Shown here piece after piece: positions 1-64,000 of a DNA stretch of 64,000 nucleotides. The stretch's first letter is position 1, and each line of letters begins with the position of its first letter. The DNA is from Pseudomonadota bacterium (GTDB lineage: Bacteria > Pseudomonadota > Gammaproteobacteria > Burkholderiales > Burkholderiaceae_C), in NCBI GenBank assembly GCA_021805825.1, contig JAJZEC010000011.1:1-64000 (forward strand). The letters are read 5' to 3'. The position numbers were made by a program, and so were the translations under genes. The notes beneath the pieces were generated by a model. It was not told the origin of the DNA. It did not search any database and worked only from the letters and a program-made list of their open reading frames with translations.

Positions 1-2
1 GC

Positions 3-956
3 GCGAACGCCCTGGCGCCGACCATTCCCGAGACCACCTACATGTGCTTCCAGATGACCTTCGCCATCATCACTCCGGCGCTGATCGTCGGTTCCTTCGC
101 CGACCGCATGAAGTTCTCGGCGCTGCTGTGGTTCATGGGAGCCTGGCTGCTCGCCGTCTACGCCCCGATCGCCCACATGGTGTGGGGCCCGGGCGGCTGG
201 CTGGGTGGCGACGGCGTGCTCGATTACGCCGGCGGCACGGTGGTGCACATCAACGCCGGGGTGGCCGGGCTGATGGCCGCGCTGGTCATGGGCAAGCGCG
301 TGGGCTACGGCAAGGAGCCGATGCCGCCGCACAACCTGGTGCTGACCATGATCGGCGCCTCGCTGCTGTGGGTCGGCTGGTTCGGCTTCAACGCCGGCTC
401 TGCGGCGGCCGCCAGCGACCGCGCCGGCATGGCCATGGCAGCCACGCAGATCGCCACCGCGGCGGCCGCGCTGGCCTGGATGTTCGTCGAGTGGATGGCG
501 CGCGGCAAGCCGACCATCCTGGGCATCTGCTCCGGCGCGGTGGCCGGCCTGGTGGCCATCACCCCGGCCTCGGGCTTCGTCGGCCCCGCCGGGGCGCTGC
601 TGATAGGGCTGGCCGCCGGCGCGGTGTGCTTCTGGACCGCCGTGTACATGAAGGAAATGCTGGGCTACGACGATTCGCTGGATGCCTTCGGCGTGCATGC
701 GGTCGGCGGCATCCTCGGCGCGCTGCTCACCGGGGTGTTCGCGGTCAAGGCCATCGGCGGCACCGCCGGTGTGCTCGAGGGCAACACCATGCAGCTGCTG
801 ATCCAGGCCAAGGGGGTTGCGGTCACCATCGTCTATGACGCTGTCGTCACCTTCGTGCTGCTCAAGCTGGTCGACATGACCATCGGGCTGCGCGTCAGCG
901 AGGAACAGGAACGCGAGGGGCTGGACATCAGCCTGCACGGCGAGCAGGTGCTTTGA
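3..956 (+). CDS. amtB: Ammonium transporter AmtB, 5' end missing
   Basis: Inner-membrane ammonium channel of the Amt/MEP/Rh family. The reading frame is open from base 3, upstream of the first ATG at 42, so the gene begins outside the window; 317 codons are visible. Family hallmarks are present: FADRMKFSALLWF, a first pore histidine in GGTVVHINAG, and the second pore histidine in FGVHAVGGILGALLTGVFA. The many hydrophobic helices match the C-terminal three quarters of AmtB. The short charged tail (SEEQEREGLDISLHGEQVL) is the conserved cytoplasmic segment that contacts the PII protein GlnK in this family, so glnK is probably just upstream (inference). A rho-independent terminator follows the stop. 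Confidence 0.96.
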   Translation, partial: ANALAPTIPETTYMCFQMTFAIITPALIVGSFADRMKFSALLWFMGAWLLAVYAPIAHMVWGPGGWLGGDGVLDYAGGTVVHINAGVAGLMAALVMGKRVGYGKEPMPPHNLVLTMIGASLLWVGWFGFNAGSAAAASDRAGMAMAATQIATAAAALAWMFVEWMARGKPTILGICSGAVAGLVAITPASGFVGPAGALLIGLAAGAVCFWTAVYMKEMLGYDDSLDAFGVHAVGGILGALLTGVFAVKAIGGTAGVLEGNTMQLLIQAKGVAVTIVYDAVVTFVLLKLVDMTIGLRVSEEQEREGLDISLHGEQVL

Positions 957-996
957 AGGCCCACAGCCAACGATTGTCTCCAGTGCACAAGCTTGA

Positions 997-1020
997 GCCC
1001 GGCATCGCCGGGCCTTTTTT
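997..1020 (+). terminator. Rho-independent terminator after amtB
   Basis: A perfect 7-bp stem, GCCCGGC-ATC-GCCGGGC, is followed directly by CTTTTTT. It lies 40 bases after the amtB stop. Its position also shows that the upstream extension of the gshA reading frame (to 993 in the ORF track) is not coding. Confidence 0.9.
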
Positions 1021-1190
1021 CGTTCCGAAGTGCCTCATCATGCGCGATCACAGGCCATGCCCGCCGCAGCGTTTTGCTGATCCGGTGCCCGACACCCGTG
1101 CGATATGCCAGGATACGCATGCGTCCGGGGTCTGCAACAATGCCTGGTGGCGGTCGTTGGGGCCGCAGCCGATCCGAAGGTGCATCGCGC

Positions 1191-2483
1191 ATGATTCCTC
1201 ATCTCGTTTCCGCCGAAGGCGGCCCGGTTCTCGAACTCGAGCAACGCATCCTGGAAGCCCAGCCCTCGATCGAACGCTGGTTCCGCCTGGAATGGATGGA
1301 ACACCAGCCCCCGTTCTACGCGTCGGTGGATCTGCGCAACGGAGGCTTCAAGCTGGCGCCGGTGGACACCAACCTGTTCCCCGGAGGCTGGAACAACCTG
1401 TCCGAGGAAATGCTGCCGCTGGCCGTGCAGGCGGCGATGGCGGCGATCGAGAAGATCTGCCCCGAGGCCAAGGGCCTGCTGCTGATCCCCGAGCGCCACA
1501 CGCGCAACACCTTCTACCTGGAGAACCTGGCGCGGCTGACCCAGATCTTCCATCAGGCCGGACTCAACGTGCACGTCGGCAGCGTCGACGAAACCGTCAC
1601 CGAGCCCAGAACCGTGACCCTGCCCAGCGGCGAGACCCTGCTGCTCGAGCCCCTGCAGCGCAGCAAGCGCCGGCTGGGGACGAAGGATTTCGACCCCTGC
1701 ACGATCCTGCTCAACAACGACCTGTCGTCCGGTGTGCCCGGCGAACTGCAGGGCCTGTACGAGCAGTACCTGCTGCCCCCGCTGCACGCGGGCTGGATGA
1801 CCCGGCGCAAGAGCAACCACTTCCGCAGCTACGAGGCGGTGGTCAAGCGCTTCGCCAAGCTCATCGGGGTCGATCCCTGGATGCTCAACCCGTATTTCAC
1901 CCAGTGCGGCGACATCGACTTCCAGCAGCGCCAGGGCGAGGATGCGCTGGCCGAGGCGGTCGACTCGGTGCTGGCCAAGGTTCGCCGCAAGTACAAGGAA
2001 TACGGCATCCATGAAAAGCCCTTTGTCGCCGTGAAGGCCGATGCCGGCACCTATGGCATGGGCGTGATGATGGTGCACGACGCCAGCGAGATGCGGGATC
2101 TGAACCGCAAGACCCGCAACAAGATGAGCGTGGTCAAGGAAGGCCTGCAGGTGCGCGACGTCATCGTGCAGGAGGGCATTCCCAGCATCGAGCGCCTGCA
2201 GGAAGCGGTATGCGAGCCGGTGGTGTACATGATGGATCGCTACGTCGTCGGAGGCTTCTACCGCGTGCACGCCGACCGCGGGCCGAGCGAGAACCTGAAC
2301 TCTCCGGGCATGCACTTCGTGCCCCTGGCCTTCGACGAGCAGTTCAACGTCACCAACCCCGAGGCCAGGCCCGGAACCAGCGGCCCCAACCGCTTCTACA
2401 TGTACGGAGTGATCGCCCGCCTGGCGCTGGTGGCGGCCAGCTACGAGCTCGAGCGCACCGACCCCGAGGCCGAGGCGGCCTGA
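1191..2483 (+). CDS. gshA: Glutamate-cysteine ligase (proteobacterial GshA type)
   Basis: First enzyme of glutathione synthesis: ATP-dependent joining of L-glutamate and L-cysteine in the cytoplasm. The 430-residue protein starting MIPHLVSAEGG matches the GshA form typical of Burkholderiales rather than the E. coli enzyme; recognisable stretches are PVDTNLFPGGWNNL, IPERHTRNTFYLENLARL and KADAGTYGMGVMMV. The ORF track begins at 993, but that extension overlaps the amtB terminator, so I start at ATG 1191, preceded by a weak GAAGG. gshB follows after 34 bases, so the two steps of glutathione synthesis are probably co-transcribed. Confidence 0.93.
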   Translation: MIPHLVSAEGGPVLELEQRILEAQPSIERWFRLEWMEHQPPFYASVDLRNGGFKLAPVDTNLFPGGWNNLSEEMLPLAVQAAMAAIEKICPEAKGLLLIPERHTRNTFYLENLARLTQIFHQAGLNVHVGSVDETVTEPRTVTLPSGETLLLEPLQRSKRRLGTKDFDPCTILLNNDLSSGVPGELQGLYEQYLLPPLHAGWMTRRKSNHFRSYEAVVKRFAKLIGVDPWMLNPYFTQCGDIDFQQRQGEDALAEAVDSVLAKVRRKYKEYGIHEKPFVAVKADAGTYGMGVMMVHDASEMRDLNRKTRNKMSVVKEGLQVRDVIVQEGIPSIERLQEAVCEPVVYMMDRYVVGGFYRVHADRGPSENLNSPGMHFVPLAFDEQFNVTNPEARPGTSGPNRFYMYGVIARLALVAASYELERTDPEAEAA

Positions 2484-2517
2484 CGGCGGCAGGCTGGCCG
2501 CGAACCCGGAGGCTGTG

Positions 2518-3495
2518 ATGGAACTGCTGTTTGTCGCCGACCCCCTCGAGGCCTTCAACCCGAAGAAGGACTCCACGCTGGCGATGATGCGCGAGGCCGC
2601 GCGCCGTGGCCATGCGGTGTGGGCCTGCGAGGCGCGCCATCTGCACTGGAGCTCCGGTGCGCAGGGTGCGCAGGCCGTGCGCGCGGCCTGCCGGCACATC
2701 CAGGTGCTCGACGCCCCGCGCCCCTGGTTCACCGAGATCGAGGTCGCGCAACGCGCGCTGCGCGACTTCGATGCCGTGCTGATGCGCAAGGATCCACCCT
2801 TCGACAGCGAGTTCTTCTACGCCACCCATCTGCTCGAGCAGGCCGAGCGCGAGGGCGCGCGGGTGTTCAACCGCCCGCGTGCGCTGCGCGACCACCCGGA
2901 GAAGCTGGCCATCATGGAGTGGCCGCAGTTCATCCCGGACACCCTGGTCAGCCGCGATCAGGCCGCGCTGCGCGCCTTCGCCCGCGAGCACCGCGACGTG
3001 ATCATCAAGCCCCTGGACGGCATGGGGGGCAGCGGCGTGTTCCGGCTGCGCAGCGGCGCCGACGGAGCGCCCGATGCCAACCTCGGGGTTGCGCTGGAGA
3101 CCTTGACCGACCTCGGGCGGCGCACCATCATGGCACAGGCCTTCCTGCCGCAGATCGCCCAGGGAGACAAGCGGGTGCTGCTGATCGGCGGCGAGCCCGT
3201 GCCCTACGCCCTGGCGCGCATTCCGCAGCACGGCGAGACGCGCGGCAACCTGGCCGCAGGCGGCCTCGGCCGCGCGCAGCCGCTGCAGGACGCCGACCGC
3301 GCGATCGCCCACGCCCTCGGGCCGACGCTGGCCGCGCGCGGCCTGCTGCTGGTGGGCCTGGACGTCATCGGTGAGCGCCTGACCGAGATCAACGTGACCA
3401 GCCCCACCTGTTTCGTCGAGATCCAGCAGCAGACCGGCTTCGACGTCGCCGCCCGCCTGCTCGACGCCCTCGAACAGGCGCTGCGTGCGGCCTGA
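2518..3495 (+). CDS. gshB: Glutathione synthetase
   Basis: Second step of glutathione synthesis: ATP-dependent addition of glycine to gamma-glutamylcysteine. ATP-grasp protein of 325 residues. The N-terminal domain carries FVADPLEAFNPKKDSTLAMM; the ATP-binding glycine loop IIKPLDGMGGSGVFRL is near residues 160-175, and the metal/substrate segment EINVTSPTCFVEIQQQTG near residue 290. Length and motifs match the family. A GTG at 2515 immediately precedes ATG 2518; the GGAGG at 2508-2512 is better spaced for the ATG. It lies directly downstream of gshA. Confidence 0.95.
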   Translation: MELLFVADPLEAFNPKKDSTLAMMREAARRGHAVWACEARHLHWSSGAQGAQAVRAACRHIQVLDAPRPWFTEIEVAQRALRDFDAVLMRKDPPFDSEFFYATHLLEQAEREGARVFNRPRALRDHPEKLAIMEWPQFIPDTLVSRDQAALRAFAREHRDVIIKPLDGMGGSGVFRLRSGADGAPDANLGVALETLTDLGRRTIMAQAFLPQIAQGDKRVLLIGGEPVPYALARIPQHGETRGNLAAGGLGRAQPLQDADRAIAHALGPTLAARGLLLVGLDVIGERLTEINVTSPTCFVEIQQQTGFDVAARLLDALEQALRAA

Positions 3496-3545
3496 GGTGT
3501 CCGCGGCCCGCGCGCGCCTCTGCGGGCGCTAGCATGGAGCACGTC

Positions 3546-4751
3546 ATGTCCGTCCCGCTCCATCTCCTCTACCTTGCCTGCCCGCGCGGCCTGGAGCAGG
3601 CGCTGGAGGAGGAAGTCGCGGACATCCCGGGCTGCAGCGCGCGCGTCGTATCGAGGCACGCCGCCGGCATCGCGTTGCGCGGTAGCCTCCGCGACGTCAT
3701 GCTGCTGAACCTGCACAGCCGCCTGGCCTCGCGCGTGCTGCTGCACGTGGCGAGCGAGCGGATCGCGCATGCCGACGCCATCTACCGCCTGGCGCTGCGC
3801 CAGCCCTGGGAGCGCTGGTTCGACCCCGCGCAAAGCCTGCGCATCGACATCAGCGCCGAGCGCAGCCCGCTGCAAAGCCTGCAGTTCGCGGTGCTGCGCG
3901 CGAAGGACGGAGTGTGCGACCACTTTCGCATGCGTGACGGGCGAAGGCCGGCCATCGATCGCCAGCAGCCCGATGTGCGGCTGCACCTCCATGTCGATGC
4001 CGACAGCGCCCATCTCTACCTCGACACCTCGGGCGAGGCGCTGTTCAAGCGTGGCTGGCGGCTCGAGCACGGCGAGGCGCCGCTGAAGGAGAATCTCGCG
4101 GCCGGGCTGCTGCGGCTGTGCGGCTGGACGCCCCGCGACGCGCTGTACGACCCGTTCTGCGGCGCCGGCACGATTGCCATCGAGGCGGCGCAGATCGCCT
4201 GCGGCATCGCGCCCGGACTGCAGCGCAGCTTCGGCTTCGAGCGCCTGCTCGGCTTCGATGAAACGCTGTGGCAGCAGTTGCGGGAGCAGGCGCAAGCCGC
4301 ACGCCGCCCCGCGCCAGCGCCGATCGTGGCCGCCGACATCGACCCCCGCATGCTGCGGCTGAGCCTGGACAATGCGCGGCGGGCCGGTGTCGAGCAGGCC
4401 CTGCGCCTGCACCAGGGCGATGCGCTGGAGGGTGCGGCACCGCTGCAGCTGGCCGCCGGGCAGGCCGGCTGGGTGCTGAGCAATCCGCCGTATGCCGAGC
4501 GCATCGAGGCCAAGGGATCGCAGGCGGGAGATTTTCTGCGCCGGCTGGGCGATCGCCTGAAGCAGCGTTTCGTCGGCTGGAACGCAGGCCTGCTGCTGGC
4601 CGACCTGCGCGCCGAGCGCGCGCTGGGGCTGCGCGCGGCACGGCGGCATGTGCTGTATAACGGCGCCATCGAGTGCCGCCTGTTCACCTTCGCGCTGGTC
4701 GCCGGGCGCCCGCCGCGACGCGCGCCGCCCGGCCCGGTGGGCGCTCAGTAG
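3546..4751 (+). CDS. THUMP-domain SAM-dependent RNA methyltransferase (RlmL-like)
   Basis: Probable 23S rRNA N2-guanine methyltransferase, related to the N-terminal enzyme half of E. coli RlmL. The N-terminal region (CPRGLEQALEEEV onward, about residues 1-160) looks like a THUMP RNA-binding module. The C-terminal Rossmann methyltransferase has DPFCGAGTIAIEAAQIACG near residue 200 and the catalytic LSNPPYAERIEAKG near residue 310, typical of base N-methyltransferases. Two starts are possible, ATG 3534 and ATG 3546; GGAG at 3536-3539 favours 3546 (401 residues). The 3' end overlaps the convergent mtnN by 7 bases. The exact target nucleotide is inferred from family membership. Confidence 0.85.
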   Translation: MSVPLHLLYLACPRGLEQALEEEVADIPGCSARVVSRHAAGIALRGSLRDVMLLNLHSRLASRVLLHVASERIAHADAIYRLALRQPWERWFDPAQSLRIDISAERSPLQSLQFAVLRAKDGVCDHFRMRDGRRPAIDRQQPDVRLHLHVDADSAHLYLDTSGEALFKRGWRLEHGEAPLKENLAAGLLRLCGWTPRDALYDPFCGAGTIAIEAAQIACGIAPGLQRSFGFERLLGFDETLWQQLREQAQAARRPAPAPIVAADIDPRMLRLSLDNARRAGVEQALRLHQGDALEGAAPLQLAAGQAGWVLSNPPYAERIEAKGSQAGDFLRRLGDRLKQRFVGWNAGLLLADLRAERALGLRAARRHVLYNGAIECRLFTFALVAGRPPRRAPPGPVGAQ

Positions 4752-5518
4752 CCGCGCAGCGCCAGGCGCAGCACGGCGGCGCTGTAGTGCCTGGCGACCA
4801 GGTTGGTGAAGCGGTCGAAGTCGCCGGGGGCGGTGGCGTCGGCGCGATCGGAGATGCAGCGCAGCGCCGCGAAGGGAACGCGGTAGTCGGCGCATACCTG
4901 GGCCACTGCCGCGCTTTCCATGTCCACCGCCAGCGCCTCGGGCAGCATCTCGCGCAGTTGGCCGGCCTGCCGCGGGCCGCAGACGAAGCGGTCGCCGCTG
5001 AGCAGCAGGCCCCGGTGCAGGCGCGGCGCCGCGATGCCCAGTGCCTGCAGCCGGGCATGGCCGGCGAGGTCGCTCAGCATGCCTTGCAGTGCCTGCTGCG
5101 AGGCCTCGGCCAGCCGCGCGCCCCAGGTGGTGTCGGCGGGAAAGTGGCTGCGACCGGTCAGCGGCACCTCGAAGCGGGGGAACAAGGGCGAGGCATCGAG
5201 ATCGTGTTGCACAAAGTGCTCGGCGACCACGATGTCGCCGATATCCACACCGTCGCCCAGGCCTCCGGCGGTGCCGGTGAACAGCAGGGCCTTGCAGCCG
5301 AACTCGGCGATCAGGCTGGTCGCGCTGGTCGCCGCAGCGACCTTGCCGATTCCCGACAGCACCAGCACCACCTCGAAGCCCCACAGCCTGCCGCGGTGGT
5401 AGGCGCGCTGGCCGTGCAACTGCAGCGGGCGCGCGGCCTGCAGGTGCTGCAGCAGCATCTGCTGCTCGGCGTGCAGCGCGCTGAGCACGCCGATGCGCGG
5501 GCGGACGGTGTCAACCAT
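4745..5518 (-). CDS. mtnN: 5'-methylthioadenosine/S-adenosylhomocysteine nucleosidase
   Basis: Cleaves adenine from methylthioadenosine and S-adenosylhomocysteine, clearing inhibitory by-products of SAM use. The 257-residue protein begins RIGVLSALHAEQQML, containing the N-terminal catalytic glutamate, and has the nucleoside phosphorylase-type segment LLFTGTAGGLGDGV, the purine/ribose site VDMESAAVAQVC, and the catalytic aspartate in RCISDRAD. Its start overlaps the end of gdpD by 8 bases, so translation is probably coupled within a leftward operon. The convergent 3' end overlaps the THUMP methyltransferase gene. Confidence 0.93.
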   Translation of the reverse strand: MVDTVRPRIGVLSALHAEQQMLLQHLQAARPLQLHGQRAYHRGRLWGFEVVLVLSGIGKVAAATSATSLIAEFGCKALLFTGTAGGLGDGVDIGDIVVAEHFVQHDLDASPLFPRFEVPLTGRSHFPADTTWGARLAEASQQALQGMLSDLAGHARLQALGIAAPRLHRGLLLSGDRFVCGPRQAGQLREMLPEALAVDMESAAVAQVCADYRVPFAALRCISDRADATAPGDFDRFTNLVARHYSAAVLRLALRGY

Positions 5519-6275
5519 GGTGCCCGGCGGCCGCGGCCTGGAGCGCCTCAGGCGACGGCACGGTGTCGGTGAACACGCCGGCGACCCCGTGCCGCAGCCA
5601 CCGCTCCAGCACTGCCGGGTCGTTCACCGTGTACAGGCGCAGCGCCAGTCCCGCCTGCGCCAGGCAGGACACGGCAGCGGGGGAGCAGGACTCGAAGTCG
5701 AGGTGGATGGCACGCAGGCCGAGCGCCTGCGCCACTTCGCGCCAGCGCGCCGGCAGGCGTCCGCAGATCCATGCCCGCGGCAGCTGCGGCGCGCCCTGCA
5801 AGGCGCCCTGCAGCGCGGCGATGGAGAACGACGACAGCAGTGGCGGCGGCTCGTCGCGCCACAACGCCGCGGCCTGCCGCGCGATCTCCCGCCCCCAGCG
5901 CTGCTGGCACGCGGCATCGGCATCGGCATCGGGCTTGATCTCCAGGTTCAGCCAGGGAGCCGGCGCGCCGTCCCTCAGCGCGGCATGCAGCTGCGGCAGC
6001 GACGCGATCGCTTCGCCCGCCTGCAGGCTGCGCAGCTGCGACCAGGGTAGCGCGCTGGCGCGCAGCGCCAGCGCATGGCTGCGCAGCAGGCTGTCGTCGT
6101 GCAGCAGGAAGGCCTGGCCGTCGGCGCTCAGCTTGACATCGCATTCCAGCGCGCCGAAGCCGGCGGCCAGCGCGGCGCGGCAGGCGGCCAGGGAATTCTC
6201 GGCGCCCAGCCCGGCGCCGAGCCGGTGGGCGATGGCCGCAGGCGGCAGCCGGGGCGGGCTGGGCGAGCCGCACAT
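5511..6275 (-). CDS. Glycerophosphodiester phosphodiesterase
   Basis: Hydrolyses glycerophosphodiesters from phospholipid turnover to glycerol-3-phosphate and an alcohol. GDPD fold signatures: AHRLGAGLGAENS (family HRG..ENT), GALECDVKLSADG with the metal-binding acidic residues, HDDSLLRSH, LNLEIKPD, and near the C-terminus LYTVNDPAVLERWLRHGVAGVFTDT. The ORF track opens further upstream to 6473, but that part overlaps the next gene and looks non-coding, so I place the start at ATG 6275 (254 residues); the ribosome-binding site is weak. No signal peptide, so a cytoplasmic UgpQ-type enzyme is likely. Confidence 0.88.
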   Translation of the reverse strand: MCGSPSPPRLPPAAIAHRLGAGLGAENSLAACRAALAAGFGALECDVKLSADGQAFLLHDDSLLRSHALALRASALPWSQLRSLQAGEAIASLPQLHAALRDGAPAPWLNLEIKPDADADAACQQRWGREIARQAAALWRDEPPPLLSSFSIAALQGALQGAPQLPRAWICGRLPARWREVAQALGLRAIHLDFESCSPAAVSCLAQAGLALRLYTVNDPAVLERWLRHGVAGVFTDTVPSPEALQAAAAGHHG

Positions 6276-6307
6276 GGAGGGCCGGAGTCCGGGGCGCGCG
6301 CTGTGGC

Positions 6308-6586
6308 TCAGGAGCCGCAGCGCTGCTTCAGCCGGCGCAGTTCGCCGTAGGTGAGCTGGTGCCCGCCCGCCTGGGCTCGGGTCACCGCCTGGATGATGCA
6401 TGGAGAGGTCTCGCTGAGCGCCAGCTCCGCCGGGTCGACGACCAGGCCCTCGTTGTGCAGGTGCAGCCCCCACAGCATCAGCGCCACCGCGACGATGCCC
6501 AGCAGTACTCCGGCCAGCCCGAGCAGATGGGGGTTGCCGGCCGCCCGGGCGGGCGCGGGATCCACGGGGGTGGGCGGTTGGTTCAT
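6308..6586 (-). CDS. Small single-pass membrane protein of unknown function
   Basis: A 92-residue protein that I do not recognise. It has a proline-rich N-terminus, one transmembrane helix (LLGLAGVLLGIVAVALMLWGLHL, about residues 21-43), and a soluble C-terminal part with two cysteines (SPCIIQAV and LKQRCGS). It starts 4 bases after the stop of the PEBP-family gene and ends 32 bases before gdpD, so it sits inside an apparent four-gene leftward operon. The two cysteines could form a disulfide if the C-terminus is periplasmic (inference). Confidence 0.6.
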   Translation of the reverse strand: MNQPPTPVDPAPARAAGNPHLLGLAGVLLGIVAVALMLWGLHLHNEGLVVDPAELALSETSPCIIQAVTRAQAGGHQLTYGELRRLKQRCGS

Positions 6587-6590
6587 CGCT

Positions 6591-7223
6591 TCAGCCCGCG
6601 GCGCAAAGCGCCGGGTTCAGGGTGTAGGTGCCGGTGATTCCGGCATGATCCAGGATGTGCCCGGCGATGGCCTCGCGCACCTGCTGGCCGGTGAAGTCCC
6701 CGTCGACCGGGCAGCGATCGATGTCGAGGGCGTAGAGGGTGAACACATAGCGATGCGCCAGGGCGTCGTTCCAGGGCGGGCAGGGGCCGTCGTAGCCGAA
6801 GTAGCGCCCCTCCATGTCCTGGTCGCCGCGGAACCAGCCGGTGTAGTCGTTGATGCCGTGCCGCGGCGCAGGCCCCGGCAGCGGCGGCTTGCCGCGCGCG
6901 ACGACTCCCGAGCTCATCGAGCCGGCTTCGATGCGCCGCGTTTGCGCCGGGATGTCGACGAGCACCCAATGGAAGAAGTCCACCCGCGGCAGCGAGGCCG
7001 GGATGCTGCGGCCCTCGCGGTTGACATCCTCGGCCGAACTCGGGACGTCGGGATCGTGGCACAGCAGAACCAGGCTGCGCGTGCCCGACGGAAGTTCGTC
7101 CCAGCTCAGATCCGGGTTGCGGTTGTCCGAGAGCGCCACGTGACCCATCGAGGCCGGCTTGCAGAAGGCGTAGCTCGGGGCCATGGCGTGCTGATCCTCG
7201 AAGGATGAACTGCGAAGTCGCAT
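6591..7223 (-). CDS. PEBP/YbhB-YbcL family protein (Raf kinase inhibitor-like)
   Basis: Phosphatidylethanolamine-binding-protein fold of 210 residues. Visible family features are NPDLSWDELPSGTRSLVLLCHDPDVP (the conserved DPD ligand-site strand), FFHWVLVDIP, a GYDGPCPPWND loop (family Y.GP.PP), and HRYVFTLYALD. Bacterial members are of uncertain function. The start is set at ATG 7223 because AGGAGA sits 6 bases upstream; the ORF track adds 23 residues with no such site. It is the first gene of the leftward group PEBP / small membrane protein / gdpD / mtnN. Confidence 0.9.
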   Translation of the reverse strand: MRLRSSSFEDQHAMAPSYAFCKPASMGHVALSDNRNPDLSWDELPSGTRSLVLLCHDPDVPSSAEDVNREGRSIPASLPRVDFFHWVLVDIPAQTRRIEAGSMSSGVVARGKPPLPGPAPRHGINDYTGWFRGDQDMEGRYFGYDGPCPPWNDALAHRYVFTLYALDIDRCPVDGDFTGQQVREAIAGHILDHAGITGTYTLNPALCAAG

Positions 7224-7334
7224 GACGGTCTCCTGGCCGGGCGCCCGTGTCGGCCGCGGCAGCGGCCGCGCGGCGCAGGGCATGCCCGCCATGGTAGCCG
7301 CCCCGGTGCCGGCACGATAGCCGGCCGGGCTGCC

Positions 7335-8240
7335 TCAACCGGGCGCTGGGGGGCGCGGTGGCTCGATGCTCCCTCCGTCCTGCAGGCTCTCCTGCCCGTG
7401 GGGCAGGATTTCGATGGTCAGCGTGAGCTCGGCCAGCCGGTCGGTGAGCGCGCGCTCGACCTGCAGCCGGCAGCGTGCGGCGCGCTCGAGGCTCCACGCC
7501 GCAGGCAGGTGCATGTGCATCGCGACAAAGCGCCGGGTGCCCGCACGCCGGCTGCGCAGGTGGTCGAAACGCACGTCCTCGCTGCGCAGCCCCGCCAGCA
7601 CCTGCTCGACGGCGGCGATGTCCGCCGCCGGCAGCGAGCGATCCATCAGGCCGTCGACCGAGCGCGCCAGCAGACGCCAGGACTCGGCGAGGACATGGGT
7701 GGCGACGAACAGGGCGACCAGGGGATCCATCCACGCCCAGCCGGTCAGCGGCACCAGTGCGACCCCGGCGATGACCCCGGCGCTGGTCCAGACATCGGCG
7801 AGCAGGTGGCGCGCGTCCGCCTCCAGCACGATCGAGCGCAGGCGCCGCGCGCCCCGCAGCATCCACCAGGCCACCGCCAGGTTGAGCAGGGTCGCCAGCA
7901 GGTTCAATCCCGCGCCGGCAGCCACCGCCCGCACCACATGCGGGTGGAGCAGGCGATGCAGGCCCTCGGCGGCGATGCCCAGCGCGGCCACTCCGATCAG
8001 CAGGCCCTCGAGCCCGCTGGAGAAATATTCTGCCTTGCTATGCCCGAAGGGGTGTCCGGAATCCGGCGGACGCCCGGCGATGCCCACGATGGCGAGCGCG
8101 AAGCCCGCGGCCAGCACGTTGACGACCGATTCCAGCGCGTCCGACAGAAAGCCCACCGAGCCGGTCAGGCGCCAGGCGCCGAGCTTCAGGCCGATCACCG
8201 CGAACGCGGTTGCCAGCGATACGAGCAGGTAACGGCGCAT
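7335..8240 (-). CDS. Cation diffusion facilitator family transporter
   Basis: Inner-membrane divalent cation/proton antiporter of the CDF family, 301 residues with six predicted helices and a cytoplasmic ferredoxin-like C-terminal domain (from about residue 205). Conserved landmarks: SVGFLSDALESVVNV in helix 2, HPFGHSKAEYFSSGLEGLLI after helix 3, and ARHLLADVWTSAGV in helix 5. Helix 5 keeps the H and D of the transport site, but helix 2 has E and N where zinc/iron CDFs usually have D and D, so the metal is uncertain. The track's extra 46 N-terminal residues look non-coding; ATG 8240 has no clear ribosome-binding site. Confidence 0.9.
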   Translation of the reverse strand: MRRYLLVSLATAFAVIGLKLGAWRLTGSVGFLSDALESVVNVLAAGFALAIVGIAGRPPDSGHPFGHSKAEYFSSGLEGLLIGVAALGIAAEGLHRLLHPHVVRAVAAGAGLNLLATLLNLAVAWWMLRGARRLRSIVLEADARHLLADVWTSAGVIAGVALVPLTGWAWMDPLVALFVATHVLAESWRLLARSVDGLMDRSLPAADIAAVEQVLAGLRSEDVRFDHLRSRRAGTRRFVAMHMHLPAAWSLERAARCRLQVERALTDRLAELTLTIEILPHGQESLQDGGSIEPPRPPAPG

Positions 8241-8631
8241 GAGGGGGCAGCGTAGGCGGACACGCAAGCATTGTGCCGTTGCGGCGGGCCCGTGGGGAGG
8301 GGCCGCCTGCGGTGGCGGCCCCGGATCCGCTGTGCGCGCGCAGGCCCTGCACGCCGCAGTGCCGGCCGTCATGCCCATGTCATGCGCAAGGCCCTAGACT
8401 GTCGGGTTGAGCATGCGCGCGGGGGTCGACGACCGAGGATCACGCATGTGGGTGGCCGCGTGCGCCGGGTGGCCGGGCGGCGGCGCCCGCGTGGACGCGG
8501 AGATGCGGATACGCGCGCGCATGTCCGCAGGAAGGCGCGCACGACTGCATGCACAATGATCCGCGTGGGCCACCGCGCCCGGTTGCTGCGCGCGCTGCCG
8601 CCGGCCTGCCGCGTTCCCCGCCTGTATCGCC
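8241..8631 (+). other. Intergenic region between divergent CDF and ABC-permease genes
   Basis: About 390 bases separating two divergent genes, presumably holding both promoters. I see only weak candidates, for example a TAGACT -10-like hexamer at 8395-8400 without a good -35. The 136-residue ORF here (8271-8681) is arginine-rich, runs into the permease gene in another frame, and looks like a chance reading frame. Confidence 0.5.
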
Positions 8632-10344
8632 ATGTCCTACGACCTGCGCCGCCTGCCCTTGCCCGTGCCGAACCGGCGTGACCTGATCGCCTTGCCGCTG
8701 ATCCTGGTGTTGTTTTTCATCATCAGCCATGCGGGGCGGCAGATGGTGGCACCGTACGAGCTCGGCGAGCAGCTGCCGATCTCGCTGTCGCCGCTGGCGC
8801 TTCCGGCCTACGGCCTGTACACGGTGCTGCGCATGCTCGCGGCGCTGGTCGTCTCGCTGCTGTTCACCATCGTCTATGCCTGGTTGGCCGCGCACAACCG
8901 TTACGCCGAACGGGTGCTGATCCCGGCGCTGGACATCCTGCAGTCGGTTCCGGTGCTCGGCTACCTGTCGATCACCGTGACCGGGTTCATCGCGCTGTTC
9001 CCCGGCAGTCTGTGGGGGGTGCAGATGGCGGTGATCTTCGCCGTGTTCACCGGGCAGGCCTGGAACATGACCTTTGCGCTGTACCAGGGCATGAAGACCC
9101 TGCCGCGCGATCTGCAGGAGGCCGCGACGCTGTACCGCCTCAATGCCTGGCAGCGATTCTGGAAGCTCGAACTGCCGTTCGCGATGCCGGGCCTGCTGTG
9201 GAACACCATGATGTCGATGTCCGGCGGCTGGTTCATGGTCGTCGCCTCGGAGGCCATCACCGTCTCCGGGCAGACGGTCACGGTGCCGGGCATCGGCTCC
9301 TTCATCGCGCGCGCCATCGCCGCGCGCGACCTCGGCGCCATCGGTTGGGCGATCCTGGCGATGATCATCATCATCCTGCTGTACGACGCGCTGCTGTTCC
9401 GGCCGATCGTCGCCTGGGCCGACAAGTTCAAGTTCGAGATGACCGCCGCCAGCGTGGCGCCGAGCTCGCGGGTGCTCGATTTCCTGCGGCGTACCCGATT
9501 CATCCGCATGCTCGGCGCGCTGCCGGCCGCGCTGTGGGAGCTCAGCCTGTGGCTGAGCCCGCGCCCCGGCTCGTCCCGGCCGCCGTCGCCGCGGCGGCGG
9601 CGTTACGGCGACGGCGTGTTCTACGCAGCTCTGGTGGCCTTCGCGGCCTGGGCCCTGGTCACCCTGCTGCATGTGCTGCCGCGCGATTTCGGCTGGCCCC
9701 TGGTCGGCCATGTGCTGTGGCTCGGGCTGCTCACCGGACTGAAGGTTCTCGTGCTGGTCGCGCTGTCGGCGCTGGTGTGGGTGCCGGTCGGGGTGTGGAT
9801 CGGGCTGCGTCCGGCGTGGGCGGCCCGCGTGCAGCCTCTGGCGCAGTTCCTCGCCGCCTTTCCCGCCAACCTGCTGTTCCCGCTGTTCGTGCTCGCCATC
9901 GTCCGCTGGAATCTCGATGTCGACCTGTTCACCGCGCCGCTGATGATCCTGGGCAGCATGTGGTATGTGCTGTTCTCGGTGGTCGGCGCGGCCTCGGCTA
10001 TTCCGACCGACATGCGCGAGGCGGCTACCAACCTGGGGGTGCGTGGCTGGCTGCTGTGGCGGCGCTTGTACCTGCCGGGGATCTTTCCGGGCTTCGTGAC
10101 CGGGGCGATCACCGCGTCGGGCGGGGCCTGGAACGCCAGCATCGTCGCCGAGGTCGTCAGCTGGGGCGACAAGACCCTGGTGGCACATGGTGTGGGCGCC
10201 TTCATCAGCCAGGCCACCTCGGCCGGCAAGGGCGCCGAAATCGCCCTCGGCGTCGGCGTGATGTCCCTGTACGTGACCCTGGTCAACCGGGTATTCTGGC
10301 GCCGCCTCAACGACCTCGCCGCGCGCCGCCTGCGCCTGGACTGA
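8632..10344 (+). CDS. ABC transporter permease with two fused permease domains (NitT/TauT-like)
   Basis: Inner-membrane component of an ABC transporter, 570 residues, made of two tandem BPD-type permease modules. Each has an EAA coupling loop for the ATPase: EAATLYRLNAWQRFWKLELP near residue 165 and EAATNLGVRGWLLWRRLYLP near residue 465. A basic, proline-rich linker (about residues 310-325) joins the modules. Relatives occur with nitrate/sulfonate/bicarbonate-type systems. No periplasmic binding protein gene lies nearby. The ATPase gene follows after 39 bases, then a glycosyltransferase, giving a three-gene operon. The substrate cannot be read from sequence. Confidence 0.88.
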   Translation: MSYDLRRLPLPVPNRRDLIALPLILVLFFIISHAGRQMVAPYELGEQLPISLSPLALPAYGLYTVLRMLAALVVSLLFTIVYAWLAAHNRYAERVLIPALDILQSVPVLGYLSITVTGFIALFPGSLWGVQMAVIFAVFTGQAWNMTFALYQGMKTLPRDLQEAATLYRLNAWQRFWKLELPFAMPGLLWNTMMSMSGGWFMVVASEAITVSGQTVTVPGIGSFIARAIAARDLGAIGWAILAMIIIILLYDALLFRPIVAWADKFKFEMTAASVAPSSRVLDFLRRTRFIRMLGALPAALWELSLWLSPRPGSSRPPSPRRRRYGDGVFYAALVAFAAWALVTLLHVLPRDFGWPLVGHVLWLGLLTGLKVLVLVALSALVWVPVGVWIGLRPAWAARVQPLAQFLAAFPANLLFPLFVLAIVRWNLDVDLFTAPLMILGSMWYVLFSVVGAASAIPTDMREAATNLGVRGWLLWRRLYLPGIFPGFVTGAITASGGAWNASIVAEVVSWGDKTLVAHGVGAFISQATSAGKGAEIALGVGVMSLYVTLVNRVFWRRLNDLAARRLRLD

Positions 10345-10383
10345 CGCCGCCCCCGCCCCTGCCCCATTCCCCGGAACTCCGCC

Positions 10384-11742
10384 ATGGCAGCCATCGAGCA
10401 GCAGGTCGCGCAGCAGCCGTCCGACATCTTCTTCGCCGAGCATGTGCGCAAGGCCTTCAAGGCGCCCGATGGCACCGAGCTGCTGATCCTCGACGACGTC
10501 AGCCTGCGCCTGCAGGAGCACGAGATCCTGGTGCTGCTGGGCCGTTCGGGCTCGGGCAAGTCCACGCTGCTGCGCATGCTGGCCGGCCTGTCCGAGCCCA
10601 CCGCCGGAACCCTGCTGCACCGCGGGCGCCCGATCGAGGGGCCGGTGCCGGGGCTGGCCATGGTGTTCCAGAGCTTCGCGCTGTTCCCCTGGCTCACCGT
10701 GCTGCAGAACGTCGAGCTCGGGCTGGAAGCCTTGAAGGTGCCTCCCGCGGAGCGGCGGCAGCGCGCGCTGGCGGCCATCGACCTCATCGGTCTCGACGGT
10801 TTCGAGTCGGCCTATCCACGCGAGCTCTCCGGCGGAATGCGCCAGCGCGTGGGTTTCGCGCGCGCGCTGGTCATCGACCCCGACGTGCTGCTGATGGACG
10901 AGCCCTTCTCGGCGCTGGACGTGCTGACGGCCGAAACCATGCGCACCGACCTGCTCGACCTGTGGGCCGAGCGCAAGATTCCCACCCAGGGCATCCTGCT
11001 GGTCTCGCACAACATCGAGGAAGCGGTGCTGCTGGCCGACCGCATCCTCATCCTGGGATCGAACCCGGGTCGCGTGCGGGCCGAGATCCCGGTGCGCCTG
11101 GCGCAGCCGCGCGACCGCGAATCGCAGGAATTCCGCGACCTCGTCGAGCACATCTACGGCATCATGACCTCGCGCCCGGCGGCCGCTCCGAACGTCGCGC
11201 AGCGCGGCGCGCTGGGCATCGGGCACCGGCTGCCGGCGGTTCCGGTCAACCAGCTCGCCGGCCTGCTCGAGGAGCTGTACTCGCTGGAGCAGGGCTCGGG
11301 CAACGCGCGCATCGGTCTGCCCGACCTGGCCGAGGACATGCATTTCTCGGTCGACGATCTGTTTCCGCTGATCGAGGCCGTCGAACTGCTGGGCTTCGCC
11401 CAGGTCGCCGACGGCGATATCGAGCTCACCGCCGCCGGTCGTCTGTTCGTCGATGCCGACGTGCAGGAGCGCAAGCGGCTGTTCGCCCGCCATCTCATCG
11501 CACGCGTTCCCCTGGCCGCGCGGGTGCGCGCGGTGCTCGACGAGCGGCACAACCACCGCGCGCCCGGAACCCGCTTCCGCGCCGAACTCGAGGATCTGCT
11601 CAGCGAGGAGGAGGCCGAGCGCGTCCTCGATACCGCGATCGACTGGGGTCGCTACGCCGAGGTCTACGCCTACGACGACAACGCCGACGTGTTCAGCCTG
11701 GACAACCCGGGCGAGGACGAGGCCGAGGGCGTGGTCGAATGA
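10384..11742 (+). CDS. ABC transporter ATP-binding protein with C-terminal AAA-associated domain
   Basis: ATPase partner of the fused permease, 452 residues. The nucleotide-binding domain has Walker A GRSGSGKST (near residue 55), a Q-loop in MVFQSFALFPWL, signature ELSGGMRQRVGFARAL, Walker B VLLMDEPFSALD, and the switch histidine in LLVSHNIEEAV. Residues from about 275 form an extra helical domain, containing LEELYSLEQGSG and DLAEDMHFSVDDLFPLIEAVELL, which matches the AAA-associated C-terminal domain seen in some nitrate/sulfonate-type ATPases. Its stop overlaps the glycosyltransferase start (ATGA), implying translational coupling. Confidence 0.9.
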   Translation: MAAIEQQVAQQPSDIFFAEHVRKAFKAPDGTELLILDDVSLRLQEHEILVLLGRSGSGKSTLLRMLAGLSEPTAGTLLHRGRPIEGPVPGLAMVFQSFALFPWLTVLQNVELGLEALKVPPAERRQRALAAIDLIGLDGFESAYPRELSGGMRQRVGFARALVIDPDVLLMDEPFSALDVLTAETMRTDLLDLWAERKIPTQGILLVSHNIEEAVLLADRILILGSNPGRVRAEIPVRLAQPRDRESQEFRDLVEHIYGIMTSRPAAAPNVAQRGALGIGHRLPAVPVNQLAGLLEELYSLEQGSGNARIGLPDLAEDMHFSVDDLFPLIEAVELLGFAQVADGDIELTAAGRLFVDADVQERKRLFARHLIARVPLAARVRAVLDERHNHRAPGTRFRAELEDLLSEEEAERVLDTAIDWGRYAEVYAYDDNADVFSLDNPGEDEAEGVVE

Positions 11743-12935
11743 GCCTTCGCGGCGCCCGCGTCGACCTGGTCTATTTCAACGCCGGCGGCGGGCATCGGGC
11801 GTCCGCCCTGGCCCTGCAGCAGGCCATCGCCGAATGCGGGCTGGACTGGCAGGTGCGCATGGTCAACCTCAGCGAGGTGCTCGACCCGGGCGGCACGCTG
11901 CGCCGGCGTACCTTCTCTCCGGAGGACTACTACAACCTGCGGCTGGCGCACGGACTGACCCTGGGCATGCGCACCGAACTGCGGGTGCTGCAGGGCCTGA
12001 TCCGACTGCTCCAGCCGACGCTGGTGCGCATGCTGCGGGAGCACTGGCAGCGCAGCCAGCCGGATCTGGTGGTATCGCTGATTCCCAATTTCAACCGCGC
12101 GCTGTACACCAGCCTGCGCGCCTGCCTGCCGGCCGTGCCCTACGTGACCGTGCTGACCGACCTCGCCGACCACCCGCCGCATTTCTGGATCGAGCCGGGG
12201 CAGCGGCAGCACCTGGTGTGCGGCAGCGAGCACGCGGTGCAGCAGGCACTGGCCGCCGGCTACGCGCCGCAGCAGGTGCATGCCACCTCGGGGATGATCC
12301 TCCGCCCGGAGTTCTACCGCGTCGCCGACGACTTCGATGTCGAGCGCGAGCGCCTGCGCCATGGGCTGGAGCCAGGCCGCCCCACGGCCGTGGTGATGTT
12401 CGGCGGGCATGGGGCACGCTCGATGCTGTCGATCGCCGAGCGGCTGGACGATCTGCAGCTGATCCTGCTGTGCGGCCACAACCAGCGGCTGGCGCAGCGC
12501 CTGCGCGAACAGCCGGCGCGCGCGCCGCGGCTGGTGCTGGGTTACACCACGCAGGTGGCCGAGGTGCTGCGCATGGGGGATTTCTTCATCGGCAAGCCCG
12601 GCCCGGGCAGCCTGAGCGAGGCGTTGCACCTGGGGCTGCCAGTGGTGGTCACGCGCAACGCCTGGACGATGCCGCAGGAGCGCTACAACACCCAATGGGT
12701 GCGCGAGCGCGGACTCGGCCTGGTGCTGCCTTCGTTCCGAAGCATTGCCGATGCCGTTCCACGGCTGCTGGCCGACCTCCCGGGCTACCGCGCGCGCGTG
12801 GCCGCGCTGCGCAACCGCGCGGTGTTCGAACTTCCGCCGCTGCTCGAACGCATCCTGCAGCAGGCGCTCGACGAAGCCGACGCCGCCATGGCGCCGGTGC
12901 TCAGTTCAGCAGCACGCGCCGCGCCAGCGCGCTGA
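11739..12935 (+). CDS. Glycosyltransferase related to MGDG synthase / MurG (GT28-like)
   Basis: Probable lipid or cell-wall glycosyltransferase of GT-B fold, 398 residues. The N-terminal half starts VDLVYFNAGGGHRASALALQ, the glycine-rich acceptor-side loop of MGDG-synthase and diacylglycerol glucosyltransferases; the C-terminal half has VMFGGHGARSMLS and the donor-sugar segment GKPGPGSLSEALHLGLPVVV. The ORF track shows it only as the tail of a 1307-residue frame; the true start is ATG 11739, overlapping the ATPase stop. Its place in an ABC-transporter operon suggests a glycolipid or surface-glycan role (inference). The 3' end overlaps the convergent gene by 35 bases. Confidence 0.85.
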   Translation: MSLRGARVDLVYFNAGGGHRASALALQQAIAECGLDWQVRMVNLSEVLDPGGTLRRRTFSPEDYYNLRLAHGLTLGMRTELRVLQGLIRLLQPTLVRMLREHWQRSQPDLVVSLIPNFNRALYTSLRACLPAVPYVTVLTDLADHPPHFWIEPGQRQHLVCGSEHAVQQALAAGYAPQQVHATSGMILRPEFYRVADDFDVERERLRHGLEPGRPTAVVMFGGHGARSMLSIAERLDDLQLILLCGHNQRLAQRLREQPARAPRLVLGYTTQVAEVLRMGDFFIGKPGPGSLSEALHLGLPVVVTRNAWTMPQERYNTQWVRERGLGLVLPSFRSIADAVPRLLADLPGYRARVAALRNRAVFELPPLLERILQQALDEADAAMAPVLSSAARAAPAR

Positions 12936-13770
12936 GCGGCCTCTCGGCCCAGCGTTGCCAGCGCGGCCCGAGCTGCAGGGGCTTGATGATCATGCGTACC
13001 GCGAGGTCGATCGGATACTGCCTGCGCATGCGATCGAAAACCTGACGCCGCACGTCCTGCAGCGCCGGCGGCATCGGATCGTCGCGCCAGCGCCAGGCCG
13101 CGGCATGGCGCAGCGCGATGTCGGCGTCGCTGCGCCGCAGCTCCGACAGCCGCCGCCACAGTGCGGCGATCACCTGGCCCCGCCCCAGGCCTTCGCTGCG
13201 GCGGTAGCGAAGGAATCGCTGGTAGAAATTCTTGTAGTGTTGCACCTCGTCGGTGCGGATGCGCCACGTCAGCTCGCGCAGCACCGGTTCATCGCAGATC
13301 GCATTGAGCGCCTGGTAGTAGGTCGTGGTGCCCATTTCGACCATGCAGCGGGCGACCAGCTCGCGCCCGCGCGAAGGCTCGAGTTCATCCAGGGTGCACA
13401 ACGCCGAGTACTCGGTGAAGAAGGCATCGAAGGCGTCGTTCCACGCGAACTCCGGCCAGACATGCTCCACGTAGGAGCGCAGCGCGTGGCCGTGCTGGAG
13501 TTCCTCGGGCTCCCATTGCTCGCGCAGCCAGGCGCCGAAGTCGTCGTCGCCGTCGAAGTAGGCCAGCAGGTTGCGGGTGTACAGGTCGGTTCCGCTCTCG
13601 ATGAACGACGCGCTGCAGACGAGCAGGAAGATGTCGTCCCGCGGCGCCACGACGTCGCGCTCGATGGCCTGCAGGTCGATGTCGTCGAAGCTCCAGCGCA
13701 GTCGGGTGGAGCCCGGTGGGGTCGGCGCGGGGATCGGGTCATGCATCGGATCGTGCATCGAGTCGGACAT
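12901..13770 (-). CDS. Ferritin-like diiron protein resembling acyl-ACP desaturases
   Basis: 289-residue helical protein with a complete set of candidate diiron ligands in desaturase order: E in ASFIESGTDLYT, ExxH in EPEELQHGHAL, E in CMVEMGTTTYYQA, and ExxH in TDEVQHYKNFYQ. This pattern is that of soluble acyl-ACP desaturases and related ferritin-like oxidases. The chemistry is not determined. ATG 13770 is chosen over the track's 13923 because AGGA lies 10 bases upstream and the added 51 residues look random. Its C-terminal 12 codons are antisense to the end of the glycosyltransferase gene. Confidence 0.83.
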   Translation of the reverse strand: MSDSMHDPMHDPIPAPTPPGSTRLRWSFDDIDLQAIERDVVAPRDDIFLLVCSASFIESGTDLYTRNLLAYFDGDDDFGAWLREQWEPEELQHGHALRSYVEHVWPEFAWNDAFDAFFTEYSALCTLDELEPSRGRELVARCMVEMGTTTYYQALNAICDEPVLRELTWRIRTDEVQHYKNFYQRFLRYRRSEGLGRGQVIAALWRRLSELRRSDADIALRHAAAWRWRDDPMPPALQDVRRQVFDRMRRQYPIDLAVRMIIKPLQLGPRWQRWAERPLSALARRVLLN

Positions 13771-13925
13771 GGTTCTCGGATCCTGGTATCGAGGGCGGGC
13801 TGCGCGCGCAGCAACCCCGGGTGGCGCGCTGGAGGCAGGCTGCCCTACACTTCGGTGCGCCCCATGTGTTCTCGTCAGGATAGATTGTGCGCCGCCGCGC
13901 AAGGGACTGCCGAAGGAGGTCATTC

Positions 13926-14588
13926 ATGTCCGAACGCAAATTTGTCGTCGCATGTGCTGCAGCGGTCGCGCTCGCTGGCTGCAGCAACATGAACGCGTCA
14001 CAGAACGCCACTGCGCAAGGCGCGGGCATCGGCGCCGCCGCCGGGGCCTTGCTGGGCGCGATCACCGCAGGCGGCAACACCGGCAGCAGCGCGCTGCAGG
14101 GCGCCGCGCTGGGTGCCGCGGTGGGCGCCGCCGGGGGTTACCTGTGGAACCGCCACCTGGAGGAGCAGAAGCAGCAGATGCAGCGTGCCACGGCCGGCAC
14201 CGGGGTGCAGGTCGCACAGACCGCGGACAACCGCCTGCGCATCGGCGTGCCCTCCGACGCCGGTTTCGCCACCGACAGCGCCCAGATCAACCCGCGGCTG
14301 TACCCGATCCTCGACCAGTTGGCGCAAGGCTTGCGCGCCAACCCCGGGGAAACCGTGCAGGTGCTGGGTTTCACCGACAACACCGGCTCGGACGCCATCA
14401 ACTACCCGCTGTCGAGCAACCGCGCGCAATCGGTCAAGAACTTCCTGGTTTCGCGCGGGGTTGCCGCGCAGCGCATCGAGGTGCAGGGGCTCGGGCCGAC
14501 CCAGCCGGTGGCCAGCAACGCCACCGCGGCCGGCCGCGCGATGAACCGGCGGGTGGAGATCTACATCGCCCAGCCCCGCGCGGGCTGA
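13926..14588 (+). CDS. OmpA-family outer-membrane lipoprotein with glycine zipper
   Basis: Peptidoglycan-associated lipoprotein of 220 residues. It has a lipoprotein signal ending ALAGC, then a glycine/alanine-rich segment (GAGIGAAAGALLGAITAGG and GAALGAAVGAAGG, about residues 35-75) of the glycine-zipper type, then an OmpA C-terminal peptidoglycan-binding domain with VLGFTDNTGSDAINYPLS, NRAQSVKNFL and NRRVEIYI. The ATG at 13926 follows an excellent AAGGAGGT site. A TAGATT at 13881-13886 may be its -10 element. Convergent with the nitrilase-family gene 17 bases away. Confidence 0.93.
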   Translation: MSERKFVVACAAAVALAGCSNMNASQNATAQGAGIGAAAGALLGAITAGGNTGSSALQGAALGAAVGAAGGYLWNRHLEEQKQQMQRATAGTGVQVAQTADNRLRIGVPSDAGFATDSAQINPRLYPILDQLAQGLRANPGETVQVLGFTDNTGSDAINYPLSSNRAQSVKNFLVSRGVAAQRIEVQGLGPTQPVASNATAAGRAMNRRVEIYIAQPRAG

Positions 14589-14605
14589 GACGGCGCAGCG
14601 GGCGC

Positions 14606-15408
<803 letters not shown>

Positions 15409-15412
<4 letters not shown>

Positions 15413-18400
15413 GGCGGTGTGCGCAGGGTGGATGGCCGAGCCGGGAGGCTTCCAGGCCGCGCGGCCGCGGTCGGCGGCGCGTGCGGCTCGTGCTGCGGGG
15501 CGACGTCGGGGTGGGTCCAGGTACCGGTGATGTGGTAGCCGTAGGTCAGCGCCTTCATCAGGGGCTCGCGCGCGATGAGTTGCGCGATGAAGGTGCCCAG
15601 GCCGATGGCCGGATTGATCAGAGCATAAGCCAGCGAAGCCGAACCGGCGTTGATGTCCGGAACCACGACGACGTACAGATCCTGGGTCTCGCGCGCCAGG
15701 TCGGCCGAGCCGTCGATGAATACGGTCGCCGACAGCCCGCGCATCCTGAAATTGTTCGTGCGCGCGCGGCCGTCGTGCACCTGCACGTCTGCGGTGACCT
15801 TGTCGAAGGCGAAGCCGCTGGAGAACACATCGCTGAAATTGAACATCAGCCGCCGCGGCAGGCTCTGCAGGCTGAGCACCCCGAGCAGCTTGGAAATGCC
15901 CGGATCGGCCTTCAGGAAACGACCCTGCCCCAATTGCAGTGCGAACTGCCCGGACAGGGTGGGATAGTCCAGCGCCAGCGGCGACCCCAGCCAGCTCAGC
16001 GTGCCCTTCAGCGTGCCCTTGCCGCCCTTGAGCAGACCGGGCTTGCCCAGCCGCGCGAGCAGGGCCCCGGCGTCGGCCACCTCGAGGCGGAAGCCCAGCG
16101 CCATGCGGTGCCGCGCGCCGCCGGCGCGCGGCGTCCAGTCGCCGGAGGCGTCGAGCACGGCGTCGCGTGAACGCAGGCGCACGTGGTCGAGCTGCCAGCG
16201 GCGCGCGGATCCGTTGCCGATGTTGACGGCCCGCAGTTGCAGGCTGTCGAAGCGGTGGCCATGGATATCGACGTCACTGGCCTGCAGGTCGATCGCCGGC
16301 AGGCTGCGCAAGGGCTGGGCGTCCAGCAGCTGCTCGACATCGGGGTCGGCGCTGCGTGGCAGCCACAGTCGGCTCAGGCGCGCATGGATGCTGCCGGGCG
16401 CGCCGCCGGCGCCCATGCGCCAGTCGATCAGCCCGTCGAGCTGGTCGCTGCGCAGGTTCGCCTGCCACAGCGAGTCCTGGCGGGTGGCGCCCAGCACCAC
16501 ATGGTCGAAGCGCCGGCCGTCGAGGGTCAGGCTGGCCACATCCAGCGCCAGGGCGCTCGGCAGCCAGTCGGCCGGCAGCGCGGCGGCACTGGCGCCGCCG
16601 CCGGCGACTGCCGGCGGCTCCAGCAGCTGGCGCCAGGTATCCACATCGAGGCTGTCCAGCGCGACATTGGCCTGCACGCCGGCGGCCGGATGGGGCAGCG
16701 CGGCGCGCGCGCCCAGCGCGATGCCCAGTTGGCGCCAGTGCGGCGCGCCGGCGCCCGAGGCGGCGCGCAGGCTGCCGCGCAGCCGCAGCCCATCGCCCAG
16801 CGCGAGTTCGATGTCCTGTGCGCCGGCGCCCGTCTGCTGCACATCCAGGCGCAGCGGCGCGCTGCCTGACGCCGCCTTGGCCAACGGCGCGGGCAGCGCC
16901 AGCGCCATGCCTTGCAGGCTGCTGCGCAGGGAGATGCGCAGCGGCTGGCCGGTGGCTGCGCTGCGGATCTGCAGGCTGAAGGGGGCGCTGCCGTGCATCT
17001 GCCGCAGCAGGGGCTGCCAGGCCTGCCACGCCGGCAGCGCCCGCAGCGCAGCCGCGTGGGCCTGGCCCTGTGCGTCGATGCGCAGCGCCCCGGATCGATC
17101 CTGGGTGCCGCGCAGTTGCAGCGGGGCACCGGCGAAGTCGCGCGCGTCGAGCTGCAGCTGGAAGCCGTGTTCGCTGAAGTCGAGCGTGCCGCGCGTCCCG
17201 ACCATCGGCGGCAGCCAGGGCAGGTAGCGCAGGCGGTCGTCGAGGAACTGCAGCCGGCCCTGCACGCGCGCCTTCTCCAGCTGCTGCAGCGGCAGGCTCA
17301 GGCGCAACTGGCCGCGCAGCGGGCCGCTGGCACTGGCGCGCGACAGGCTGTGGCCCAGGGCCTGGTCGAGCGGCGAGTCGCGCAGGTAGCGCAGCGCGTC
17401 GCCGGCCTGTCCCTGCAGCAGGCCCTGTGCCTGCACCACCGCATGCGCATAGTCGGCCAGCTCCAGCTGGCCCGCGCTGAGCTCGATGCCGTCCGCGCGC
17501 GCGCGCAGTGCGCGCGCGGACATCCCGCGCGCGGTGAAGCGGAAGTCGCCGCTGAGGTCGCGGAACACGGGCCATAGCGCATTGCCGGCGACCTCGGAGG
17601 ACTGCGCCTGCCGACCCCTGCCGAGCAGGTGGCGGGGCGCCGGGTTGAACACCCCGTCCTGGATATGGGCATCGACCTCGAACACCCCACTGCCCGGCTG
17701 CTCGAAGGGAAAGGCCGCCAGCGGGCCCTGCACGAGCACGCGCACGCGGCTGGCGCTGCCGCCGGCGATGGCGCTGCGCAGGTAGTCGCGCGTACCGGGG
17801 TCGACGGCGCGCGGCAGGTAGGCGGGAACCGCGCGCGCATCGACATGGTCGAGATGGGCGCTGAGGTCGAGCAGGCCGGGTGTGCCGGCCTGGGTCGTGT
17901 AGCGCAGATCGACGGTGCCGGAGGCGTCCGGCGTCTGCAGCTGGATGTGGCTCGCCTGCAGATCCCACGCTCCGTTGGCCGCGCGGGTCCAGCTCAGCCG
18001 TGCCTGCAGCTTGCGCAGCGGCAGGCTGGCCGCGTCGAACACCGTGGGCAGCGCCACCGCGCCGGGCTGCATGCGCAGCTCGGCGCTGCCGGCGTCCTGG
18101 TTGGCGTCGATGCTGCCATCCAGGCCCTGCACTCCGGGCCATGCCGCCGGCAGCGCGGCCTGCGCGCGCTGTTGCGCCAGGGGGTCGGCTTCCGGCGCGG
18201 GCGGCGGCGCCGGGCTGTTCCAGCCGAGGCCGGCGAAGCGCGCCTGCAGGGTGTAGCGCTGCGGCAGTTGCCTGGCGCTCGCCGCGCTCCAGCTCAGGCT
18301 GGCCTGCGCGATGGATCCGCGGGGCTGCAGCAGCTGCAGCCTGGCGCGCCAGGCTGCCGGCAGCGGAAGCGCCTGCGCGAGCTGGTCGAGCGCCGCCAGG

Positions 18401-19617
18401 TCGAGCCCGTCGCAGGCTGCGCTGCCCTGCGGCGCCTTGCCCGGCGGCCGCTGCTCCCGCCAGGCCAGGCGCGACGGCGCCAGCAGCGCGCCGTTGTCCG
18501 TGAGCAGCCGCAGGTTGCTGAGCTGCAGCTGCTGACCGTCGACCAGCCGCTGCCAGAGCAGGCTGCCCGACAGGGCCCGCAGCCGCAGTGCCGGCAGATC
18601 CGGGCGCAGCTGGGCGCTGAGCGGGCCCAGCGCGGCCACCAGGGTGAGTTGTTGCGCAGAGTAGCCACGGCCGACTTGCAGCCATGCGCGTATCGCTCCA
18701 TCTCCGCCGTGCAAATGCGCCGGCAGCTGCAGCCATTGGCCCAGGGCGTCGATATCGACGCGCGGCATGTCGACCCACAGCGTGCCATGCCAGGCAGCGA
18801 AGTCCCCCGGGTGGATGTCGAACAGCGATTGGTGCATGTCCGCGCGCAACTGCAAGGTCGCGCCCAGTTCCTGCGGAGGCAGCGCTTGCAGCGCCAAGCG
18901 GTGGCGAAGCAGTGTGTTGCGCAAATCGATGGACACATCACGCAAGCGCAGCGGGGGCGCCGCGTGCATGCGGTCGACCCAGGTGACGCGGCTGTCCTGC
19001 ACCAGGATCTGATCCTGCGAGAACAACCAGTCGGCAAAGCGCGTGCTGCCGGACTGCGCGCCGCCGCGCAGGTTCAGGGCGATGCCGCCGATGTCGATAT
19101 GGTCGGCGTCGACGCGGGTGATGCGCAGGTCGGCGCCGCGGATCGCCAGCTGCTCGAAGCTCAGCTGCATGCGCGGCAGGCTCTTCCACGACGGCATCGC
19201 CTGCACCGAGTCCAGGCGCAATGCCGGGTGGCCGTGGCCGTCGTCGATCACCAGGTCATGGATCGACAGCACCGGCAGCAGCCCGTGCCAGCGCGCCTGC
19301 ACGGATCCGATGTGCACCGGCAGACCCAGGGCGCGGCTCGAGGCCTGCTCCAGCCAGGGCACGAATTGCTGCGCCTGCGGAAGCACCGCGTAGCGCAGGG
19401 TCAGCAACCCGGCGCCCAGCAGCAGATAGGCCGCGACCACCAGCGCCACCGCCGCTTCGAGCAAGCGGGTGGCCAGGCGGAGGGACGGGTGCAGCGCGGA
19501 CACGAGGGCGACTGGGGCGGACGCGGCGGGTACGGGACTCTGCCCTGCGCGGGCAAGGGCGAGGGCGCTTGCGCGATGGTAGCCAAGGAAGTGGCGCGTC
19601 GGGGCTCCACCGTGCAT
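15409..19617 (-). CDS. yhdP: YhdP family AsmA-like envelope protein
   Basis: Very large inner-membrane-anchored periplasmic protein, 1402 residues from ATG 19617. One N-terminal helix (LLEAAVALVVAAYLLLGAGLLTL) is followed by a long beta-rich body of the AsmA/DUF3971 type, ending in the conserved C-terminal region with LSLQSLPRRLMFNFSDVFSSGFAFDKV and SLAYALINPAIGLGTFIAQ. In E. coli, YhdP works with TamB and YdbH in phospholipid movement to the outer membrane. The start is uncertain: the track's 19665, ATG 19617 and a GTG at 19503 are all possible. Divergent from glnE and coupled to the downstream nitrilase gene, an arrangement I associate with Burkholderiales. Confidence 0.88.
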
Positions 19618-19705
19618 GCGCGAGGGCGCCCTGCAAGCTGCGGCGGGCTGCAATATGCTGCGCACTGAAAGCCGCCGCCGGCGTGCAGGTCTGTCGTTTC
19701 CGCGG

Positions 19706-22420
19706 ATGCAACTCGACGCGTATTCCCGTTTCTACCGCCGCCATCGCGGGCGATTCGATGATGTGCTGGCGCTGTGGCCGCCGGGTATTCCCGGGCGGCA
19801 GGACATCGACGCCGCGCTCGCCGGCCTGGGCGCGACGCAGGAATTGGGCGGCGTGCTGCGGCGCGTGCGCAATGCCCTGATGCTGCGCCTGATCGAATGC
19901 GACCTGCTGCACGACGCGCCGCTGTCGGAGGTCTGCCGCGCGATGGTGTGCATGGCCGAGAGCGCGATCGCCGCGGCGCTGCGCGCAAGCCAGGCCGATC
20001 TGAGCGTGCGCCACGGCCTGCCGCGGGCCGACGACGGCTCCCTGGCCGCGCTGATGGTCATCGGCATGGGCAAGCTCGGCGGCGACGAGCTCAACGTCTC
20101 TTCCGACATCGACCTGGTGTTCGTGTTCGACCACGACGGCCAGAGCGACGGCGCGGTGCCCTTGACGAACTTCGAGTATTTCTCCAGGCAGGTGCGCGCG
20201 GTGGTCGCGCTGCTGTCGCAGATCAGCTCCGAAGGCTTCGTGTTCCGCGTCGATACCCGCCTGCGGCCCAACGGCGACAGCGGCCCGCCGGTGGTCAGCC
20301 TGGCCATGCTGGAGGAGTATTTCCAGGTGCAGGGCCGCGAATGGGAGCGCTTCGCGTGGCTGAAGAGCCGCGTCGTCTCCCCGCAGGATCCGCAGCGCAG
20401 CCAGCAGGCGACGCTGGACGCCGTGGTCGAACCCTTCGTCTGGCGCCGCTACCTCGATTTCGCGATGCTCGAGGCGCTGCGCTCGGTGCACCAGCAGATC
20501 CGCCAGCAGGCAGCGCGTCGCGCCAGCGCCCGCCCGGAGCGCGCCGACGATCTCAAGCTCGGCCGCGGAGGCATTCGCGAGATCGAGTTCATCGTGCAGC
20601 TGCTGCAGATCGTGCGCGGCGGGCGCATGCCGCAGATCCGCGACCGCAATACCCTGCGTTCGCTGGAACTGCTGGCCGATGCGGGCCTGCTGCAGCCCGA
20701 GCAGTCGCAGCGGCTGGCGCAGAGCTATGCCTTCCTGCGCCGGCTGGAGCACCGCATCCAGTACCTGGACGATGCGCAGACGCATTGCCTGCCGGCCGAC
20801 GACGCCGATCTGGATCGCCTCGCGCAGGCCTGCAAGGGCGCGGCGTCGACGCAGCGCCCGGTCTGTTCGATGCTGCGCGAGCTCGATGCGGTTCGCGAGT
20901 TCGTCGCTGGTGAGTTCGATGCCTTGCTGCATGCCGCGCAACCGCGTTGCCTGGGCTGCCGCAAGCCGGCCGACAGCATCGATGCGCTGTTGCAGCAGCT
21001 TGGGGGCAGCGGCATGCAGGCCGAGCGCTCGGCCGCGCGCCTGCGCGCGCTGGAACAGTCGGCCTGCTTTGCCGCGCTCAGCGACTCCGGGCGCGGGCGC
21101 ATGCTGCGCGTGCTCGAGCGCGCGATCACCCTCGCGCAACGCCAGCCGCAGCCCGATGTGGCGCTGGCGCGCCTGATCGACGTGCTGGAGGCCATCGGGC
21201 GCCGCGAGACCTACCTGGCCTTCTTCGCCGAACAGCCGCAGGCGCTGGATCGCGTGGTCGCGCTGTTCGGCGCCTCCGCCTGGGCCGCCGAATACGTCAA
21301 GCGCAACCCGCTGGTGGTGGACGAATTGATCCTCTCCGAAGGTGCGCGCTTCGACGCCGCGGCCTGCCGGGCCGAGTGCCAGGCCCAGCAGCAGCGCCTG
21401 CTGCAGCGCGGTCGCTGGGACGCCGGCGAGGGCCTGGACGTGCTGCGGCGCGCCTTCCATGGCGAGCTGTTCCGCATCCTGGTGCGCGACCTCGATGGCC
21501 GCTTGCGCGTGGAACGGGTGGCCGATGAACTGTCCCTGCTGGCCGACACGATCATCGAGCAGGCGCTCGCCTGGTCGTGGGCGGAGTTGCCGCGACGCCA
21601 CCGCGAGCAGCCGGCCTTCGCCGTCATCGCCTACGGCAAGCTCGGCGGCAAGGAACTGGGCTACGGCGCCGACCTCGACGTGGTGTTCATCCACGACGAC
21701 CCCGCGCCCGATGCCGCCGAGCGCTATGGCGCGCTGGCGCGGCGGCTGGTGTGGTGGCTGACCGCGGTCACCCCCGCCGGCGCCCTGTTCGACATCGACA
21801 CCCGGCTGCGGCCGAACGGCAATGCCGGACTGCTGGTCACCTCGCTGGAGGCCTTCGAGCAGTACCAGCTCGGCCGCGGCAGCAACACGGCGTGGACCTG
21901 GGAGCACCAGGCCTTGACGCGGGCGCGTTTCTGCGCCGGCGACCCCGAGCTGGGTGCGCGTTTCGAGGCCATCCGCGCGCAGGTACTGGGCATGCCCCGC
22001 GATGGCGCTGCGCTGCGCGCCGAAATCCGCGCCATGCGCCGGCGCGTGGCCGACGCGCATCCCAACGACGGCGCGCTGTTCGACCTCAAGCACGACCCCG
22101 GCGGGATGGTCGATGTCGAGTTCGCGGTGCAGGCGCTGGTGCTCGAACATGCCGCCGCTTATCCGCAGCTGCTGGCCAACGTGGGCAACATCGCGTTGCT
22201 GCGCCTGGCCGAGCAGCTCGGCCTGCTGCCGGCGCGCGTCGGACGGGCGGCGGCGGCTGCCTATCGGCGCCTGCGCCGCCTGCAGCATGCCGAGCGCCTG
22301 CGCGCGGCGCAGCAGGCCGCGCGCGTCGACGCGGCCCGCGTGGCGCATGAACGCGCCGCGGTGCAGGCCTTGCAGCTGGCGGTGTTCGGCGACGAGGGCG
22401 CGGCGCAGCGCGTCGGCTGA
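19706..22420 (+). CDS. glnE: Bifunctional glutamine synthetase adenylyltransferase / adenylyl-removing enzyme
   Basis: Controls glutamine synthetase by attaching or removing AMP in response to PII and glutamine. Both nucleotidyltransferase domains are visible: the N-terminal one at GMGKLGGDELNVSSDIDLVF (about residue 115) and the C-terminal one at AYGKLGGKELGYGADLDVVF (about residue 640), each with the DxD metal site. Linking conserved segments include LKLGRGGIREIEFIVQ and DLKHDPGGMVDVEFAVQ. Starting at ATG 19706 gives 904 residues, slightly short of the usual 930-950; upstream in-frame ATGs would extend into the yhdP promoter region and lack family similarity. Links functionally to amtB at the window start. 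Confidence 0.94.
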   Translation: MQLDAYSRFYRRHRGRFDDVLALWPPGIPGRQDIDAALAGLGATQELGGVLRRVRNALMLRLIECDLLHDAPLSEVCRAMVCMAESAIAAALRASQADLSVRHGLPRADDGSLAALMVIGMGKLGGDELNVSSDIDLVFVFDHDGQSDGAVPLTNFEYFSRQVRAVVALLSQISSEGFVFRVDTRLRPNGDSGPPVVSLAMLEEYFQVQGREWERFAWLKSRVVSPQDPQRSQQATLDAVVEPFVWRRYLDFAMLEALRSVHQQIRQQAARRASARPERADDLKLGRGGIREIEFIVQLLQIVRGGRMPQIRDRNTLRSLELLADAGLLQPEQSQRLAQSYAFLRRLEHRIQYLDDAQTHCLPADDADLDRLAQACKGAASTQRPVCSMLRELDAVREFVAGEFDALLHAAQPRCLGCRKPADSIDALLQQLGGSGMQAERSAARLRALEQSACFAALSDSGRGRMLRVLERAITLAQRQPQPDVALARLIDVLEAIGRRETYLAFFAEQPQALDRVVALFGASAWAAEYVKRNPLVVDELILSEGARFDAAACRAECQAQQQRLLQRGRWDAGEGLDVLRRAFHGELFRILVRDLDGRLRVERVADELSLLADTIIEQALAWSWAELPRRHREQPAFAVIAYGKLGGKELGYGADLDVVFIHDDPAPDAAERYGALARRLVWWLTAVTPAGALFDIDTRLRPNGNAGLLVTSLEAFEQYQLGRGSNTAWTWEHQALTRARFCAGDPELGARFEAIRAQVLGMPRDGAALRAEIRAMRRRVADAHPNDGALFDLKHDPGGMVDVEFAVQALVLEHAAAYPQLLANVGNIALLRLAEQLGLLPARVGRAAAAAYRRLRRLQHAERLRAAQQAARVDAARVAHERAAVQALQLAVFGDEGAAQRVG

Positions 22421-22425
22421 GTACC

Positions 22426-23385
22426 ATGGCGGGCATGAGTTCCCTGGACGATTTGCGGCGCCACACCCGGGTGGTGGCCGATACCGCCGAATACCTGTGC
22501 CTGCCCGGGCTGGGCGCGCAGGAGGCGACGACCAACCCCAGCCTGGTGCTGCGCGCGGTGCGCCTTGCCGAATACGCACCGCTGCTCGCCGAGCCGGATC
22601 TGCGGCGGGCCGCGGCCGGCGACCCCGAGCTGGCGATGGATCGCCTGCTCGTGCGCTTCGGCTGCGAGATCCTGCAGCGTGTGCCTGGCCGGGTGTCGAC
22701 CGAAATCGACGCCCGGCTGTCGCACGACACCCGGGCCAGCGTGGAGCGCGCGCAGCGGGTCATCGAACTCTACGCGGCGCAGGGCGTCGACCGTTCTCGG
22801 GTGCTGATCAAGCTGGCCTCGACCTGGGAGGGAATCGAGGCCGCGCGCCAGTTGCGCGACCAGGGCGTCGCCTGCAACATGACCCTGCTGTTCGGGTTCA
22901 CCCAGGCGCGCGCCTGCGCGGCCGCCGGGGTGCAGCTGGTGTCGCCGTTCGTCGGCCGCATCACCGACTGGGCGCGCCAGCAGGCCGGCGCGGCCTGGGA
23001 TCCCGCGGCGCACGAGGGCGAGGCCGATCCGGGGGTGCGCGCGCTGCTGCGCATCTGGCGCTTCTACAAGGCGCGCGGCGTGGCCACCGAAGTCATGGGG
23101 GCGAGTTTTCGCCAGACCGCGCAGATCGCCGCGCTGTGTGGTTGCGACCTGCTGACCATCTCGCCGGCGCTGCTGGGCGAACTGCAGGCCGCGCAGCAGC
23201 CGCTGCCGCGGCGGCTCGATCCATCGCGCCCCGGCCCGGCCGAGGACGACGCCCCGTTGCATGTGGGCCGCGCCGAATTCCTGGCCGCGCTGGACGCCGA
23301 CGCCATGTGCCGCAGCAAGCTCGACGAAGGCATAGCCGCCTTCGTCGCCGACACCCACGCGCTGCTCGAGCTGCTGCGGCCCTGA
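22426..23385 (+). CDS. tal: Transaldolase
   Basis: Pentose phosphate enzyme moving a dihydroxyacetone unit between sugar phosphates. 319 residues, TalB-like: ATTNPSLVLRA, GRVSTEIDARLSHDT, the Schiff-base lysine in RVLIKLASTWEG, and CNMTLLFGFTQARACAAAG followed by LVSPFVGRITDW. ATG 22426 and ATG 22435 are both possible; the second matches the usual TalB N-terminal length better, and neither has a good ribosome-binding site. It begins 5 bases after glnE. Its sugar-phosphate substrates overlap with those of the nearby cbb operon. Confidence 0.93.
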   Translation: MAGMSSLDDLRRHTRVVADTAEYLCLPGLGAQEATTNPSLVLRAVRLAEYAPLLAEPDLRRAAAGDPELAMDRLLVRFGCEILQRVPGRVSTEIDARLSHDTRASVERAQRVIELYAAQGVDRSRVLIKLASTWEGIEAARQLRDQGVACNMTLLFGFTQARACAAAGVQLVSPFVGRITDWARQQAGAAWDPAAHEGEADPGVRALLRIWRFYKARGVATEVMGASFRQTAQIAALCGCDLLTISPALLGELQAAQQPLPRRLDPSRPGPAEDDAPLHVGRAEFLAALDADAMCRSKLDEGIAAFVADTHALLELLRP

Positions 23386-23418
23386 GGGGGCCTGCCGGCC
23401 CGATTGCGCCCGCGCGCG

Positions 23419-24147
23419 ATGCATCGCCTGTACCTGGAAGCCGCGCTGCGCGCCGGAGTGGTCGGGCTCGACGCGCAGGCGCTGCGCCACGTGCGCGCGC
23501 TGCGGCTGCGCGCCGGCGATGCGCTGCTCGTGTTCGACGGCGGCGGCGGCCAGTGGCAGGCGCGACTGCTCGCATCGGGCGAGCAGGTCGAGCTGCTGCG
23601 TTTCGACGATGTCGAGCGCGAGCCGGCCAGCGCCGTCGACATCGCGCTGGGCATGCCGGCCAATGAACGCATGGACTGGCTGGTGGAGAAGGCCGTCGAG
23701 CTCGGCGCGCGCTCCATCGCGCCCCTGATGACCGCGCGCGCGGTGCTCAAGCTCGACGGCGAGCGCGCCGAGCGCCGTCGCGCCCATTGGCGCGGCGTGG
23801 TCATCGCCGCCTGCGAGCAATGCGGTCGCAACCGGCTGCCGGAGCTGCACCCGGTGCGCTCGCTGCGCGCCTGGCTGCAGAGCCTGCCGCCGGCTGGCGA
23901 GGCCGCCCGCTGCCTGCTGGCGCCGCCCTCGCAGCCGGGAGCGCTGGGGCTGTCGTCCTGGGTCGCCACGCTGCCCGCCGGGCAGGCGGTGCAGGTGCTG
24001 AGCGGGCCCGAAGGCGGGCTCGACGCCCAGGAGATCGAAGCTGCGCTGGAGCAGGGTTTCGTGCCCGTCAGCCTGGGCCCGCGAACCCTGCGTGCGGAGA
24101 CGGCGCCGCTGGCCCTGCTGGCTGCGCTATCGGCATGGCGCGGTTGA
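23419..24147 (+). CDS. rsmE: 16S rRNA m3U1498 methyltransferase
   Basis: SPOUT-family methyltransferase that modifies U1498 of 16S rRNA. It has the family C-terminal knot motifs SGPEGGLDAQEIEAA and SLGPRTLRAETAPLAL, plus VEKAVELGARSIAPLMTARAV and CEQCGRNRLPEL in the middle. ATG 23419 (MHRLYLEA) gives 242 residues, the usual size; the track's TTG at 23404 adds five residues. The final 80 bases are antisense to the end of cbbR. Confidence 0.92.
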   Translation: MHRLYLEAALRAGVVGLDAQALRHVRALRLRAGDALLVFDGGGGQWQARLLASGEQVELLRFDDVEREPASAVDIALGMPANERMDWLVEKAVELGARSIAPLMTARAVLKLDGERAERRRAHWRGVVIAACEQCGRNRLPELHPVRSLRAWLQSLPPAGEAARCLLAPPSQPGALGLSSWVATLPAGQAVQVLSGPEGGLDAQEIEAALEQGFVPVSLGPRTLRAETAPLALLAALSAWRG

Positions 24148-25093
24148 GGCCCTGCGCTTCGCCGGGCAGGGGCTGCAGCGCGCCGAAGGCGCGCGCCAGA
24201 TACGACTCCCCATGCTCGAGCACGAAGTAGCGCAGCGCTTCCGCGGCCGGTGACAGCAGGCGCGCCGAGGTGTGCACGATCTGCCAGCTGCGCACCAGCG
24301 GCAGGCCTTCGATCTGCGGCACTCCGAGCAGCCCGTTGCGCAGTTCCAGGCCGACGCTGTGCAGCGACAGGAAGCTCAGCCCCAGGCCGCTGATCACCAT
24401 CTGCTTGATCGCCTCGTTGCTCGCGAGCTCCATCGTGATGCGCGGCTCGATGCGCCAGGCGCGCAGGTATTCCTCCATCGCCCGGCGCGTGCCCGAGCCG
24501 TTCTCGCGGATGACGAAACCGTACTGCGCCAGCGCCGAGGCCGGCTGCGAAGGCCCCTGCAGCAAGGGATGGTCGATGGCGCAGACGATGCCCAGCGGAT
24601 GGGCGGCGAAGGGTTCGCCGCGGGTGGCCAGGTCGCGCGGCGGGCGCCCCATGACGGCGAGGTCGATGTCGTGGCCCTGCAATTGCTCCACCAGTTGCTC
24701 GCGGTTGCCCACGACCAGGCGCATTTCGACATGGGGGTGCTCGTCGCGGAACATCGCCAGCAGCTGCGGAACGAAGTACTTGGCCGAGCTGACGATGCCG
24801 ATGCTCAGGCGCCCGGACTGCAGGCCGCGCAGGCGCGCCAGGGCGTCGTCGGCCTCGCGCAGGGTCGACAGCACGCGGCGCGCATAGACCAGCAGGTACT
24901 CGGCGGTCAGGGTCAGGCTGACGGCCTTGCCGCTGCGCTCGAACAGCGGCAGGCCGACCTGGCGTTCGAGTTCGCGGATGTGCATCGACACCGCAGGCGG
25001 CGTCAGGTGCAGTTCCTGCGCCGCGCGGCCGAAATGCAGATGCCGGGCCGCGGCCACGAAGACCCGCAGCTGGCGCAGGGTGACGTTTTTCAT
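24068..25093 (-). CDS. cbbR: LysR-type Calvin-cycle regulator CbbR
   Basis: Transcriptional activator of the cbb genes, sensing metabolites of the cycle. N-terminal winged helix: TLRQLRVFVAAARHLHFGRAAQELHLTPPAVSMHIREL. The effector domain carries SGRLSIGIVSSAKYFVPQLL and NEAIKQMVISGLGLSFLSLHSVG, typical of CbbR. ATG 25093 has AGGA six bases upstream, giving 341 residues. That is longer than the usual 300-320 because of a proline/alanine/glycine-rich tail (after about residue 310) encoded antisense to the end of rsmE. Divergent from the cbb operon, the standard arrangement for CbbR. Confidence 0.94.
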   Translation of the reverse strand: MKNVTLRQLRVFVAAARHLHFGRAAQELHLTPPAVSMHIRELERQVGLPLFERSGKAVSLTLTAEYLLVYARRVLSTLREADDALARLRGLQSGRLSIGIVSSAKYFVPQLLAMFRDEHPHVEMRLVVGNREQLVEQLQGHDIDLAVMGRPPRDLATRGEPFAAHPLGIVCAIDHPLLQGPSQPASALAQYGFVIRENGSGTRRAMEEYLRAWRIEPRITMELASNEAIKQMVISGLGLSFLSLHSVGLELRNGLLGVPQIEGLPLVRSWQIVHTSARLLSPAAEALRYFVLEHGESYLARAFGALQPLPGEAQGLNRAMPIAQPAGPAAPSPHAGFAGPG

Positions 25094-25165
25094 CAGCAAT
25101 CCTGAACAAACACCCAAGAATTTTTGAATATACCTTAATTGCGTAAGAACTTATATTTGCCCGCA
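25094..25165 (+). promoter_or_regulatory. Divergent cbbR/cbb promoter and probable CbbR operator
   Basis: An AT-rich island in otherwise very GC-rich DNA. It holds inverted repeats suited to a LysR-type regulator: CTTA-N6-TAAG at 25134-25147 and TAAG-AA-CTTA at 25144-25153. A TATATT -10 candidate lies at 25152-25157 for the cbb operon, and another on the minus strand at 25127-25132 for cbbR. Neither has a consensus -35, as expected for activator-dependent promoters. The transcription start would then be near 25164, so the repeats would sit close to the promoter. Assignment to CbbR is by context. Confidence 0.65.
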
Positions 25166-25442
25166 GTCCCTGCCCCTGGCAGGGGCGCCGGCACTGCGGG
25201 TTGGAACGGGTTCGCGGTTGCCGGTCACGGAGTTTGTCCGCAGCCGCCAGCTCGCGCTGGCATGCACGTCTCGGTGTCGTCGAGGCTGCGGTCTTTTTCA
25301 AGTCCCCTGCGGGCGTCGCAGGAGGCTTGGCAAAGACCGGCGCGCGCAGCGCATGGTGTGCCGCGGCGTCCCGCGAGGGCGCGCCGTGGCGGGCCGTCGC
25401 GCGCGCCCTCGCTGCACGGGCAGGCTGATCGGGAGACACCTC
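25166..25442 (+). promoter_or_regulatory. Long structured leader upstream of cbbF
   Basis: If transcription starts near 25164, the cbb message has an untranslated leader of about 280 bases. It contains several perfect stems: GCCCCTG-G-CAGGGGC (25172-25186); CCGCAGCC (25238-25245) pairing with GGCTGCGG (25284-25291) around an inner GCCAGC-TCGC-GCTGGC hairpin (25246-25261), followed directly by TCTTTTTC; and CCTGCG-GGCGT-CGCAGG (25306-25322). The stem-plus-T-run resembles a terminator, so transcription attenuation is possible. The in-frame extension of the cbbF ORF through this region looks non-coding. Confidence 0.45.
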
Positions 25443-26522
25443 ATGCTGCAAGGCCGCACCACCATTTCCAAGTTCCTCATCGAGCAGTTGCGCGGCGCCG
25501 ACGACCAGGCCGACCTGGCGGCGCTGCTCGTCGACGTCACCGCGGCGGTCAAGGCCATCGCGGCCATGACGTCCAAGGGCGCGCTCGGCGGCTACCTGGG
25601 GGCGCTGGCCAGCAGCAACGTGCAGGGGGAGACGCAGAAGCGCCTGGACGTGCTGGCCAACGACGTGCTGATCCAGTCCTGTGCATGGAGCGGACTGGTC
25701 GCCGGCATGGCCTCCGAGGAACTCGAGCAGCCCTACACCCTGCCGCCGCAGTTCGAGCGCGGCCCCTTCCTGCTGCTGTTCGACCCCCTCGACGGCTCGT
25801 CGAACATCGACGTCAATGTGGCCGTGGGGACGATCTTCTCGGTGCTGCGCGCACGGGGCATCGGCGACCCGCAGCCCGCCGACTACCTGCGGCCGGGGTT
25901 CGAGCAGGTGGCGGCCGGCTACGCCATCTACGGCCCGTCGACGATGATGGTGCTCAGCGTCGGCAAGGGCAGCCACGGATTCACCCTGGATCGCGAGATC
26001 GGCAACTTCATCCTCACCCATCCCGACCTGCGCATCCCGGAGGAAACCGGCGAATTCGCCATCAACGCCAGCAACGAGCGTTTCTGGGAGCCCCCGGTGC
26101 AGCGCTACGTCGCCGAGTGCAAGGCCGGCAGCACCGGGGATCGCGGGCGCGACTTCAACACCCGCTGGATCGCCTCCCTGGTCGCCGAGGTGCACCGCAT
26201 CCTGATGCGCGGCGGGGTGTTCCTCTATCCCAGGGACTGCAAGGATGCGCAGCGCGCCGGCCGGCTGCGGCTGCTGTACGAGGCCAACCCGATGGCCATG
26301 GTGGTCGAGCAGGCCGGGGGCGCCGCGTCCACCGGGCGGCAGCGCATCCTGGACGTCGAGCCGACGCAGCTGCACCAGCGCGTGCCGGTGCTGCTGGGCT
26401 CGCGCAGCGAGGTTCTGCGCCTCGAGCGTTACCACCAGGAATACGATAGCGGGCTGGACAAGCCCTTCGTCTCCCCGCTGTTCAAGGATCGCTCGCTGTT
26501 CGCCGAAGGCCCCCGCGCCTGA
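25443..26522 (+). CDS. cbbF: Fructose-1,6-bisphosphatase class I (CbbF)
   Basis: Dephosphorylates fructose-1,6-bisphosphate (and probably sedoheptulose-1,7-bisphosphate) in the Calvin cycle. 359 residues, class I: metal and substrate site LLLFDPLDGSSNIDVNVAVGT (about residues 110-130), YGPSTMMVLSVG, NASNERFW, RYVASL-type segment FNTRWIASLVAEVHRIL, and GGVFLYPRD with LLYEANPMAMVVEQAGG. The track opens at 25218, but ATG 25443 has GGGAG seven bases upstream. First structural gene of the operon cbbF-P-T-Z-G-K-A. Confidence 0.95.
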   Translation: MLQGRTTISKFLIEQLRGADDQADLAALLVDVTAAVKAIAAMTSKGALGGYLGALASSNVQGETQKRLDVLANDVLIQSCAWSGLVAGMASEELEQPYTLPPQFERGPFLLLFDPLDGSSNIDVNVAVGTIFSVLRARGIGDPQPADYLRPGFEQVAAGYAIYGPSTMMVLSVGKGSHGFTLDREIGNFILTHPDLRIPEETGEFAINASNERFWEPPVQRYVAECKAGSTGDRGRDFNTRWIASLVAEVHRILMRGGVFLYPRDCKDAQRAGRLRLLYEANPMAMVVEQAGGAASTGRQRILDVEPTQLHQRVPVLLGSRSEVLRLERYHQEYDSGLDKPFVSPLFKDRSLFAEGPRA

Positions 26523-26620
26523 AGCTCCCGGAGCGCTCCGCCCCGCAGGGGCCGTAGCGCGCGGCGCGACCGCGATGCGGTGCGCCGGGTCTTGTCCACC
26601 CTTTCGTGAAGTCCCTCGCC

Positions 26621-27496
26621 ATGTCGGTCAAGCACCCCATTCTTGCCATCACCGGATCGTCGGGAGCCGGTACGACCACGGTGATGCGCAGTTTCCAGCA
26701 CATCTTCCGGCGGGAGAAGATCCGCGCCCAGATCCTCGAGGGCGATTCCTTCCACCGCTACAACCGGGCTGAGATGCGCGAGGAGATGCAGCGTCGCGAC
26801 CAACCCGCCGAGCAGGTGTTCAGCCACTTCGGCCCCGAGGCCAACCTGCTCGACGAGCTGGAGAATCTGTTCCGCGACTACGGCGCCCGCGGCGGGGGCA
26901 AGGTGCGCAAGTACGTGCACGACGACGCCGAGGCCGCCGAGCACGGGGTTCCGGCCGGGCATTTCACCGAATGGAAGGACATGCAGGAGGGCTCGGAGCT
27001 GCTGTTCTACGAGGGGCTGCACGGCGGCTACGCCGACCACCGCATCGACATCGCCAGCCACGTCGACCTGCTGGTCGGGGTGGTGCCGATCATCAACCTG
27101 GAGTGGATCCAGAAGCTGCACCGGGATCAGATCCAGCGCGGTTACTCCCAGGAGGCGGTCATGGATACGATCCTGCGCCGCATGCCCGATTACGTGCACC
27201 ACATCACCCCGCAGTTCTCGCGCACCCATGTCAATTTCCAGCGCGTTCCCACGGTCGACACTTCGAACCCCTTCATCGCCAAGGACATTCCCAGCCTGGA
27301 CGAGAGCATGGTCGTGATCCGCTTCGCCGATCCCCATGGCATCGACTTTCCCTACCTGCTGGCGATGCTCCATGATTCGTGGATGAGCCGTCCGAACACC
27401 CTGGTGGTGCCGGGGGGCAAGATGGGCCTGGCGATGCAACTCATCCTGACCCCGATGATCCTCAGGCTGATGGACCTGAAACGACGGGCCTCCTGA
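26621..27496 (+). CDS. cbbP: Phosphoribulokinase
   Basis: Makes ribulose-1,5-bisphosphate, the CO2 acceptor, from ribulose-5-phosphate and ATP; with RuBisCO it is diagnostic of the Calvin cycle. 291 residues, bacterial octameric class. The P-loop is AITGSSGAGTTTVMRSF at about residues 10-26; further conserved segments are EGDSFHRYNRAEM, HFGPEANLLDEL, LLFYEGLHGGYADHRID and DLLVGVVPIINLEWIQK. ATG 26621 is preferred over GTG 26606. The 98-base gap after cbbF contains a 12-bp palindrome, CGGAGCGCTCCG (26529-26540), of unknown meaning. Confidence 0.96.
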   Translation: MSVKHPILAITGSSGAGTTTVMRSFQHIFRREKIRAQILEGDSFHRYNRAEMREEMQRRDQPAEQVFSHFGPEANLLDELENLFRDYGARGGGKVRKYVHDDAEAAEHGVPAGHFTEWKDMQEGSELLFYEGLHGGYADHRIDIASHVDLLVGVVPIINLEWIQKLHRDQIQRGYSQEAVMDTILRRMPDYVHHITPQFSRTHVNFQRVPTVDTSNPFIAKDIPSLDESMVVIRFADPHGIDFPYLLAMLHDSWMSRPNTLVVPGGKMGLAMQLILTPMILRLMDLKRRAS

Positions 27497-27528
27497 CAGC
27501 CGAGCCGGTTTTTCCCGAGAAGTCTCCC

Positions 27529-29586
27529 ATGAACTCCGACAAGTCCCTGCAATCCGTGATCGACCCCGCGCAGCGCCGCCGCCTGGCGAATGCCGTGCGC
27601 TTCCTGGCCATCGACGCCGTCGAGGCCGCCAACTCGGGCCACCCCGGCGCGCCGATGGGCATGGCCGACATGGCCGAGGCGCTGTGGCGCGGGCACCTGC
27701 ACCACAACCCCGCCAATCCGCAGTGGGCGAACCGCGATCGCTTCGTGCTGTCCAACGGCCATGCGTCGATGCTGCTGTATGCCCTGTTGCATCTCAGCGG
27801 CTACGACCTGCCCTTGCAGGAGATCCAGCGCTTCCGGAAGTTGCACAGCAAGACCCCGGGGCACCCGGAGTACGGCTGCACACCGGGGGTGGAGACCACC
27901 ACCGGCCCGCTGGGCCAGGGGCTGGCCAACGCGGTGGGCATGGCGCTGGCCGAACGGCTGCTGGCGCGGGAGTTCAACCGCCCCGGGCACGACATCATCG
28001 ACCACCACACCTACGCCTTCGCCGGCGACGGCTGCCTGATGGAGGGCATCAGCCACGAAGTGTGCTCGCTGGCCGGCACCCTGGGCCTGAACAAGCTGAT
28101 CGTCTACTATGACGACAACGGCATTTCGATCGACGGCCACGTCGAGCACTGGTTCGGCGAGGACACCGCCAGGCGCTTCGCGGCCTACGGCTGGAAGGTC
28201 ATCGGCCCGATCGATGGTCACGACGTGGTGGCGGTGGAGCGCGCCACGGCCGAGGCCAAGACCAGCGACCGCCCCTCGTTCATCGTCTGCACCACGAGCA
28301 TCGGCTGGGGTTCTCCGAACAAGGCCGGCAGCCACGACGTGCACGGCGCGCCGCTGGGCAAGGCCGAGGTCGAGGCGACGCGGCGCGCGCTGGGCTGGGA
28401 ATACCCACCCTTCGACATCCCCGCGGACATCTACAAGGCATGGGACGCGCGCGCGCATGGCGCGAAGCTCGAGCAGGCGTGGAACCAGCGTTTCGACGCC
28501 TATGCGCGGGAATACCCCGAGCTGGCCGCTGAACTGCGTCGCCGCCTGCAGGGCGAGCTGTCCGCCGACTGGCCACAGACGGTGCGCAGGCTGTACGCCG
28601 CGGCGCGCGGGCTGAGCGCGCCCACGGCCACGCGCAAGGCCTCGCAGATCGCCCTCGAGACCCTGGTTCCGGCGCTGCCGGAGCTGTTCGGCGGTTCGGC
28701 CGACCTCACCGGATCGAACCTGACCGCGGTGAAGGATTCGCGTACCTGGGCCACCGGGCATGTGGATCGGCCGGTGAACTACCTCTCCTACGGGGTGCGC
28801 GAATTCGGCATGGCGGCGATGATGAACGGCATCGCGCTGCACGGCGGTTTCGCCCCGTACGGCGGCACCTTCCTGGTGTTCTCCGACTATGCGCGCAACG
28901 CCCTGCGCATGGCCGCGCTGATGCAGCAGCGGGTGGTGCATGTGTTCTCCCACGACTCCATCGGCCTGGGCGAGGACGGGCCGACCCACCAGGCGGTCGA
29001 GCATGCCCCCAGCCTGCGCCTGATTCCGCGGCTCGACGTCTGGCGCCCGGCCGACGCGCTGGAGACCGCGGTGGCCTGGAAGCACGCGCTGGAGCGGCGC
29101 GACGGCCCGAGCGCCCTGCTGCTGTCGCGCCAGAACCTGCCGCAGCTCGCGCATGCCGAGGACGCCGAGCAGGCCATCGAACGTGGCGGCTACGTGGTGG
29201 CCGAAGCCGAGGGCGGGGCGCCGCAGGTCGTGATCCTCGCCACCGGATCGGAAGTGGACATCGCGCTGCAGGCGCGGCAGCTGCTGGCCGCCGCCGGCCT
29301 TCGCGCACGCGTCGTGTCGATGCCCTGCACCTCGGTGTTCGACCGCCAGGACGCAACCTGGCGCGACGCCGTGCTCGTGCCCGGGGTGCCGCGGCTGGCG
29401 CTGGAGGCCGCGCATCCGGATCTGTGGCGCAAGTACGTGGGCCTGTCGGGTGCTGTGGTGGGCATCGCCGACTTCGGCGAATCCGCCCCGGCGCCCCAGC
29501 TGTACCGCCATTTCGGCATCACCGCCGAGCACACCGCCGAAGTCGCGACCCGCCTGGTGCAGTGCGGCGCGCGCGCCGGCGACTGA
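27529..29586 (+). CDS. cbbT: Transketolase
   Basis: Thiamine-diphosphate enzyme transferring two-carbon units in Calvin-cycle regeneration and the pentose phosphate pathway. 685 residues from ATG 27529. N-terminal NSGHPGAPMGMADMAEALW and DRFVLSNGHASMLLYALLH; cofactor motif GDGCLMEGISHEVCSLAG; pyrimidine-domain segments YLSYGVREFGMAAMMNGIA and FSHDSIGLGEDGPTHQ. C-terminal region ILATGSEVDIALQA. Lies 32 bases after cbbP. The residues before MNSDKSL in the track overlap cbbP in another frame and are not real. Confidence 0.96.
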   Translation: MNSDKSLQSVIDPAQRRRLANAVRFLAIDAVEAANSGHPGAPMGMADMAEALWRGHLHHNPANPQWANRDRFVLSNGHASMLLYALLHLSGYDLPLQEIQRFRKLHSKTPGHPEYGCTPGVETTTGPLGQGLANAVGMALAERLLAREFNRPGHDIIDHHTYAFAGDGCLMEGISHEVCSLAGTLGLNKLIVYYDDNGISIDGHVEHWFGEDTARRFAAYGWKVIGPIDGHDVVAVERATAEAKTSDRPSFIVCTTSIGWGSPNKAGSHDVHGAPLGKAEVEATRRALGWEYPPFDIPADIYKAWDARAHGAKLEQAWNQRFDAYAREYPELAAELRRRLQGELSADWPQTVRRLYAAARGLSAPTATRKASQIALETLVPALPELFGGSADLTGSNLTAVKDSRTWATGHVDRPVNYLSYGVREFGMAAMMNGIALHGGFAPYGGTFLVFSDYARNALRMAALMQQRVVHVFSHDSIGLGEDGPTHQAVEHAPSLRLIPRLDVWRPADALETAVAWKHALERRDGPSALLLSRQNLPQLAHAEDAEQAIERGGYVVAEAEGGAPQVVILATGSEVDIALQARQLLAAAGLRARVVSMPCTSVFDRQDATWRDAVLVPGVPRLALEAAHPDLWRKYVGLSGAVVGIADFGESAPAPQLYRHFGITAEHTAEVATRLVQCGARAGD

Positions 29587-29598
29587 AGGGGCCGCACG

Positions 29599-31348
<1,750 letters not shown>

Positions 31349-31368
31349 AGGCGCTTGGCGAGAGCATC

Positions 31369-32583
31369 ATGACCCTGTCGATCCTGAGTTTTGCGCAGGT
31401 CTGCGCGCGCGGCCAGGCGCGCGGCAAGCGGGTGTTCATCCGCGCCGACCTCAACGTTCCCCTCGATGCGCAGGGGCAGATCAGCGAGGACACCCGGGTG
31501 CGCGCCTCGGTGCCGGCCTTGCGCATGGCGCTGGACGCCGGCGCCGCGGTGATGGTGACCTCCCACCTCGGCCGGCCGGTCGAGGGGCGGCAGCAGCCAG
31601 GCGACAGCCTGGCGCCGGTGGCCCGGCGGCTGTCGGAACTGCTGGGGCAACCGGTGCGCCTGGTGTCCGACTGGGTCGATGGGGGCTTCGAGCTCGCCCC
31701 CGGCGAGGTCGCGCTGCTCGAGAACTGCCGCCTGAATCCCGGGGAGAAAAAGAACGATCCCGAACTATCGCGAAAAATGGCCGCACTTTGCGATATTTTC
31801 GTTCATGATGCCTTCGGTACCGCGCATCGGGCCGAGGCTACCACCTACGGCATCGCGCAGTACGCCCCGATCGCCTGCGCCGGCCCGCTGCTGGCCGCCG
31901 AGGTGGAGGCCATCCACCGCGCGCTGGCGCAGCCGCAGCGCCCGTTGCTGGCGATTGTCGCCGGCTCCAAGGTGTCGACCAAGCTGACCATCCTGCAGAG
32001 CCTGGCCTCCAGGGTCGACGGCCTGATCGTCGGCGGGGGCATTGCCAATACCTTCCTGCTCGCCGCCGGACTGCCCATCGGCAAGAGTCTGGCCGAGCCC
32101 GATCTCGTCGAGCAGGCGCGGCAGGTGATGCAGGACATGAAGGCCCGCGGCGCCGAGGTGCCGATACCGGTCGACGTGGTGGTGGCCAAGGAATTCCGCG
32201 CCGACGCCCCGGCGACGGTCAAGCCGGCGTCCGAAGTGGCCGACGACGACCTGATCCTGGACATCGGCCCGCGCACTGCGCAGGCGCTGGCCGAGCGTCT
32301 GAAGGCGGCCGGCACCATCGTCTGGAACGGCCCGTTGGGGGTGTTCGAGTTCGACGCCTTCTCCCACGGCACCGAGGTGGTGGCACGGGCGATCGCCGAC
32401 AGCGACGGATTCTCCCTCGCCGGCGGCGGGGACACGCTGGCGGCGATCGCCAAGTACCACATCGCGCAGCGCATCGGCTACATCTCCACCGGTGGCGGGG
32501 CGTTCCTGGAAGTGCTCGAAGGCAAGACCTTGCCGGCGCTGGAGATCCTGCACAAGCGCGCGCTGGAGGCGCAGGCCGCCTGA
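31369..32583 (+). CDS. cbbK: Phosphoglycerate kinase
   Basis: Phosphorylates 3-phosphoglycerate in the direction needed for carbon fixation, and also serves glycolysis. 404 residues from ATG 31369. Substrate-binding N-terminal motif [42 protein letters not shown], hinge and nucleotide motifs [37 protein letters not shown] and [14 protein letters not shown]. Starts 20 bases after cbbG. Confidence 0.95.
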
Positions 32584-32643
32584 GCCTTCGCCGCGCCTTC
32601 CCCGCGACCTTCCCCATCCCGACCACCCCACCGACTTCCGACC

Positions 32644-33708
32644 ATGGCCCTGATCTCCCTGCGACAGCTGCTCGACCATGCCGCCGAGCATTCCTACGGC
32701 GTCCCGGCGTTCAACGTCAACAACCTCGAACAGATGCGCGCGATCCTGGAGGCGGCCGCCGAAACCGATTCCCCGGTGATCGTGCAGGCCTCGGCCGGGG
32801 CGCGCAAATACGCCGGCGCCCCGTTCCTGCGCCACCTGATCCTGGCGGCGATCGAGGAGTTTCCCGAGATTCCGGTGTGCATGCACCAGGATCACGGCAC
32901 CAGCCCCGCGGTATGCCAGCGCTCGATCCAGTTGGGTTTCTCGTCGGTCATGATGGACGGATCGCTGGGCACCGACGGCAAGACGCCGACCTCCTACGAC
33001 TACAACGTCGACGTCACGCGCCGGGTGGTCGAGATGGCGCATGCCTGCGGGGTGTCGGTCGAAGGCGAACTCGGTTGCCTGGGTTCGCTGGAGACCGGTG
33101 CCGCCGGCGAGGAGGACGGCATCGGTGCCGAGGGCAAGCTCGACCACAGCCAGCTGCTCACCGACCCGGAGGAAGCCGCCGATTTCGTCGCCCGCACCGG
33201 AGTCGACGCGCTGGCCATCGCCATCGGCACCAGCCATGGCGCCTACAAGTTCAGCCGGCCGCCGACCGGGGACATCCTGGCCATCGACCGCATCAAGCAG
33301 ATCCACGCGCGCATCCCCGACACCCATCTGGTGATGCACGGATCGTCGTCGGTGCCCCAGGAATGGCTGAAGATCATCAATGAGCACGGAGGCGACATGG
33401 GCGAGACCTACGGCGTCCCGGTGGAGGAGATCGTCGAGGGCATCCGCCATGGCGTGCGCAAGGTCAACATCGACACCGACCTGCGCATGGCCTCGACCGG
33501 GGCGATCCGCAGATACCTCGCGCAGCACCCGAAGGAGTTCGACCCGCGCAAGTTCCTGGCCGAGTCGACGAAGGCCATGAAGCAGATCTGCAAGGACCGC
33601 TACGAGGCCTTCGGCACCGCCGGACATGCCTCGCGCATCCGGCCGCTGAGCCTGGAGCACATGTTCCAGCGCTATGAAAAGGGCGAACTCGCGCCCAAGG
33701 TGCGTTGA
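32644..33708 (+). CDS. cbbA: Class II fructose-bisphosphate aldolase, Calvin-cycle subtype
   Basis: Zinc-dependent aldolase forming fructose- and sedoheptulose-bisphosphates. 354 residues. Zinc and catalytic segments: [49 protein letters not shown], and [33 protein letters not shown] binds the phosphate. The inserted loop [20 protein letters not shown] is typical of the Calvin-cycle subtype. Follows cbbK by 60 bases; the operon continues into two further genes. Confidence 0.95.
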
Positions 33709-33722
33709 GGAGGATCGAGTCG

Positions 33723-34283
33723 ATGCTGGCCACCGCCGAACCCTTGCGCCGCGGCATGCAGGCGCCGGATTTCCAGTTGCCCGGAATCGACGGCCGCGAC
33801 TGGAGCCTGCAGCAGCTGCGCGGACCGCGCGGCCTGGTGCTGATGTTCGTGTGCAACCACTGCCCCTACGTGCGCGCGGTCGCCGAGCGCCTGCAGCGCG
33901 AGTCCGAGGCCTTGCGCGAGCTGGGCATCCACAGCGCGGCCATCAACAGCAACGACACCGTGGCCTACCCCGAGGACTCCTTCGACAACATGCAGCGCTT
34001 CGCCGCGGCGCATGGCTGGACCTTCCCCTATCTGTTCGACGAGTCGCAGCAGGTGGCGCGCGCCTATGGCGCGGTGTGCACCCCCGATCTGTATGGCTTC
34101 AATGCCCAGTTGCAGCTGCAGTATCGTGGCCGCCTGGACAGCACGCGTGGACTCGAGCCGCCGGGGCCGACGACGCGGCGCGAGCTGTTCGAGGCCATGC
34201 AGGCCATCGCGCAGACGGGCCACGGCCCGCAGCAGCAGGCGCCGAGCATCGGCTGCTCGATCAAGTGGCGCCACGCCGACTGA
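33723..34283 (+). CDS. Thioredoxin-fold peroxiredoxin-like protein
   Basis: 186-residue thioredoxin-superfamily protein with an active-site CxxC in LVLMFVCNHCPYVRAVAERL (about residues 42-58) and the AhpC/TSA-like opening GMQAPDFQLPGIDGRDWSL. It resembles the peroxiredoxin-like 1 group. No signal peptide, so cytoplasmic. The ATG at 33723 follows GAGGAGGA, which overlaps the cbbA stop, so it is translated from the cbb message. A redox role towards Calvin-cycle enzymes is possible but inferred only from position. Confidence 0.85.
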   Translation: MLATAEPLRRGMQAPDFQLPGIDGRDWSLQQLRGPRGLVLMFVCNHCPYVRAVAERLQRESEALRELGIHSAAINSNDTVAYPEDSFDNMQRFAAAHGWTFPYLFDESQQVARAYGAVCTPDLYGFNAQLQLQYRGRLDSTRGLEPPGPTTRRELFEAMQAIAQTGHGPQQQAPSIGCSIKWRHAD

Positions 34284-34305
34284 AGCAGGTTCCGGATACG
34301 CCGCC

Positions 34306-35067
34306 GTGCACCTGCCGCTGCGGGCCCTGATCTTCGACGTCGACGGCACCCTGGCGGAAACCGAGCGCGACGGCCACCGCACGGCATTCAACCTGGCCTT
34401 CGCCGAGTGCGGCCTGGACTGGCACTGGGACGAGGCCGTGTATGGCCGCCTGCTGCGGGTGGCCGGCGGCAAGGAGCGCCTGCTGCACTATGCGCGCATG
34501 GTCGGCAGGCAGGTCGATGCGCAGCAGGTCGCGCAGTGGCACCGCAGCAAGACCACGCAGTACCTGCGCCGCGTGCAGCGCGGCGGGGTGCGTCTGCGCA
34601 GCGGGGTGGCGCGGCTTTTGCGCCAGGCGCGCGAGGCCGGGCTGCTGCTGGCCATCGCCACCACCACCAGCGAGCCCAACGTGCAGGCCCTGCTGCGCGC
34701 CAACCTGGGCGAGGATGCGCTGCAAGCCTTCGCCTGCATCGGCGCCGGGGATTGCGTGCCGGCGAAAAAGCCCGATCCGGCGATCTACGACTGGGTGCTG
34801 CGCCGCCTGGATCTGCCCGCGCGGAGCTGCCTGGCCTTCGAGGACTCGGCGCTCGGCCTGCGCGCCGCCCGCGGCGCCGGACTGCGCACCCTGGTGACCC
34901 CTTCCGAGTACACCGAAGGGGAGGACTTCGGCGGCGCGTGGGCGGTGCTCGACAGCCTGGGCGAGGACGACGCCCCGGCACGCGGAAGGATCGGCGCGCA
35001 GCCATGGCAGGGGGTGCTGACGCCGCAGCAGCTGCAGCGCTGGGCGCAGGCCCACCCGGCGGCCTGA
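34306..35067 (+). CDS. cbbY: CbbY-type HAD phosphatase
   Basis: HAD hydrolase of 253 residues closely matching CbbY, known to dephosphorylate xylulose-1,5-bisphosphate, an inhibitory by-product of RuBisCO. Motifs: LIFDVDGTLAETERDGHRTAFN, GLDWHWDEAVYGRLLRVAGGKERL, ATTTSEPNVQALL, GDCVPAKKPDPAIYDW, and AFEDSALGLRAARGAGL. I place the start at GTG 34306, since the in-frame ATG of the track (34012) lies deep in the preceding gene; the ribosome-binding site is not obvious. Probably the last gene of the extended cbb operon. Confidence 0.9.
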   Translation: MHLPLRALIFDVDGTLAETERDGHRTAFNLAFAECGLDWHWDEAVYGRLLRVAGGKERLLHYARMVGRQVDAQQVAQWHRSKTTQYLRRVQRGGVRLRSGVARLLRQAREAGLLLAIATTTSEPNVQALLRANLGEDALQAFACIGAGDCVPAKKPDPAIYDWVLRRLDLPARSCLAFEDSALGLRAARGAGLRTLVTPSEYTEGEDFGGAWAVLDSLGEDDAPARGRIGAQPWQGVLTPQQLQRWAQAHPAA

Positions 35068-35080
35068 CGCAGTGGACGAA

Positions 35081-35098
35081 CTAGTGTCCGGACACTAG
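35081..35098. repeat. Perfect 18-bp palindrome between convergent cbbY and holA
   Basis: CTAGTGTCCGGACACTAG is its own reverse complement over 18 bases. It lies 13 bases after the cbbY stop and contains the TAG stop of holA. There is no T-run on either side, so it does not look like an ordinary intrinsic terminator, although as RNA it could fold from either direction. It could equally be a protein-binding site. Confidence 0.8.
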
Positions 35099-36195
35099 AG
35101 CAGCACCAGCCGCGGGCCCAGCGGGCTGGCGCCGGCCAGCGGGGCGACGACCTCGGCCATCGCCAGCGCGAGCTGGCGCACCGCCTGCCAGGGCTCGTGC
35201 GGCAGCTCCGGCGGACGCAGGCCCTTGATCGCGCGGTCGCAGGCTGCTGCGCGCAGCAGCAGCGCCTCGATGGCGCGCAGGCCCAGGTGCGGCAGCGCGC
35301 GCTGCAGCAGTTTCTCCCGCGGCCCCCAGATGCGGTTGGCGCGCGCCAGCGCGGCGAATCCCTGGCCGCTGTCCAGACCCTGGCGCATGCGCAGCCAGGC
35401 GCGCAGCTCTTCGGCCAGCGTCCAGTGCACGAGCACCGGCGCCACGCCCTCGCCCTGCAGACCGTCGAGCATGCGCAGCAGCCGCGCGGCATCGCCGGCG
35501 AGCACGGTCTCGGCGAGACGGAACACGTTGTAGCGCGCTGCGTCCTGCACCAGTTGCTGCAGCTGCTGCAGCTCGACCGCGCGATCGGAGCCCTCGCCGG
35601 GTTCCAGCAGCAGCGCGAGCTTTTCCACTTCCTGGTGCGCGGCCAGCAGGTTGCCCTCGGTGCGCGCCACCAGCAGTTCCATGCACTCCTGCCCGGCAGC
35701 GCCCTCGGGCAGCCGCAGGCCGTGCTGCAGCAGCCGCTGGCGCATCCAGGCGCCGAGTTGCGCCGGCTCGATGGTGTCCACGCGCACCGCGGTGCCGTGT
35801 TCGGCCAGCGCGCCGAACCAGTCGGACTTCTGCGTCGCCGCGTCCAGCCGCGGCAGCAGCACCAGCGCCAGGCTGTCGCCCTGTTCCTGGCGCGCCAGCT
35901 CGGTCAGCGCGGCGGAGCCGTCGCGCCCGGGTTTGCCGCCGGGAATGCGCAGTTCGACCAGCCTGCGCTCGCCGAACAGGCTGCGCTCGCGCAGCTGCGC
36001 CAGCAGCACCTGCCAGTCGAAGTCCTTGTCCACCTGGCGCGGCTCGGCACGCTCATAGCCGACTTGCGCGGCGGCCGCGCGGATCGCATCCACCGCCTCC
36101 ATCACCAGCAGCAGCTCGTCGCCGAACACCGTGTACGGCCCGCGCAGACCGCTGCGCAGGGCGTCGGCGAGCTGGGCCTGGCGGATCAGCGGCAT
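35095..36195 (-). CDS. holA: DNA polymerase III delta subunit
   Basis: Clamp-loader subunit that opens the beta sliding clamp. 366 residues. N-terminal YTVFGDELLLVMEAVDAIR and DWQVLLAQLRERSLFGERRLVELRIP match the clamp-interacting domain; the middle has LVARTEGNLLAAHQEVEKLALL, and the C-terminal collar domain has VHWTLAEELRAWLRM and RIWGPREKLLQRAL. Position downstream of leuS-lptE is the standard arrangement in proteobacteria. The gap from lptE is only 13 bases. Confidence 0.95.
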   Translation of the reverse strand: MPLIRQAQLADALRSGLRGPYTVFGDELLLVMEAVDAIRAAAAQVGYERAEPRQVDKDFDWQVLLAQLRERSLFGERRLVELRIPGGKPGRDGSAALTELARQEQGDSLALVLLPRLDAATQKSDWFGALAEHGTAVRVDTIEPAQLGAWMRQRLLQHGLRLPEGAAGQECMELLVARTEGNLLAAHQEVEKLALLLEPGEGSDRAVELQQLQQLVQDAARYNVFRLAETVLAGDAARLLRMLDGLQGEGVAPVLVHWTLAEELRAWLRMRQGLDSGQGFAALARANRIWGPREKLLQRALPHLGLRAIEALLLRAAACDRAIKGLRPPELPHEPWQAVRQLALAMAEVVAPLAGASPLGPRLVLL

Positions 36196-36208
36196 CGCGG
36201 TGCGGGCC

Positions 36209-36739
36209 TCAGGGTCGGGCAGCGGCGGCGTCGGCCGGCGGCTGGAAATTGCCCAGCTGGAAGATGATGCGGTCGACCAGCTGGCGGCGCATGCCCTGGT
36301 ACAGCAGGTCGGCCTCCTCGGCCTTGCCCAGCGCCACGCCGGTGCTGTAGCTCATGATGCTGGACAGGCTCAGTTCGGTGCGCGGGATCAGCACGGTGCC
36401 GTCGGGGGCGGTCAGCGCGTAGGCCACGCGTTCGCGCAGGGTGAATTGCGCCACCGTGCCGTCGGAGTTGTAGGCCGAAGCGGTCTGGCTGGTGCTGTCG
36501 TGCAGCAGGGTCAGCACGGCCTGTGCCTGCTTCGGATCGCTGACCAGGCGGGCATTGGTGGTGGCCACCAGGGTGCGTCGCAGCAGCTGCAGCAGCGGCC
36601 CGCCCTGGCCCTGCACGAGCAGTGCGGAGTAGGCCAGGTCGTTGGAGCCGCGCAGCGCGAAGCCGCAGCCGGCCAGCGCCAGCGGCAGCAGCAGCGCGAG
36701 CAGCAGCCGGCGCGCCGCCCGGGTTTCAGACGACCACAT
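36209..36739 (-). CDS. lptE: LPS-assembly lipoprotein LptE
   Basis: Outer-membrane lipoprotein that plugs LptD and helps insert lipopolysaccharide. 176 residues: lipobox at [18 protein letters not shown], then [15 protein letters not shown]-like and [33 protein letters not shown] segments matching LptE, and [17 protein letters not shown]. Its start overlaps the end of leuS by 14 bases, indicating coupled translation in leuS-lptE-holA. Confidence 0.94.
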
Positions 36740-39410
36740 TCACCAGCCTCTGCGGCACGACGATGACCTTGCGCGCCGGCCGTGCCTCGGCGTGGCGCAG
36801 GAACTCCGGGCTGGCCAGCGCCGCCGCCTCGATCGCCTCGCGGCTGGCCTGCGCCGGCACCTTCAGGCTGCCGCGCAGCTTGCCGTTGATCTGCAGCACG
36901 AGCTCGATCTCCTCCTGCACCAGCGCCTGCGGGTCGACCTGCGGCCACGGCGCGTCGAGCAGCTCGCCCAGGCGCGCGCCATAGCCCAGCTGCTGCCACA
37001 GCACATGGCACAGGTGCGGCGCCACCGGGTAGAGCACGCGCAGCAGCAGGCCCCAGGCCTCATCGAGCAGCTTGGCGCGCCAGCCCTGCAGGTCCGCGTG
37101 CTGCAGCGCGGGCGTCCACAGTTCGTCGATCTGGTTGAGCATCTTCATGCAGCCGGAGACCACGGTGTTGTACTGCATGCGCTCGTAGTCGTGGCTGATC
37201 TGCCCGAGCACGAGGTGGATCTCGCGGCGGGCATCGCGCAGCGCGCCCAGCGGGCTCGGCAGCGCGCTCCAGGCGCTGTCCTGGGGCGCGCCGCAGGCCG
37301 CCGCCTGCTGCGCGCCGTCCCACACCCGGCGCAGGTAGCGCTGCGCGCCGTCGACCGCCGAGTCGTTCCACTCCAGCGTGGCCTCGGGCGGTGCGGCGAA
37401 CATCGTGAACAGGCGCGCGGTGTCGGCGCCGTAGCGGTCGATCAGCTCCTGCGGATCGACGCCGTTGTTCTTGCTCTTGCTCATCGTGCCCACGCCGCCG
37501 TAGTCGACCGCGCTGCCGTCGCGCTTCAGGCGCGCGCCGACGACGCGACCGTCGGCGTCGAGCGTCGGCTCGACGTCGTGCGGCCAGAAGTACTCGACGC
37601 CCCCGCCTGCATCGCGGCGGGAGTAGATGTGGTTGAGCACCATGCCCTGGGTCAGCAGGCGGCGGAAGGGCTCATTGGCGCGCACCAGCCCGAGGTCGCG
37701 CATCACCTTGGTCCAGAAGCGCGCGTACAGCAGGTGCAGGATCGCGTGCTCGATGCCGCCGATGTACTGATCCATCGGCAGCCACTGGTCGACGCGCTCG
37801 TCGACCATCGCGTCGTGGTTGTCGGCGCAGGCGTAGCGCATGTAGTACCAGGACGAATCGACGAAGGTGTCCATGGTGTCGGTCTCGCGCCGCGCCGGGC
37901 GCCCGCACTGCGGGCAGTCCACCTGCACGAACGACGCGCAGCGTGCCAGCGGGTTGCCGCTGCCGTCGGGGATCAGATCCTCGGGCAGCAGCACCGGCAG
38001 GTCGCGCTCGGGAACCGGCACTGTGCCGCAATGCGCGCAGTGGATGATCGGGATCGGCGTGCCCCAGTAGCGCTGGCGGGAGATCCCCCAGTCGCGCAGC
38101 CTCCAGGTCACGCGCTTGTCCCCCAGGCCGCGCGCTGCCAGCAGATCGGCCACGCGGTCGACCGCCTGCTGGTGGCCGAGGCCGTCGAGATCCTCGAAGC
38201 CGGGCGCCGAATGCACGCAGCGGCCGCGCTGCTTGTCGGCGTACCAGTCGGCCCAGCGGGTGTCGTCGAAGGTCTCGCCGGGAAGCTCGACGACCTGGCG
38301 GATCGGCAGGCCGTACTTGCGGGCGAAGGCGAAGTCGCGCTCGTCGTGTGCCGGAACGCCCATCACCGCGCCGTCGCCGTAGCTCATCAGCACGTAGTTG
38401 CCGACCCACAGCGGCACCGCGGCGCCGGTCAGCGGGTGGCGCAGCTGCAGCCCGGTGGGCATGCCCTCCTTGTCCTTCAGCGCCAGTTCGGCCTCGGTCG
38501 TTCCGCCCTGCGCGCAGCGGGCGATGAAGGCCGCCAGCTCCGGGTTGCCGGCCGCCGCGTGGGCGGCCAGTGGGTGCTCGGGGGCGACGGCGCAGAAGGT
38601 CACGCCGAAGATGGTGTCCGCGCGGGTGGTGAACACATGCATGCGACCGTCCTGGATCAGGCGCCCGGTCTCGTCGCGGATGTCGTGCTCGAAGGCGAAG
38701 CGCAGGCCCTCGCTGCGGCCGATCCAGTTCTGCTGCATCAGCCGCACCCGCTCGGGCCAGCCGGAGAGGAAGTCGGGGCTTTCCGGGTCGGCCACCGCGT
38801 CGAGCAGTTCCTGCGCGTAGTCGGTGATGCGCAGGTAGTAGCCGGGAATCTCGCGCCGTTCCACCGGCGCCCCGCTGCGCCAGCCGCGGCCGTCGATGAC
38901 CTGCTCGTTGGCCAGCACCGTCTGATCCACCGGATCCCAGTTCACGACCTGGGTGCGGCGCTCGGCAATGCCCTTCTCCAGCATGCGCAGGAACAGCCAC
39001 TGGTTCCAGCGGTAGTACTCGGGCGAGCAGGTGGCGACCTCGCGGCTCCAGTCGATGGCCAGGCCCATCGACTGCATCTGCCGCTTCATGTAGGCGATGT
39101 TGTCGTAGGTCCAGCGCGCCGGGGGCACGCGGTTCTTCATCGCCGCGTTCTCCGCCGGCAGCCCGAAGGCGTCCCAGCCCATCGGCATCAGCACGTTGTG
39201 CCCGCGCATGCGCAGGTAGCGGGTCAACATGTCGTTGATGGTGTAGTTGCGCACATGGCCCATGTGCAGCTTGCCGCTCGGGTACGGAAGCATCGAGCAG
39301 GCGTAGAACTTGGTGCCGGGAGCGTCCTCGCGCACGCGGTAGGCATCGATGGCCTGCCAGTGCTGCTGCGCTGCGCGCTCGACGGCGGCGGCGTCGTACT
39401 TGGAAGTCAT
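36726..39410 (-). CDS. leuS: Leucyl-tRNA synthetase
   Basis: Class I aminoacyl-tRNA synthetase, 894 residues. HIGH-type motif [15 protein letters not shown] near residue 42, KMSKS-type loop [13 protein letters not shown] near residue 645, an editing (CP1) domain in between, and two zinc-type cysteine pairs (CAHCG and CPQCG) in the inserted module. ATG 39410 ([19 protein letters not shown]) fits family starts; the track's 15 extra residues are unlikely. First gene of leuS-lptE-holA. Confidence 0.97.
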
Positions 39411-39464
39411 GTGGGCTGGGTCAGGGAGGGGGCCCGCAGCGCGCGGCGGGCGCAAGGCGACATG

Positions 39465-40364
39465 TTAGTTGCCGGCGTCGGGCGCGGGGTCGATCCCGAG
39501 TTCGCTGCGCAGCAACTGCCAGGCCTGCTCGGCGGTCTCGACGAAATGGAACAGCTCCAGATCCTCGGCGCCGATCATCCCGGTGTGCACCAGGTGGTCG
39601 AAATCGATCAGGGAAGTCCAGAACGCGCGGTCGAACAGAAGGATCGGCCGCCTGTGCACCTTGCGCGTCTGGGTCAGGGTCAGCACCTCGAAGAGCTCGT
39701 CCAGGGTTCCGAAGCCTCCCGGAAAGCACACCAGCGCCACCGAGCGCATGAGGAAGTGCATCTTCCGCATGGCGAAATAATGGAAGCGGAAGCACAGTTC
39801 CGGCGTGATGTAGGGATTGGGCTCGGATTCATGTGGCAGCACGATGTTCAGGCCGATGCTGGGCCCGCCGGCGTCCAGTGCGCCGCGGTTCCCGGCTTCC
39901 ATGATGCCGGGGCCACCGCCGGTGACCACAGCCAGCGGCTGCGCCAGCCCCTGGCTGTCGCGGGTGACGAGTTCGGCGAAGCGCCGCGCCTCCTCATAGT
40001 GGCGCGAAAGCTCCAGCGCCTGGCGCGCGCGCGCCTCGGCGCGGGCGTCGCCGTCGGCCTGCGCCTGCCGCAGCCGCTGCTGCGCGACCTCGGGCGGCAG
40101 GGTGCGCGCGCTGCCGAACACGACCACGGTGGCGTCGATGCCGTGCTGGCGCTGCACCATCTCCGGCTTGAGCAGTTCGAGCTGCAGGCGCACCGGGCGC
40201 AGATCCTCGTGCAGCAGGAACGCCGGATCGGTGAAAGCCAGGCGGTAGCTGCTTTCCGGGCCGTCGTAGCGCGACGGCGGCGTGGCCGCGGTGGCCGCGG
40301 TGGCCTCGTCGCGGGCGCTGGGGAAGTTGCGCTCGTGCACCGAGCTGGGGGCTTTGCGGGACAT
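39465..40364 (-). CDS. LOG family protein (TIGR00730-type nucleotide phosphoribohydrolase)
   Basis: Rossmann-fold protein of 299 residues with the two LOG signatures: [17 protein letters not shown] and [17 protein letters not shown] (PGGxGTxxE). Family members cleave nucleoside 5'-monophosphates at the N-glycosidic bond, as in cytokinin activation; in bacteria the physiological substrate is usually unknown. An N-terminal extension of about 70 residues precedes the core, as in the larger bacterial LOG subgroup. 54 bases upstream of leuS on the same strand. Confidence 0.88.
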
Positions 40365-40481
40365 CCCCGCAGCTTAGCGCGGGCCACCGCGCAGCGCAGT
40401 GCTTGCGCGGCGCGGCCTCTATACTGGCCGCCGCGCCAGCCGGCCCTGCCCGGCGCAGCTCCCGACCCTTTTTTCCGCCCG

Positions 40482-41633
40482 ATGGCCCCTTCCCCGGAAG
40501 CGCTCGAGCCCAGGCCCGAGCGCATGCAGTTCGACGCCCCGCTGACGCTGCGCAGCGGGGCGGTGATGCCGGCCTACGAACTGATGGTCGAGACCTACGG
40601 CCGCCTGAACCCGCAGCGCAGCAATGCCGTGCTCATCTGCCACGCGCTGAATGCCAGCCACCATGTGGCCGGCTGCTACGGCGGCGACGAGAGCAGCCGC
40701 GGCTGGTGGGACAACATGGTCGGCCCCGGGCGCCCGCTGGACACCCGGCGCTACTTCGTCATCGGGGTGAACAACCTCGGCTCGTGCTTCGGCTCCACCG
40801 GGCCGATGAGCATCGACCCCGCCACCGGCAAGCCCTGGGGCAGCCGCTTCCCGGTGGTCACCGTGGAGGACTGGGTGGACGCCCAGGCGCGGGTGCTCGA
40901 CCGCCTGGGTATCGAGCGCCTGGCGGCGGTCATGGGCGGCAGCCTGGGGGGCATGCAGGCGCTGTCCTGGACCACCCGCCACCCCGATCGCGTGGCCTAT
41001 TGCGTGGCCGCAGCGACCGCGCCCAGCCTGTCGGCGCAGAACATCGCCTTCAACGAAGTGGCGCGGCGGGCGATCATCAGCGATCCCGACTTCCACCAGG
41101 GCAACTACTACGAGCATGGGGTGGTGCCGCGCCAGGGCCTGAGCGTGGCGCGCATGATCGGCCACATCACCTACCTCAGCGACGACGCGATGGCCCGCAA
41201 GTTCGGCCGCAGCCTGCGCGGCGGGGCCCTGACCTACGGCTTCGACGTGGACTTCCAGATCGAAAGCTACCTGCGCTACCAGGGCGAGAAGTTCAGTGGC
41301 TATTTCGACGCCAACACCTACCTGCTGCTGACCCGCGCGCTGGACTACTTCGACCCGGCCGGGGAGCACGAGGGCAACCTCGCCGCCGCGCTGGCCCCGG
41401 CGCGCGCGCGCTTTCTGCTGGCCAGCTTCACCACCGACTGGCGCTTCTCCCCCGAGCGTTCGCGGGAGATCGTGCGCGCCCTGCTGGCCAACCAGCGCGA
41501 GGTCAGCTACGCGGAAATCGAGTCTCCCCACGGCCACGACGCCTTCCTGCTCGACGAGCCCCACTACCACGACGTGGTGCGGGCCTATTTCGGGCGCATC
41601 GCCGGCGAGCTCGGCATCGGGGAGACGGCATGA
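40482..41633 (+). CDS. metX: Homoserine O-acyltransferase MetX
   Basis: Activates homoserine for methionine synthesis. 383 residues, alpha/beta-hydrolase fold: [17 protein letters not shown], nucleophile elbow [39 protein letters not shown], and the catalytic histidine in [12 protein letters not shown]. In betaproteobacteria MetX enzymes often use succinyl-CoA rather than acetyl-CoA; sequence by eye does not decide. The track shows it only as the end of a 1663-residue frame; the true start is ATG 40482. Overlaps metW by an ATGA junction. Confidence 0.94.
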
Positions 41634-42208
41634 GCCGGCGTCTGGACGTGATTGCCGCGCGCGTGCCGCGGGGCAGCCGGGTGCTCGACCTGGGCTGCGG
41701 CAACGGCGCCCTGCTGGCCCACCTGCGCGAGCACCGCGGCTGCTCGGTGCAGGGGGTGGAAATCGACCCCGACAAGGTCGTCGCCTGCGCGCGGCGTGGG
41801 GTCGACGTGCTGCAGCTCGACCTCGAGCAGGGACTGTCGATGTTCGCCGACGGAAGTTTCGACCTCGTGCTGATGATCGACTCCCTGCCCAACCTGCGCA
41901 ACACCGAGCGCGCGCTGCGCGAGGCGGCGCGCGTCGGGCGCACCGGAATCGCCACCTTCGCCAATTTCGCCTACTGGCGCATCCGGCTGCGGGTGGCCGG
42001 CGGGCGGCTGCCGGTGACCGAGGAGCTGCCCTACCAGTGGTACGACACCCCGAACCTGCGGGTGGCCACCTTCAGCGACTTCTCGGTGCTGGCCTCCAAG
42101 TGCGGCCTGCGCGTGCAGCAGGCTTTCGGCCTGCACGCCGGCAGCGAGGTGCACACCCTGCCCAACCTGCTGGCGTCGGAGGCGATGTTCGTGTTCAGCG
42201 CGAGCTGA
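41630..42208 (+). CDS. metW: Methionine biosynthesis protein MetW
   Basis: Small SAM-methyltransferase-like protein, 192 residues, almost always paired with metX and needed for its full activity in several proteobacteria. SAM-binding motif [18 protein letters not shown] near the N-terminus; conserved MetW segments [41 protein letters not shown] and [14 protein letters not shown] 41630 overlaps the metX stop and has GGAG upstream. The 3' end overlaps the convergent folE by 14 bases. Confidence 0.94.
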
Positions 42209-42821
42209 AACCGCCGCTGCCGCGGATCAGGCGCATGAATTCCGCGCGGGTGCTGGGGTCGCTGCGGAAGCTGCCGAGCAGCGTGCTGGTGACCATGCTG
42301 ACGCCGCGCTTGTGCACCCCGCGCGTGGTCATGCATTCGTGGGAGGCCTCGATCACCACCCCGACGCCGCGCGGTTGCAGGGTGTCGTGGATGCACTGGG
42401 CGATCTGCGCGGTGAGCTTTTCCTGCACCTGCAGCCGCCGCGCATAGGTCTCGACGACCCGCGCCAGCTTGCTGATGCCCACGACGCGGTGGCTGGGCAG
42501 GTAGCCGATATGCGCGCGCCCGATGATCGGCGCCATGTGGTGCTCGCAATGGCTCTCGAAGTCGATGTCGCGCAGCACGATGATCTCGTCGTAGCCGGCG
42601 ACCTCCTCGAAGGTGCGCGCGAGGTAGGCGGTGGGGTCGTCGGCGTAGCCGGCGAACCATTCGCGGTAGGCGCGCGCGACCCGCGTGGGGGTGTCGCGCA
42701 GGCCTTCGCGAAGCGGGTCGTCGCCGGCCCAGCGCAGCAGGGTTCGGATGGCCTGCTCGGCCTGTTCTTCGGTGACCGGATCGCCGGGCGGGGAGGGTGC
42801 GGGAGTCGATGGGGTGGACAC
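42195..42821 (-). CDS. folE: GTP cyclohydrolase I
   Basis: First step of folate and tetrahydrobiopterin synthesis, converting GTP to dihydroneopterin triphosphate. 208 residues. Zinc ligands in [14 protein letters not shown] (Cys and His) and [14 protein letters not shown] (Cys), plus [17 protein letters not shown] and [21 protein letters not shown]. The first 20 or so residues are proline-rich and less conserved, so the start could be slightly downstream. Confidence 0.95.
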
Positions 42822-42911
42822 GAAGGGCTCGCCGGTGGAGGATGGCCTGCCCGGCAGTGTAGGCCGCCGCGCGACACCGCGCCCGAAACGGCCGTGCTCG
42901 GCCGGCCGTGC

Positions 42912-43922
42912 TCAGACTCCCATGCGGCGAGCCATGCGGCGCAGCCCGAGCCACTGCTGGGCCCAGAACCCGCGCCCGTAGTCCTCGCCCTGGCCGAGCG
43001 GCGGGGGCAGCTGCGCGCGCACCCCGGTGGGCTGCAGCGGGGTGCCGTGGTCGGCCGAGCCGAACAGTGCGTCCCACCACGGCAGCAGCACGCCGAAATT
43101 GCAGCCCTGGAGCCGAGCCCGGTTGCCATGGCCGAGCTCGTGGCCGTATCCCACCGCGTGGTGCAGGCGGTGGAAGCGCGGGCCGACCAGCAGTCGTTCG
43201 CCCAGGCGGCCGAAGCTGAAGCGGATGTTGGCGTGCTGCACGCTCTGCAGCGCGCCACCGAGCAGGCTGAGGGCGACGAACTGCCCCGGCGGAACGCCGA
43301 TGAACAAGGCCAGCGCCGAGAAGAACGCGGCCTGCAGCACGTCGTCGAGCAGGTGGTTGCGGTCGTCGGCCCACAGGCTGAGCTTGCGCTGGCTGTGGTG
43401 CACCGCGTGCAGCTCCCACCACCAGCCGACCTGGTGCTGCAGGCGGTGGTACCAGTAGCCGGCGAAATCCAGCACCACCAGGTACAGCAGGAAGCCGGCC
43501 AGCGGGTGGCCGCGAAGCCACGGCCCCATCGAATCCAGGTTCAGGCTGCGCCAGCCGTGCATGCGCATCCCTTCCAGCAGCATGTCGAACAGCGGCTGCA
43601 GGGTGAAGAACAGCAGCAGCGGGATCAGCCCGAGGCGGTTGATCAGGGTGTAGAGCACATCGACCCCGATGCCCTTGCGGTCGTTCCAGCGCTCCAGCGG
43701 GAACAACCACTCCAGCGGCCGCAGCAACGCGTACACCAGCAGCACCTGCAATCCCCCGGCAATCACCCACACCAGGTTGTCGTAGGCCATGTCGTCGAGG
43801 TACATCAGGTGCCAGCGCCACAGCAGCGGCTGCACCAGGCTCAGGAACAGCCAGCTCTGCAGCTCGCCGACGCCCTGCGCGAGCAGCGCGCGCGCGGCGT
43901 CCATCCAGGCTAGGGGGTGCAT
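42912..43922 (-). CDS. Sterol desaturase / fatty acid hydroxylase family membrane protein
   Basis: Integral membrane diiron oxygenase-like protein of 336 residues. The histidine clusters that bind the iron pair are complete: HRLQH in WYHRLQHQVGWWWELH, HAVHHSQRKLS, and HRLHHAVGYGHELGHGN. At least four hydrophobic helices surround them. Substrate unknown; relatives act on lipids, sterol-like molecules or carotenoids. Start at ATG 43922 with GAGGGA seven bases upstream, ten bases after the stop of the beta-propeller gene, so the two form an operon. Confidence 0.88.
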   Translation of the reverse strand: MHPLAWMDAARALLAQGVGELQSWLFLSLVQPLLWRWHLMYLDDMAYDNLVWVIAGGLQVLLVYALLRPLEWLFPLERWNDRKGIGVDVLYTLINRLGLIPLLLFFTLQPLFDMLLEGMRMHGWRSLNLDSMGPWLRGHPLAGFLLYLVVLDFAGYWYHRLQHQVGWWWELHAVHHSQRKLSLWADDRNHLLDDVLQAAFFSALALFIGVPPGQFVALSLLGGALQSVQHANIRFSFGRLGERLLVGPRFHRLHHAVGYGHELGHGNRARLQGCNFGVLLPWWDALFGSADHGTPLQPTGVRAQLPPPLGQGEDYGRGFWAQQWLGLRRMARRMGV

Positions 43923-43932
43923 GCGCGTTCCC

Positions 43933-44997
43933 TCAGAGCTCGCGCGCACCGGGGCGCAGCGGCGGCGATATCGGGGGCGACAGCGGGGGCAGGTTGTCGT
44001 AGAACGGCGCCCGGTTGCGGAAATAGATGCCGTGGGGGGAGTCCCCCACGCCGATGACGTCGACCAGCTTGCGCTGCTGCATGTCGATCACTCCGACCGA
44101 GCGGTCGAAGCGGAAGGTCGTCCACAGCCAGCGCCGGTCGGCGGACAGCTCCATGTCGTCCGGCCCGGGCCGCAGCCCGCTGATGTCCCCGACCTTGCGC
44201 AGCGCCTGCATGTCCAGGATGCTGATGCTGTCGGAGATGCGGTTGGTCACCAGCACATGACGGCCGTCGGCCAGCGAGCGGAAATTGTGCGCCGCATCGC
44301 CGGTGACGATGCTGCCCAGCAGCCGGCGGCCCCTCCAGTCGACCACCACCACCGCGTTCGATCCGGTCAGCGCCACCAGCAGCACGCGATCCTCCGGGGT
44401 CAGCCAGACCCCCGCCGGGGTATCGCCGACCTTCAGGGTCCACAGCAGGCTTTGCGTGGGCAGGTGGATCGCCGCCACCTCGCCGGTCTGCTGCAGGCTG
44501 ACGAACACCATCTGGCTGTCGGCGCTGAAGGCCATGTGGCTGGGCAGAGCCTCCAGGGGCATGCGGTGGACCAGGCTCAGGTTGCGTCCGCCGAAGTAGC
44601 GGTAGATGTCGACCCGGTTCAGCCGCAGGCAGTTGGCGACGAACCAGTTCGTGTCCGGGGAGAATCCGATCTGGTACGGATCCTCCACGCCCTGCCGCCA
44701 GCCCTCGGGAGCGCCGCTGGCAGGGTCGAGGAACAGCAGGCTGTCGCCCACCGCGTTGGCCACCACGAGCAGGCGGTTGTCCGGGGTGGCCATCAGGTGG
44801 TGCGGTTCCTTGCCGACCTCGAAGGTGCGCAGCACCTGTCGCTTGGCCTGGTCGATCAGGGTAATGCTGGCAGCGGCCGAATCGAGCACCACCACGCGGT
44901 CGGCATCGGAATCGGTGGCGGCGGTGGCGGCGGCGCCGCGGGCGAGCAGGGGGGACAACGCCAGGCAGGCGGCGCTACGCAGGAATTGACGGCGCAT
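43933..44997 (-). CDS. Exported YVTN-type beta-propeller protein
   Basis: 354-residue secreted protein. N-terminus MRRQFLRSAACLALSPLLARG looks like a twin-arginine signal. The body is a series of about 40-residue repeats typical of surface-layer/YVTN beta-propellers, for example EPHHLMATPDNRLLVVANAV, GDTPAGVWLTPEDRVLLVAL and PDDMELSADRRWLWTTFRF. Such proteins occur with redox or surface systems; no catalytic residues are evident. It is the first gene of a pair with the sterol desaturase-family gene. The ORF track's 853-residue version adds spurious upstream sequence. Confidence 0.85.
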   Translation of the reverse strand: MRRQFLRSAACLALSPLLARGAAATAATDSDADRVVVLDSAAASITLIDQAKRQVLRTFEVGKEPHHLMATPDNRLLVVANAVGDSLLFLDPASGAPEGWRQGVEDPYQIGFSPDTNWFVANCLRLNRVDIYRYFGGRNLSLVHRMPLEALPSHMAFSADSQMVFVSLQQTGEVAAIHLPTQSLLWTLKVGDTPAGVWLTPEDRVLLVALTGSNAVVVVDWRGRRLLGSIVTGDAAHNFRSLADGRHVLVTNRISDSISILDMQALRKVGDISGLRPGPDDMELSADRRWLWTTFRFDRSVGVIDMQQRKLVDVIGVGDSPHGIYFRNRAPFYDNLPPLSPPISPPLRPGAREL

Positions 44998-45252
44998 GGG
45001 GGTTCGGCAAGGGTGCGCGGCGCGGGCCGCGGCGAGGAAGCAACGCGACAGCCTAGTCCCAGGTTGACCTCGGCTACCCCATGGGCAGCTCCGCGGCAAC
45101 AAAGCAGCAACGAGTCTGTGGATAATCAGCCACACCACGCGGCGCTGCGGGCGGCTGTCGGCAAAACGCCCGGCAGCCGCGTTGAAGGGATGCGGCTGCC
45201 GGCATCCGCCCCGCCGCGCGTTGCGCAGCGCGCAAACGAACAGCATTCGACC

Positions 45253-45696
45253 ATGAACTTTCGATCCATCCCGCGGGCGCCCGGCCGCGCCCGGCGCCAC
45301 GCACTGGCGGCGGTGCTGGGTGTGGCGCTGAGCCTGGCGCTGGCCGCGCCGGCCAGCGCCGATGTGCACTGGTCGGTGGGCATCGGCATCGGCGCGCCGG
45401 CCTATTACGGCGGCTACTACCGCGGCTATTATGGCCCGTGGGGGCCCGGCTGGGGGCCCGGCCCCTGGTATTACGCGGCGCCGCCGGTGGTGGTCGCGCC
45501 GGCCCCGCCCCTGGTGCAGTACGTGCCGCCCCCGGTCGAGGTCGCGCCGCGCCCGCTGGGGCCGCCGCCGCCCTCGTTCTGGTATTACTGCTCGAACCCG
45601 GCGGGCTACTATCCGCAGGTTTCCGAATGCCCTGGCGGCTGGTCCCCGGTTCCCGCACAGCCCCAGGCCCAGGTACCACCGTCTCATCCTCGCTGA
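45253..45696 (+). CDS. Secreted proline/glycine/tyrosine-rich protein
   Basis: 147-residue exported protein of unknown function. Signal peptide ends at PASADVHW; then a low-complexity tract (YYGGYYRGYYGPWGPGWGPG), a proline/valine-rich stretch, and a conserved-looking end with two cysteines (FWYYCSNPAGYYPQVSECPG). The arrangement is common in proteobacterial envelope proteins annotated only as proline-rich. ATG 45253 is the first Met in a plausible signal context. The next gene starts 8 bases after its stop. Confidence 0.75.
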   Translation: MNFRSIPRAPGRARRHALAAVLGVALSLALAAPASADVHWSVGIGIGAPAYYGGYYRGYYGPWGPGWGPGPWYYAAPPVVVAPAPPLVQYVPPPVEVAPRPLGPPPPSFWYYCSNPAGYYPQVSECPGGWSPVPAQPQAQVPPSHPR

Positions 45697-45704
45697 CCGA
45701 TGCC

Positions 45705-46205
45705 ATGACCCTGCGCAAACGAGTGATCCCGTCCATGCTGACAGCCGCCGTCCTGCTGGGCGGCTGCGCCAGTGCGCCGATGGGGCCCACGGTGACCGTG
45801 ATGCCGGCTCCGGGCATGCCCCTCGAGCGTTTCCAGGCCATCGACGCCACCTGCCGCTCCTTCGCCCAGCAGCAAAGTGCCGCCTACGGCGGCAGTGCGA
45901 TGCAGTCCGGAGTCGTTTCCGGAGCCGCCGGCGCCTTGATCGGCGCCGCGGCCGGAGCGCTGATCGGCGGCAACCACAATGCTGCCGGCGTGGGCGCCGG
46001 TGTCGGCCTGCTGGCCGGCTCGGCGGGGGGCGCGGGCGGCTACAACGGCCAGCAGATGACGGCGCAGCAGGCCTACAACGTCGCCTACAAGCAGTGCATG
46101 TACACCAAGGGGGCGCAGGTTCCGGGGTACGCCGCGCCCCGCTACGCCCCGCCGCCCGCGGCCCCCGGCTACTACTACAACGCGCCGGGCGAGCGCGACC
46201 GCTGA
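45705..46205 (+). CDS. Glycine-zipper lipoprotein
   Basis: 166-residue predicted lipoprotein: signal MTLRKRVIPSMLTAAVLLGGC with the lipobox at LLGGC, then a glycine-zipper segment (SGAAGALIGAAAGALIGG and GVGAGVGLLAGSAGGAGG, about residues 70-110) and a Tyr/Pro/Ala-rich tail. Two cysteines in the mature part (DATCRSF, KQCMY). Likely outer-membrane associated; function unknown. It probably forms a two-gene unit with the preceding secreted protein. Confidence 0.78.
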   Translation: MTLRKRVIPSMLTAAVLLGGCASAPMGPTVTVMPAPGMPLERFQAIDATCRSFAQQQSAAYGGSAMQSGVVSGAAGALIGAAAGALIGGNHNAAGVGAGVGLLAGSAGGAGGYNGQQMTAQQAYNVAYKQCMYTKGAQVPGYAAPRYAPPPAAPGYYYNAPGERDR

Positions 46206-46289
46206 GCGCGCTTCCCCCGGGCGCGGTGTCGCGGCGATACGCCCAGGCCCGATGCGCGCGGGCGGCGGCGGCTATCATCCGCCGCTGTG

Positions 46290-48848
46290 ATGACCGATCG
46301 TAGCCAAGCCGGCGCCGGTGCAGCGCGCGGCGAGCCGTCGCGGGGCGCCAGCCCACCGCGCAAACGCCCGTCCCGATCCGGCGGTGGTGGCGCAGCCCGC
46401 CCGCCGCGCTGGCCCTCGGTGCTGCTGGGCCTGTTCCTGCTCGGGCTGGCGGGCGTGCTGTTCGGGGCGCTGGCGGTGGTCGTGCTGTGGCCACGGCTTC
46501 CCGGCCTCAGCGACGTCACCGATTACCGGCCCGACCTGCCGCTGCGGGTGTACAGCGCCAACGGCACCCTGATCGGCGAATTCGGCGTGCAGCGCAGGGC
46601 GGTGATCCATTACGACCAGGTGCCGCTGCTGCTCAAGCAGGCCGTGCTGGCGGCCGAGGACGCGCGCTTCTTCGAGCATGGGGCGATCGATTTCGCCGGC
46701 GTGGCGCGCGCCGCGCTGGCCGATTTCGGCGCCGGCGGCGCGGTGCAGGGGGCCTCGACCATCACCATGCAGGTCGCGCGGGACTTCTACCTTTCCCCGG
46801 AGAAGACCCCGCTGCGCAAGCTGGTCGAGACCCTGCTCGCCTACAAGATCGAGAACACCCTGAGCAAGGAACAGATCCTGGATCGCTACATCAACCAGGT
46901 CTACCTCGGGCAGCGCGCCTATGGTTTCGCCGCCGCGGCGCAGGTGTACTACGGCAAGCCGCTCGGTGAACTCAGCCTGGCGCAGATCGCCGTCCTCGCC
47001 GGGTTGCCGCAGGCGCCTTCGGCGTACAACCCGCAAAGCAACCTGCGGCTGGCGGTCTGGCGCCAGCACTACGTGCTGGGGCGCATGCTGGCGCTGCACG
47101 ACATCACGAAGGCGCAGTACGAAGAGGCGCTGGCCGCGCCGCTGGACGTGGTGTCCGGCCAGGGTGCGCTGCATTACAGCGTGGACGCCGACTACGCTGC
47201 CGAGGTCGTGCGCCAGATCATGGTCGCGCGCTTCGGCGAGGCCGCGTACACCGATGGCTACAAGGTCTACACCACGCTGGTTGACAAGGATCAGCAGGCG
47301 GCCAATGCCGCGCTGCGCGCCGGACTGCTGGCCTACGACCGACGCACCGGCTGGCATGGCCCCGAAGGCCAGGTGCGTGTGCTGCCGGGAGAGGATCTGC
47401 TGAAGGCGGCGGCCCGAACGCTCAAGCGCATGCACAGCGTCGGTGGGCTGGCACCGGCGGTGGTGCTGCATGCCTCGCCGCGCCATCTCGAGGTGCTGCG
47501 CCGCGACGGCACCGTGCAGACGCTGGGCGGTGCGGCGCTGGCCCTGTGCCGCGTCGGACTGGAGCCGCGCGCGCGGTCGGCGCTGCGGGTGGCCCAAGGC
47601 TCCATCGTGCGCCTGCTGCCCTCGCCCGCGGGGCCGGTGGTCAGCCAGGTGCCGCGCGCGCAGTCCGCGCTGGTGTCGCTGCAGCCGCAGACGGGGGCGA
47701 TCCAGGCCTGGGTCGGCGGCTTCGACTTCACCCACGACAAGTTCGACCACGTCAACCAGGCCTACCGCCAGCCGGGTTCGAGCTTCAAGCCCTTCATCTA
47801 CTCGGCCGCGGTGGCCGAGGGCCTGGCGCCGACCACCATCATCGACGACTCGCCGATTTCCATCAACCCCGGCCCCGGCCAGCCGCTGTGGCAGCCACAC
47901 AATTACGAAAAACGCTTCGCGGGACCGATTCCGGCCTCGGTGGCGCTGGCGCGCTCGGACAACGTCGCCGCGGTGCGGGTCGTGCTCGCGGTGGGGGTGC
48001 CATACGCGCGCTACCACGCATCGCAGTTCGGGCTTCCGCTGCAGCAGATTCCGCCCTACCCGACGATGGTGCTGGGCGCGGGCAGCTTCTCGCCGCTGCA
48101 GATGGCGCGTGCCTACGCGGTGTTCGCCAATGGCGGCTACCTGGTGCAGCCGCGGCTGATCGACCGCATCGTCGACGCCCATGGCGCGGTGATCTACCGG
48201 GCGCAGCAGGACGCGCTGGGCAGCGCCGAGGCGCCGCGCATCATCAGCGCCGGCAACGCCTTCCTGCTGACCCAGATGATGCAGCAGGTGATGCGCTCGG
48301 GAACCGGGAGCGCCTCGCGCGTGCTCGGGCGCAGCGATCTGGCCGGCAAGACCGGAACCACCTCCGATTTCCGCGATGCCTGGTTCGACGGCTACGACCA
48401 CGACCGCGTGGTCGTGGCCTGGGTCGGCTACAACACCCCGCGCAGCCTCGGACATGGCGAGCAGGGCGCCGCGGTGGCGCTGCCGATCTGGATCCAGTAC
48501 ATGCGCCAGGCCGCGGCGGCCGATCCCGACCTGCCGTGGGCGGCGCCCCCCGACGTGGTGCAGGTGCCGGTCAATCCGGCCACCGGCTATGCCTCGGTCG
48601 GGAACTACGCGGTGGCCAACCCGGTGCAGGGCTACTTCCTGCAGCAGTACCCCCCGCTCGACCCCGGCGCGGCCACGCTGGCCGGCGCGCCGGCGTCCAC
48701 CGGCTTCAGCCTGGGCAGCCTGTTCGGCCACCCGGCGTCCGCACCGCCGGCCCCGCCGCCCCCACCCCCGCCGAAGCCCGCCGCGCGCGCCGCGCCGTTG
48801 CGCAACTCGTCCTCGTCCTACGTGGTGCTGCCCTCCCTCGGGCAATGA
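46290..48848 (+). CDS. mrcA: Penicillin-binding protein 1A (bifunctional murein synthase)
   Basis: Inner-membrane enzyme that polymerises and cross-links peptidoglycan. 852 residues. A basic N-terminal tail and one helix (VLLGLFLLGLAGVLFGALAVVVL) precede the glycosyltransferase domain with AVLAAEDARFFEHGAIDFAG and GASTITMQVARDFYLSPEKT. The transpeptidase domain has the active-site SxxK in PGSSFKPFIYSAA, SDN in LARSDNVAAVR, and KTGT in LAGKTGTTSDFRDAWFDGY. The C-terminus is proline-rich (APPAPPPPPPPKP). GTG 46287 and ATG 46290 are adjacent possible starts. Confidence 0.95.
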   Translation: MTDRSQAGAGAARGEPSRGASPPRKRPSRSGGGGAARPPRWPSVLLGLFLLGLAGVLFGALAVVVLWPRLPGLSDVTDYRPDLPLRVYSANGTLIGEFGVQRRAVIHYDQVPLLLKQAVLAAEDARFFEHGAIDFAGVARAALADFGAGGAVQGASTITMQVARDFYLSPEKTPLRKLVETLLAYKIENTLSKEQILDRYINQVYLGQRAYGFAAAAQVYYGKPLGELSLAQIAVLAGLPQAPSAYNPQSNLRLAVWRQHYVLGRMLALHDITKAQYEEALAAPLDVVSGQGALHYSVDADYAAEVVRQIMVARFGEAAYTDGYKVYTTLVDKDQQAANAALRAGLLAYDRRTGWHGPEGQVRVLPGEDLLKAAARTLKRMHSVGGLAPAVVLHASPRHLEVLRRDGTVQTLGGAALALCRVGLEPRARSALRVAQGSIVRLLPSPAGPVVSQVPRAQSALVSLQPQTGAIQAWVGGFDFTHDKFDHVNQAYRQPGSSFKPFIYSAAVAEGLAPTTIIDDSPISINPGPGQPLWQPHNYEKRFAGPIPASVALARSDNVAAVRVVLAVGVPYARYHASQFGLPLQQIPPYPTMVLGAGSFSPLQMARAYAVFANGGYLVQPRLIDRIVDAHGAVIYRAQQDALGSAEAPRIISAGNAFLLTQMMQQVMRSGTGSASRVLGRSDLAGKTGTTSDFRDAWFDGYDHDRVVVAWVGYNTPRSLGHGEQGAAVALPIWIQYMRQAAAADPDLPWAAPPDVVQVPVNPATGYASVGNYAVANPVQGYFLQQYPPLDPGAATLAGAPASTGFSLGSLFGHPASAPPAPPPPPPPKPAARAAPLRNSSSSYVVLPSLGQ

Positions 48849-48951
48849 GGCCCCGGGCCCGCCGTCATCTATCACTGACTCCTTATATACTTGCGGTCGA
48901 AGCGCGGTCGCGCGGCGCTCGGCCTGTGCACCGTGCTGCTGGAGAGATTCC

Positions 48952-49542
48952 ATGGCGAGCATTCCCTCACGCAACCGCCGGCGCCTGAGTGCGGCGTTGG
49001 CGCTGGCCCTGGCGGGGCCCGTGCTCGATGCGCCGCTGGCGCTGGCTGGCGGGGGCTTCCGCTTCACGCCGTACCCGCGGCCGCGCAAGCTGCCCGCGCT
49101 GTCCTTCCTGGACGGCCAGGGCAAGCCGACTTCGCTGGCGGCGCTGCGCGGCAAGGTACTGCTGCTCAATGTCTGGGCGACCTGGTGCCCGCCCTGCGTG
49201 CATGAGATGCCGGCGCTGAATCGCCTGCAGAAGCTGCTCGGCGGCAAGGATTTCGCGGTGGTTCCGCTGTCGGTGGATCGCGGCGGGGTGTTCGTGGTGC
49301 GCAGCTTCTACCAGGATCATTTCATCGACCACCTGCCGGTCTACGTCGACCCGACGACCAGGGTGCTCGACGAGCTGGAGATCCTGGGCACCCCGACGAC
49401 CCTGCTGATCGACAAGCAGGGCCTGGAGGTGGCTCGCGTGCTCGGTCCACAGCAGTGGAACCAGCCCGGAGTGATCGAGCAGCTGCGCCACTACATGGCG
49501 CAGCCGGACGTGGCGGCCCCGACGGGGACGAAACCGGCCTGA
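48952..49542 (+). CDS. TlpA-like periplasmic thioredoxin
   Basis: 196-residue exported thiol-disulfide protein: signal-like N-terminus (SAALALALAGPVLDAPLALA), then a TlpA/ResA-type thioredoxin fold with active site WATWCPPCVHEMPALNRL and the cis-proline segment LGTPTTLLIDKQG. Members reduce disulfides in the periplasm, often for cytochrome c maturation; the partner is unknown. ATG 48952 follows GGAGAG. A TATACT at 48886-48891 could be its -10 element. The next gene starts 2 bases after its stop. Confidence 0.88.
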   Translation: MASIPSRNRRRLSAALALALAGPVLDAPLALAGGGFRFTPYPRPRKLPALSFLDGQGKPTSLAALRGKVLLLNVWATWCPPCVHEMPALNRLQKLLGGKDFAVVPLSVDRGGVFVVRSFYQDHFIDHLPVYVDPTTRVLDELEILGTPTTLLIDKQGLEVARVLGPQQWNQPGVIEQLRHYMAQPDVAAPTGTKPA

Positions 49543-49544
49543 AC

Positions 49545-50771
49545 ATGCCTGCTGCCGTCGGCCAGGACTGGCCGCCGGCCGTGCGCTCGCTGATCGCCGC
49601 GCGTTTCGCGCGCTCGATCGGCCAGGGGGCACTGGTCGTCGGCTTCACCCTCTACCTGCACGCGCTGGGCTGGGGCGCGGCGCGCATCGGCGCGCTGCTG
49701 TCGGCCGCATTGCTGCTGGCCGTGCTGCTGACCCTGCTCGTCGGCCCGCTCAGCGACCGACTCGGAAGGCGCCATTTCCTGCTCGCCTACGAATGCGTGG
49801 TGCTGGTCAGCGCGCTGCTGGCATTGTGCAGCGCGCAGGACTGGGCGCTGTGGGTCGGTGCTCTGCTGGGCGGATTCGGCCGCGGCGCGAATGGCGCCGC
49901 CGGACCCTTCGGCCCGCTCGAGCAGGCCTGGTTGGCGCAGGGCCTGCAGCCCGAGCAGCGCGCGCGGGTGTTCAGCCTCAACGCCACCCTGGGCTTCGGG
50001 GGCATGGCGCTGGGAGCGCTGCTGGCGGCCTTGCCGGCGCTGTGGCAAGGCGTGCTGCCCGGAGCGCTGGCCTTTCGACCCTTGTTCGGGTTGCCGCTGC
50101 TGGGTTCGGCGATCGGGCTGGCGCTGCTGTGGCGCGCTCCCGACCGTGCGGCACCGCAGGCTCCGGCCTCCGCCGCCGGGGAGCCGGGTGGCGCGTCGAC
50201 GCCCCGGCCACACGGCCTGCTGCTGCGGCTGGCGCTGGCCAACAGCCTCAACGGCCTGGGCATCGGGCTGGTCGCGCCGTGGATGGCCTACTGGTACGCA
50301 CTGCGCTTCGGCCATGGCCCGGCCAGCATCGGTCCGGCGCTGGCCGCAAGCTTCATCGCTTCCGCGCTGGGCGCGCAGCTTGCGCGGCGCCTGGCGCAGC
50401 ATGTGGGGCTGGTCGACGCCGTGGTGTACATGCGGGTGGTGGGATTGGCCTTGCTGCTCCTGACCCCGTTCAGCCCCTGGTTCGGCCTGGCGGCCGCCGT
50501 CTGGGCGGTGCGCTCGGCGTTCAACCGCGGAACCGTCGGCGTGCGCCAGGCGCTGGTCGTCGGGCTCACCGACGAGCGCAGGCGCGGACTGGCGACGACG
50601 GTCAACAATGTCTCGGTGATGCTGCCGCGCGCCATCGGCCCGGCGATCTCCGGCCTGATGCTGGCGCGTGGCTGGCTGGTCGCGCCGTTCCTCGTGGCCG
50701 CCGTGTTCCAGGGCGCCTACCTGGTCGCTTACCGGGGATTTTTTGCCGGTTTAAGCGCCGCCCGGCCCTGA
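49545..50771 (+). CDS. Major facilitator superfamily transporter
   Basis: Twelve-helix secondary transporter of 408 residues. The MFS signature between helices 2 and 3 is visible as GPLSDRLGRRHFLLAYE, and helix 5-like GFGGMALGALLAALPAL and the second-half loop TDERRRGLATTVNNVSVML support the assignment. Substrate unknown. ATG 49545 lies 2 bases after the TlpA-like gene, so they are probably co-transcribed; the track's earlier start overlaps that gene. Confidence 0.87.
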   Translation: MPAAVGQDWPPAVRSLIAARFARSIGQGALVVGFTLYLHALGWGAARIGALLSAALLLAVLLTLLVGPLSDRLGRRHFLLAYECVVLVSALLALCSAQDWALWVGALLGGFGRGANGAAGPFGPLEQAWLAQGLQPEQRARVFSLNATLGFGGMALGALLAALPALWQGVLPGALAFRPLFGLPLLGSAIGLALLWRAPDRAAPQAPASAAGEPGGASTPRPHGLLLRLALANSLNGLGIGLVAPWMAYWYALRFGHGPASIGPALAASFIASALGAQLARRLAQHVGLVDAVVYMRVVGLALLLLTPFSPWFGLAAAVWAVRSAFNRGTVGVRQALVVGLTDERRRGLATTVNNVSVMLPRAIGPAISGLMLARGWLVAPFLVAAVFQGAYLVAYRGFFAGLSAARP

Positions 50772-50850
50772 GATTCCGGCCTTCGCGTATGCTGTCCCGG
50801 ACCGCGGGGCGGCCCCCGCTGGGGCGGGTCGCACGCGCAGTCTGGCGGCC

Positions 50851-52845
50851 ATGCACGGTCTGGAAATCACCCTGTTGTTGCTCGTTGCCGCGGTTGCTGC
50901 GGTGGTGCTGTTTCGCCTGTTGCACCTACCGGCGCTGCTCGGCTACCTGGCGGCCGGCGCGTTGATCGGGCCCAACGCGTTGGGGCTGGCGCTGACCAAC
51001 AACCCGCAGGTGATGCAGCACCTGGCCGAGTTCGGCGTGGTGTTCCTGATGTTCACCCTCGGCCTGGAGTTCAGCCTGCCGCGCATCCGTGCCATGCGCG
51101 GCCTGGTGTTCGGGCTGGGCGCCGCGCAGGTGGCCTCGGTGCTCGTGCTGGTGCTGGGCAGCAGCCTGTTGCTGGGCTGGCTGCTTCCGGGGTGGTGGGC
51201 CCGCCCGCTGGCCTACGGCGTGGCGGCCGGCGGCGTGCTGGCGATGTCCTCCACGGCGATCGTGCTCAAGCTGTTGTCCGATCGCCTCGAACTGGAAAGC
51301 GAGCACGGGCGGCACATCATCGGCGTGCTGCTGTTCCAGGATCTCGCGGTCGTTCCGCTGCTGGTGCTGATTCCCGCGCTGGCCACTCCGGGGGCGGCGC
51401 CGGGCCGCACGCTGGCGCTGGCGGCGCTGAAGGCGGTGGCCGTGCTGGCGCTGATCCTGTTCGCCGGCGGCAAGCTGCTGCGCCCGTGGCTGCGCATGGT
51501 GGTGCGGCGCAAGTCCGACGAGCTGTTCATGCTGAACATGCTGCTGATCACCCTCGGCCTGGCCTGGCTGACCGAGGCGGCCGGGCTGTCGCTGACCCTC
51601 GGCGCCTTCCTGGCCGGCATGCTGATCGCCGAAACCGAGTTCCGCCATCAGGTGGAGGCCGACATCCGGCCGTTCCGCGACGTGTTGCTGGGCCTGTTCT
51701 TCATCACCATCGGCATGCTGCTCGACTGGCGCTATGTGCTGGGCAGCTGGTGGCTGGTGCTGTCGCTGGCGCTGCTCGCGCTGCTGCTGAAGGTGCTGCT
51801 GGTCGCGGGCATCGAGCGCCTGCGCGGAACCTCGGCGGGCACCGCGCTGCGCACCGCGCTGTGGCTGGGTCCCGCGGGCGAGTTCGGCATCGTGCTGCTC
51901 AACACCGCGGCCGCCTACCGACTGCTGCCGCCGCAGGTGGTCAGCCCGGTGCTGGCCGCGCTCGTGCTGTCGATGCTGGCCGCGCCGCTGCTGGCGCAGC
52001 GCATCGACGCGCTGGTGCTCAAGCTGGTGGCCAGCGAGTGGATGCGCGCCTCGTTGCAGCTGACCGACATCGCGCGCAAGACCATCGCCACCCAGCGCCA
52101 TGTGGTGATCTGTGGCTTCGGGCGCTGCGGGCAGAACCTGGCCCGCCTGCTGGAGGAGGAGGCCGTGGCCTATGTCGCCCTCGACCTCGACCCCGAGCGC
52201 GTGGCGCGCAGCGCCGCCGGCGGGCGCAATGTCGTGTATGGCGACGCCACGCGGCTGCACAGCCTGCAGGCCGCCGGCCTGGCGCGCGCCAGCTGCGTGG
52301 CCATCACCTATGTCGACAAGCGCTCGGCACTGCGCGTGCTCGACCTCGTGCAGCGCCACGCGCCGCGCCTGCCGGTGGTCGTGCGCACCCACGACGATGC
52401 CGCCTTCGACCAGCTACGCGCCGCCGGCGCCACCGAGATCGTGCCGGAGGTGCTCGAGGGTTCGCTGATGCTGGCCTCGCACGCGCTGGCCATCGTCGGC
52501 GTTCCGTTGCCGCGGGTGGTGGCGCGGCTGCGCGAGGCGCGGCAGCAGCGCTACGAGCTGCTGCGCGATTTCTTCCACGGCATCGACGATCCGTCGAGCA
52601 GCCTGGAGCAGGCCGCGCAGCCGAGGCTGCGCACCCTGACGTTGCCGGCCGAGGCGCATGCCATCGGGCAGGCCGTGGGGCAGATCGACCTGCAGGGAGC
52701 CACGCTGCTGCAGTTGCGCCGCCGGGATGGTCGCGTGCTGCCCGCCGAGGCGGCGCTGCGGCTGGCCGAAGGCGACACCCTGGTGCTGTCGGGCTCGCAG
52801 CCCCAGCTGGCCCTCGCCGAAGACCTGCTGCTCGGCGGCCGCTGA
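50851..52845 (+). CDS. Monovalent cation:proton antiporter-2 (Kef-type) with RCK domains
   Basis: 664-residue CPA2-family transporter. The membrane half (about residues 1-390) has LLGYLAAGALIGPNALGL, EFGVVFLMFTLGLEFSLPRIR, VLAMSSTAIVLKLLSDR, GVLLFQDLAVVPLLVL and LGAFLAGMLIAETEFRHQVEA. A TrkA-N/RCK domain follows (HVVICGFGRCGQNLARLL, about residue 415), then a TrkA-C domain at the end. Kef proteins export potassium in response to electrophile-glutathione adducts; the organism makes glutathione, but no KefF/G-type partner is adjacent, so regulation is uncertain. Confidence 0.9.
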   Translation: MHGLEITLLLLVAAVAAVVLFRLLHLPALLGYLAAGALIGPNALGLALTNNPQVMQHLAEFGVVFLMFTLGLEFSLPRIRAMRGLVFGLGAAQVASVLVLVLGSSLLLGWLLPGWWARPLAYGVAAGGVLAMSSTAIVLKLLSDRLELESEHGRHIIGVLLFQDLAVVPLLVLIPALATPGAAPGRTLALAALKAVAVLALILFAGGKLLRPWLRMVVRRKSDELFMLNMLLITLGLAWLTEAAGLSLTLGAFLAGMLIAETEFRHQVEADIRPFRDVLLGLFFITIGMLLDWRYVLGSWWLVLSLALLALLLKVLLVAGIERLRGTSAGTALRTALWLGPAGEFGIVLLNTAAAYRLLPPQVVSPVLAALVLSMLAAPLLAQRIDALVLKLVASEWMRASLQLTDIARKTIATQRHVVICGFGRCGQNLARLLEEEAVAYVALDLDPERVARSAAGGRNVVYGDATRLHSLQAAGLARASCVAITYVDKRSALRVLDLVQRHAPRLPVVVRTHDDAAFDQLRAAGATEIVPEVLEGSLMLASHALAIVGVPLPRVVARLREARQQRYELLRDFFHGIDDPSSSLEQAAQPRLRTLTLPAEAHAIGQAVGQIDLQGATLLQLRRRDGRVLPAEAALRLAEGDTLVLSGSQPQLALAEDLLLGGR

Positions 52846-53187
52846 GGCCCTCGGCAAGACCCGATTGCTGCGCCGCGAGGCGCCGATCGGGCCCGCTGCG
52901 GCAACGCCTGCGCGTTGTCCGCAAGTCACCGATGCTGCAACGCAGCGCCACTTGGGCGGCCACGCACGCCGGCGCGCATGGGTGTTTTCCCGGGTCGCAA
53001 CGCATTGACACGCCTTTCGCGGACGTGAATACTGATCGGCACACTGAACACGGTTCAACCTATTGAACTTCTGCGCGGTGTGCTGCAGTGGCAGTGCCTG
53101 GCGGTTTTCCACCCCGCTTCCGGCTGCGAGGCCGCGGGGATTTTCGATGGCGGCAGTGTCGGTCAAGGACACGACGAGGAGGAGACG
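52846..53187 (+). other. Intergenic region and leader upstream of the ABC/rhodopsin-like operon
   Basis: 342 bases between the Kef-type gene and the binding-protein gene. The first 150 bases show nothing clear. A promoter and nested inverted repeats occupy 53005-53068 (listed separately). From there to the GAGGAGGAG ribosome-binding site is an untranslated leader of about 145 bases. The in-frame upstream extension of the binding-protein ORF (to 53080) looks non-coding. Confidence 0.6.
53005..53068 (+). promoter_or_regulatory. Sigma70-type promoter with overlapping inverted-repeat operators
   Basis: A perfect -35 TTGACA (53005-53010) is separated by 17 bases from AATACT (53028-53033), a 4-of-6 match to the -10 consensus; transcription would start near 53040. 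Just downstream are two overlapping perfect inverted repeats sharing a half-site: TGAAC-ACG-GTTCA (53045-53057) and GTTCAA-CCTA-TTGAAC (53053-53068). Their position over the early transcribed region is that of repressor operators, LacI- or GntR-like in general appearance. The regulator is not encoded nearby in the window. Confidence 0.75.
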
Positions 53188-54357
53188 ATGAAACTGTGCA
53201 TGAGATGGTGCCTCTCGCTGGCGCTTCTGTTCGCGGTGTCCGGCTATGCGCTGGCCGCCGGGGTCGACGAGCTGCCGGCGAACATCCAGAAGCAGCTGTA
53301 TTCCAAGCAGATGCTCGACCCGCAGCAGCCGATAGGGCCCAGCGTGTACCGCAACTGGAAGGCCAAGAAGGGGCCGCCGTGGACCATCGGCTATGCGAGT
53401 TCCTATGCGGGCAACACCTGGCGTGCCGCGGCCATGGAACGTCTGCAGAAGGACATCATTCCCAAGTGGAAGAAGCTCGGGCTGCTGAAGAAGGTGATCA
53501 TCACCCAGTCGAACCTCAAGGACTCGGTGCAGATCCAGCAGATGCGTCAGCTGGTCGATGAAGGCGTCAACGCCATCATCGTCTGCTGCTCCAACCCGAC
53601 CGCGCTGAACGCGACGGTGAAGTACGCCTACGACCACGGTGTTCCGGTGTTCTCCTTCACCGGCTACCTGACCTCCCCCTACGCGGTCAACGCCTCGACC
53701 AACTACCAGCTCGGCGGCTACGACCTCGGGCGCTGGATGACCCAGCAGATCGGCGGCAAGGGCAACGTGCTCGACGTCGAGGGCATCCCCGGAACCTCGG
53801 GCTCGGATTCGCAGGATCGCGGCATCAAGGCCGGTCTGGCCTCCGCGCCCGGCGTGAAGATCGTCGGCGACGTGGCCGGCATGTGGACCGACCAGATCGC
53901 CCAGTCGGCGGTGCAGCAGTGGCTGGCGACCCACCCCGGCAAGCTCGATGGAATCGTCGTCCAGTCGGCGGCGGAGATGGGCGTGCTGCGCGCCATGGAG
54001 CAGTCGGGCCGCAAGATGATTCCGGTCAGCATCGGTGGCGAACTCGGCGCGCTGTGCTACTGGCGCAAGCACCCGGACTTCATCAGCGCGGCCTACCAGC
54101 TATGGCCTCCGGGGGATGAGATCGAACTGGCCTGGAACATCATGATGCGCACCCTCGAGGGCCAGGGCCCGAAGATCGAGTCGATCCTGGTGCCCCCGGT
54201 CAAGCTGAGCTACAAGGACGTCGCCGCCCGGCTGCCCGCCAACTGCGACGAGAACTCCGACGGCTGGTTCAACGTCGGCACCGCCCGCTGGGGAAGCCCG
54301 TCGTACCTGGACAACTTCTTCGTGCATCCGGCCGATCCGACGAAGTACAAGCCCTGA
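53188..54357 (+). CDS. Sugar-type ABC transporter periplasmic binding protein
   Basis: Periplasmic binding protein of the RbsB / type 1 fold, 389 residues. Signal peptide MKLCMRWCLSLALLFAVSGYALA, then alternating lobes: WTIGYASSYAGNTWRAAAMERL, QIQQMRQLVDEGVNAIIVCCSNPTAL, YDHGVPVFSFTGYL, NYQLGGYDLGRWMTQQIG and GTSGSDSQDRGIKAGL. The ATG at 53188 has a GAGGAGGAG site. No sugar kinase or catabolic gene is adjacent, so the ligand is open; it could be a sugar, nucleoside or other small molecule. First gene of the ABC/rhodopsin-like/flotillin/symporter cluster. Confidence 0.88.
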   Translation: MKLCMRWCLSLALLFAVSGYALAAGVDELPANIQKQLYSKQMLDPQQPIGPSVYRNWKAKKGPPWTIGYASSYAGNTWRAAAMERLQKDIIPKWKKLGLLKKVIITQSNLKDSVQIQQMRQLVDEGVNAIIVCCSNPTALNATVKYAYDHGVPVFSFTGYLTSPYAVNASTNYQLGGYDLGRWMTQQIGGKGNVLDVEGIPGTSGSDSQDRGIKAGLASAPGVKIVGDVAGMWTDQIAQSAVQQWLATHPGKLDGIVVQSAAEMGVLRAMEQSGRKMIPVSIGGELGALCYWRKHPDFISAAYQLWPPGDEIELAWNIMMRTLEGQGPKIESILVPPVKLSYKDVAARLPANCDENSDGWFNVGTARWGSPSYLDNFFVHPADPTKYKP

Positions 54358-54396
54358 GTCCCTGCATCCGACTCCAGCGCGCGTGATCCAGCTGCG

Positions 54397-56154
54397 ATGA
54401 GCTCCGCACCTTCCTCGACGAGCGCCGGCGCGGCCGGCGGCCAGCCGCAGGCGCATGCCTACGAGCTGCCGCGGCGCGCCGAGCCCGGCGCGGACGCCGC
54501 GCCGCCGGCCATCGTCGCCGGGGAGATTTCCGCGGTCAACGTGCGCAAGCATTTCGGGGTCACGCGCGCGCTGGACGGATGCACCTTCAACGCCCACATG
54601 GGCGAAATCCACGCCATCGTCGGCGGCAACGGCTGCGGCAAGAGCACCCTGGCCAAGGTGCTCTCGGGCGTGCTGCCGATCGACGGCGGCCAGGTCTCGG
54701 TGCTCGGCCACGTGCCGAGCACACCCCACGATGCCCGCGCGCTGGGCATCGCCACCGTCTTCCAGGAAGTGCTGGTCGCCGACGAATGCAGCCTGGTCGA
54801 CAACCTGTTCCTCGGTGCCGATCGGCTGTGGACCCGCGATCGCCCCGAACGCGACAAGCTGGCCGCGGCGCACGAACTCATGGCCGAACTGACGGGCCTG
54901 GAGATCGACGTCAGGACCCTGGTGGGAACGCTGCCGCTGAGCATCAAGCAGTGGATCACGATCGGGCGCGCGCTGCTGAGCAATCCCAGGGTGCTGATCC
55001 TGGACGAATCCTCCGCGGCCCTCGATCTGGACTCGACGCAGCGGCTGTTCCACAAGATGCGGCAACTGCGTGACCAGGGCTCGGCGATCCTCATCGTGAC
55101 CCACCGCATCGCCGAGCTGATCCAGATCAGCGATCGCGCCACGGTGCTGCGCGACGGCCGCGACGTGGGCGTGCTCGAGCGCCAGGACATCACCGAGCGC
55201 AACCTGCTCGACCTGATGACCGGCCGGCAGGCGCCGGCGCCGATCTCCCAGGGGCAGGCGCGCGAGGTGCTGCGGCACGAACTGGTGATGAAGACCAGCG
55301 GTCTGCGGCTGGGCCCACGCAGCGCGCCCATCGACTTCTCCCTGCACAAGGGCGAGGTGGTCGGCCTGACCGGGCTGGACGGCCAGGGTCAGGGCGAATT
55401 CATCCGCGCGCTGGCCGGCATCGAGCGCGCGCTGGGCGATGCGCCGACGGCGCGCGCCCGCGAGGGCAGCGGCCTCGCGGAAATCCGCGGCCTTCCGGAC
55501 GCGGCGCGCAACGGCGTGGTCTATGTCTCCGGCGACCGCAAGAAGGAAGGCATCTTCGCCAACCTGAGCATCTATGAAAACCTGCTGATGCCCCTGTATC
55601 GGCGCACCGCCCGCGCGGGCTGGCTGTCGGTGATCAACCGGCGCGCCCTGCAGAGCGTGTTCGACTGGGAGATCGAGCGCCTGGCGGTGCGCATGGGCGC
55701 GCGCAGCAACAAGATCACCTCGCTGTCGGGCGGCAACCAGCAGAAGGTGCTGATCGGGCGCGCCTTCGCGCTCAATCCCGACATCCTGCTGCTCAACGAC
55801 CCCGCGCGCGGCATCGACATCGGCGCGAAGGCCGAGCTGTACAAGCACCTCAGCGCCTTTGCCCAGCGCGGCAAGGCCGTGGTGTACCTGTCGAGCGAGA
55901 TCGAGGAATTCGTCGGTTTCTGCACCCGTGTGCTGGTGTTCCGCCACGGCACGATCTTCGGCGAATTCACCGGCACCGACATCCAGCCGGCGCGCATTCT
56001 CGAATCCATGTTCGGCCAGGCGGGCGCGAACCCGGCCGCCGTCGGCGACGAGCTCGGGGAGATCGACCACGAGCAGGCGCGGCTGCGCGAATTGCGCAAC
56101 CTGCCGCCGTGGATCCGCGCGGCGCGCCTGAGCGCTTCCGGAGAACAGGCATGA
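54397..56154 (+). CDS. Sugar-type ABC transporter ATPase with two nucleotide-binding domains
   Basis: RbsA/MglA-like double ATPase of 585 residues. Domain 1: Walker A VGGNGCGKST (residues 75-84), a shortened signature around LPLSIKQWITIGRAL, and Walker B VLILDESSA. Domain 2: degenerate Walker A GLDGQGQGEF, as usual for this family, a canonical signature LSGGNQQK (from residue 443), but LLLNDPARGID where the Walker B and catalytic glutamate are normally D-E; here they are N467-D468. A 40-residue low-complexity N-terminus precedes domain 1. The stop overlaps the first permease gene (ATGA). Confidence 0.9.
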   Translation: MSSAPSSTSAGAAGGQPQAHAYELPRRAEPGADAAPPAIVAGEISAVNVRKHFGVTRALDGCTFNAHMGEIHAIVGGNGCGKSTLAKVLSGVLPIDGGQVSVLGHVPSTPHDARALGIATVFQEVLVADECSLVDNLFLGADRLWTRDRPERDKLAAAHELMAELTGLEIDVRTLVGTLPLSIKQWITIGRALLSNPRVLILDESSAALDLDSTQRLFHKMRQLRDQGSAILIVTHRIAELIQISDRATVLRDGRDVGVLERQDITERNLLDLMTGRQAPAPISQGQAREVLRHELVMKTSGLRLGPRSAPIDFSLHKGEVVGLTGLDGQGQGEFIRALAGIERALGDAPTARAREGSGLAEIRGLPDAARNGVVYVSGDRKKEGIFANLSIYENLLMPLYRRTARAGWLSVINRRALQSVFDWEIERLAVRMGARSNKITSLSGGNQQKVLIGRAFALNPDILLLNDPARGIDIGAKAELYKHLSAFAQRGKAVVYLSSEIEEFVGFCTRVLVFRHGTIFGEFTGTDIQPARILESMFGQAGANPAAVGDELGEIDHEQARLRELRNLPPWIRAARLSASGEQA

Positions 56155-57599
56155 GTGCACAGGCGCAGGCGGCCGGGCTGTCGCAGCAGTCGACGGCCTC
56201 GGGCACCTATCTGTTCGTGCCCATCGTGCTGATGCTGGCGCTGCTCATCGTGGCCGTGCTGCGCACGCCGAACCTGGTGACCAGCTCGGGCATCGGAGGG
56301 GCGATCATCGTGGCCACCCCGCTGGTGCTGGCCACCTATGCCGTGATGGCGCTGGCGATCGCCGGTCGCGGCACCGTGGATCTGTCGATCGGCCCGCTGA
56401 TCGGCTTCATCAACGTGACCCTGGTTCAGCTGTACGGAGCCCACCTCATCGGCTCGCCGTTCAGCTTCTTCCTGTGGGCGGCCTTCGTCGGCGTGAGCTA
56501 CCAGGTGGCGATGGCGCTGATCATCATCTTCATCCGCGTGCAGCCGATCATCGTCTCCCTGAGCGGCTACCTCGCGCTGTCGGGGATCAACCTGGTCATC
56601 ATGGCCCGTCCCGGCGGCACGACGCCGGACTGGATGTCCAACTGGGGGCAGGGAACCTCCGTCTGGTCGCCGGTGCTGGTCGTGCTGGTGCTCAGCACGC
56701 TGGCCTGGCTGCTGTTCACCCTGACCCCGTTCTACGGCCACCTGCGCCTGATGGGATCGGACGAGCGCGCGGCCTATACCAGCGGCGTGCGCATCAACAT
56801 CGTCCGCCTGGGCGCGCACGTGATCGCCGGCCTGTACGCCTCGCTGGCGGCCATCACCTACACCTCGCTGATCGGCTCGGGCGACCCGACACAGGGCACC
56901 ACCTACACCCTGATCGCCATCACCGCGCTGGTGCTCGGGGGCGCCAGCCTGGCTGGCGGGCGCGGCGGCGCCATCGGTTCGCTGCTCGGGGCGCTGAACC
57001 TGTACCTGATCACCGCGGTGCTGGCCACCTTCAACTTCGGCGCGGTGCAAAGCTTCGTCACCGACCTGTCCTACGGCGTGGTGCTCGTGGCTTCGCTGCT
57101 GCTCACGCTGGCGCTGCCCTTCGTGCGCCGGGTGGTCGGCGAGTTGTCGCCGCTGCTGTTCTTCGTCATCTGCTCGCTGATCACGCTCGGGGTGATCCTG
57201 CACGCGACCTTCGACTACGCGCCGGCCGCCACCCCTGCCACCGTGGCCACCAAGGCCACCCCGCGGCTGCAGCCACCGCTGCATCCCGAACAATCGAGCC
57301 CGCGCCTGGCCGCGCGTGAAGAGACCCTGCCCTTCGAAGCCCCGGCCGCGGCGCGCGGCGCGCAGTCCGCCACCGCCTCCGGACTGGCATGGCCGGTCAC
57401 CGCGCTGATCCTGCTGCTGCTGGCCGCCACCCTGGCGCTGCGCATCGCCCCGGTGCAGGCGCGAGCCGCTCCGGGTCTGGCGCCGCTCGTCCACCTGGTC
57501 ATCGCTGCCGTGATCCTGCTCGGCATCTTCACCGTGTCGGGTCATGCGCCGTGGGCCGCCGGGCCTGCGTTGCACGTGCACCGGGAGGCAGGGCGATGA
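56151..57599 (+). CDS. ABC transporter permease (RbsC-like) with C-terminal membrane extension
   Basis: Sugar-type ABC permease, 482 residues. The core (about residues 1-355) has AIAGRGTVDLSIGPLIGFIN, VQPIIVSLSGYLALSG, LRLMGSDERAAYTSGVRIN and LVLGGASLAGGRGGAIGSLLGAL, all BPD_transp_2 hallmarks. Usual members are 320-350 residues; here an alanine/proline-rich linker and two further helices (TALILLLLAATLALRIA and HLVIAAVILLGIFTV) extend the C-terminus. ATG 56151 overlaps the ATPase stop, and the stop overlaps the second permease start, so the three are translationally coupled. Confidence 0.9.
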   Translation: MSAQAQAAGLSQQSTASGTYLFVPIVLMLALLIVAVLRTPNLVTSSGIGGAIIVATPLVLATYAVMALAIAGRGTVDLSIGPLIGFINVTLVQLYGAHLIGSPFSFFLWAAFVGVSYQVAMALIIIFIRVQPIIVSLSGYLALSGINLVIMARPGGTTPDWMSNWGQGTSVWSPVLVVLVLSTLAWLLFTLTPFYGHLRLMGSDERAAYTSGVRINIVRLGAHVIAGLYASLAAITYTSLIGSGDPTQGTTYTLIAITALVLGGASLAGGRGGAIGSLLGALNLYLITAVLATFNFGAVQSFVTDLSYGVVLVASLLLTLALPFVRRVVGELSPLLFFVICSLITLGVILHATFDYAPAATPATVATKATPRLQPPLHPEQSSPRLAAREETLPFEAPAAARGAQSATASGLAWPVTALILLLLAATLALRIAPVQARAAPGLAPLVHLVIAAVILLGIFTVSGHAPWAAGPALHVHREAGR

Positions 57600-59059
57600 G
57601 CGCTGCGCAGCCCGATCCGGGCGCCCAGCCGGGCGCAGCCCAGACCTCCGCGCCCGCCGCGCAGGATGCTGCCGCGACGCGTACGCCCGGCACCCTGCTG
57701 AAGTGGCTGGGCCTGCCGATCGCCCTGCTCATCGCGGCGGTCGGCTTCGGCCTCGGCCTGGGCCAGGGCCTTCCGGTGCAGGAGGTCATCTTCTACACCG
57801 TGGCCACGTTCGCGCTGGTGACCTGGGTGTGGCGCTACTACACCCAGCATGGCGGCGCGGCCCGACCGGGCAGCGGTGCGGCCACCGAGGCCGCCGCCGC
57901 CCAGCGCGCCAGGCCCAGGCCTGTGCGGGCCTTCCTGCTGCGCTGGCGCGCGGTGCTGATCGGCATCCTGCTGGTGCTCGCGGTGTTCGGCATCGCCTCG
58001 GTCAGCGTGAGCGGCTTCTTCAACGCCCTGAACATCATTTCCGCGCTCGTTCTCATCGCGCTGCTGATCTTCTCGGCGTTGATGGGGCGCTTCGTGCAGG
58101 CCAACAAGAGCGCCTTCATCGGCCTGGTCGTGCTGGTCGGACTATTCGTCATCGGCTCGCTGGAAATCGACGGATTCATCTCCCCCGGCAACCTGCGCTC
58201 GATGCTGCTGTTCGCATCCTTCCTCGGTCTGGCCTCGGTCGGCCAGACCCTGGTGGCGCTGCTCGGCGGCCTCGACCTGTCGATCCCCTTCGTCATCGGC
58301 GCCGCCAATGTCGGCCTGCTCTACCTGATCAGCCTGGGCATGCCGTCCTGGCTGGCGGTGATCGTGGTGCTGGTGATCGGCGCGCTGATCGGCCTGGTCA
58401 ACGGATTCCTCAGCTTCCGCCTGCAGGGCCAGGCTCTGATCCTGTCGCTGGGCGTCGGATTCGCGGTGTCCGGCAGCACGCAGATCGTGACCAGCCTGGG
58501 TTCGAGCTTCGCCGGCAACGTGTTCGGCCAGGTGCCGCACTGGCTGAGCAACCTGGCGGCGATGAACGGCAGCACCTTCGGGCTGCCGATTCCGCCGGTG
58601 ATCCTGGTGTGGATCGCGGTGGCCATCGGGCTCATCCTCGGCATGCGCCATACGGCCTACGGCCGCTACGTCTACGCCCTCGGCGGCAACCGCACCTCGG
58701 CCAGCCGGCTGATGATTTCCGAACGGCGCTACTGGATCGCGGCCTACGCCGTCAGCGGCGTGTCCTCGGCGCTGACCGGCGCGCTGCTGCTGGGCTGGAG
58801 CGGCGGTGGCTTCATCGGCGTCGGTCAGCCCTACCTGTTCACCACGCTGGCCGCGGTGGTCATCGGGGGCACCTCGCTGCTCGGTGGCGCCGGAGGCTAC
58901 GGCTTCACGGTCATCGGCGTGCTGGTGCTGCAGGTGCTGACCTCCTTCCTGGTGGGCATCGGGCTGACCTTCCAGTGGCAGCAGTTCATCTTCGGCCTGC
59001 TCATCCTGCCGATGGTCGCGCTGTATGCGCGCTCGCCGCATATCCGTACCCAGGTCTGA
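57596..59059 (+). CDS. ABC transporter permease (RbsC-like) with N-terminal membrane extension
   Basis: Second permease, 487 residues. An extra N-terminal region (about 1-110) carries two helices (LGLPIALLIAAVGFGLGLGQG and EVIFYTVATFALVTWVWRY) and an alanine-rich linker. The BPD_transp_2 core follows: ASVGQTLVALLGGLDLSIPF, VIGALIGLVNGFLSFRLQGQ, MRHTAYGRYVYALGGNRTSA and VVIGGTSLLGGAGGYGFTVIG. With the first permease it would form a heterodimer. ATG 57596 overlaps the first permease stop. The rhodopsin-like gene follows about 100 bases later. Confidence 0.9.
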   Translation: MSAAQPDPGAQPGAAQTSAPAAQDAAATRTPGTLLKWLGLPIALLIAAVGFGLGLGQGLPVQEVIFYTVATFALVTWVWRYYTQHGGAARPGSGAATEAAAAQRARPRPVRAFLLRWRAVLIGILLVLAVFGIASVSVSGFFNALNIISALVLIALLIFSALMGRFVQANKSAFIGLVVLVGLFVIGSLEIDGFISPGNLRSMLLFASFLGLASVGQTLVALLGGLDLSIPFVIGAANVGLLYLISLGMPSWLAVIVVLVIGALIGLVNGFLSFRLQGQALILSLGVGFAVSGSTQIVTSLGSSFAGNVFGQVPHWLSNLAAMNGSTFGLPIPPVILVWIAVAIGLILGMRHTAYGRYVYALGGNRTSASRLMISERRYWIAAYAVSGVSSALTGALLLGWSGGGFIGVGQPYLFTTLAAVVIGGTSLLGGAGGYGFTVIGVLVLQVLTSFLVGIGLTFQWQQFIFGLLILPMVALYARSPHIRTQV

Positions 59060-59081
59060 GACCCGGGCGCATCACGTCATC

Positions 59082-59165
59082 ATGGGGAGCCAAATGCAAG
59101 TCCAAGCAAGCGCTGGCCGCCGCATCGAGCGCGGCGCGGCAAACCTTCCGCGGGGCCGGCGATGA
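59082..59165 (+). CDS. Possible 27-codon leader ORF coupled to the rhodopsin-like gene
   Basis: An ATG at 59082, with a second in-frame ATG at 59094 preceded by GGGGAG, opens a short frame ending at a TGA that overlaps the next gene's start as ATGA. The peptide is basic and shows no recognisable family. It may only be a chance frame, but the overlap mirrors the other couplings in this operon. Confidence 0.25.
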   Translation: MGSQMQVQASAGRRIERGAANLPRGRR

Positions 59166-59866
59166 GCGCGGCCGGAGTGTTGCAGGCCACCGACGTGGTG
59201 GGCGGATCCTTCCTGCTGCTGCTGGCGGCGACCGCCGCCACCGCGGTGCTGCTGCTGCTGGGCACCGGCTGGGCGCAGCACAAATGGAAGCTCCCGGTGG
59301 CCCTGGCCGGGGTGGCGATGCTGGTGGCCGCGCTGCTGTACCTGCAGGCCGACGCGATCTGGCTGTCGGTGCACCAGATGCCGGTGATCTACCGCTACGT
59401 CGGCTGGATGATCATCATGCCGCTGCAAGTCCTGGCCCTGTACTTCTTCATCCAGGTGCAGGCGAACCTGTCCTACGGACTGTTCTGGCGGCTGCTCGTG
59501 GTCTCGCTGGTCATGGTGCTGGCGCGCTACATGGGCGAGGTGGGTTTCTTCTATCCCACGCTGGGCTTCCTGATCGGCCTGGCGGCCTGGCTGTACATAC
59601 TCGGCGAGGTCTTCTTCGGCCGCATGAGCGAGGTCAACGGCCGCAATGGCTCGCATTCGAGCCAGACCGCGTTCTTCTGGCTGCGCCTGATCGTCAGCGT
59701 GGGATGGGCCGTCTATCCGCTGTGCAATTTCATCGGCAGCTTCGCCGGAGGCATCGACGAAGGCAAGCTGACGATCATCTACAACCTGGCCGACCTGGTG
59801 AACCTGGTCGCGTTCGGGCTGATCGTGCTGACCGCCGCGGTGCGGGGTTCGGCATCGGCACGTTGA
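59162..59866 (+). CDS. Proteorhodopsin-like seven-helix protein lacking the retinal lysine
   Basis: 234-residue, seven-helix membrane protein homologous to type-1 (microbial) rhodopsins. Conserved: RYVGW (R78, W82), RYMGEVGF in helix D, GWAVYP in helix F (W182, Y185, P186) and IYNLADLVN in helix G with D211. Aligned to proteorhodopsin by memory, the retinal-binding lysine of helix G (K231) is leucine L215 (codon CTG 59804-59806). The proton acceptor D97 is G81, the donor E108 is A92, and H75 is leucine. No other lysine lies in the helix G core. A covalent retinal Schiff base is therefore impossible; the fold and pocket aromatics remain. Function unknown; position suggests partnership with the ABC importer or flotillin. 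Confidence 0.88.
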   Translation: MSAAGVLQATDVVGGSFLLLLAATAATAVLLLLGTGWAQHKWKLPVALAGVAMLVAALLYLQADAIWLSVHQMPVIYRYVGWMIIMPLQVLALYFFIQVQANLSYGLFWRLLVVSLVMVLARYMGEVGFFYPTLGFLIGLAAWLYILGEVFFGRMSEVNGRNGSHSSQTAFFWLRLIVSVGWAVYPLCNFIGSFAGGIDEGKLTIIYNLADLVNLVAFGLIVLTAAVRGSASAR

Positions 59867-59941
59867 GTTCCAAGGTGACGGCCATGCGCATCGGCGACGC
59901 CTTGCCCCTGGCTCTGCATTGACCCCGAAAAGGATCGAAGT

Positions 59942-61672
59942 ATGAACGGCTCCGACATCATAGCGATCGTCATCCTGGTCGCGATCGTCATCGCGGTCGC
60001 TGTCTACCTGCTGCACTGGCTGTACCGAAGGTCGTCGAAGGACGTGTCCTTCGTGCGCACCGGACTGGGCGGCGAGAAGGTCGTGATGGGCGGCGGCGCC
60101 TTCGTGCTGCCCATCGTGCACGACGTGACCCCGGTGAGCATGAACACCCTGCGCCTGGAGGTGCGGCGGGCACGCGAGCAGGCCCTGATCACCCGCGACC
60201 GCATGCGCGTCGACGTCACCGTGGAGTTCTTCGTGCGGGTGATGCCCCAGGAGGAATCGGTGGCCGCGGCCGCGCGTACCCTGGGCCAGCGCACGATGAA
60301 CCCGGAAAGCCTGAAGGATCTGGTGCAGGGCCGCTTCGTCGACGCCATGGGCCTGGTCGCCGCCAAGATGACCATGGAGGAGATCCACGAGCATCGCGGG
60401 CGCTACATCAGCCAGGTGCGCGAGCAGGTGGCCGACGCCATGACCCACAATGGCCTCGAGCTCGAGGCGGCCTCGCTGACCGGCCTCGACCAGACGGACA
60501 TGAAGCTGTTCAACCCCTCGAATGCCTTCGACGCCGAGGGCCTGACGCGCCTGACCGAGGAAATCGAGTCGCGCAAGAAGAAGCGCAACGACATCGAGCA
60601 GGACACCGCGGTGGCCATGCGTCGCAAGAATCTGGAGTCCGAGCAGCTGACGCTGAGCATCGCCCGCGACAGCGAGTACTCGCGCCTCGAGCAGGAGCGC
60701 GAGGTCGCGGTGCGGCGGGCGCAGCAGCGCGCCGAAATCGCCCTCGAGAAGGCCGAGCGGGAGCGTGAGACCGAGGAGGCGCAGATCCGCGCCGCCGAGG
60801 AAGTCGAGAAGGCGCGCATCCGCCAGGAGCGGGCGATCGAGGCGGCGCGCATCGAGCGTCAGCTGGAGATCGAGCGCAAGGAACTGCAGCGCCGGCGCGA
60901 CGTGGAAATCGAGGACCAGGAGCGCATGATCGCGGTGGCGCAGAAGGCCAAGGCGCAGGCCGAGGCGCAGGCCATCGCCGAGGGCGCCAACGCGCAGGCG
61001 GTACAGGCGCGGGAGAAGGTGGTGTCGGTGCGCGAGCGCGAGATCGCCGAACGGCGCAAGCTCATCGAGCTGCTGCTGGCCGAGCAGGAGGCCGAGCGCG
61101 AGGCCATCAAGCTGCGTACCATCGCCGCGGCCGAGAAGCAGGCCGCCAGCGAGCGCGCGGCCGCCGAGCGCATCACCGCGGAAGCGGCGCAGGTTCGCTA
61201 TGCCGTCGATGCCGAGGGCCAGCGCGCCCTCAACGAAGCGGAGAACCTGCGCTCCGACGCCAGCCGGCGCAGCGGCCTGTACCGCAAGCTGCTGGAAAAG
61301 CTCCCCGACATCATCCGCGAAAGCGCCAAGCCGATGGAGCGCATCGACTCCATCAAGATCCTGCAGGTGCAGGGCATGCCCGGACTCAGCGGGGGCGCTG
61401 GCGGCGGTGGGGACGGCGCCTCGGGCGAAGCCGCGGGCGGCGGTGCCAACCTGGCCGACCACGCGGTCAATGCCGCGCTGCGCTACCGCGTGCAGGCACC
61501 CTTCGTGGAGGAAATGCTCAACCAGATCGGCATCGCGCCGGGCTCGGTGTCGACCCTGGGCAACCTGATGCACGGCGAGGGCAAGGGACTGGCCGACATC
61601 GTGGCCGCCAAGCAACTGGGCAGCCTGGCGGCGGGCTCCGCACCTGAGGGCGACGCCGAATCGCGTCACTGA
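59942..61672 (+). CDS. Flotillin-like SPFH-domain membrane scaffold protein
   Basis: 576-residue protein of the flotillin/YqiK group. One N-terminal helix (DIIAIVILVAIVIAVAVYLLHWLY, residues 4-27), then the SPFH domain (VRTGLGGEKVVMGGGAFVLPIVHDV, ITRDRMRVDVTVEFFVRV, about residues 35-190). A very long charged coiled coil rich in Glu/Arg/Ala spans about residues 195-420. The C-terminal part has RKLLEKLPDIIRESAKPMERIDSIKIL, a glycine-rich linker, and a final helical tail. Flotillins oligomerise and organise membrane microdomains. AAAGGA precedes ATG 59942, 75 bases after the rhodopsin-like gene. Confidence 0.9.
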   Translation: MNGSDIIAIVILVAIVIAVAVYLLHWLYRRSSKDVSFVRTGLGGEKVVMGGGAFVLPIVHDVTPVSMNTLRLEVRRAREQALITRDRMRVDVTVEFFVRVMPQEESVAAAARTLGQRTMNPESLKDLVQGRFVDAMGLVAAKMTMEEIHEHRGRYISQVREQVADAMTHNGLELEAASLTGLDQTDMKLFNPSNAFDAEGLTRLTEEIESRKKKRNDIEQDTAVAMRRKNLESEQLTLSIARDSEYSRLEQEREVAVRRAQQRAEIALEKAERERETEEAQIRAAEEVEKARIRQERAIEAARIERQLEIERKELQRRRDVEIEDQERMIAVAQKAKAQAEAQAIAEGANAQAVQAREKVVSVREREIAERRKLIELLLAEQEAEREAIKLRTIAAAEKQAASERAAAERITAEAAQVRYAVDAEGQRALNEAENLRSDASRRSGLYRKLLEKLPDIIRESAKPMERIDSIKILQVQGMPGLSGGAGGGGDGASGEAAGGGANLADHAVNAALRYRVQAPFVEEMLNQIGIAPGSVSTLGNLMHGEGKGLADIVAAKQLGSLAAGSAPEGDAESRH

Positions 61673-61704
61673 TCGGCCGGCCGCAGCACCAGCAGGAGAA
61701 CCTC

Positions 61705-62136
61705 GTGACCACGCTGCATGCCACGCACAGGCGCCTCGCGGTAGCCAGCAACTGGGCGCTGTGCGGATCCTTCGGGCTGTGCCTCATCCTTTCGGGATTC
61801 GCGCTGGCGCTGCCCCAGGCGATCCTCGGGGGTTTCGCGCTGCTGGTGGCGGCCTTCATCGCCCATCTGGTGATCAACCGACTGTTCCGCCAGTCCTTCA
61901 CCACCGGCGAGGTCGTCACCGGTTTCGTGGCCTTCGGCGTCGGCGTCGCCAGCTTCCTGGCGACGGCCCTCGCCGGATCCGGGGTCGGGCGCACGCAATT
62001 CGATGCCGGGCTGGCTGGATTCGCCTCGCTGGTGCTGTGCTTCCTCGCGTACCTGGTCACCAAGTTCGGCCTCAAGGGGGCGTTCTCGCAGTTCCACGGC
62101 AGCTCCGGCGCGCGGGAGGACACCCTTGCCAGCTAA
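61705..62136 (+). CDS. Four-helix membrane protein of unknown function
   Basis: 143-residue protein with four predicted helices: WALCGSFGLCLILSGFALAL, AILGGFALLVAAFIAHLVI, VVTGFVAFGVGVASFLATAL and AGFASLVLCFLAYLVTKFGL. I do not recognise a family. The start is GTG 61705 with GGAGAA six bases upstream. It lies 32 bases after the flotillin-like gene and overlaps the symporter gene by 11 bases, so it is probably co-translated with the symporter and may be an accessory subunit (inference). Confidence 0.75.
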   Translation: MTTLHATHRRLAVASNWALCGSFGLCLILSGFALALPQAILGGFALLVAAFIAHLVINRLFRQSFTTGEVVTGFVAFGVGVASFLATALAGSGVGRTQFDAGLAGFASLVLCFLAYLVTKFGLKGAFSQFHGSSGAREDTLAS

Positions 62137-64000
62137 GCTTGTTTGGCTCTGCGCCTTCGTCGGCGCCTATGCGGTGTACTGCCTGTACTGGGGCGTGACC
62201 GCCGCGCGCCTGGGGCGCGGCGCCAGCGACTTCCTGCTCGCCGACCGCAGGCTGCCGCCGTGGGTGTTCGTGGTCATGGCCACCGCGATGAGCTTCTCGG
62301 GGTGGTTCTTCCTCGGGCAGCCGGCGCTGGTGTTCCGCGACGGCCTGGCCTTCCAGGAAACCGCGCTCGCCGCGGTGGCGATTCCCCTCGTCGGGGTGCT
62401 GTTCCTCAAGCGCCAGTGGTTGCTCGGCAGGCGCTACGGACACACCTCGGCGGCCGACATGCTGGGCCATTATTTCGGTGGCGAGACCATTCGCCTGGTC
62501 GTGATCCTGATCGGCCTGTGCTTCGCCGTTCCCTTCGTCGGCATGCAGCTGGGCGCCACCGGTTCGCTGCTGCAGCACCTGTCCGACGGCGCCATCGACC
62601 CGACCCTGGCGATGTGGATGCTGGGTTTCGTGCTGTTTCTCTACGTGTGCTTCGGCGGCATGCGCGGCGCCGCCTATGCCGGCGTGCTGCAGGGGCTGCT
62701 GCTGGCGGTCGGCCTGGTGGCCATCGGGGTGTACGCGCTGGAGCAGATCGGCGGCCTGCGGCCGCTGATCGAGGCCCTGGCACGGCTGGGCCATGGTGGC
62801 GCCGGCGCCTGGGGGGCGACTGCCGACGGCGACAGCGCCTACCTGTCGATTCCCGGGGTGGTGCAATTCACCGCGGGCCTGGGACGGGGCAATCCGGTGG
62901 GCGGCATCTGGACGACCTCGATGATCCTCAGCTACGTGCTGGCGCTGATGGGCCTGCAGGCCTCGCCCGCTTACACCGTCTGGGCCCTGGGCTGCGGCAG
63001 CGTCAAGGGCTTCGCGGCGCAGCAGGTGTGGGCGTCGGCGGCGGTCATGGGGCTGATCCTGCTCGTGTTCCCGGCGCTGGCCGGCCTGGGTGCGCAGTTT
63101 CTCGGCGCCGCGCCGGCCGGCAGCGCTCCGGCGCTGGCGCATGCGCTGCCGGTGCTGGGCGCCGGGCACGCGATGCGGCTGGATGCACTCTACCTGGCCG
63201 CGGTGGCGCGCACCGAACCCTGGTTCGCCGCGCTGCTCGCGGTGTGCGCGCTGGCCGCCATCCAGGCCGTCACGGCAGCTTTCGCCAGCGCGAACGCGAC
63301 GGTGTTCGCGCGCGACATCTGCCAGCGCTACTTCGATCCGCAGGCCGACGACCGCAGGATCGTCCTCTACGCGCGAGTGGGTATCGGGCTGACCCTGTTG
63401 TCGGCCCTGTTGCTGGCCACCTATGCCCCGGGGGCGCAAGCCGCCCTCGGCGTGCTGGCGCTGTCGCTGGGGCTGCAGCTGCTGCCGGCGCTGGCCGCGG
63501 TGTGCTGGCTGCCGTGGATCACGCGGCCGGCGGTTCTGCTGGGCCTGTTCTTCGGCATGGCCGCGGTGGTGCTGACCGAGCCCCTGGGCGGCGCCATCAC
63601 CCACTTCGTCGGTTTCGATCTGCCCTGGGGCCGCTGGCCGTGGACCATCGACTCGGCGGGCTGGGGGATTTTCGTCAACGTCCTGGTGTGCCTGGTGATT
63701 TCCTGGATCAGCCACCGCGACGACGAGCGCGCCCATCGCCAGAAGTTCCATGACTTCCTGCGCGGCTTCAGCGCGCCGGGCCAGCGCCGCCTGCGCGCGC
63801 TGGCCTGGGCGATGACCCTGGCCTGGCTGTTCTTCGCCGTCGGCCCGGGGGCGCTGATCGGCAACGATGCCTTCGGCGCGCCCGGCGCCGGAGCGGGTCA
63901 CTGGGTGCTGGGCGTGCCGTCGCTGTGGGCGTGGCAGCTCATCTGGTGGGTGCTGGGGGTGCTGGTGATCTGGTTCCTCGCCTACAAGATGGAACTGTCG
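62126..64000 (+). CDS. Sodium:solute symporter family protein, 3' end missing
   Basis: Large SSS-family secondary transporter; 625 codons are visible with no stop before the window ends, which is why the ORF track omits it. The frame opens with TTG 62126 behind GGGAGGA (62114-62120), overlapping the end of the four-helix gene. Recognisable segments: GASDFLLADRRLPPWVFVVM, ATAMSFSGWFFLGQPALVF, YGHTSAADMLGHYFGG, FLYVCFGGMRGAAYAGVLQG, and the late FASANATVFARDICQRY. A dozen or more helices. The many ORFs listed here in other frames (e.g. 62143-63753) are shadows. Substrate unknown. Confidence 0.88.
   Translation, partial: MPAKLVWLCAFVGAYAVYCLYWGVTAARLGRGASDFLLADRRLPPWVFVVMATAMSFSGWFFLGQPALVFRDGLAFQETALAAVAIPLVGVLFLKRQWLLGRRYGHTSAADMLGHYFGGETIRLVVILIGLCFAVPFVGMQLGATGSLLQHLSDGAIDPTLAMWMLGFVLFLYVCFGGMRGAAYAGVLQGLLLAVGLVAIGVYALEQIGGLRPLIEALARLGHGGAGAWGATADGDSAYLSIPGVVQFTAGLGRGNPVGGIWTTSMILSYVLALMGLQASPAYTVWALGCGSVKGFAAQQVWASAAVMGLILLVFPALAGLGAQFLGAAPAGSAPALAHALPVLGAGHAMRLDALYLAAVARTEPWFAALLAVCALAAIQAVTAAFASANATVFARDICQRYFDPQADDRRIVLYARVGIGLTLLSALLLATYAPGAQAALGVLALSLGLQLLPALAAVCWLPWITRPAVLLGLFFGMAAVVLTEPLGGAITHFVGFDLPWGRWPWTIDSAGWGIFVNVLVCLVISWISHRDDERAHRQKFHDFLRGFSAPGQRRLRALAWAMTLAWLFFAVGPGALIGNDAFGAPGAGAGHWVLGVPSLWAWQLIWWVLGVLVIWFLAYKMELS

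Follow-up and report, generated by a model that had tools for sequence, protein, structure and literature searches.

Which regulator controls the promoter ahead of a gene cluster that encodes a rhodopsin without its retinal-binding lysine, and what could the regulator tell us about the inducer? We addressed this question in a window of 64,000 nt (contig C47:1–64000; the contig has 72,516 bp and the cluster runs on to 70158). As the first-pass annotation had described, a -35 hexamer TTGACA (53005–53010, + strand) is followed after a 17-nt spacer by the -10 hexamer AATACT (53028–53033, +) and by two perfect inverted repeats that share a half-site, TGAAC-N3-GTTCA (53045–53057) and GTTCAA-CCTA-TTGAAC (53053–53068). 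By composition, both the promoter pattern and the repeats are near chance: TTGACA-N17-AATACT is the only sigma-70-like match in 52600–62200 (shuffles give 0.6 ± 0.8), TTGACA-N16-18-nAnnnT is found once on the + strand of the window versus 0.35 expected, and a pair of palindromes (5-N3-5 and 6-N4-6) with one half in common is found once versus 0.32 expected per 64 kb (dinucleotide shuffle of the 64 kb). It is conservation that makes the block real.

The genes downstream of the promoter, all on the + strand, start with a periplasmic substrate-binding protein (SBP; 53188–54357; Peripla_BP_4, PF13407, 3.9e-37; no NCBIfam equivalog cut-off was reached), followed by a double-ABC ATPase of the sugar (CUT2) type (54397–56154; profile matches), an ABC permease (56151–57599; PF02653), a second ABC permease-like protein (57598–59059; no Pfam match, position kept in the orthologs), a flotillin-associated rhodopsin (FAR) without the retinal-binding lysine (59162–59866), a flotillin (59942–61672; PF15975 and PF01145), a 143-aa membrane protein conserved in the cluster (61705–62136), and a sodium/solute symporter (62003–64000 as the longest ORF; the true start lies later). 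The distal genes are, in order, those of the symporter, an Fe-ADH, a 133-aa protein, an alpha/beta hydrolase, a lactonase, an SSADH and an IclR-family regulator, the last of these lying beyond the window (contig positions 69391–70158; PF09339 and PF01614). The SSADH passes the curated cut-off and is 67% identical to the SSADH of A. fabrum C58, and the Fe-ADH is 55% identical to that of the C58 blc operon. The lactonase has the metallo-beta-lactamase fold, and its nearest relatives are AHL lactonases (for example 2r2d and GcL); it is AiiB/AhlS-like, not AttM-like, and scores below the AhlS family cut-off. The hydrolase (L056:12858–13712; 85–99%) and the 133-aa protein (12411–12812; 79–94%) are conserved above most of their neighbours in all orthologous clusters but that of G276, and both also travel on rhizobial plasmids; they probably form the enzymatic core of the pathway.

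Seven genomes share the order SBP, ATPase, permease, permease, rhodopsin, flotillin and small membrane protein. G159 belongs to the same genus as the window genome (SBP 93% identical), and L050 is more distant (78%). Upstream of the SBP gene, both carry an identical TTGACA, a 17-nt spacer, a -10, and then TGAAC-, GTTCA- and TGAAC-like boxes, with box spacings of 8 and 11 bp identical to those of the window; the sequence further upstream of the promoter block is not alignable. In G159 the N4 palindrome carries a paired change, from GTTCAA..TTGAAC to GTTCAG..CTGAAC. Chance palindromes beside a real promoter could be argued from the 0.32 nested pairs expected per 64 kb, but this reading is hardly credible given the conserved spacing, the paired base change and a register match to 15 plasmid BlcR-type sites (described below). 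The boxes are thus kept in two of the six orthologous operons, which also have the IclR gene, and are absent in the four without it, so that the refutation test of the first-pass annotation (no conservation before orthologous operons) came out divided.

Of those four operons, the three in G174, G062 and G206 (L052, L053 and L054) carry TTTGCA repeats and a divergently oriented LacI gene before the SBP gene; in front of the same operon, then, the regulator has been swapped, with IclR in one group and LacI in another. The fourth cluster, in G276, has neither this gene nor these repeats; the BlcR-like gene of G276 (1.2e-42) lies elsewhere in the genome and is preceded, at about 100 bp, by a box array. 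The divergent LacI genes would favour a dimeric repressor of the LacI/GntR/TetR families, as originally proposed for the window repeats, but the promoters beside them lack TGAAC/GTTCA boxes, the two strong LacI genes of the window genome have no matching palindrome within about 1.5 kb on either side, and both window palindromes lack the central CG that is usual in LacI sites. LacI control fits only G174, G062 and G206, and we regard it as very unlikely at the window promoter. Our survey of regulator families covered IclR, LacI and SorC; for SorC/DeoR-type regulators, which also use a palindrome plus direct repeat, a search of six genomes gave no PF04198 match.

The best candidate is instead the IclR-family protein encoded in the cluster itself. 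Its nearest solved relative is 3mq0, the repressor of blcABC (PDB; 1.9e-66, with the next at 3.7e-21). With BlcR of C58 as the query, it is the window genome's best match, 48 orders of magnitude ahead of the next paralog (1.3e-66 versus 1.2e-18), the counterparts in G159 and L050 are found at 5e-66 and 3e-63, and nothing better than 9e-24 is found in the three LacI genomes. The protein and BlcR are best matches in both directions, and the protein has the IclR HTH and the C-terminal ligand domain. Its gene has the same position in the clusters of G159 and L050 and is found in none of the other four. Linkage to SSADH, Fe-ADH and lactonase genes is complete in the window genome and in G159; the L050 cluster includes the lactonase only, with Fe-ADH and SSADH outside the cluster, so the link between regulator and GHB pathway is not a strict one.

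BlcR-like regulators elsewhere turned out to have the same type of site. In fifteen plasmid records (including Agrobacterium, Rhizobium, Sinorhizobium, Hoeflea, Martelella, Pararhizobium, Falsirhodobacter, Thioclava, Methylorubrum, Pantoea and Cupriavidus), GTTCA-N6-TGAAC-N3-GTTCA-N6-TGAAC-like arrays are found in the intergenic regions beside BlcR-like regulators, and each array outscored all, or almost all, of the 300 shuffled versions made from its own sequence. The four-box spacing was derived from the window together with the first four loci on plasmids and then scored on further loci. The window array scores 26/28, as compared to 20–27 in the 15 plasmid sites, and none of its 300 shuffles was as good (these shuffles are mononucleotide, the p floor is 0.003, and related plasmids are not independent). 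Judged by its letters, then, the pair of overlapping palindromes is boxes 2+3 and 3+4 of a four-box array. Boxes 2 (TGAAC, 53045–53049), 3 (GTTCA, 53053–53057, the half-site common to both palindromes) and 4 (TGAAC, 53064–53068), all read on the + strand, are intact and supported by conservation and by the plasmid-site register; box 1 (53034–53038, +), placed by register with the 15 plasmid sites, reads GATCG for GTTCA, which deviates at two of the five bases and is just as weak in G159 and L050. In C58, the array GTTCACTCTAATGATTCAAGTTCAATTAGTTGAAC occupies the gap between blcR and the gene for SSADH, and TTGACA precedes box 1 by 28 nt (29 nt in the window). A -35 at 27–30 nt before box 1 is also seen in R. 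leguminosarum, S. meliloti, Hoeflea, Martelella, A. pusense, Thioclava, G159 and L050, and was not found at about 28 nt in the Cupriavidus, Pararhizobium and Methylorubrum sites. Since both arrays and TTGACA distances match, several of these promoters are laid out like that of the window in -35, -10 and boxes. The first-pass description of the locus as a strong promoter closely followed by repressor-type operator boxes, ahead of the rhodopsin-like cluster, is supported.

The layout also bears on how the site would be occupied. Alternative or cooperative binding had been suggested from the shared half-site, and this is published for the IclR family, in which three boxes of alternating direction join two IclR motif types (Suvorova and Gelfand 2021, PMC8222616). 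A simple dimer, as the first-pass annotation had it, fits less well: members of the IclR family bind as dimers or as tetramers, and the best reading of the site is a tandem of two palindromes (boxes 1+2 and boxes 3+4) with centres 19 bp apart, within the 18–22 bp of IclR tandem sites (PMC8222616). When the 3.35-Mb window genome was searched for the same repeats, the exact three-box pattern occurred once, at the promoter, a uniqueness that, beside the conservation, sets the block apart from chance. One-mismatch matches to the single palindrome number 39, versus 18 for the reversed-pattern control; genome-wide single-palindrome and three-box matches are mostly at about control level, and we claim no wider regulon.

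The same boxes at the promoters of known regulators' targets also speak against the repeats acting in the transcript, as an attenuator or as alternative 5'-UTR hairpins. Pairing in RNA would be feasible for either palindrome, and the leader holds a second hairpin, CCCCGC..GCGGGG, that is common to G159. However, the folding of the leader is no stronger than that of shuffled sequence (z -0.32), the leader has no Rfam match, and L050 keeps the boxes but lacks this hairpin, so we consider action in RNA highly improbable. A riboswitch or other structured leader was likewise dismissed, with no Rfam match and no fold excess. The hairpin itself (about 53113–53141, followed by ATTTTCG to 53147) is possibly an attenuator or a remnant.

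A more serious alternative is that another IclR paralog controls the operator, in which case the inducer would be unrelated to GHB. The window genome has roughly 4–7 IclR proteins, any of which could bind because BlcR is not the only regulator with this type of operator: the box array is also found beside diverse IclR proteins in Bartonella, Methylorubrum and Pseudochrobactrum, and before a second, unrelated IclR gene in G159. The latter site (L124:6509–6543, i.e., G159:C21:140508–140542) is a perfect four-box site directly before that gene, which is probably autoregulated; the array therefore marks the IclR family rather than BlcR alone. Moreover, the cluster regulator gene is not adjacent to the operator but lies 16 kb downstream. 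Against this alternative, the cluster operator and the BlcR-like gene are found together in three genomes (window, G159 and L050; two of the three come from one genus) and are both absent from the other four clusters, though all seven genomes have other IclR genes. From this co-occurrence and from co-location we assign the operator to the cluster's own BlcR-type protein as the likely repressor, and consider control by another paralog improbable, if still worth bearing in mind.

The identity of the regulator could reveal the inducer, an idea that is supported by these results. BlcABC converts gamma-butyrolactone (GBL) to succinate by way of GHB and succinate semialdehyde (SSA), and GBL, GHB and SSA all relieve BlcR (PMC3907764); BlcR acts as a tetramer and is released by GHB or GBL (PMC6402643). 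With SSADH, Fe-ADH and an AHL-type lactonase in the cluster, a GHB/succinate-semialdehyde-like lactone product is predicted as the inducer, i.e., a lactone-derived hydroxy-acid or semialdehyde. In the proposed mechanism, the four-box tandem-palindrome site would begin right behind the -10 and reach about +28. The BlcR-like protein, encoded last in the cluster, would bind it as a tetramer, with one dimer on each of the two palindromes (19 bp apart), and block RNA polymerase; the lactonase product would release it and switch on the transporter, rhodopsin, flotillin and enzymes together, presumably on a single long transcript. Overall, we think it likely that the locus comprises the sigma-70 promoter and the BlcR-type operator for an operon of lactone/hydroxy-acid uptake and catabolism, which also encodes the lysine-less FAR and flotillin and is under the cluster's BlcR-like repressor.

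A likely repressor gene in the same cluster hints at when the light-blind rhodopsin, flotillin and transporter are switched on. The rhodopsin has 9r21 as its best match (7e-54), and the flotillin gene starts 75 nt downstream, so that a proteorhodopsin-like protein is encoded next to a flotillin, as in FAR. In the alignment, the retinal lysine of the FArhodopsin 9r21 corresponds to Leu in the window protein, the counter-ion site is occupied by Gly, and each of the six aligned orthologs has Leu or Gln in place of the lysine; a search of the window genome at E<=0.001 gave no second rhodopsin. According to PMC10308929, the retinal lysine is lost in most freshwater FArhodopsins, and alpha/beta hydrolases, Fe-ADHs and a symporter are listed in FAR clusters. 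Our literature search for FArhodopsin or flotillin together with a lactonase returned no paper describing such a link. We tentatively suggest that the lysine-less FARs of this lineage may serve lactone/hydroxy-acid nutrition, not light, as a BlcR-type-induced part of the uptake and catabolic membrane machinery; equally speculative is a set of co-induced partners consisting of a dedicated ABC importer, a flotillin scaffold and lactone-to-succinate enzymes. The repressor type and a shortlist of inducers (gamma-butyrolactone, GHB, succinate semialdehyde and related hydroxy-acids) make the role of these FARs testable by asking what induces the cluster and whether growth needs the rhodopsin.

Among the closest known systems is BlcR (AttJ)/blcABC of C58, which has an IclR-family regulator (47% identity), boxes in the same register after TTGACA, and SSADH, Fe-ADH and lactonase genes. 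The two differ in that boxes 1, 3 and 4 are strong and box 2 is weak in C58 (boxes 2–4 strong and box 1 weak in the window), blcR is divergent and adjacent whereas the window regulator is the last gene of the cluster, the C58 operon has no ABC transporter, rhodopsin or flotillin, and the lactonases come from different subfamilies. The Hoeflea, Martelella and Pararhizobium plasmid modules (L097, L099 and L108) also have a BlcR-like gene with the box array, adjoining homologs of four cluster proteins (hydrolase, 133-aa protein, SBP and ATPase; 58–82% identity) and an AttM-type lactonase, so we conclude from these gene neighborhoods that the regulator and the transporter are probably an old pairing. 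In these modules, however, the regulator is divergent and adjacent, and no rhodopsin or flotillin is seen in the stretch examined. The sites of PcaU, PobR and HmgR (among 32 orthologous groups, PMC8222616) likewise have three alternating boxes, implying alternative dimerisation, but the window half-site is GTTCA/TGAAC, and BlcR is not named in the main text of that paper. The operator type itself is already known; we found no report in the literature of its putative link to a blind-rhodopsin cluster. As for the FAR clusters, the passages of PMC10308929 on cluster content describe neither BlcR-type control nor a lactonase; shared with the window are a rhodopsin beside a flotillin, the lysine lost, and a symporter, an alpha/beta hydrolase and an Fe-ADH.

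Follow-up and report, generated by a model that had tools for sequence, protein, structure and literature searches.

The rhodopsin homologue encoded near the end of the window (the whole stretch of 64,000 nucleotides analysed here) is a lysine-less FArhodopsin, an assignment well supported by homology and phylogeny, and so belongs to an already-described group and is not a new kind of protein. What is new here is the single loss of the lysine, the absence of pump and retinal genes, the link to an importer operon, the permease extension and the cultured plasmid carriers. Independence from retinal is also well supported by gene content, and we give an even chance to the reading that the protein has a rhodopsin fold, binds no retinal and serves as a subunit of an importer that flotillin organises and that takes up a small hydroxy-acid or lactone. 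We know of no earlier non-photic, non-sensory job in a nutrient importer for a type-1 rhodopsin; the subunit role, if true, would be the first. FArhodopsins are abundant in SAR11 and other aquatic bacteria. With FArhodopsin standing alone in its genome, without retinal biosynthesis and one-to-one with an enlarged permease, membrane transport replaces light as the question to ask, and the operon context suggests possible partners and a possible class of substrate.

The protein matches the Pfam family Bac_rhodopsin (E 3.7e-22; 79.3 bits against a cut-off of 24.6) and aligns over its full length with solved proteorhodopsins at E-values of 1e-34 to 1e-54, far above chance. Its best solved match is PsFAR (PDB 9r21; E 7e-54), which is also the top Foldseek match of a low-confidence AlphaFold2 model, built from three input sequences, that has seven helices and a pLDDT of 48. 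Profile searches of viral contigs with two profiles find no relatives. The reading frame is intact in every FArhodopsin member, and a dN/dS of 0.24 against an 81%-identical relative from the same genus indicates that the gene is under purifying selection, although it is evolving faster than six of the seven neighbour genes compared (0.02-0.13). On the minus strand, a stop-free frame (59072-61669; 865 aa) mirrors both the FArhodopsin and the flotillin genes; it is not a gene and was rejected as a GC-rich coding shadow with a low-complexity translation.

The name FArhodopsin was introduced in 2023 for rhodopsins that adjoin flotillins; in most of the freshwater ones, the lysine is reported to be replaced by Q, T, L or R (PMC10308929). 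In the window, the flotillin gene lies 75 bp downstream of the rhodopsin gene on the same strand (Flot, 125.7 bits, plus Band_7), and the window protein is therefore a flotillin-associated rhodopsin. A tree of 44 proteins places it inside a FArhodopsin clade of 17 rows that includes 9r21 (support 99/96). All 14 lysine-less members of the tree form one clade (100/100), so that the lysine was lost once, one loss being sufficient, and the residue then changed between Q, L and R.

Table 1. Features of the rhodopsin locus, in window positions.
Feature	Position	Strand	Remarks
Promoter-like TTGACA-17-AATACT	53005..53033	+	Upstream of importer genes; consensus match only, weak
Substrate-binding protein, Peripla_BP_4	53188..54357	+	Frame open from 53080; likely ATG 53188, then signal peptide
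ABC importer ATPase, carbohydrate-uptake-2 type, double-domain	54397..56154	+	
ABC permease 1, BPD_transp_2	56151..57599	+	C-terminal extension of ~150 aa, extra hydrophobic segments
ABC permease 2, BPD_transp_2	57596..59059	+	N-terminal extension of ~160 aa, extra hydrophobic segments
Lysine-less FArhodopsin gene	59162..59866	+	ATG start, 234 aa
Gly81 codon, proton-acceptor Asp position	59402..59404	+	
Arg122 codon	59525..59527	+	Invariant in lysine-less members
Leu215 CTG codon, Schiff-base lysine position	59804..59806	+	CAG/Gln in closest relative
Flotillin	59942..61672	+	Band_7 and Flot domains; one N-terminal membrane segment
143-aa membrane protein	61705..62136	+	Four hydrophobic segments, no family match, conserved after flotillin
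Sodium:solute symporter family protein	62126..64000	+	Cut by window end; ends at contig position 64156

Residues were assigned by aligning the window protein to Med12 proteorhodopsin and 22 pumps. The helix-G Schiff-base lysine of light-driven type-1 rhodopsins is replaced by Leu215, and the only lysines of the protein (K41, K43 and K202) offer no alternative because they lie at helix ends or in loops, with none in a helix core. The acceptor Asp is replaced by Gly81, the donor Glu by Ala92 and the equivalent of His75 by Leu59; the positions of the DTE pump motif read G81, I85 and A92. R78, W82, W182, Y185, P186 and D211 are retained, and the motifs RYVGW, RYMGE, GWAVYP and IYNLADLVN are present. 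Column 122 holds Arg in 13 of 13 lysine-less proteins, Gly in pumps and Glu in lysine-bearing FArhodopsins, and E120 of PsFAR aligns to it. The solved structure PDB 9r23 is a PsFAR double mutant, H84V/E120G; judging from the titles and sequences of the PDB entries, this column may block retinal, and a search of the literature on PsFAR found no paper supporting such a block.

Lysine-bearing FArhodopsins (9r21 and those of genomes G1000 and G1145) already lack the donor Glu and have Glu for the pump Gly at window position 122 and Gly for the pump Tyr at position 148, where Gly is found throughout the FArhodopsins. Among lysine-less proteins, one relative keeps Asp81 together with Gln at the lysine site, several retain His59, and some others have His or Pro in place of Arg78. 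The closest relative, the 81%-identical one, also has Gln at the lysine site, with a codon one base away from that of the window protein. The most likely order of loss in the clade would be the pocket first, then the lysine and then, in some lineages, other photochemical residues, because the lysine-bearing members are already altered and the acceptor Asp or the His persists in some lysine-less ones. Twelve columns, among them G34, W37, R122, G148 and W173, are invariant across the 13 lysine-less proteins and differ from the commonest pump residue.

These results agree with most of what the first-pass annotation had read from the sequence. The Pfam and proteorhodopsin matches and Leu215 bear out a lysine-less rhodopsin homologue, and the alignment to Med12 and the pumps confirms the landmark motifs, the three replacements at positions 81, 92 and 59 and the persistence of the six structural residues; the proposed search for a lysine elsewhere in the pocket finds none. 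Other claims stand in part. The joint loss of all photochemical residues is true of the window protein but not of the clade, in which some members keep Asp81 or His59. As for conservation of L215 within a clade, the absence of lysine is clade-wide, but the residue taking its place varies. Selection for a new role fits a gene that has lost covalent retinal binding and yet is kept by selection, but the group to which it belongs had already been described.

Retinal genes were surveyed in 12 FArhodopsin genomes and eight pump genomes. The host genome (3.35 Mb; 100% complete, 0.45% contamination) contains a single rhodopsin, and no other rhodopsin is found in 11 of the 12 FArhodopsin genomes, that is, in the host and ten others. 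In profile searches of draft assemblies, on which all these gene absences rest, Blh (PF15461) above the cut-off is missing from the same number of FArhodopsin genomes (11/12), lysine-less or lysine-bearing, whereas it is present in all eight pump genomes and in G1051, the sole FArhodopsin genome that also has a pump. In one genome (G206), a sub-threshold Blh fragment of 22 bits lies at the end of a contig. Full-length lycopene cyclase is distributed in the same way, being absent from 11 of the 12 and present in the eight pump genomes and G1051; the matches seen in FArhodopsin-only genomes were discounted as partial, below 30 bits and mostly confined to the flavin-binding motif. The single squalene/phytoene-synthase match of the host is HpnD-like and not CrtB, and its 145.7 bits are under the HpnD cut-off.

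The rhodopsin and flotillin genes follow those of an ABC importer (Table 1), in which the permease 1 gene has ATGA overlaps with both the ATPase and the permease 2 genes. The promoter-like site upstream has 10 of 12 matches, one such site being found against 0.5 expected from shuffles, and no terminator-like sites are found between 52700 and 62300, which is weak evidence. Beyond the window, the contig encodes an Fe-alcohol dehydrogenase (Fe-ADH), a 129-aa protein, an alpha/beta hydrolase, an MBL-fold lactonase, a succinate-semialdehyde dehydrogenase and an IclR regulator. The order of substrate-binding protein, ATPase, two permeases, FArhodopsin and flotillin is shared across distant lineages, with the small membrane protein, the symporter, the 129-aa protein and the hydrolase close by; the substrate-binding protein gene is kept upstream of FArhodopsin across loci, and the importer-FArhodopsin-flotillin core is absent from pump loci. 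Directly upstream of the operon, outside the conserved cluster, lies a gene for a KefB/KefC-like cation:proton antiporter with a TrkA domain (50851-52845). In Variovorax paradoxus VAI-C (L089, 9929-11617), a flotillin 57% identical to that of the window sits in an ABC-transporter/aromatic-degradation cluster with no rhodopsin, which suggests a wider use of this flotillin family in catabolic import operons.

Both permeases are enlarged. A homologous operon of Rhizobium tropici comprises the small protein, the hydrolase, the substrate-binding protein, the ATPase, two permeases and the succinate-semialdehyde dehydrogenase, but lacks both FArhodopsin and flotillin. The R. tropici permeases measure 324 and 339 aa, against ~450-500 aa in FArhodopsin operons, in which permease 1 is lengthened by extra hydrophobic segments at its C-terminus and permease 2 by such segments at its N-terminus. 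All 15 FArhodopsin loci examined align with the permease-2 extension, whereas the R. tropici operon does not; the extension is present in every one of the 12 FArhodopsin genomes and in none of the eight pump genomes. A sample of 351 genomes of the host family contains seven in which the extension is matched over its full length, and these seven coincide with the FArhodopsin genomes of the sample; three others match it in part, at 20-22 bits. Of the 1002 plasmid records that match permease 2, five reach a coverage of at least 80%, all of them FArhodopsin records. By these matches, every FArhodopsin genome tested has the extension and almost no other genome does, and no report linking it to FArhodopsin was found in the literature. 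In the lysine-bearing operons (L076 and L077, from G1000 and G1145), the permease-1 open frame is ~750 aa long, beyond most lysine-less ones.

The operon also occurs as an annotated plasmid island in cultured Rhizobiales, namely Martelella sp. AD-3, Hoeflea sp. IMCC20628 and Pararhizobium gei. Martelella lutilitoris has matching operon genes in the same order, and in Shinella sp. PSBB067 the FArhodopsin, together with importer and flotillin matches, lies on a record of 4.6 Mb that is listed as a plasmid. Among the sources of carriers are oil-polluted soil, a plant and water. A plasmid labelled "Dysgonomonadaceae bacterium zrk40", a Bacteroidota name (L084, CP070278.1; 246,192 bp), closely resembles the M. 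lutilitoris plasmid (NZ_CP066788.1; 246,197 bp) both in size and in FArhodopsin matches, and the FArhodopsin that it encodes is nearly the same as that of Martelella sp. AD-3; this is likely a case of co-culture or mislabelling and not of cross-phylum transfer. Since cultured Rhizobiales carry the operon on plasmids, its role is open to experiment, and the three island carriers named above are amenable to knock-outs and pull-downs.

The catabolic genes point to a substrate class. The succinate-semialdehyde dehydrogenase scores above both NCBIfam cut-offs (834 against 828 and 746 against 646 bits). The host lactonase is AhlS-like, with scores below both the AhlS (348 against 475) and the AttM (116 against 390) cut-offs, and its Fe-ADH is below the cut-off for 4-hydroxybutyrate dehydrogenase, whereas the islands of three Rhizobiales plasmids encode AttM-family lactonases above the cut-off (415-427 against 390). 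From this gene content, the substrate would be a small hydroxy-acid or lactone of the gamma-butyrolactone/4-hydroxybutyrate type; the exact compound is uncertain because the host lactonase and Fe-ADH fall below their family cut-offs. The most conserved pieces in most FArhodopsin operons are the hydrolase (83-99% identity) and its 129-aa partner (72-94%), with less conservation in two operons, and both occur without FArhodopsin in Rhodococcus and Peribacillus, beside an aldehyde or succinate-semialdehyde dehydrogenase. This widespread pair of a 127-143 aa protein and a distinctive alpha/beta hydrolase is in fact seen in Rhodococcus, Peribacillus, Rhizobium and haloarchaea (L085, 8539-11402; L086, 8598-11513; L087, 10711-18338; L088, 7544-8912), near an aldehyde or succinate-semialdehyde dehydrogenase in all except the archaeon, and forms an uncharacterised catabolic module.

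In the mechanism that we propose, the seven-helix FArhodopsin, which no longer carries retinal, would be an accessory subunit of a complex for import across the membrane and would need no light for this. Together with flotillin it would gather and stabilise the ABC importer with its extended permeases, and the 143-aa membrane protein and the sodium:solute symporter may join the importer in the same membrane patch. The importer would take up the hydroxy-acid or lactone, and the hydrolase, lactonase, Fe-ADH and succinate-semialdehyde dehydrogenase would convert it to succinate. That FArhodopsin and flotillin bind the extensions of permeases 1 and 2 as a constitutive, light-independent part of the ABC complex and thereby organise an uptake patch is a shade less probable than even. 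Contact of FArhodopsin with the permeases and flotillin, and the scaffold role, are presumed from the operon and the co-occurrence. Although permease 2 and FArhodopsin are still found together at large divergence, their strict co-occurrence could also reflect a single inherited or transferred gene block instead of contact.

Several other roles can be weighed against the same evidence. Structural or regulatory participation in the importer is favoured by the context among the roles that the first-pass annotation had suggested (ligand binding, sensing or scaffolding), and a sensor is less likely because the operon has no transducer gene. A sensor whose emptied pocket binds a non-retinal molecule, perhaps the operon substrate, and signals through a protein partner, as has been suggested for the opsin-related proteins (ORPs) of haloarchaea, would accord with a conserved rhodopsin framework that has lost its retinal site and with an operon that, being linked to a substrate, could need one. 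Yet no transducer, kinase or chemotaxis gene is present in any FArhodopsin operon read, regulation is already covered by IclR or LacI genes, and ORPs typically adjoin HAMP/MCP transducers (PMC4915679), so that this role is unlikely. A passage or gate that works without light, for an ion or for the substrate and coupled to the symporter or the importer, is quite improbable: descent from an ion pump, the transport operon and the clade-specific Arg122 and Gly148, in place of the pump Gly and Tyr, speak for it, but the acceptor and donor carboxylates are gone, and in some members the helix-C arginine as well.

Roles that keep a tie to light fare worse. Some lysine-lacking opsins can work, if less efficiently, with aminated retinylidene retinals (PMC4915679), and retinal could be scavenged, so that a light-responsive protein might hold retinal or another environmental chromophore non-covalently; we consider this very unlikely for a genome without Blh or full-length CrtY and for a protein with Arg122 in the PsFAR Glu120 column, which is altered in the H84V/E120G structure, and with Gly148 throughout the group for the pump Tyr, the more so as carriers are not restricted to water. 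For marine FArhodopsins, whose carriers always had a pump as well, the proposed role is that of a pump helper in mixed complexes within flotillin patches, and the same paper left open whether a pump is also encoded in the genomes of the lysine-less freshwater forms (PMC10308929). This idea does not fit the present lineage because 11 FArhodopsin genomes have neither a pump nor a second rhodopsin, and for the window protein it can be regarded as contradicted and extremely improbable. Nor is the protein at all likely to be a decaying light-pump relic kept by linkage in a useful operon. The loss of many functional residues and a dN/dS above that of most neighbours would suit decay, but the intact frames, the purifying selection and the 12 clade-specific invariant columns would not. 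A retinal-free importer subunit is the reading that we prefer.

Among known systems, the FArhodopsins are closest. They share with the window locus a proteorhodopsin-family clade, a flotillin gene directly downstream on the same strand and, close by, the neighbours typical of FAR clusters: a symporter, a translocator, a hydrolase, an Fe-ADH and a small sterol-carrier-like protein. The sterol-carrier label of this last, the 129-aa protein, is weak because its match to SCP2 reaches only 13 bits, under the cut-off. Freshwater FArhodopsins also resemble the window protein in having no lysine (PMC10308929). Marine FArhodopsins differ in keeping the Lys, where the window protein has Leu, in DTT, DTL or DNI motifs, where it has G81, I85 and A92, and in a co-resident pump, whereas the window locus has no pump and no Blh and includes a catabolic operon of the lactone/hydroxy-acid type.

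Two other groups of altered opsins are more distant. The first-pass annotation had named Rh-noK, which is a different case, although it too is a rhodopsin homologue without the Schiff-base lysine: in the summary given by PMC10308929, betaproteobacterial Rh-noK is related to xanthorhodopsin and stands in tandem with a functional pump. Membership was rejected for the window protein, which falls in the FArhodopsin clade, adjoins flotillin and is the sole rhodopsin of its genome. Some Burkholderiales pump genomes encode a second type-1 rhodopsin that keeps the Schiff-base Lys and has Lys at the proton-donor position (D-T-K; L005, L007, L010, L021-L023). In G065 and G208 this second rhodopsin and the pump are in tandem. 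Haloarchaeal ORPs are likewise type-1 opsin homologues with Arg or Leu for the lysine and a degenerate retinal pocket, but they arose within the haloarchaeal sensory opsins, many of them beside HAMP/MCP transducer genes (PMC4915679); the window operon has no such adjacent gene, and ORP membership was also rejected.

The importer itself has the parts of CUT2 ABC importers (a Peripla_BP_4 substrate-binding protein, a double-domain ATPase and two BPD_transp_2 permeases) but differs from them in its permeases, which are ~450-500 aa long with extra membrane segments instead of ~325-340 aa. For the catabolic genes, the nearest parallel is blcABC/attKLM of Agrobacterium, whose regulator BlcR belongs to the IclR family. 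In that operon, under the repressor BlcR (AttJ), gamma-butyrolactone is converted to gamma-hydroxybutyrate and then to succinate semialdehyde (PMC5924552). The window operon has the same set of a lactonase, an alcohol dehydrogenase, a succinate-semialdehyde dehydrogenase and an IclR-family regulator. The Rhizobiales FArhodopsin islands are closer still, with a true AttM-family lactonase, whereas the window genome has the sub-cut-off, AhlS-like one and, in addition, the alpha/beta hydrolase with its 129-aa partner. To this catabolic set, the window operon adds the importer/FArhodopsin/flotillin block.
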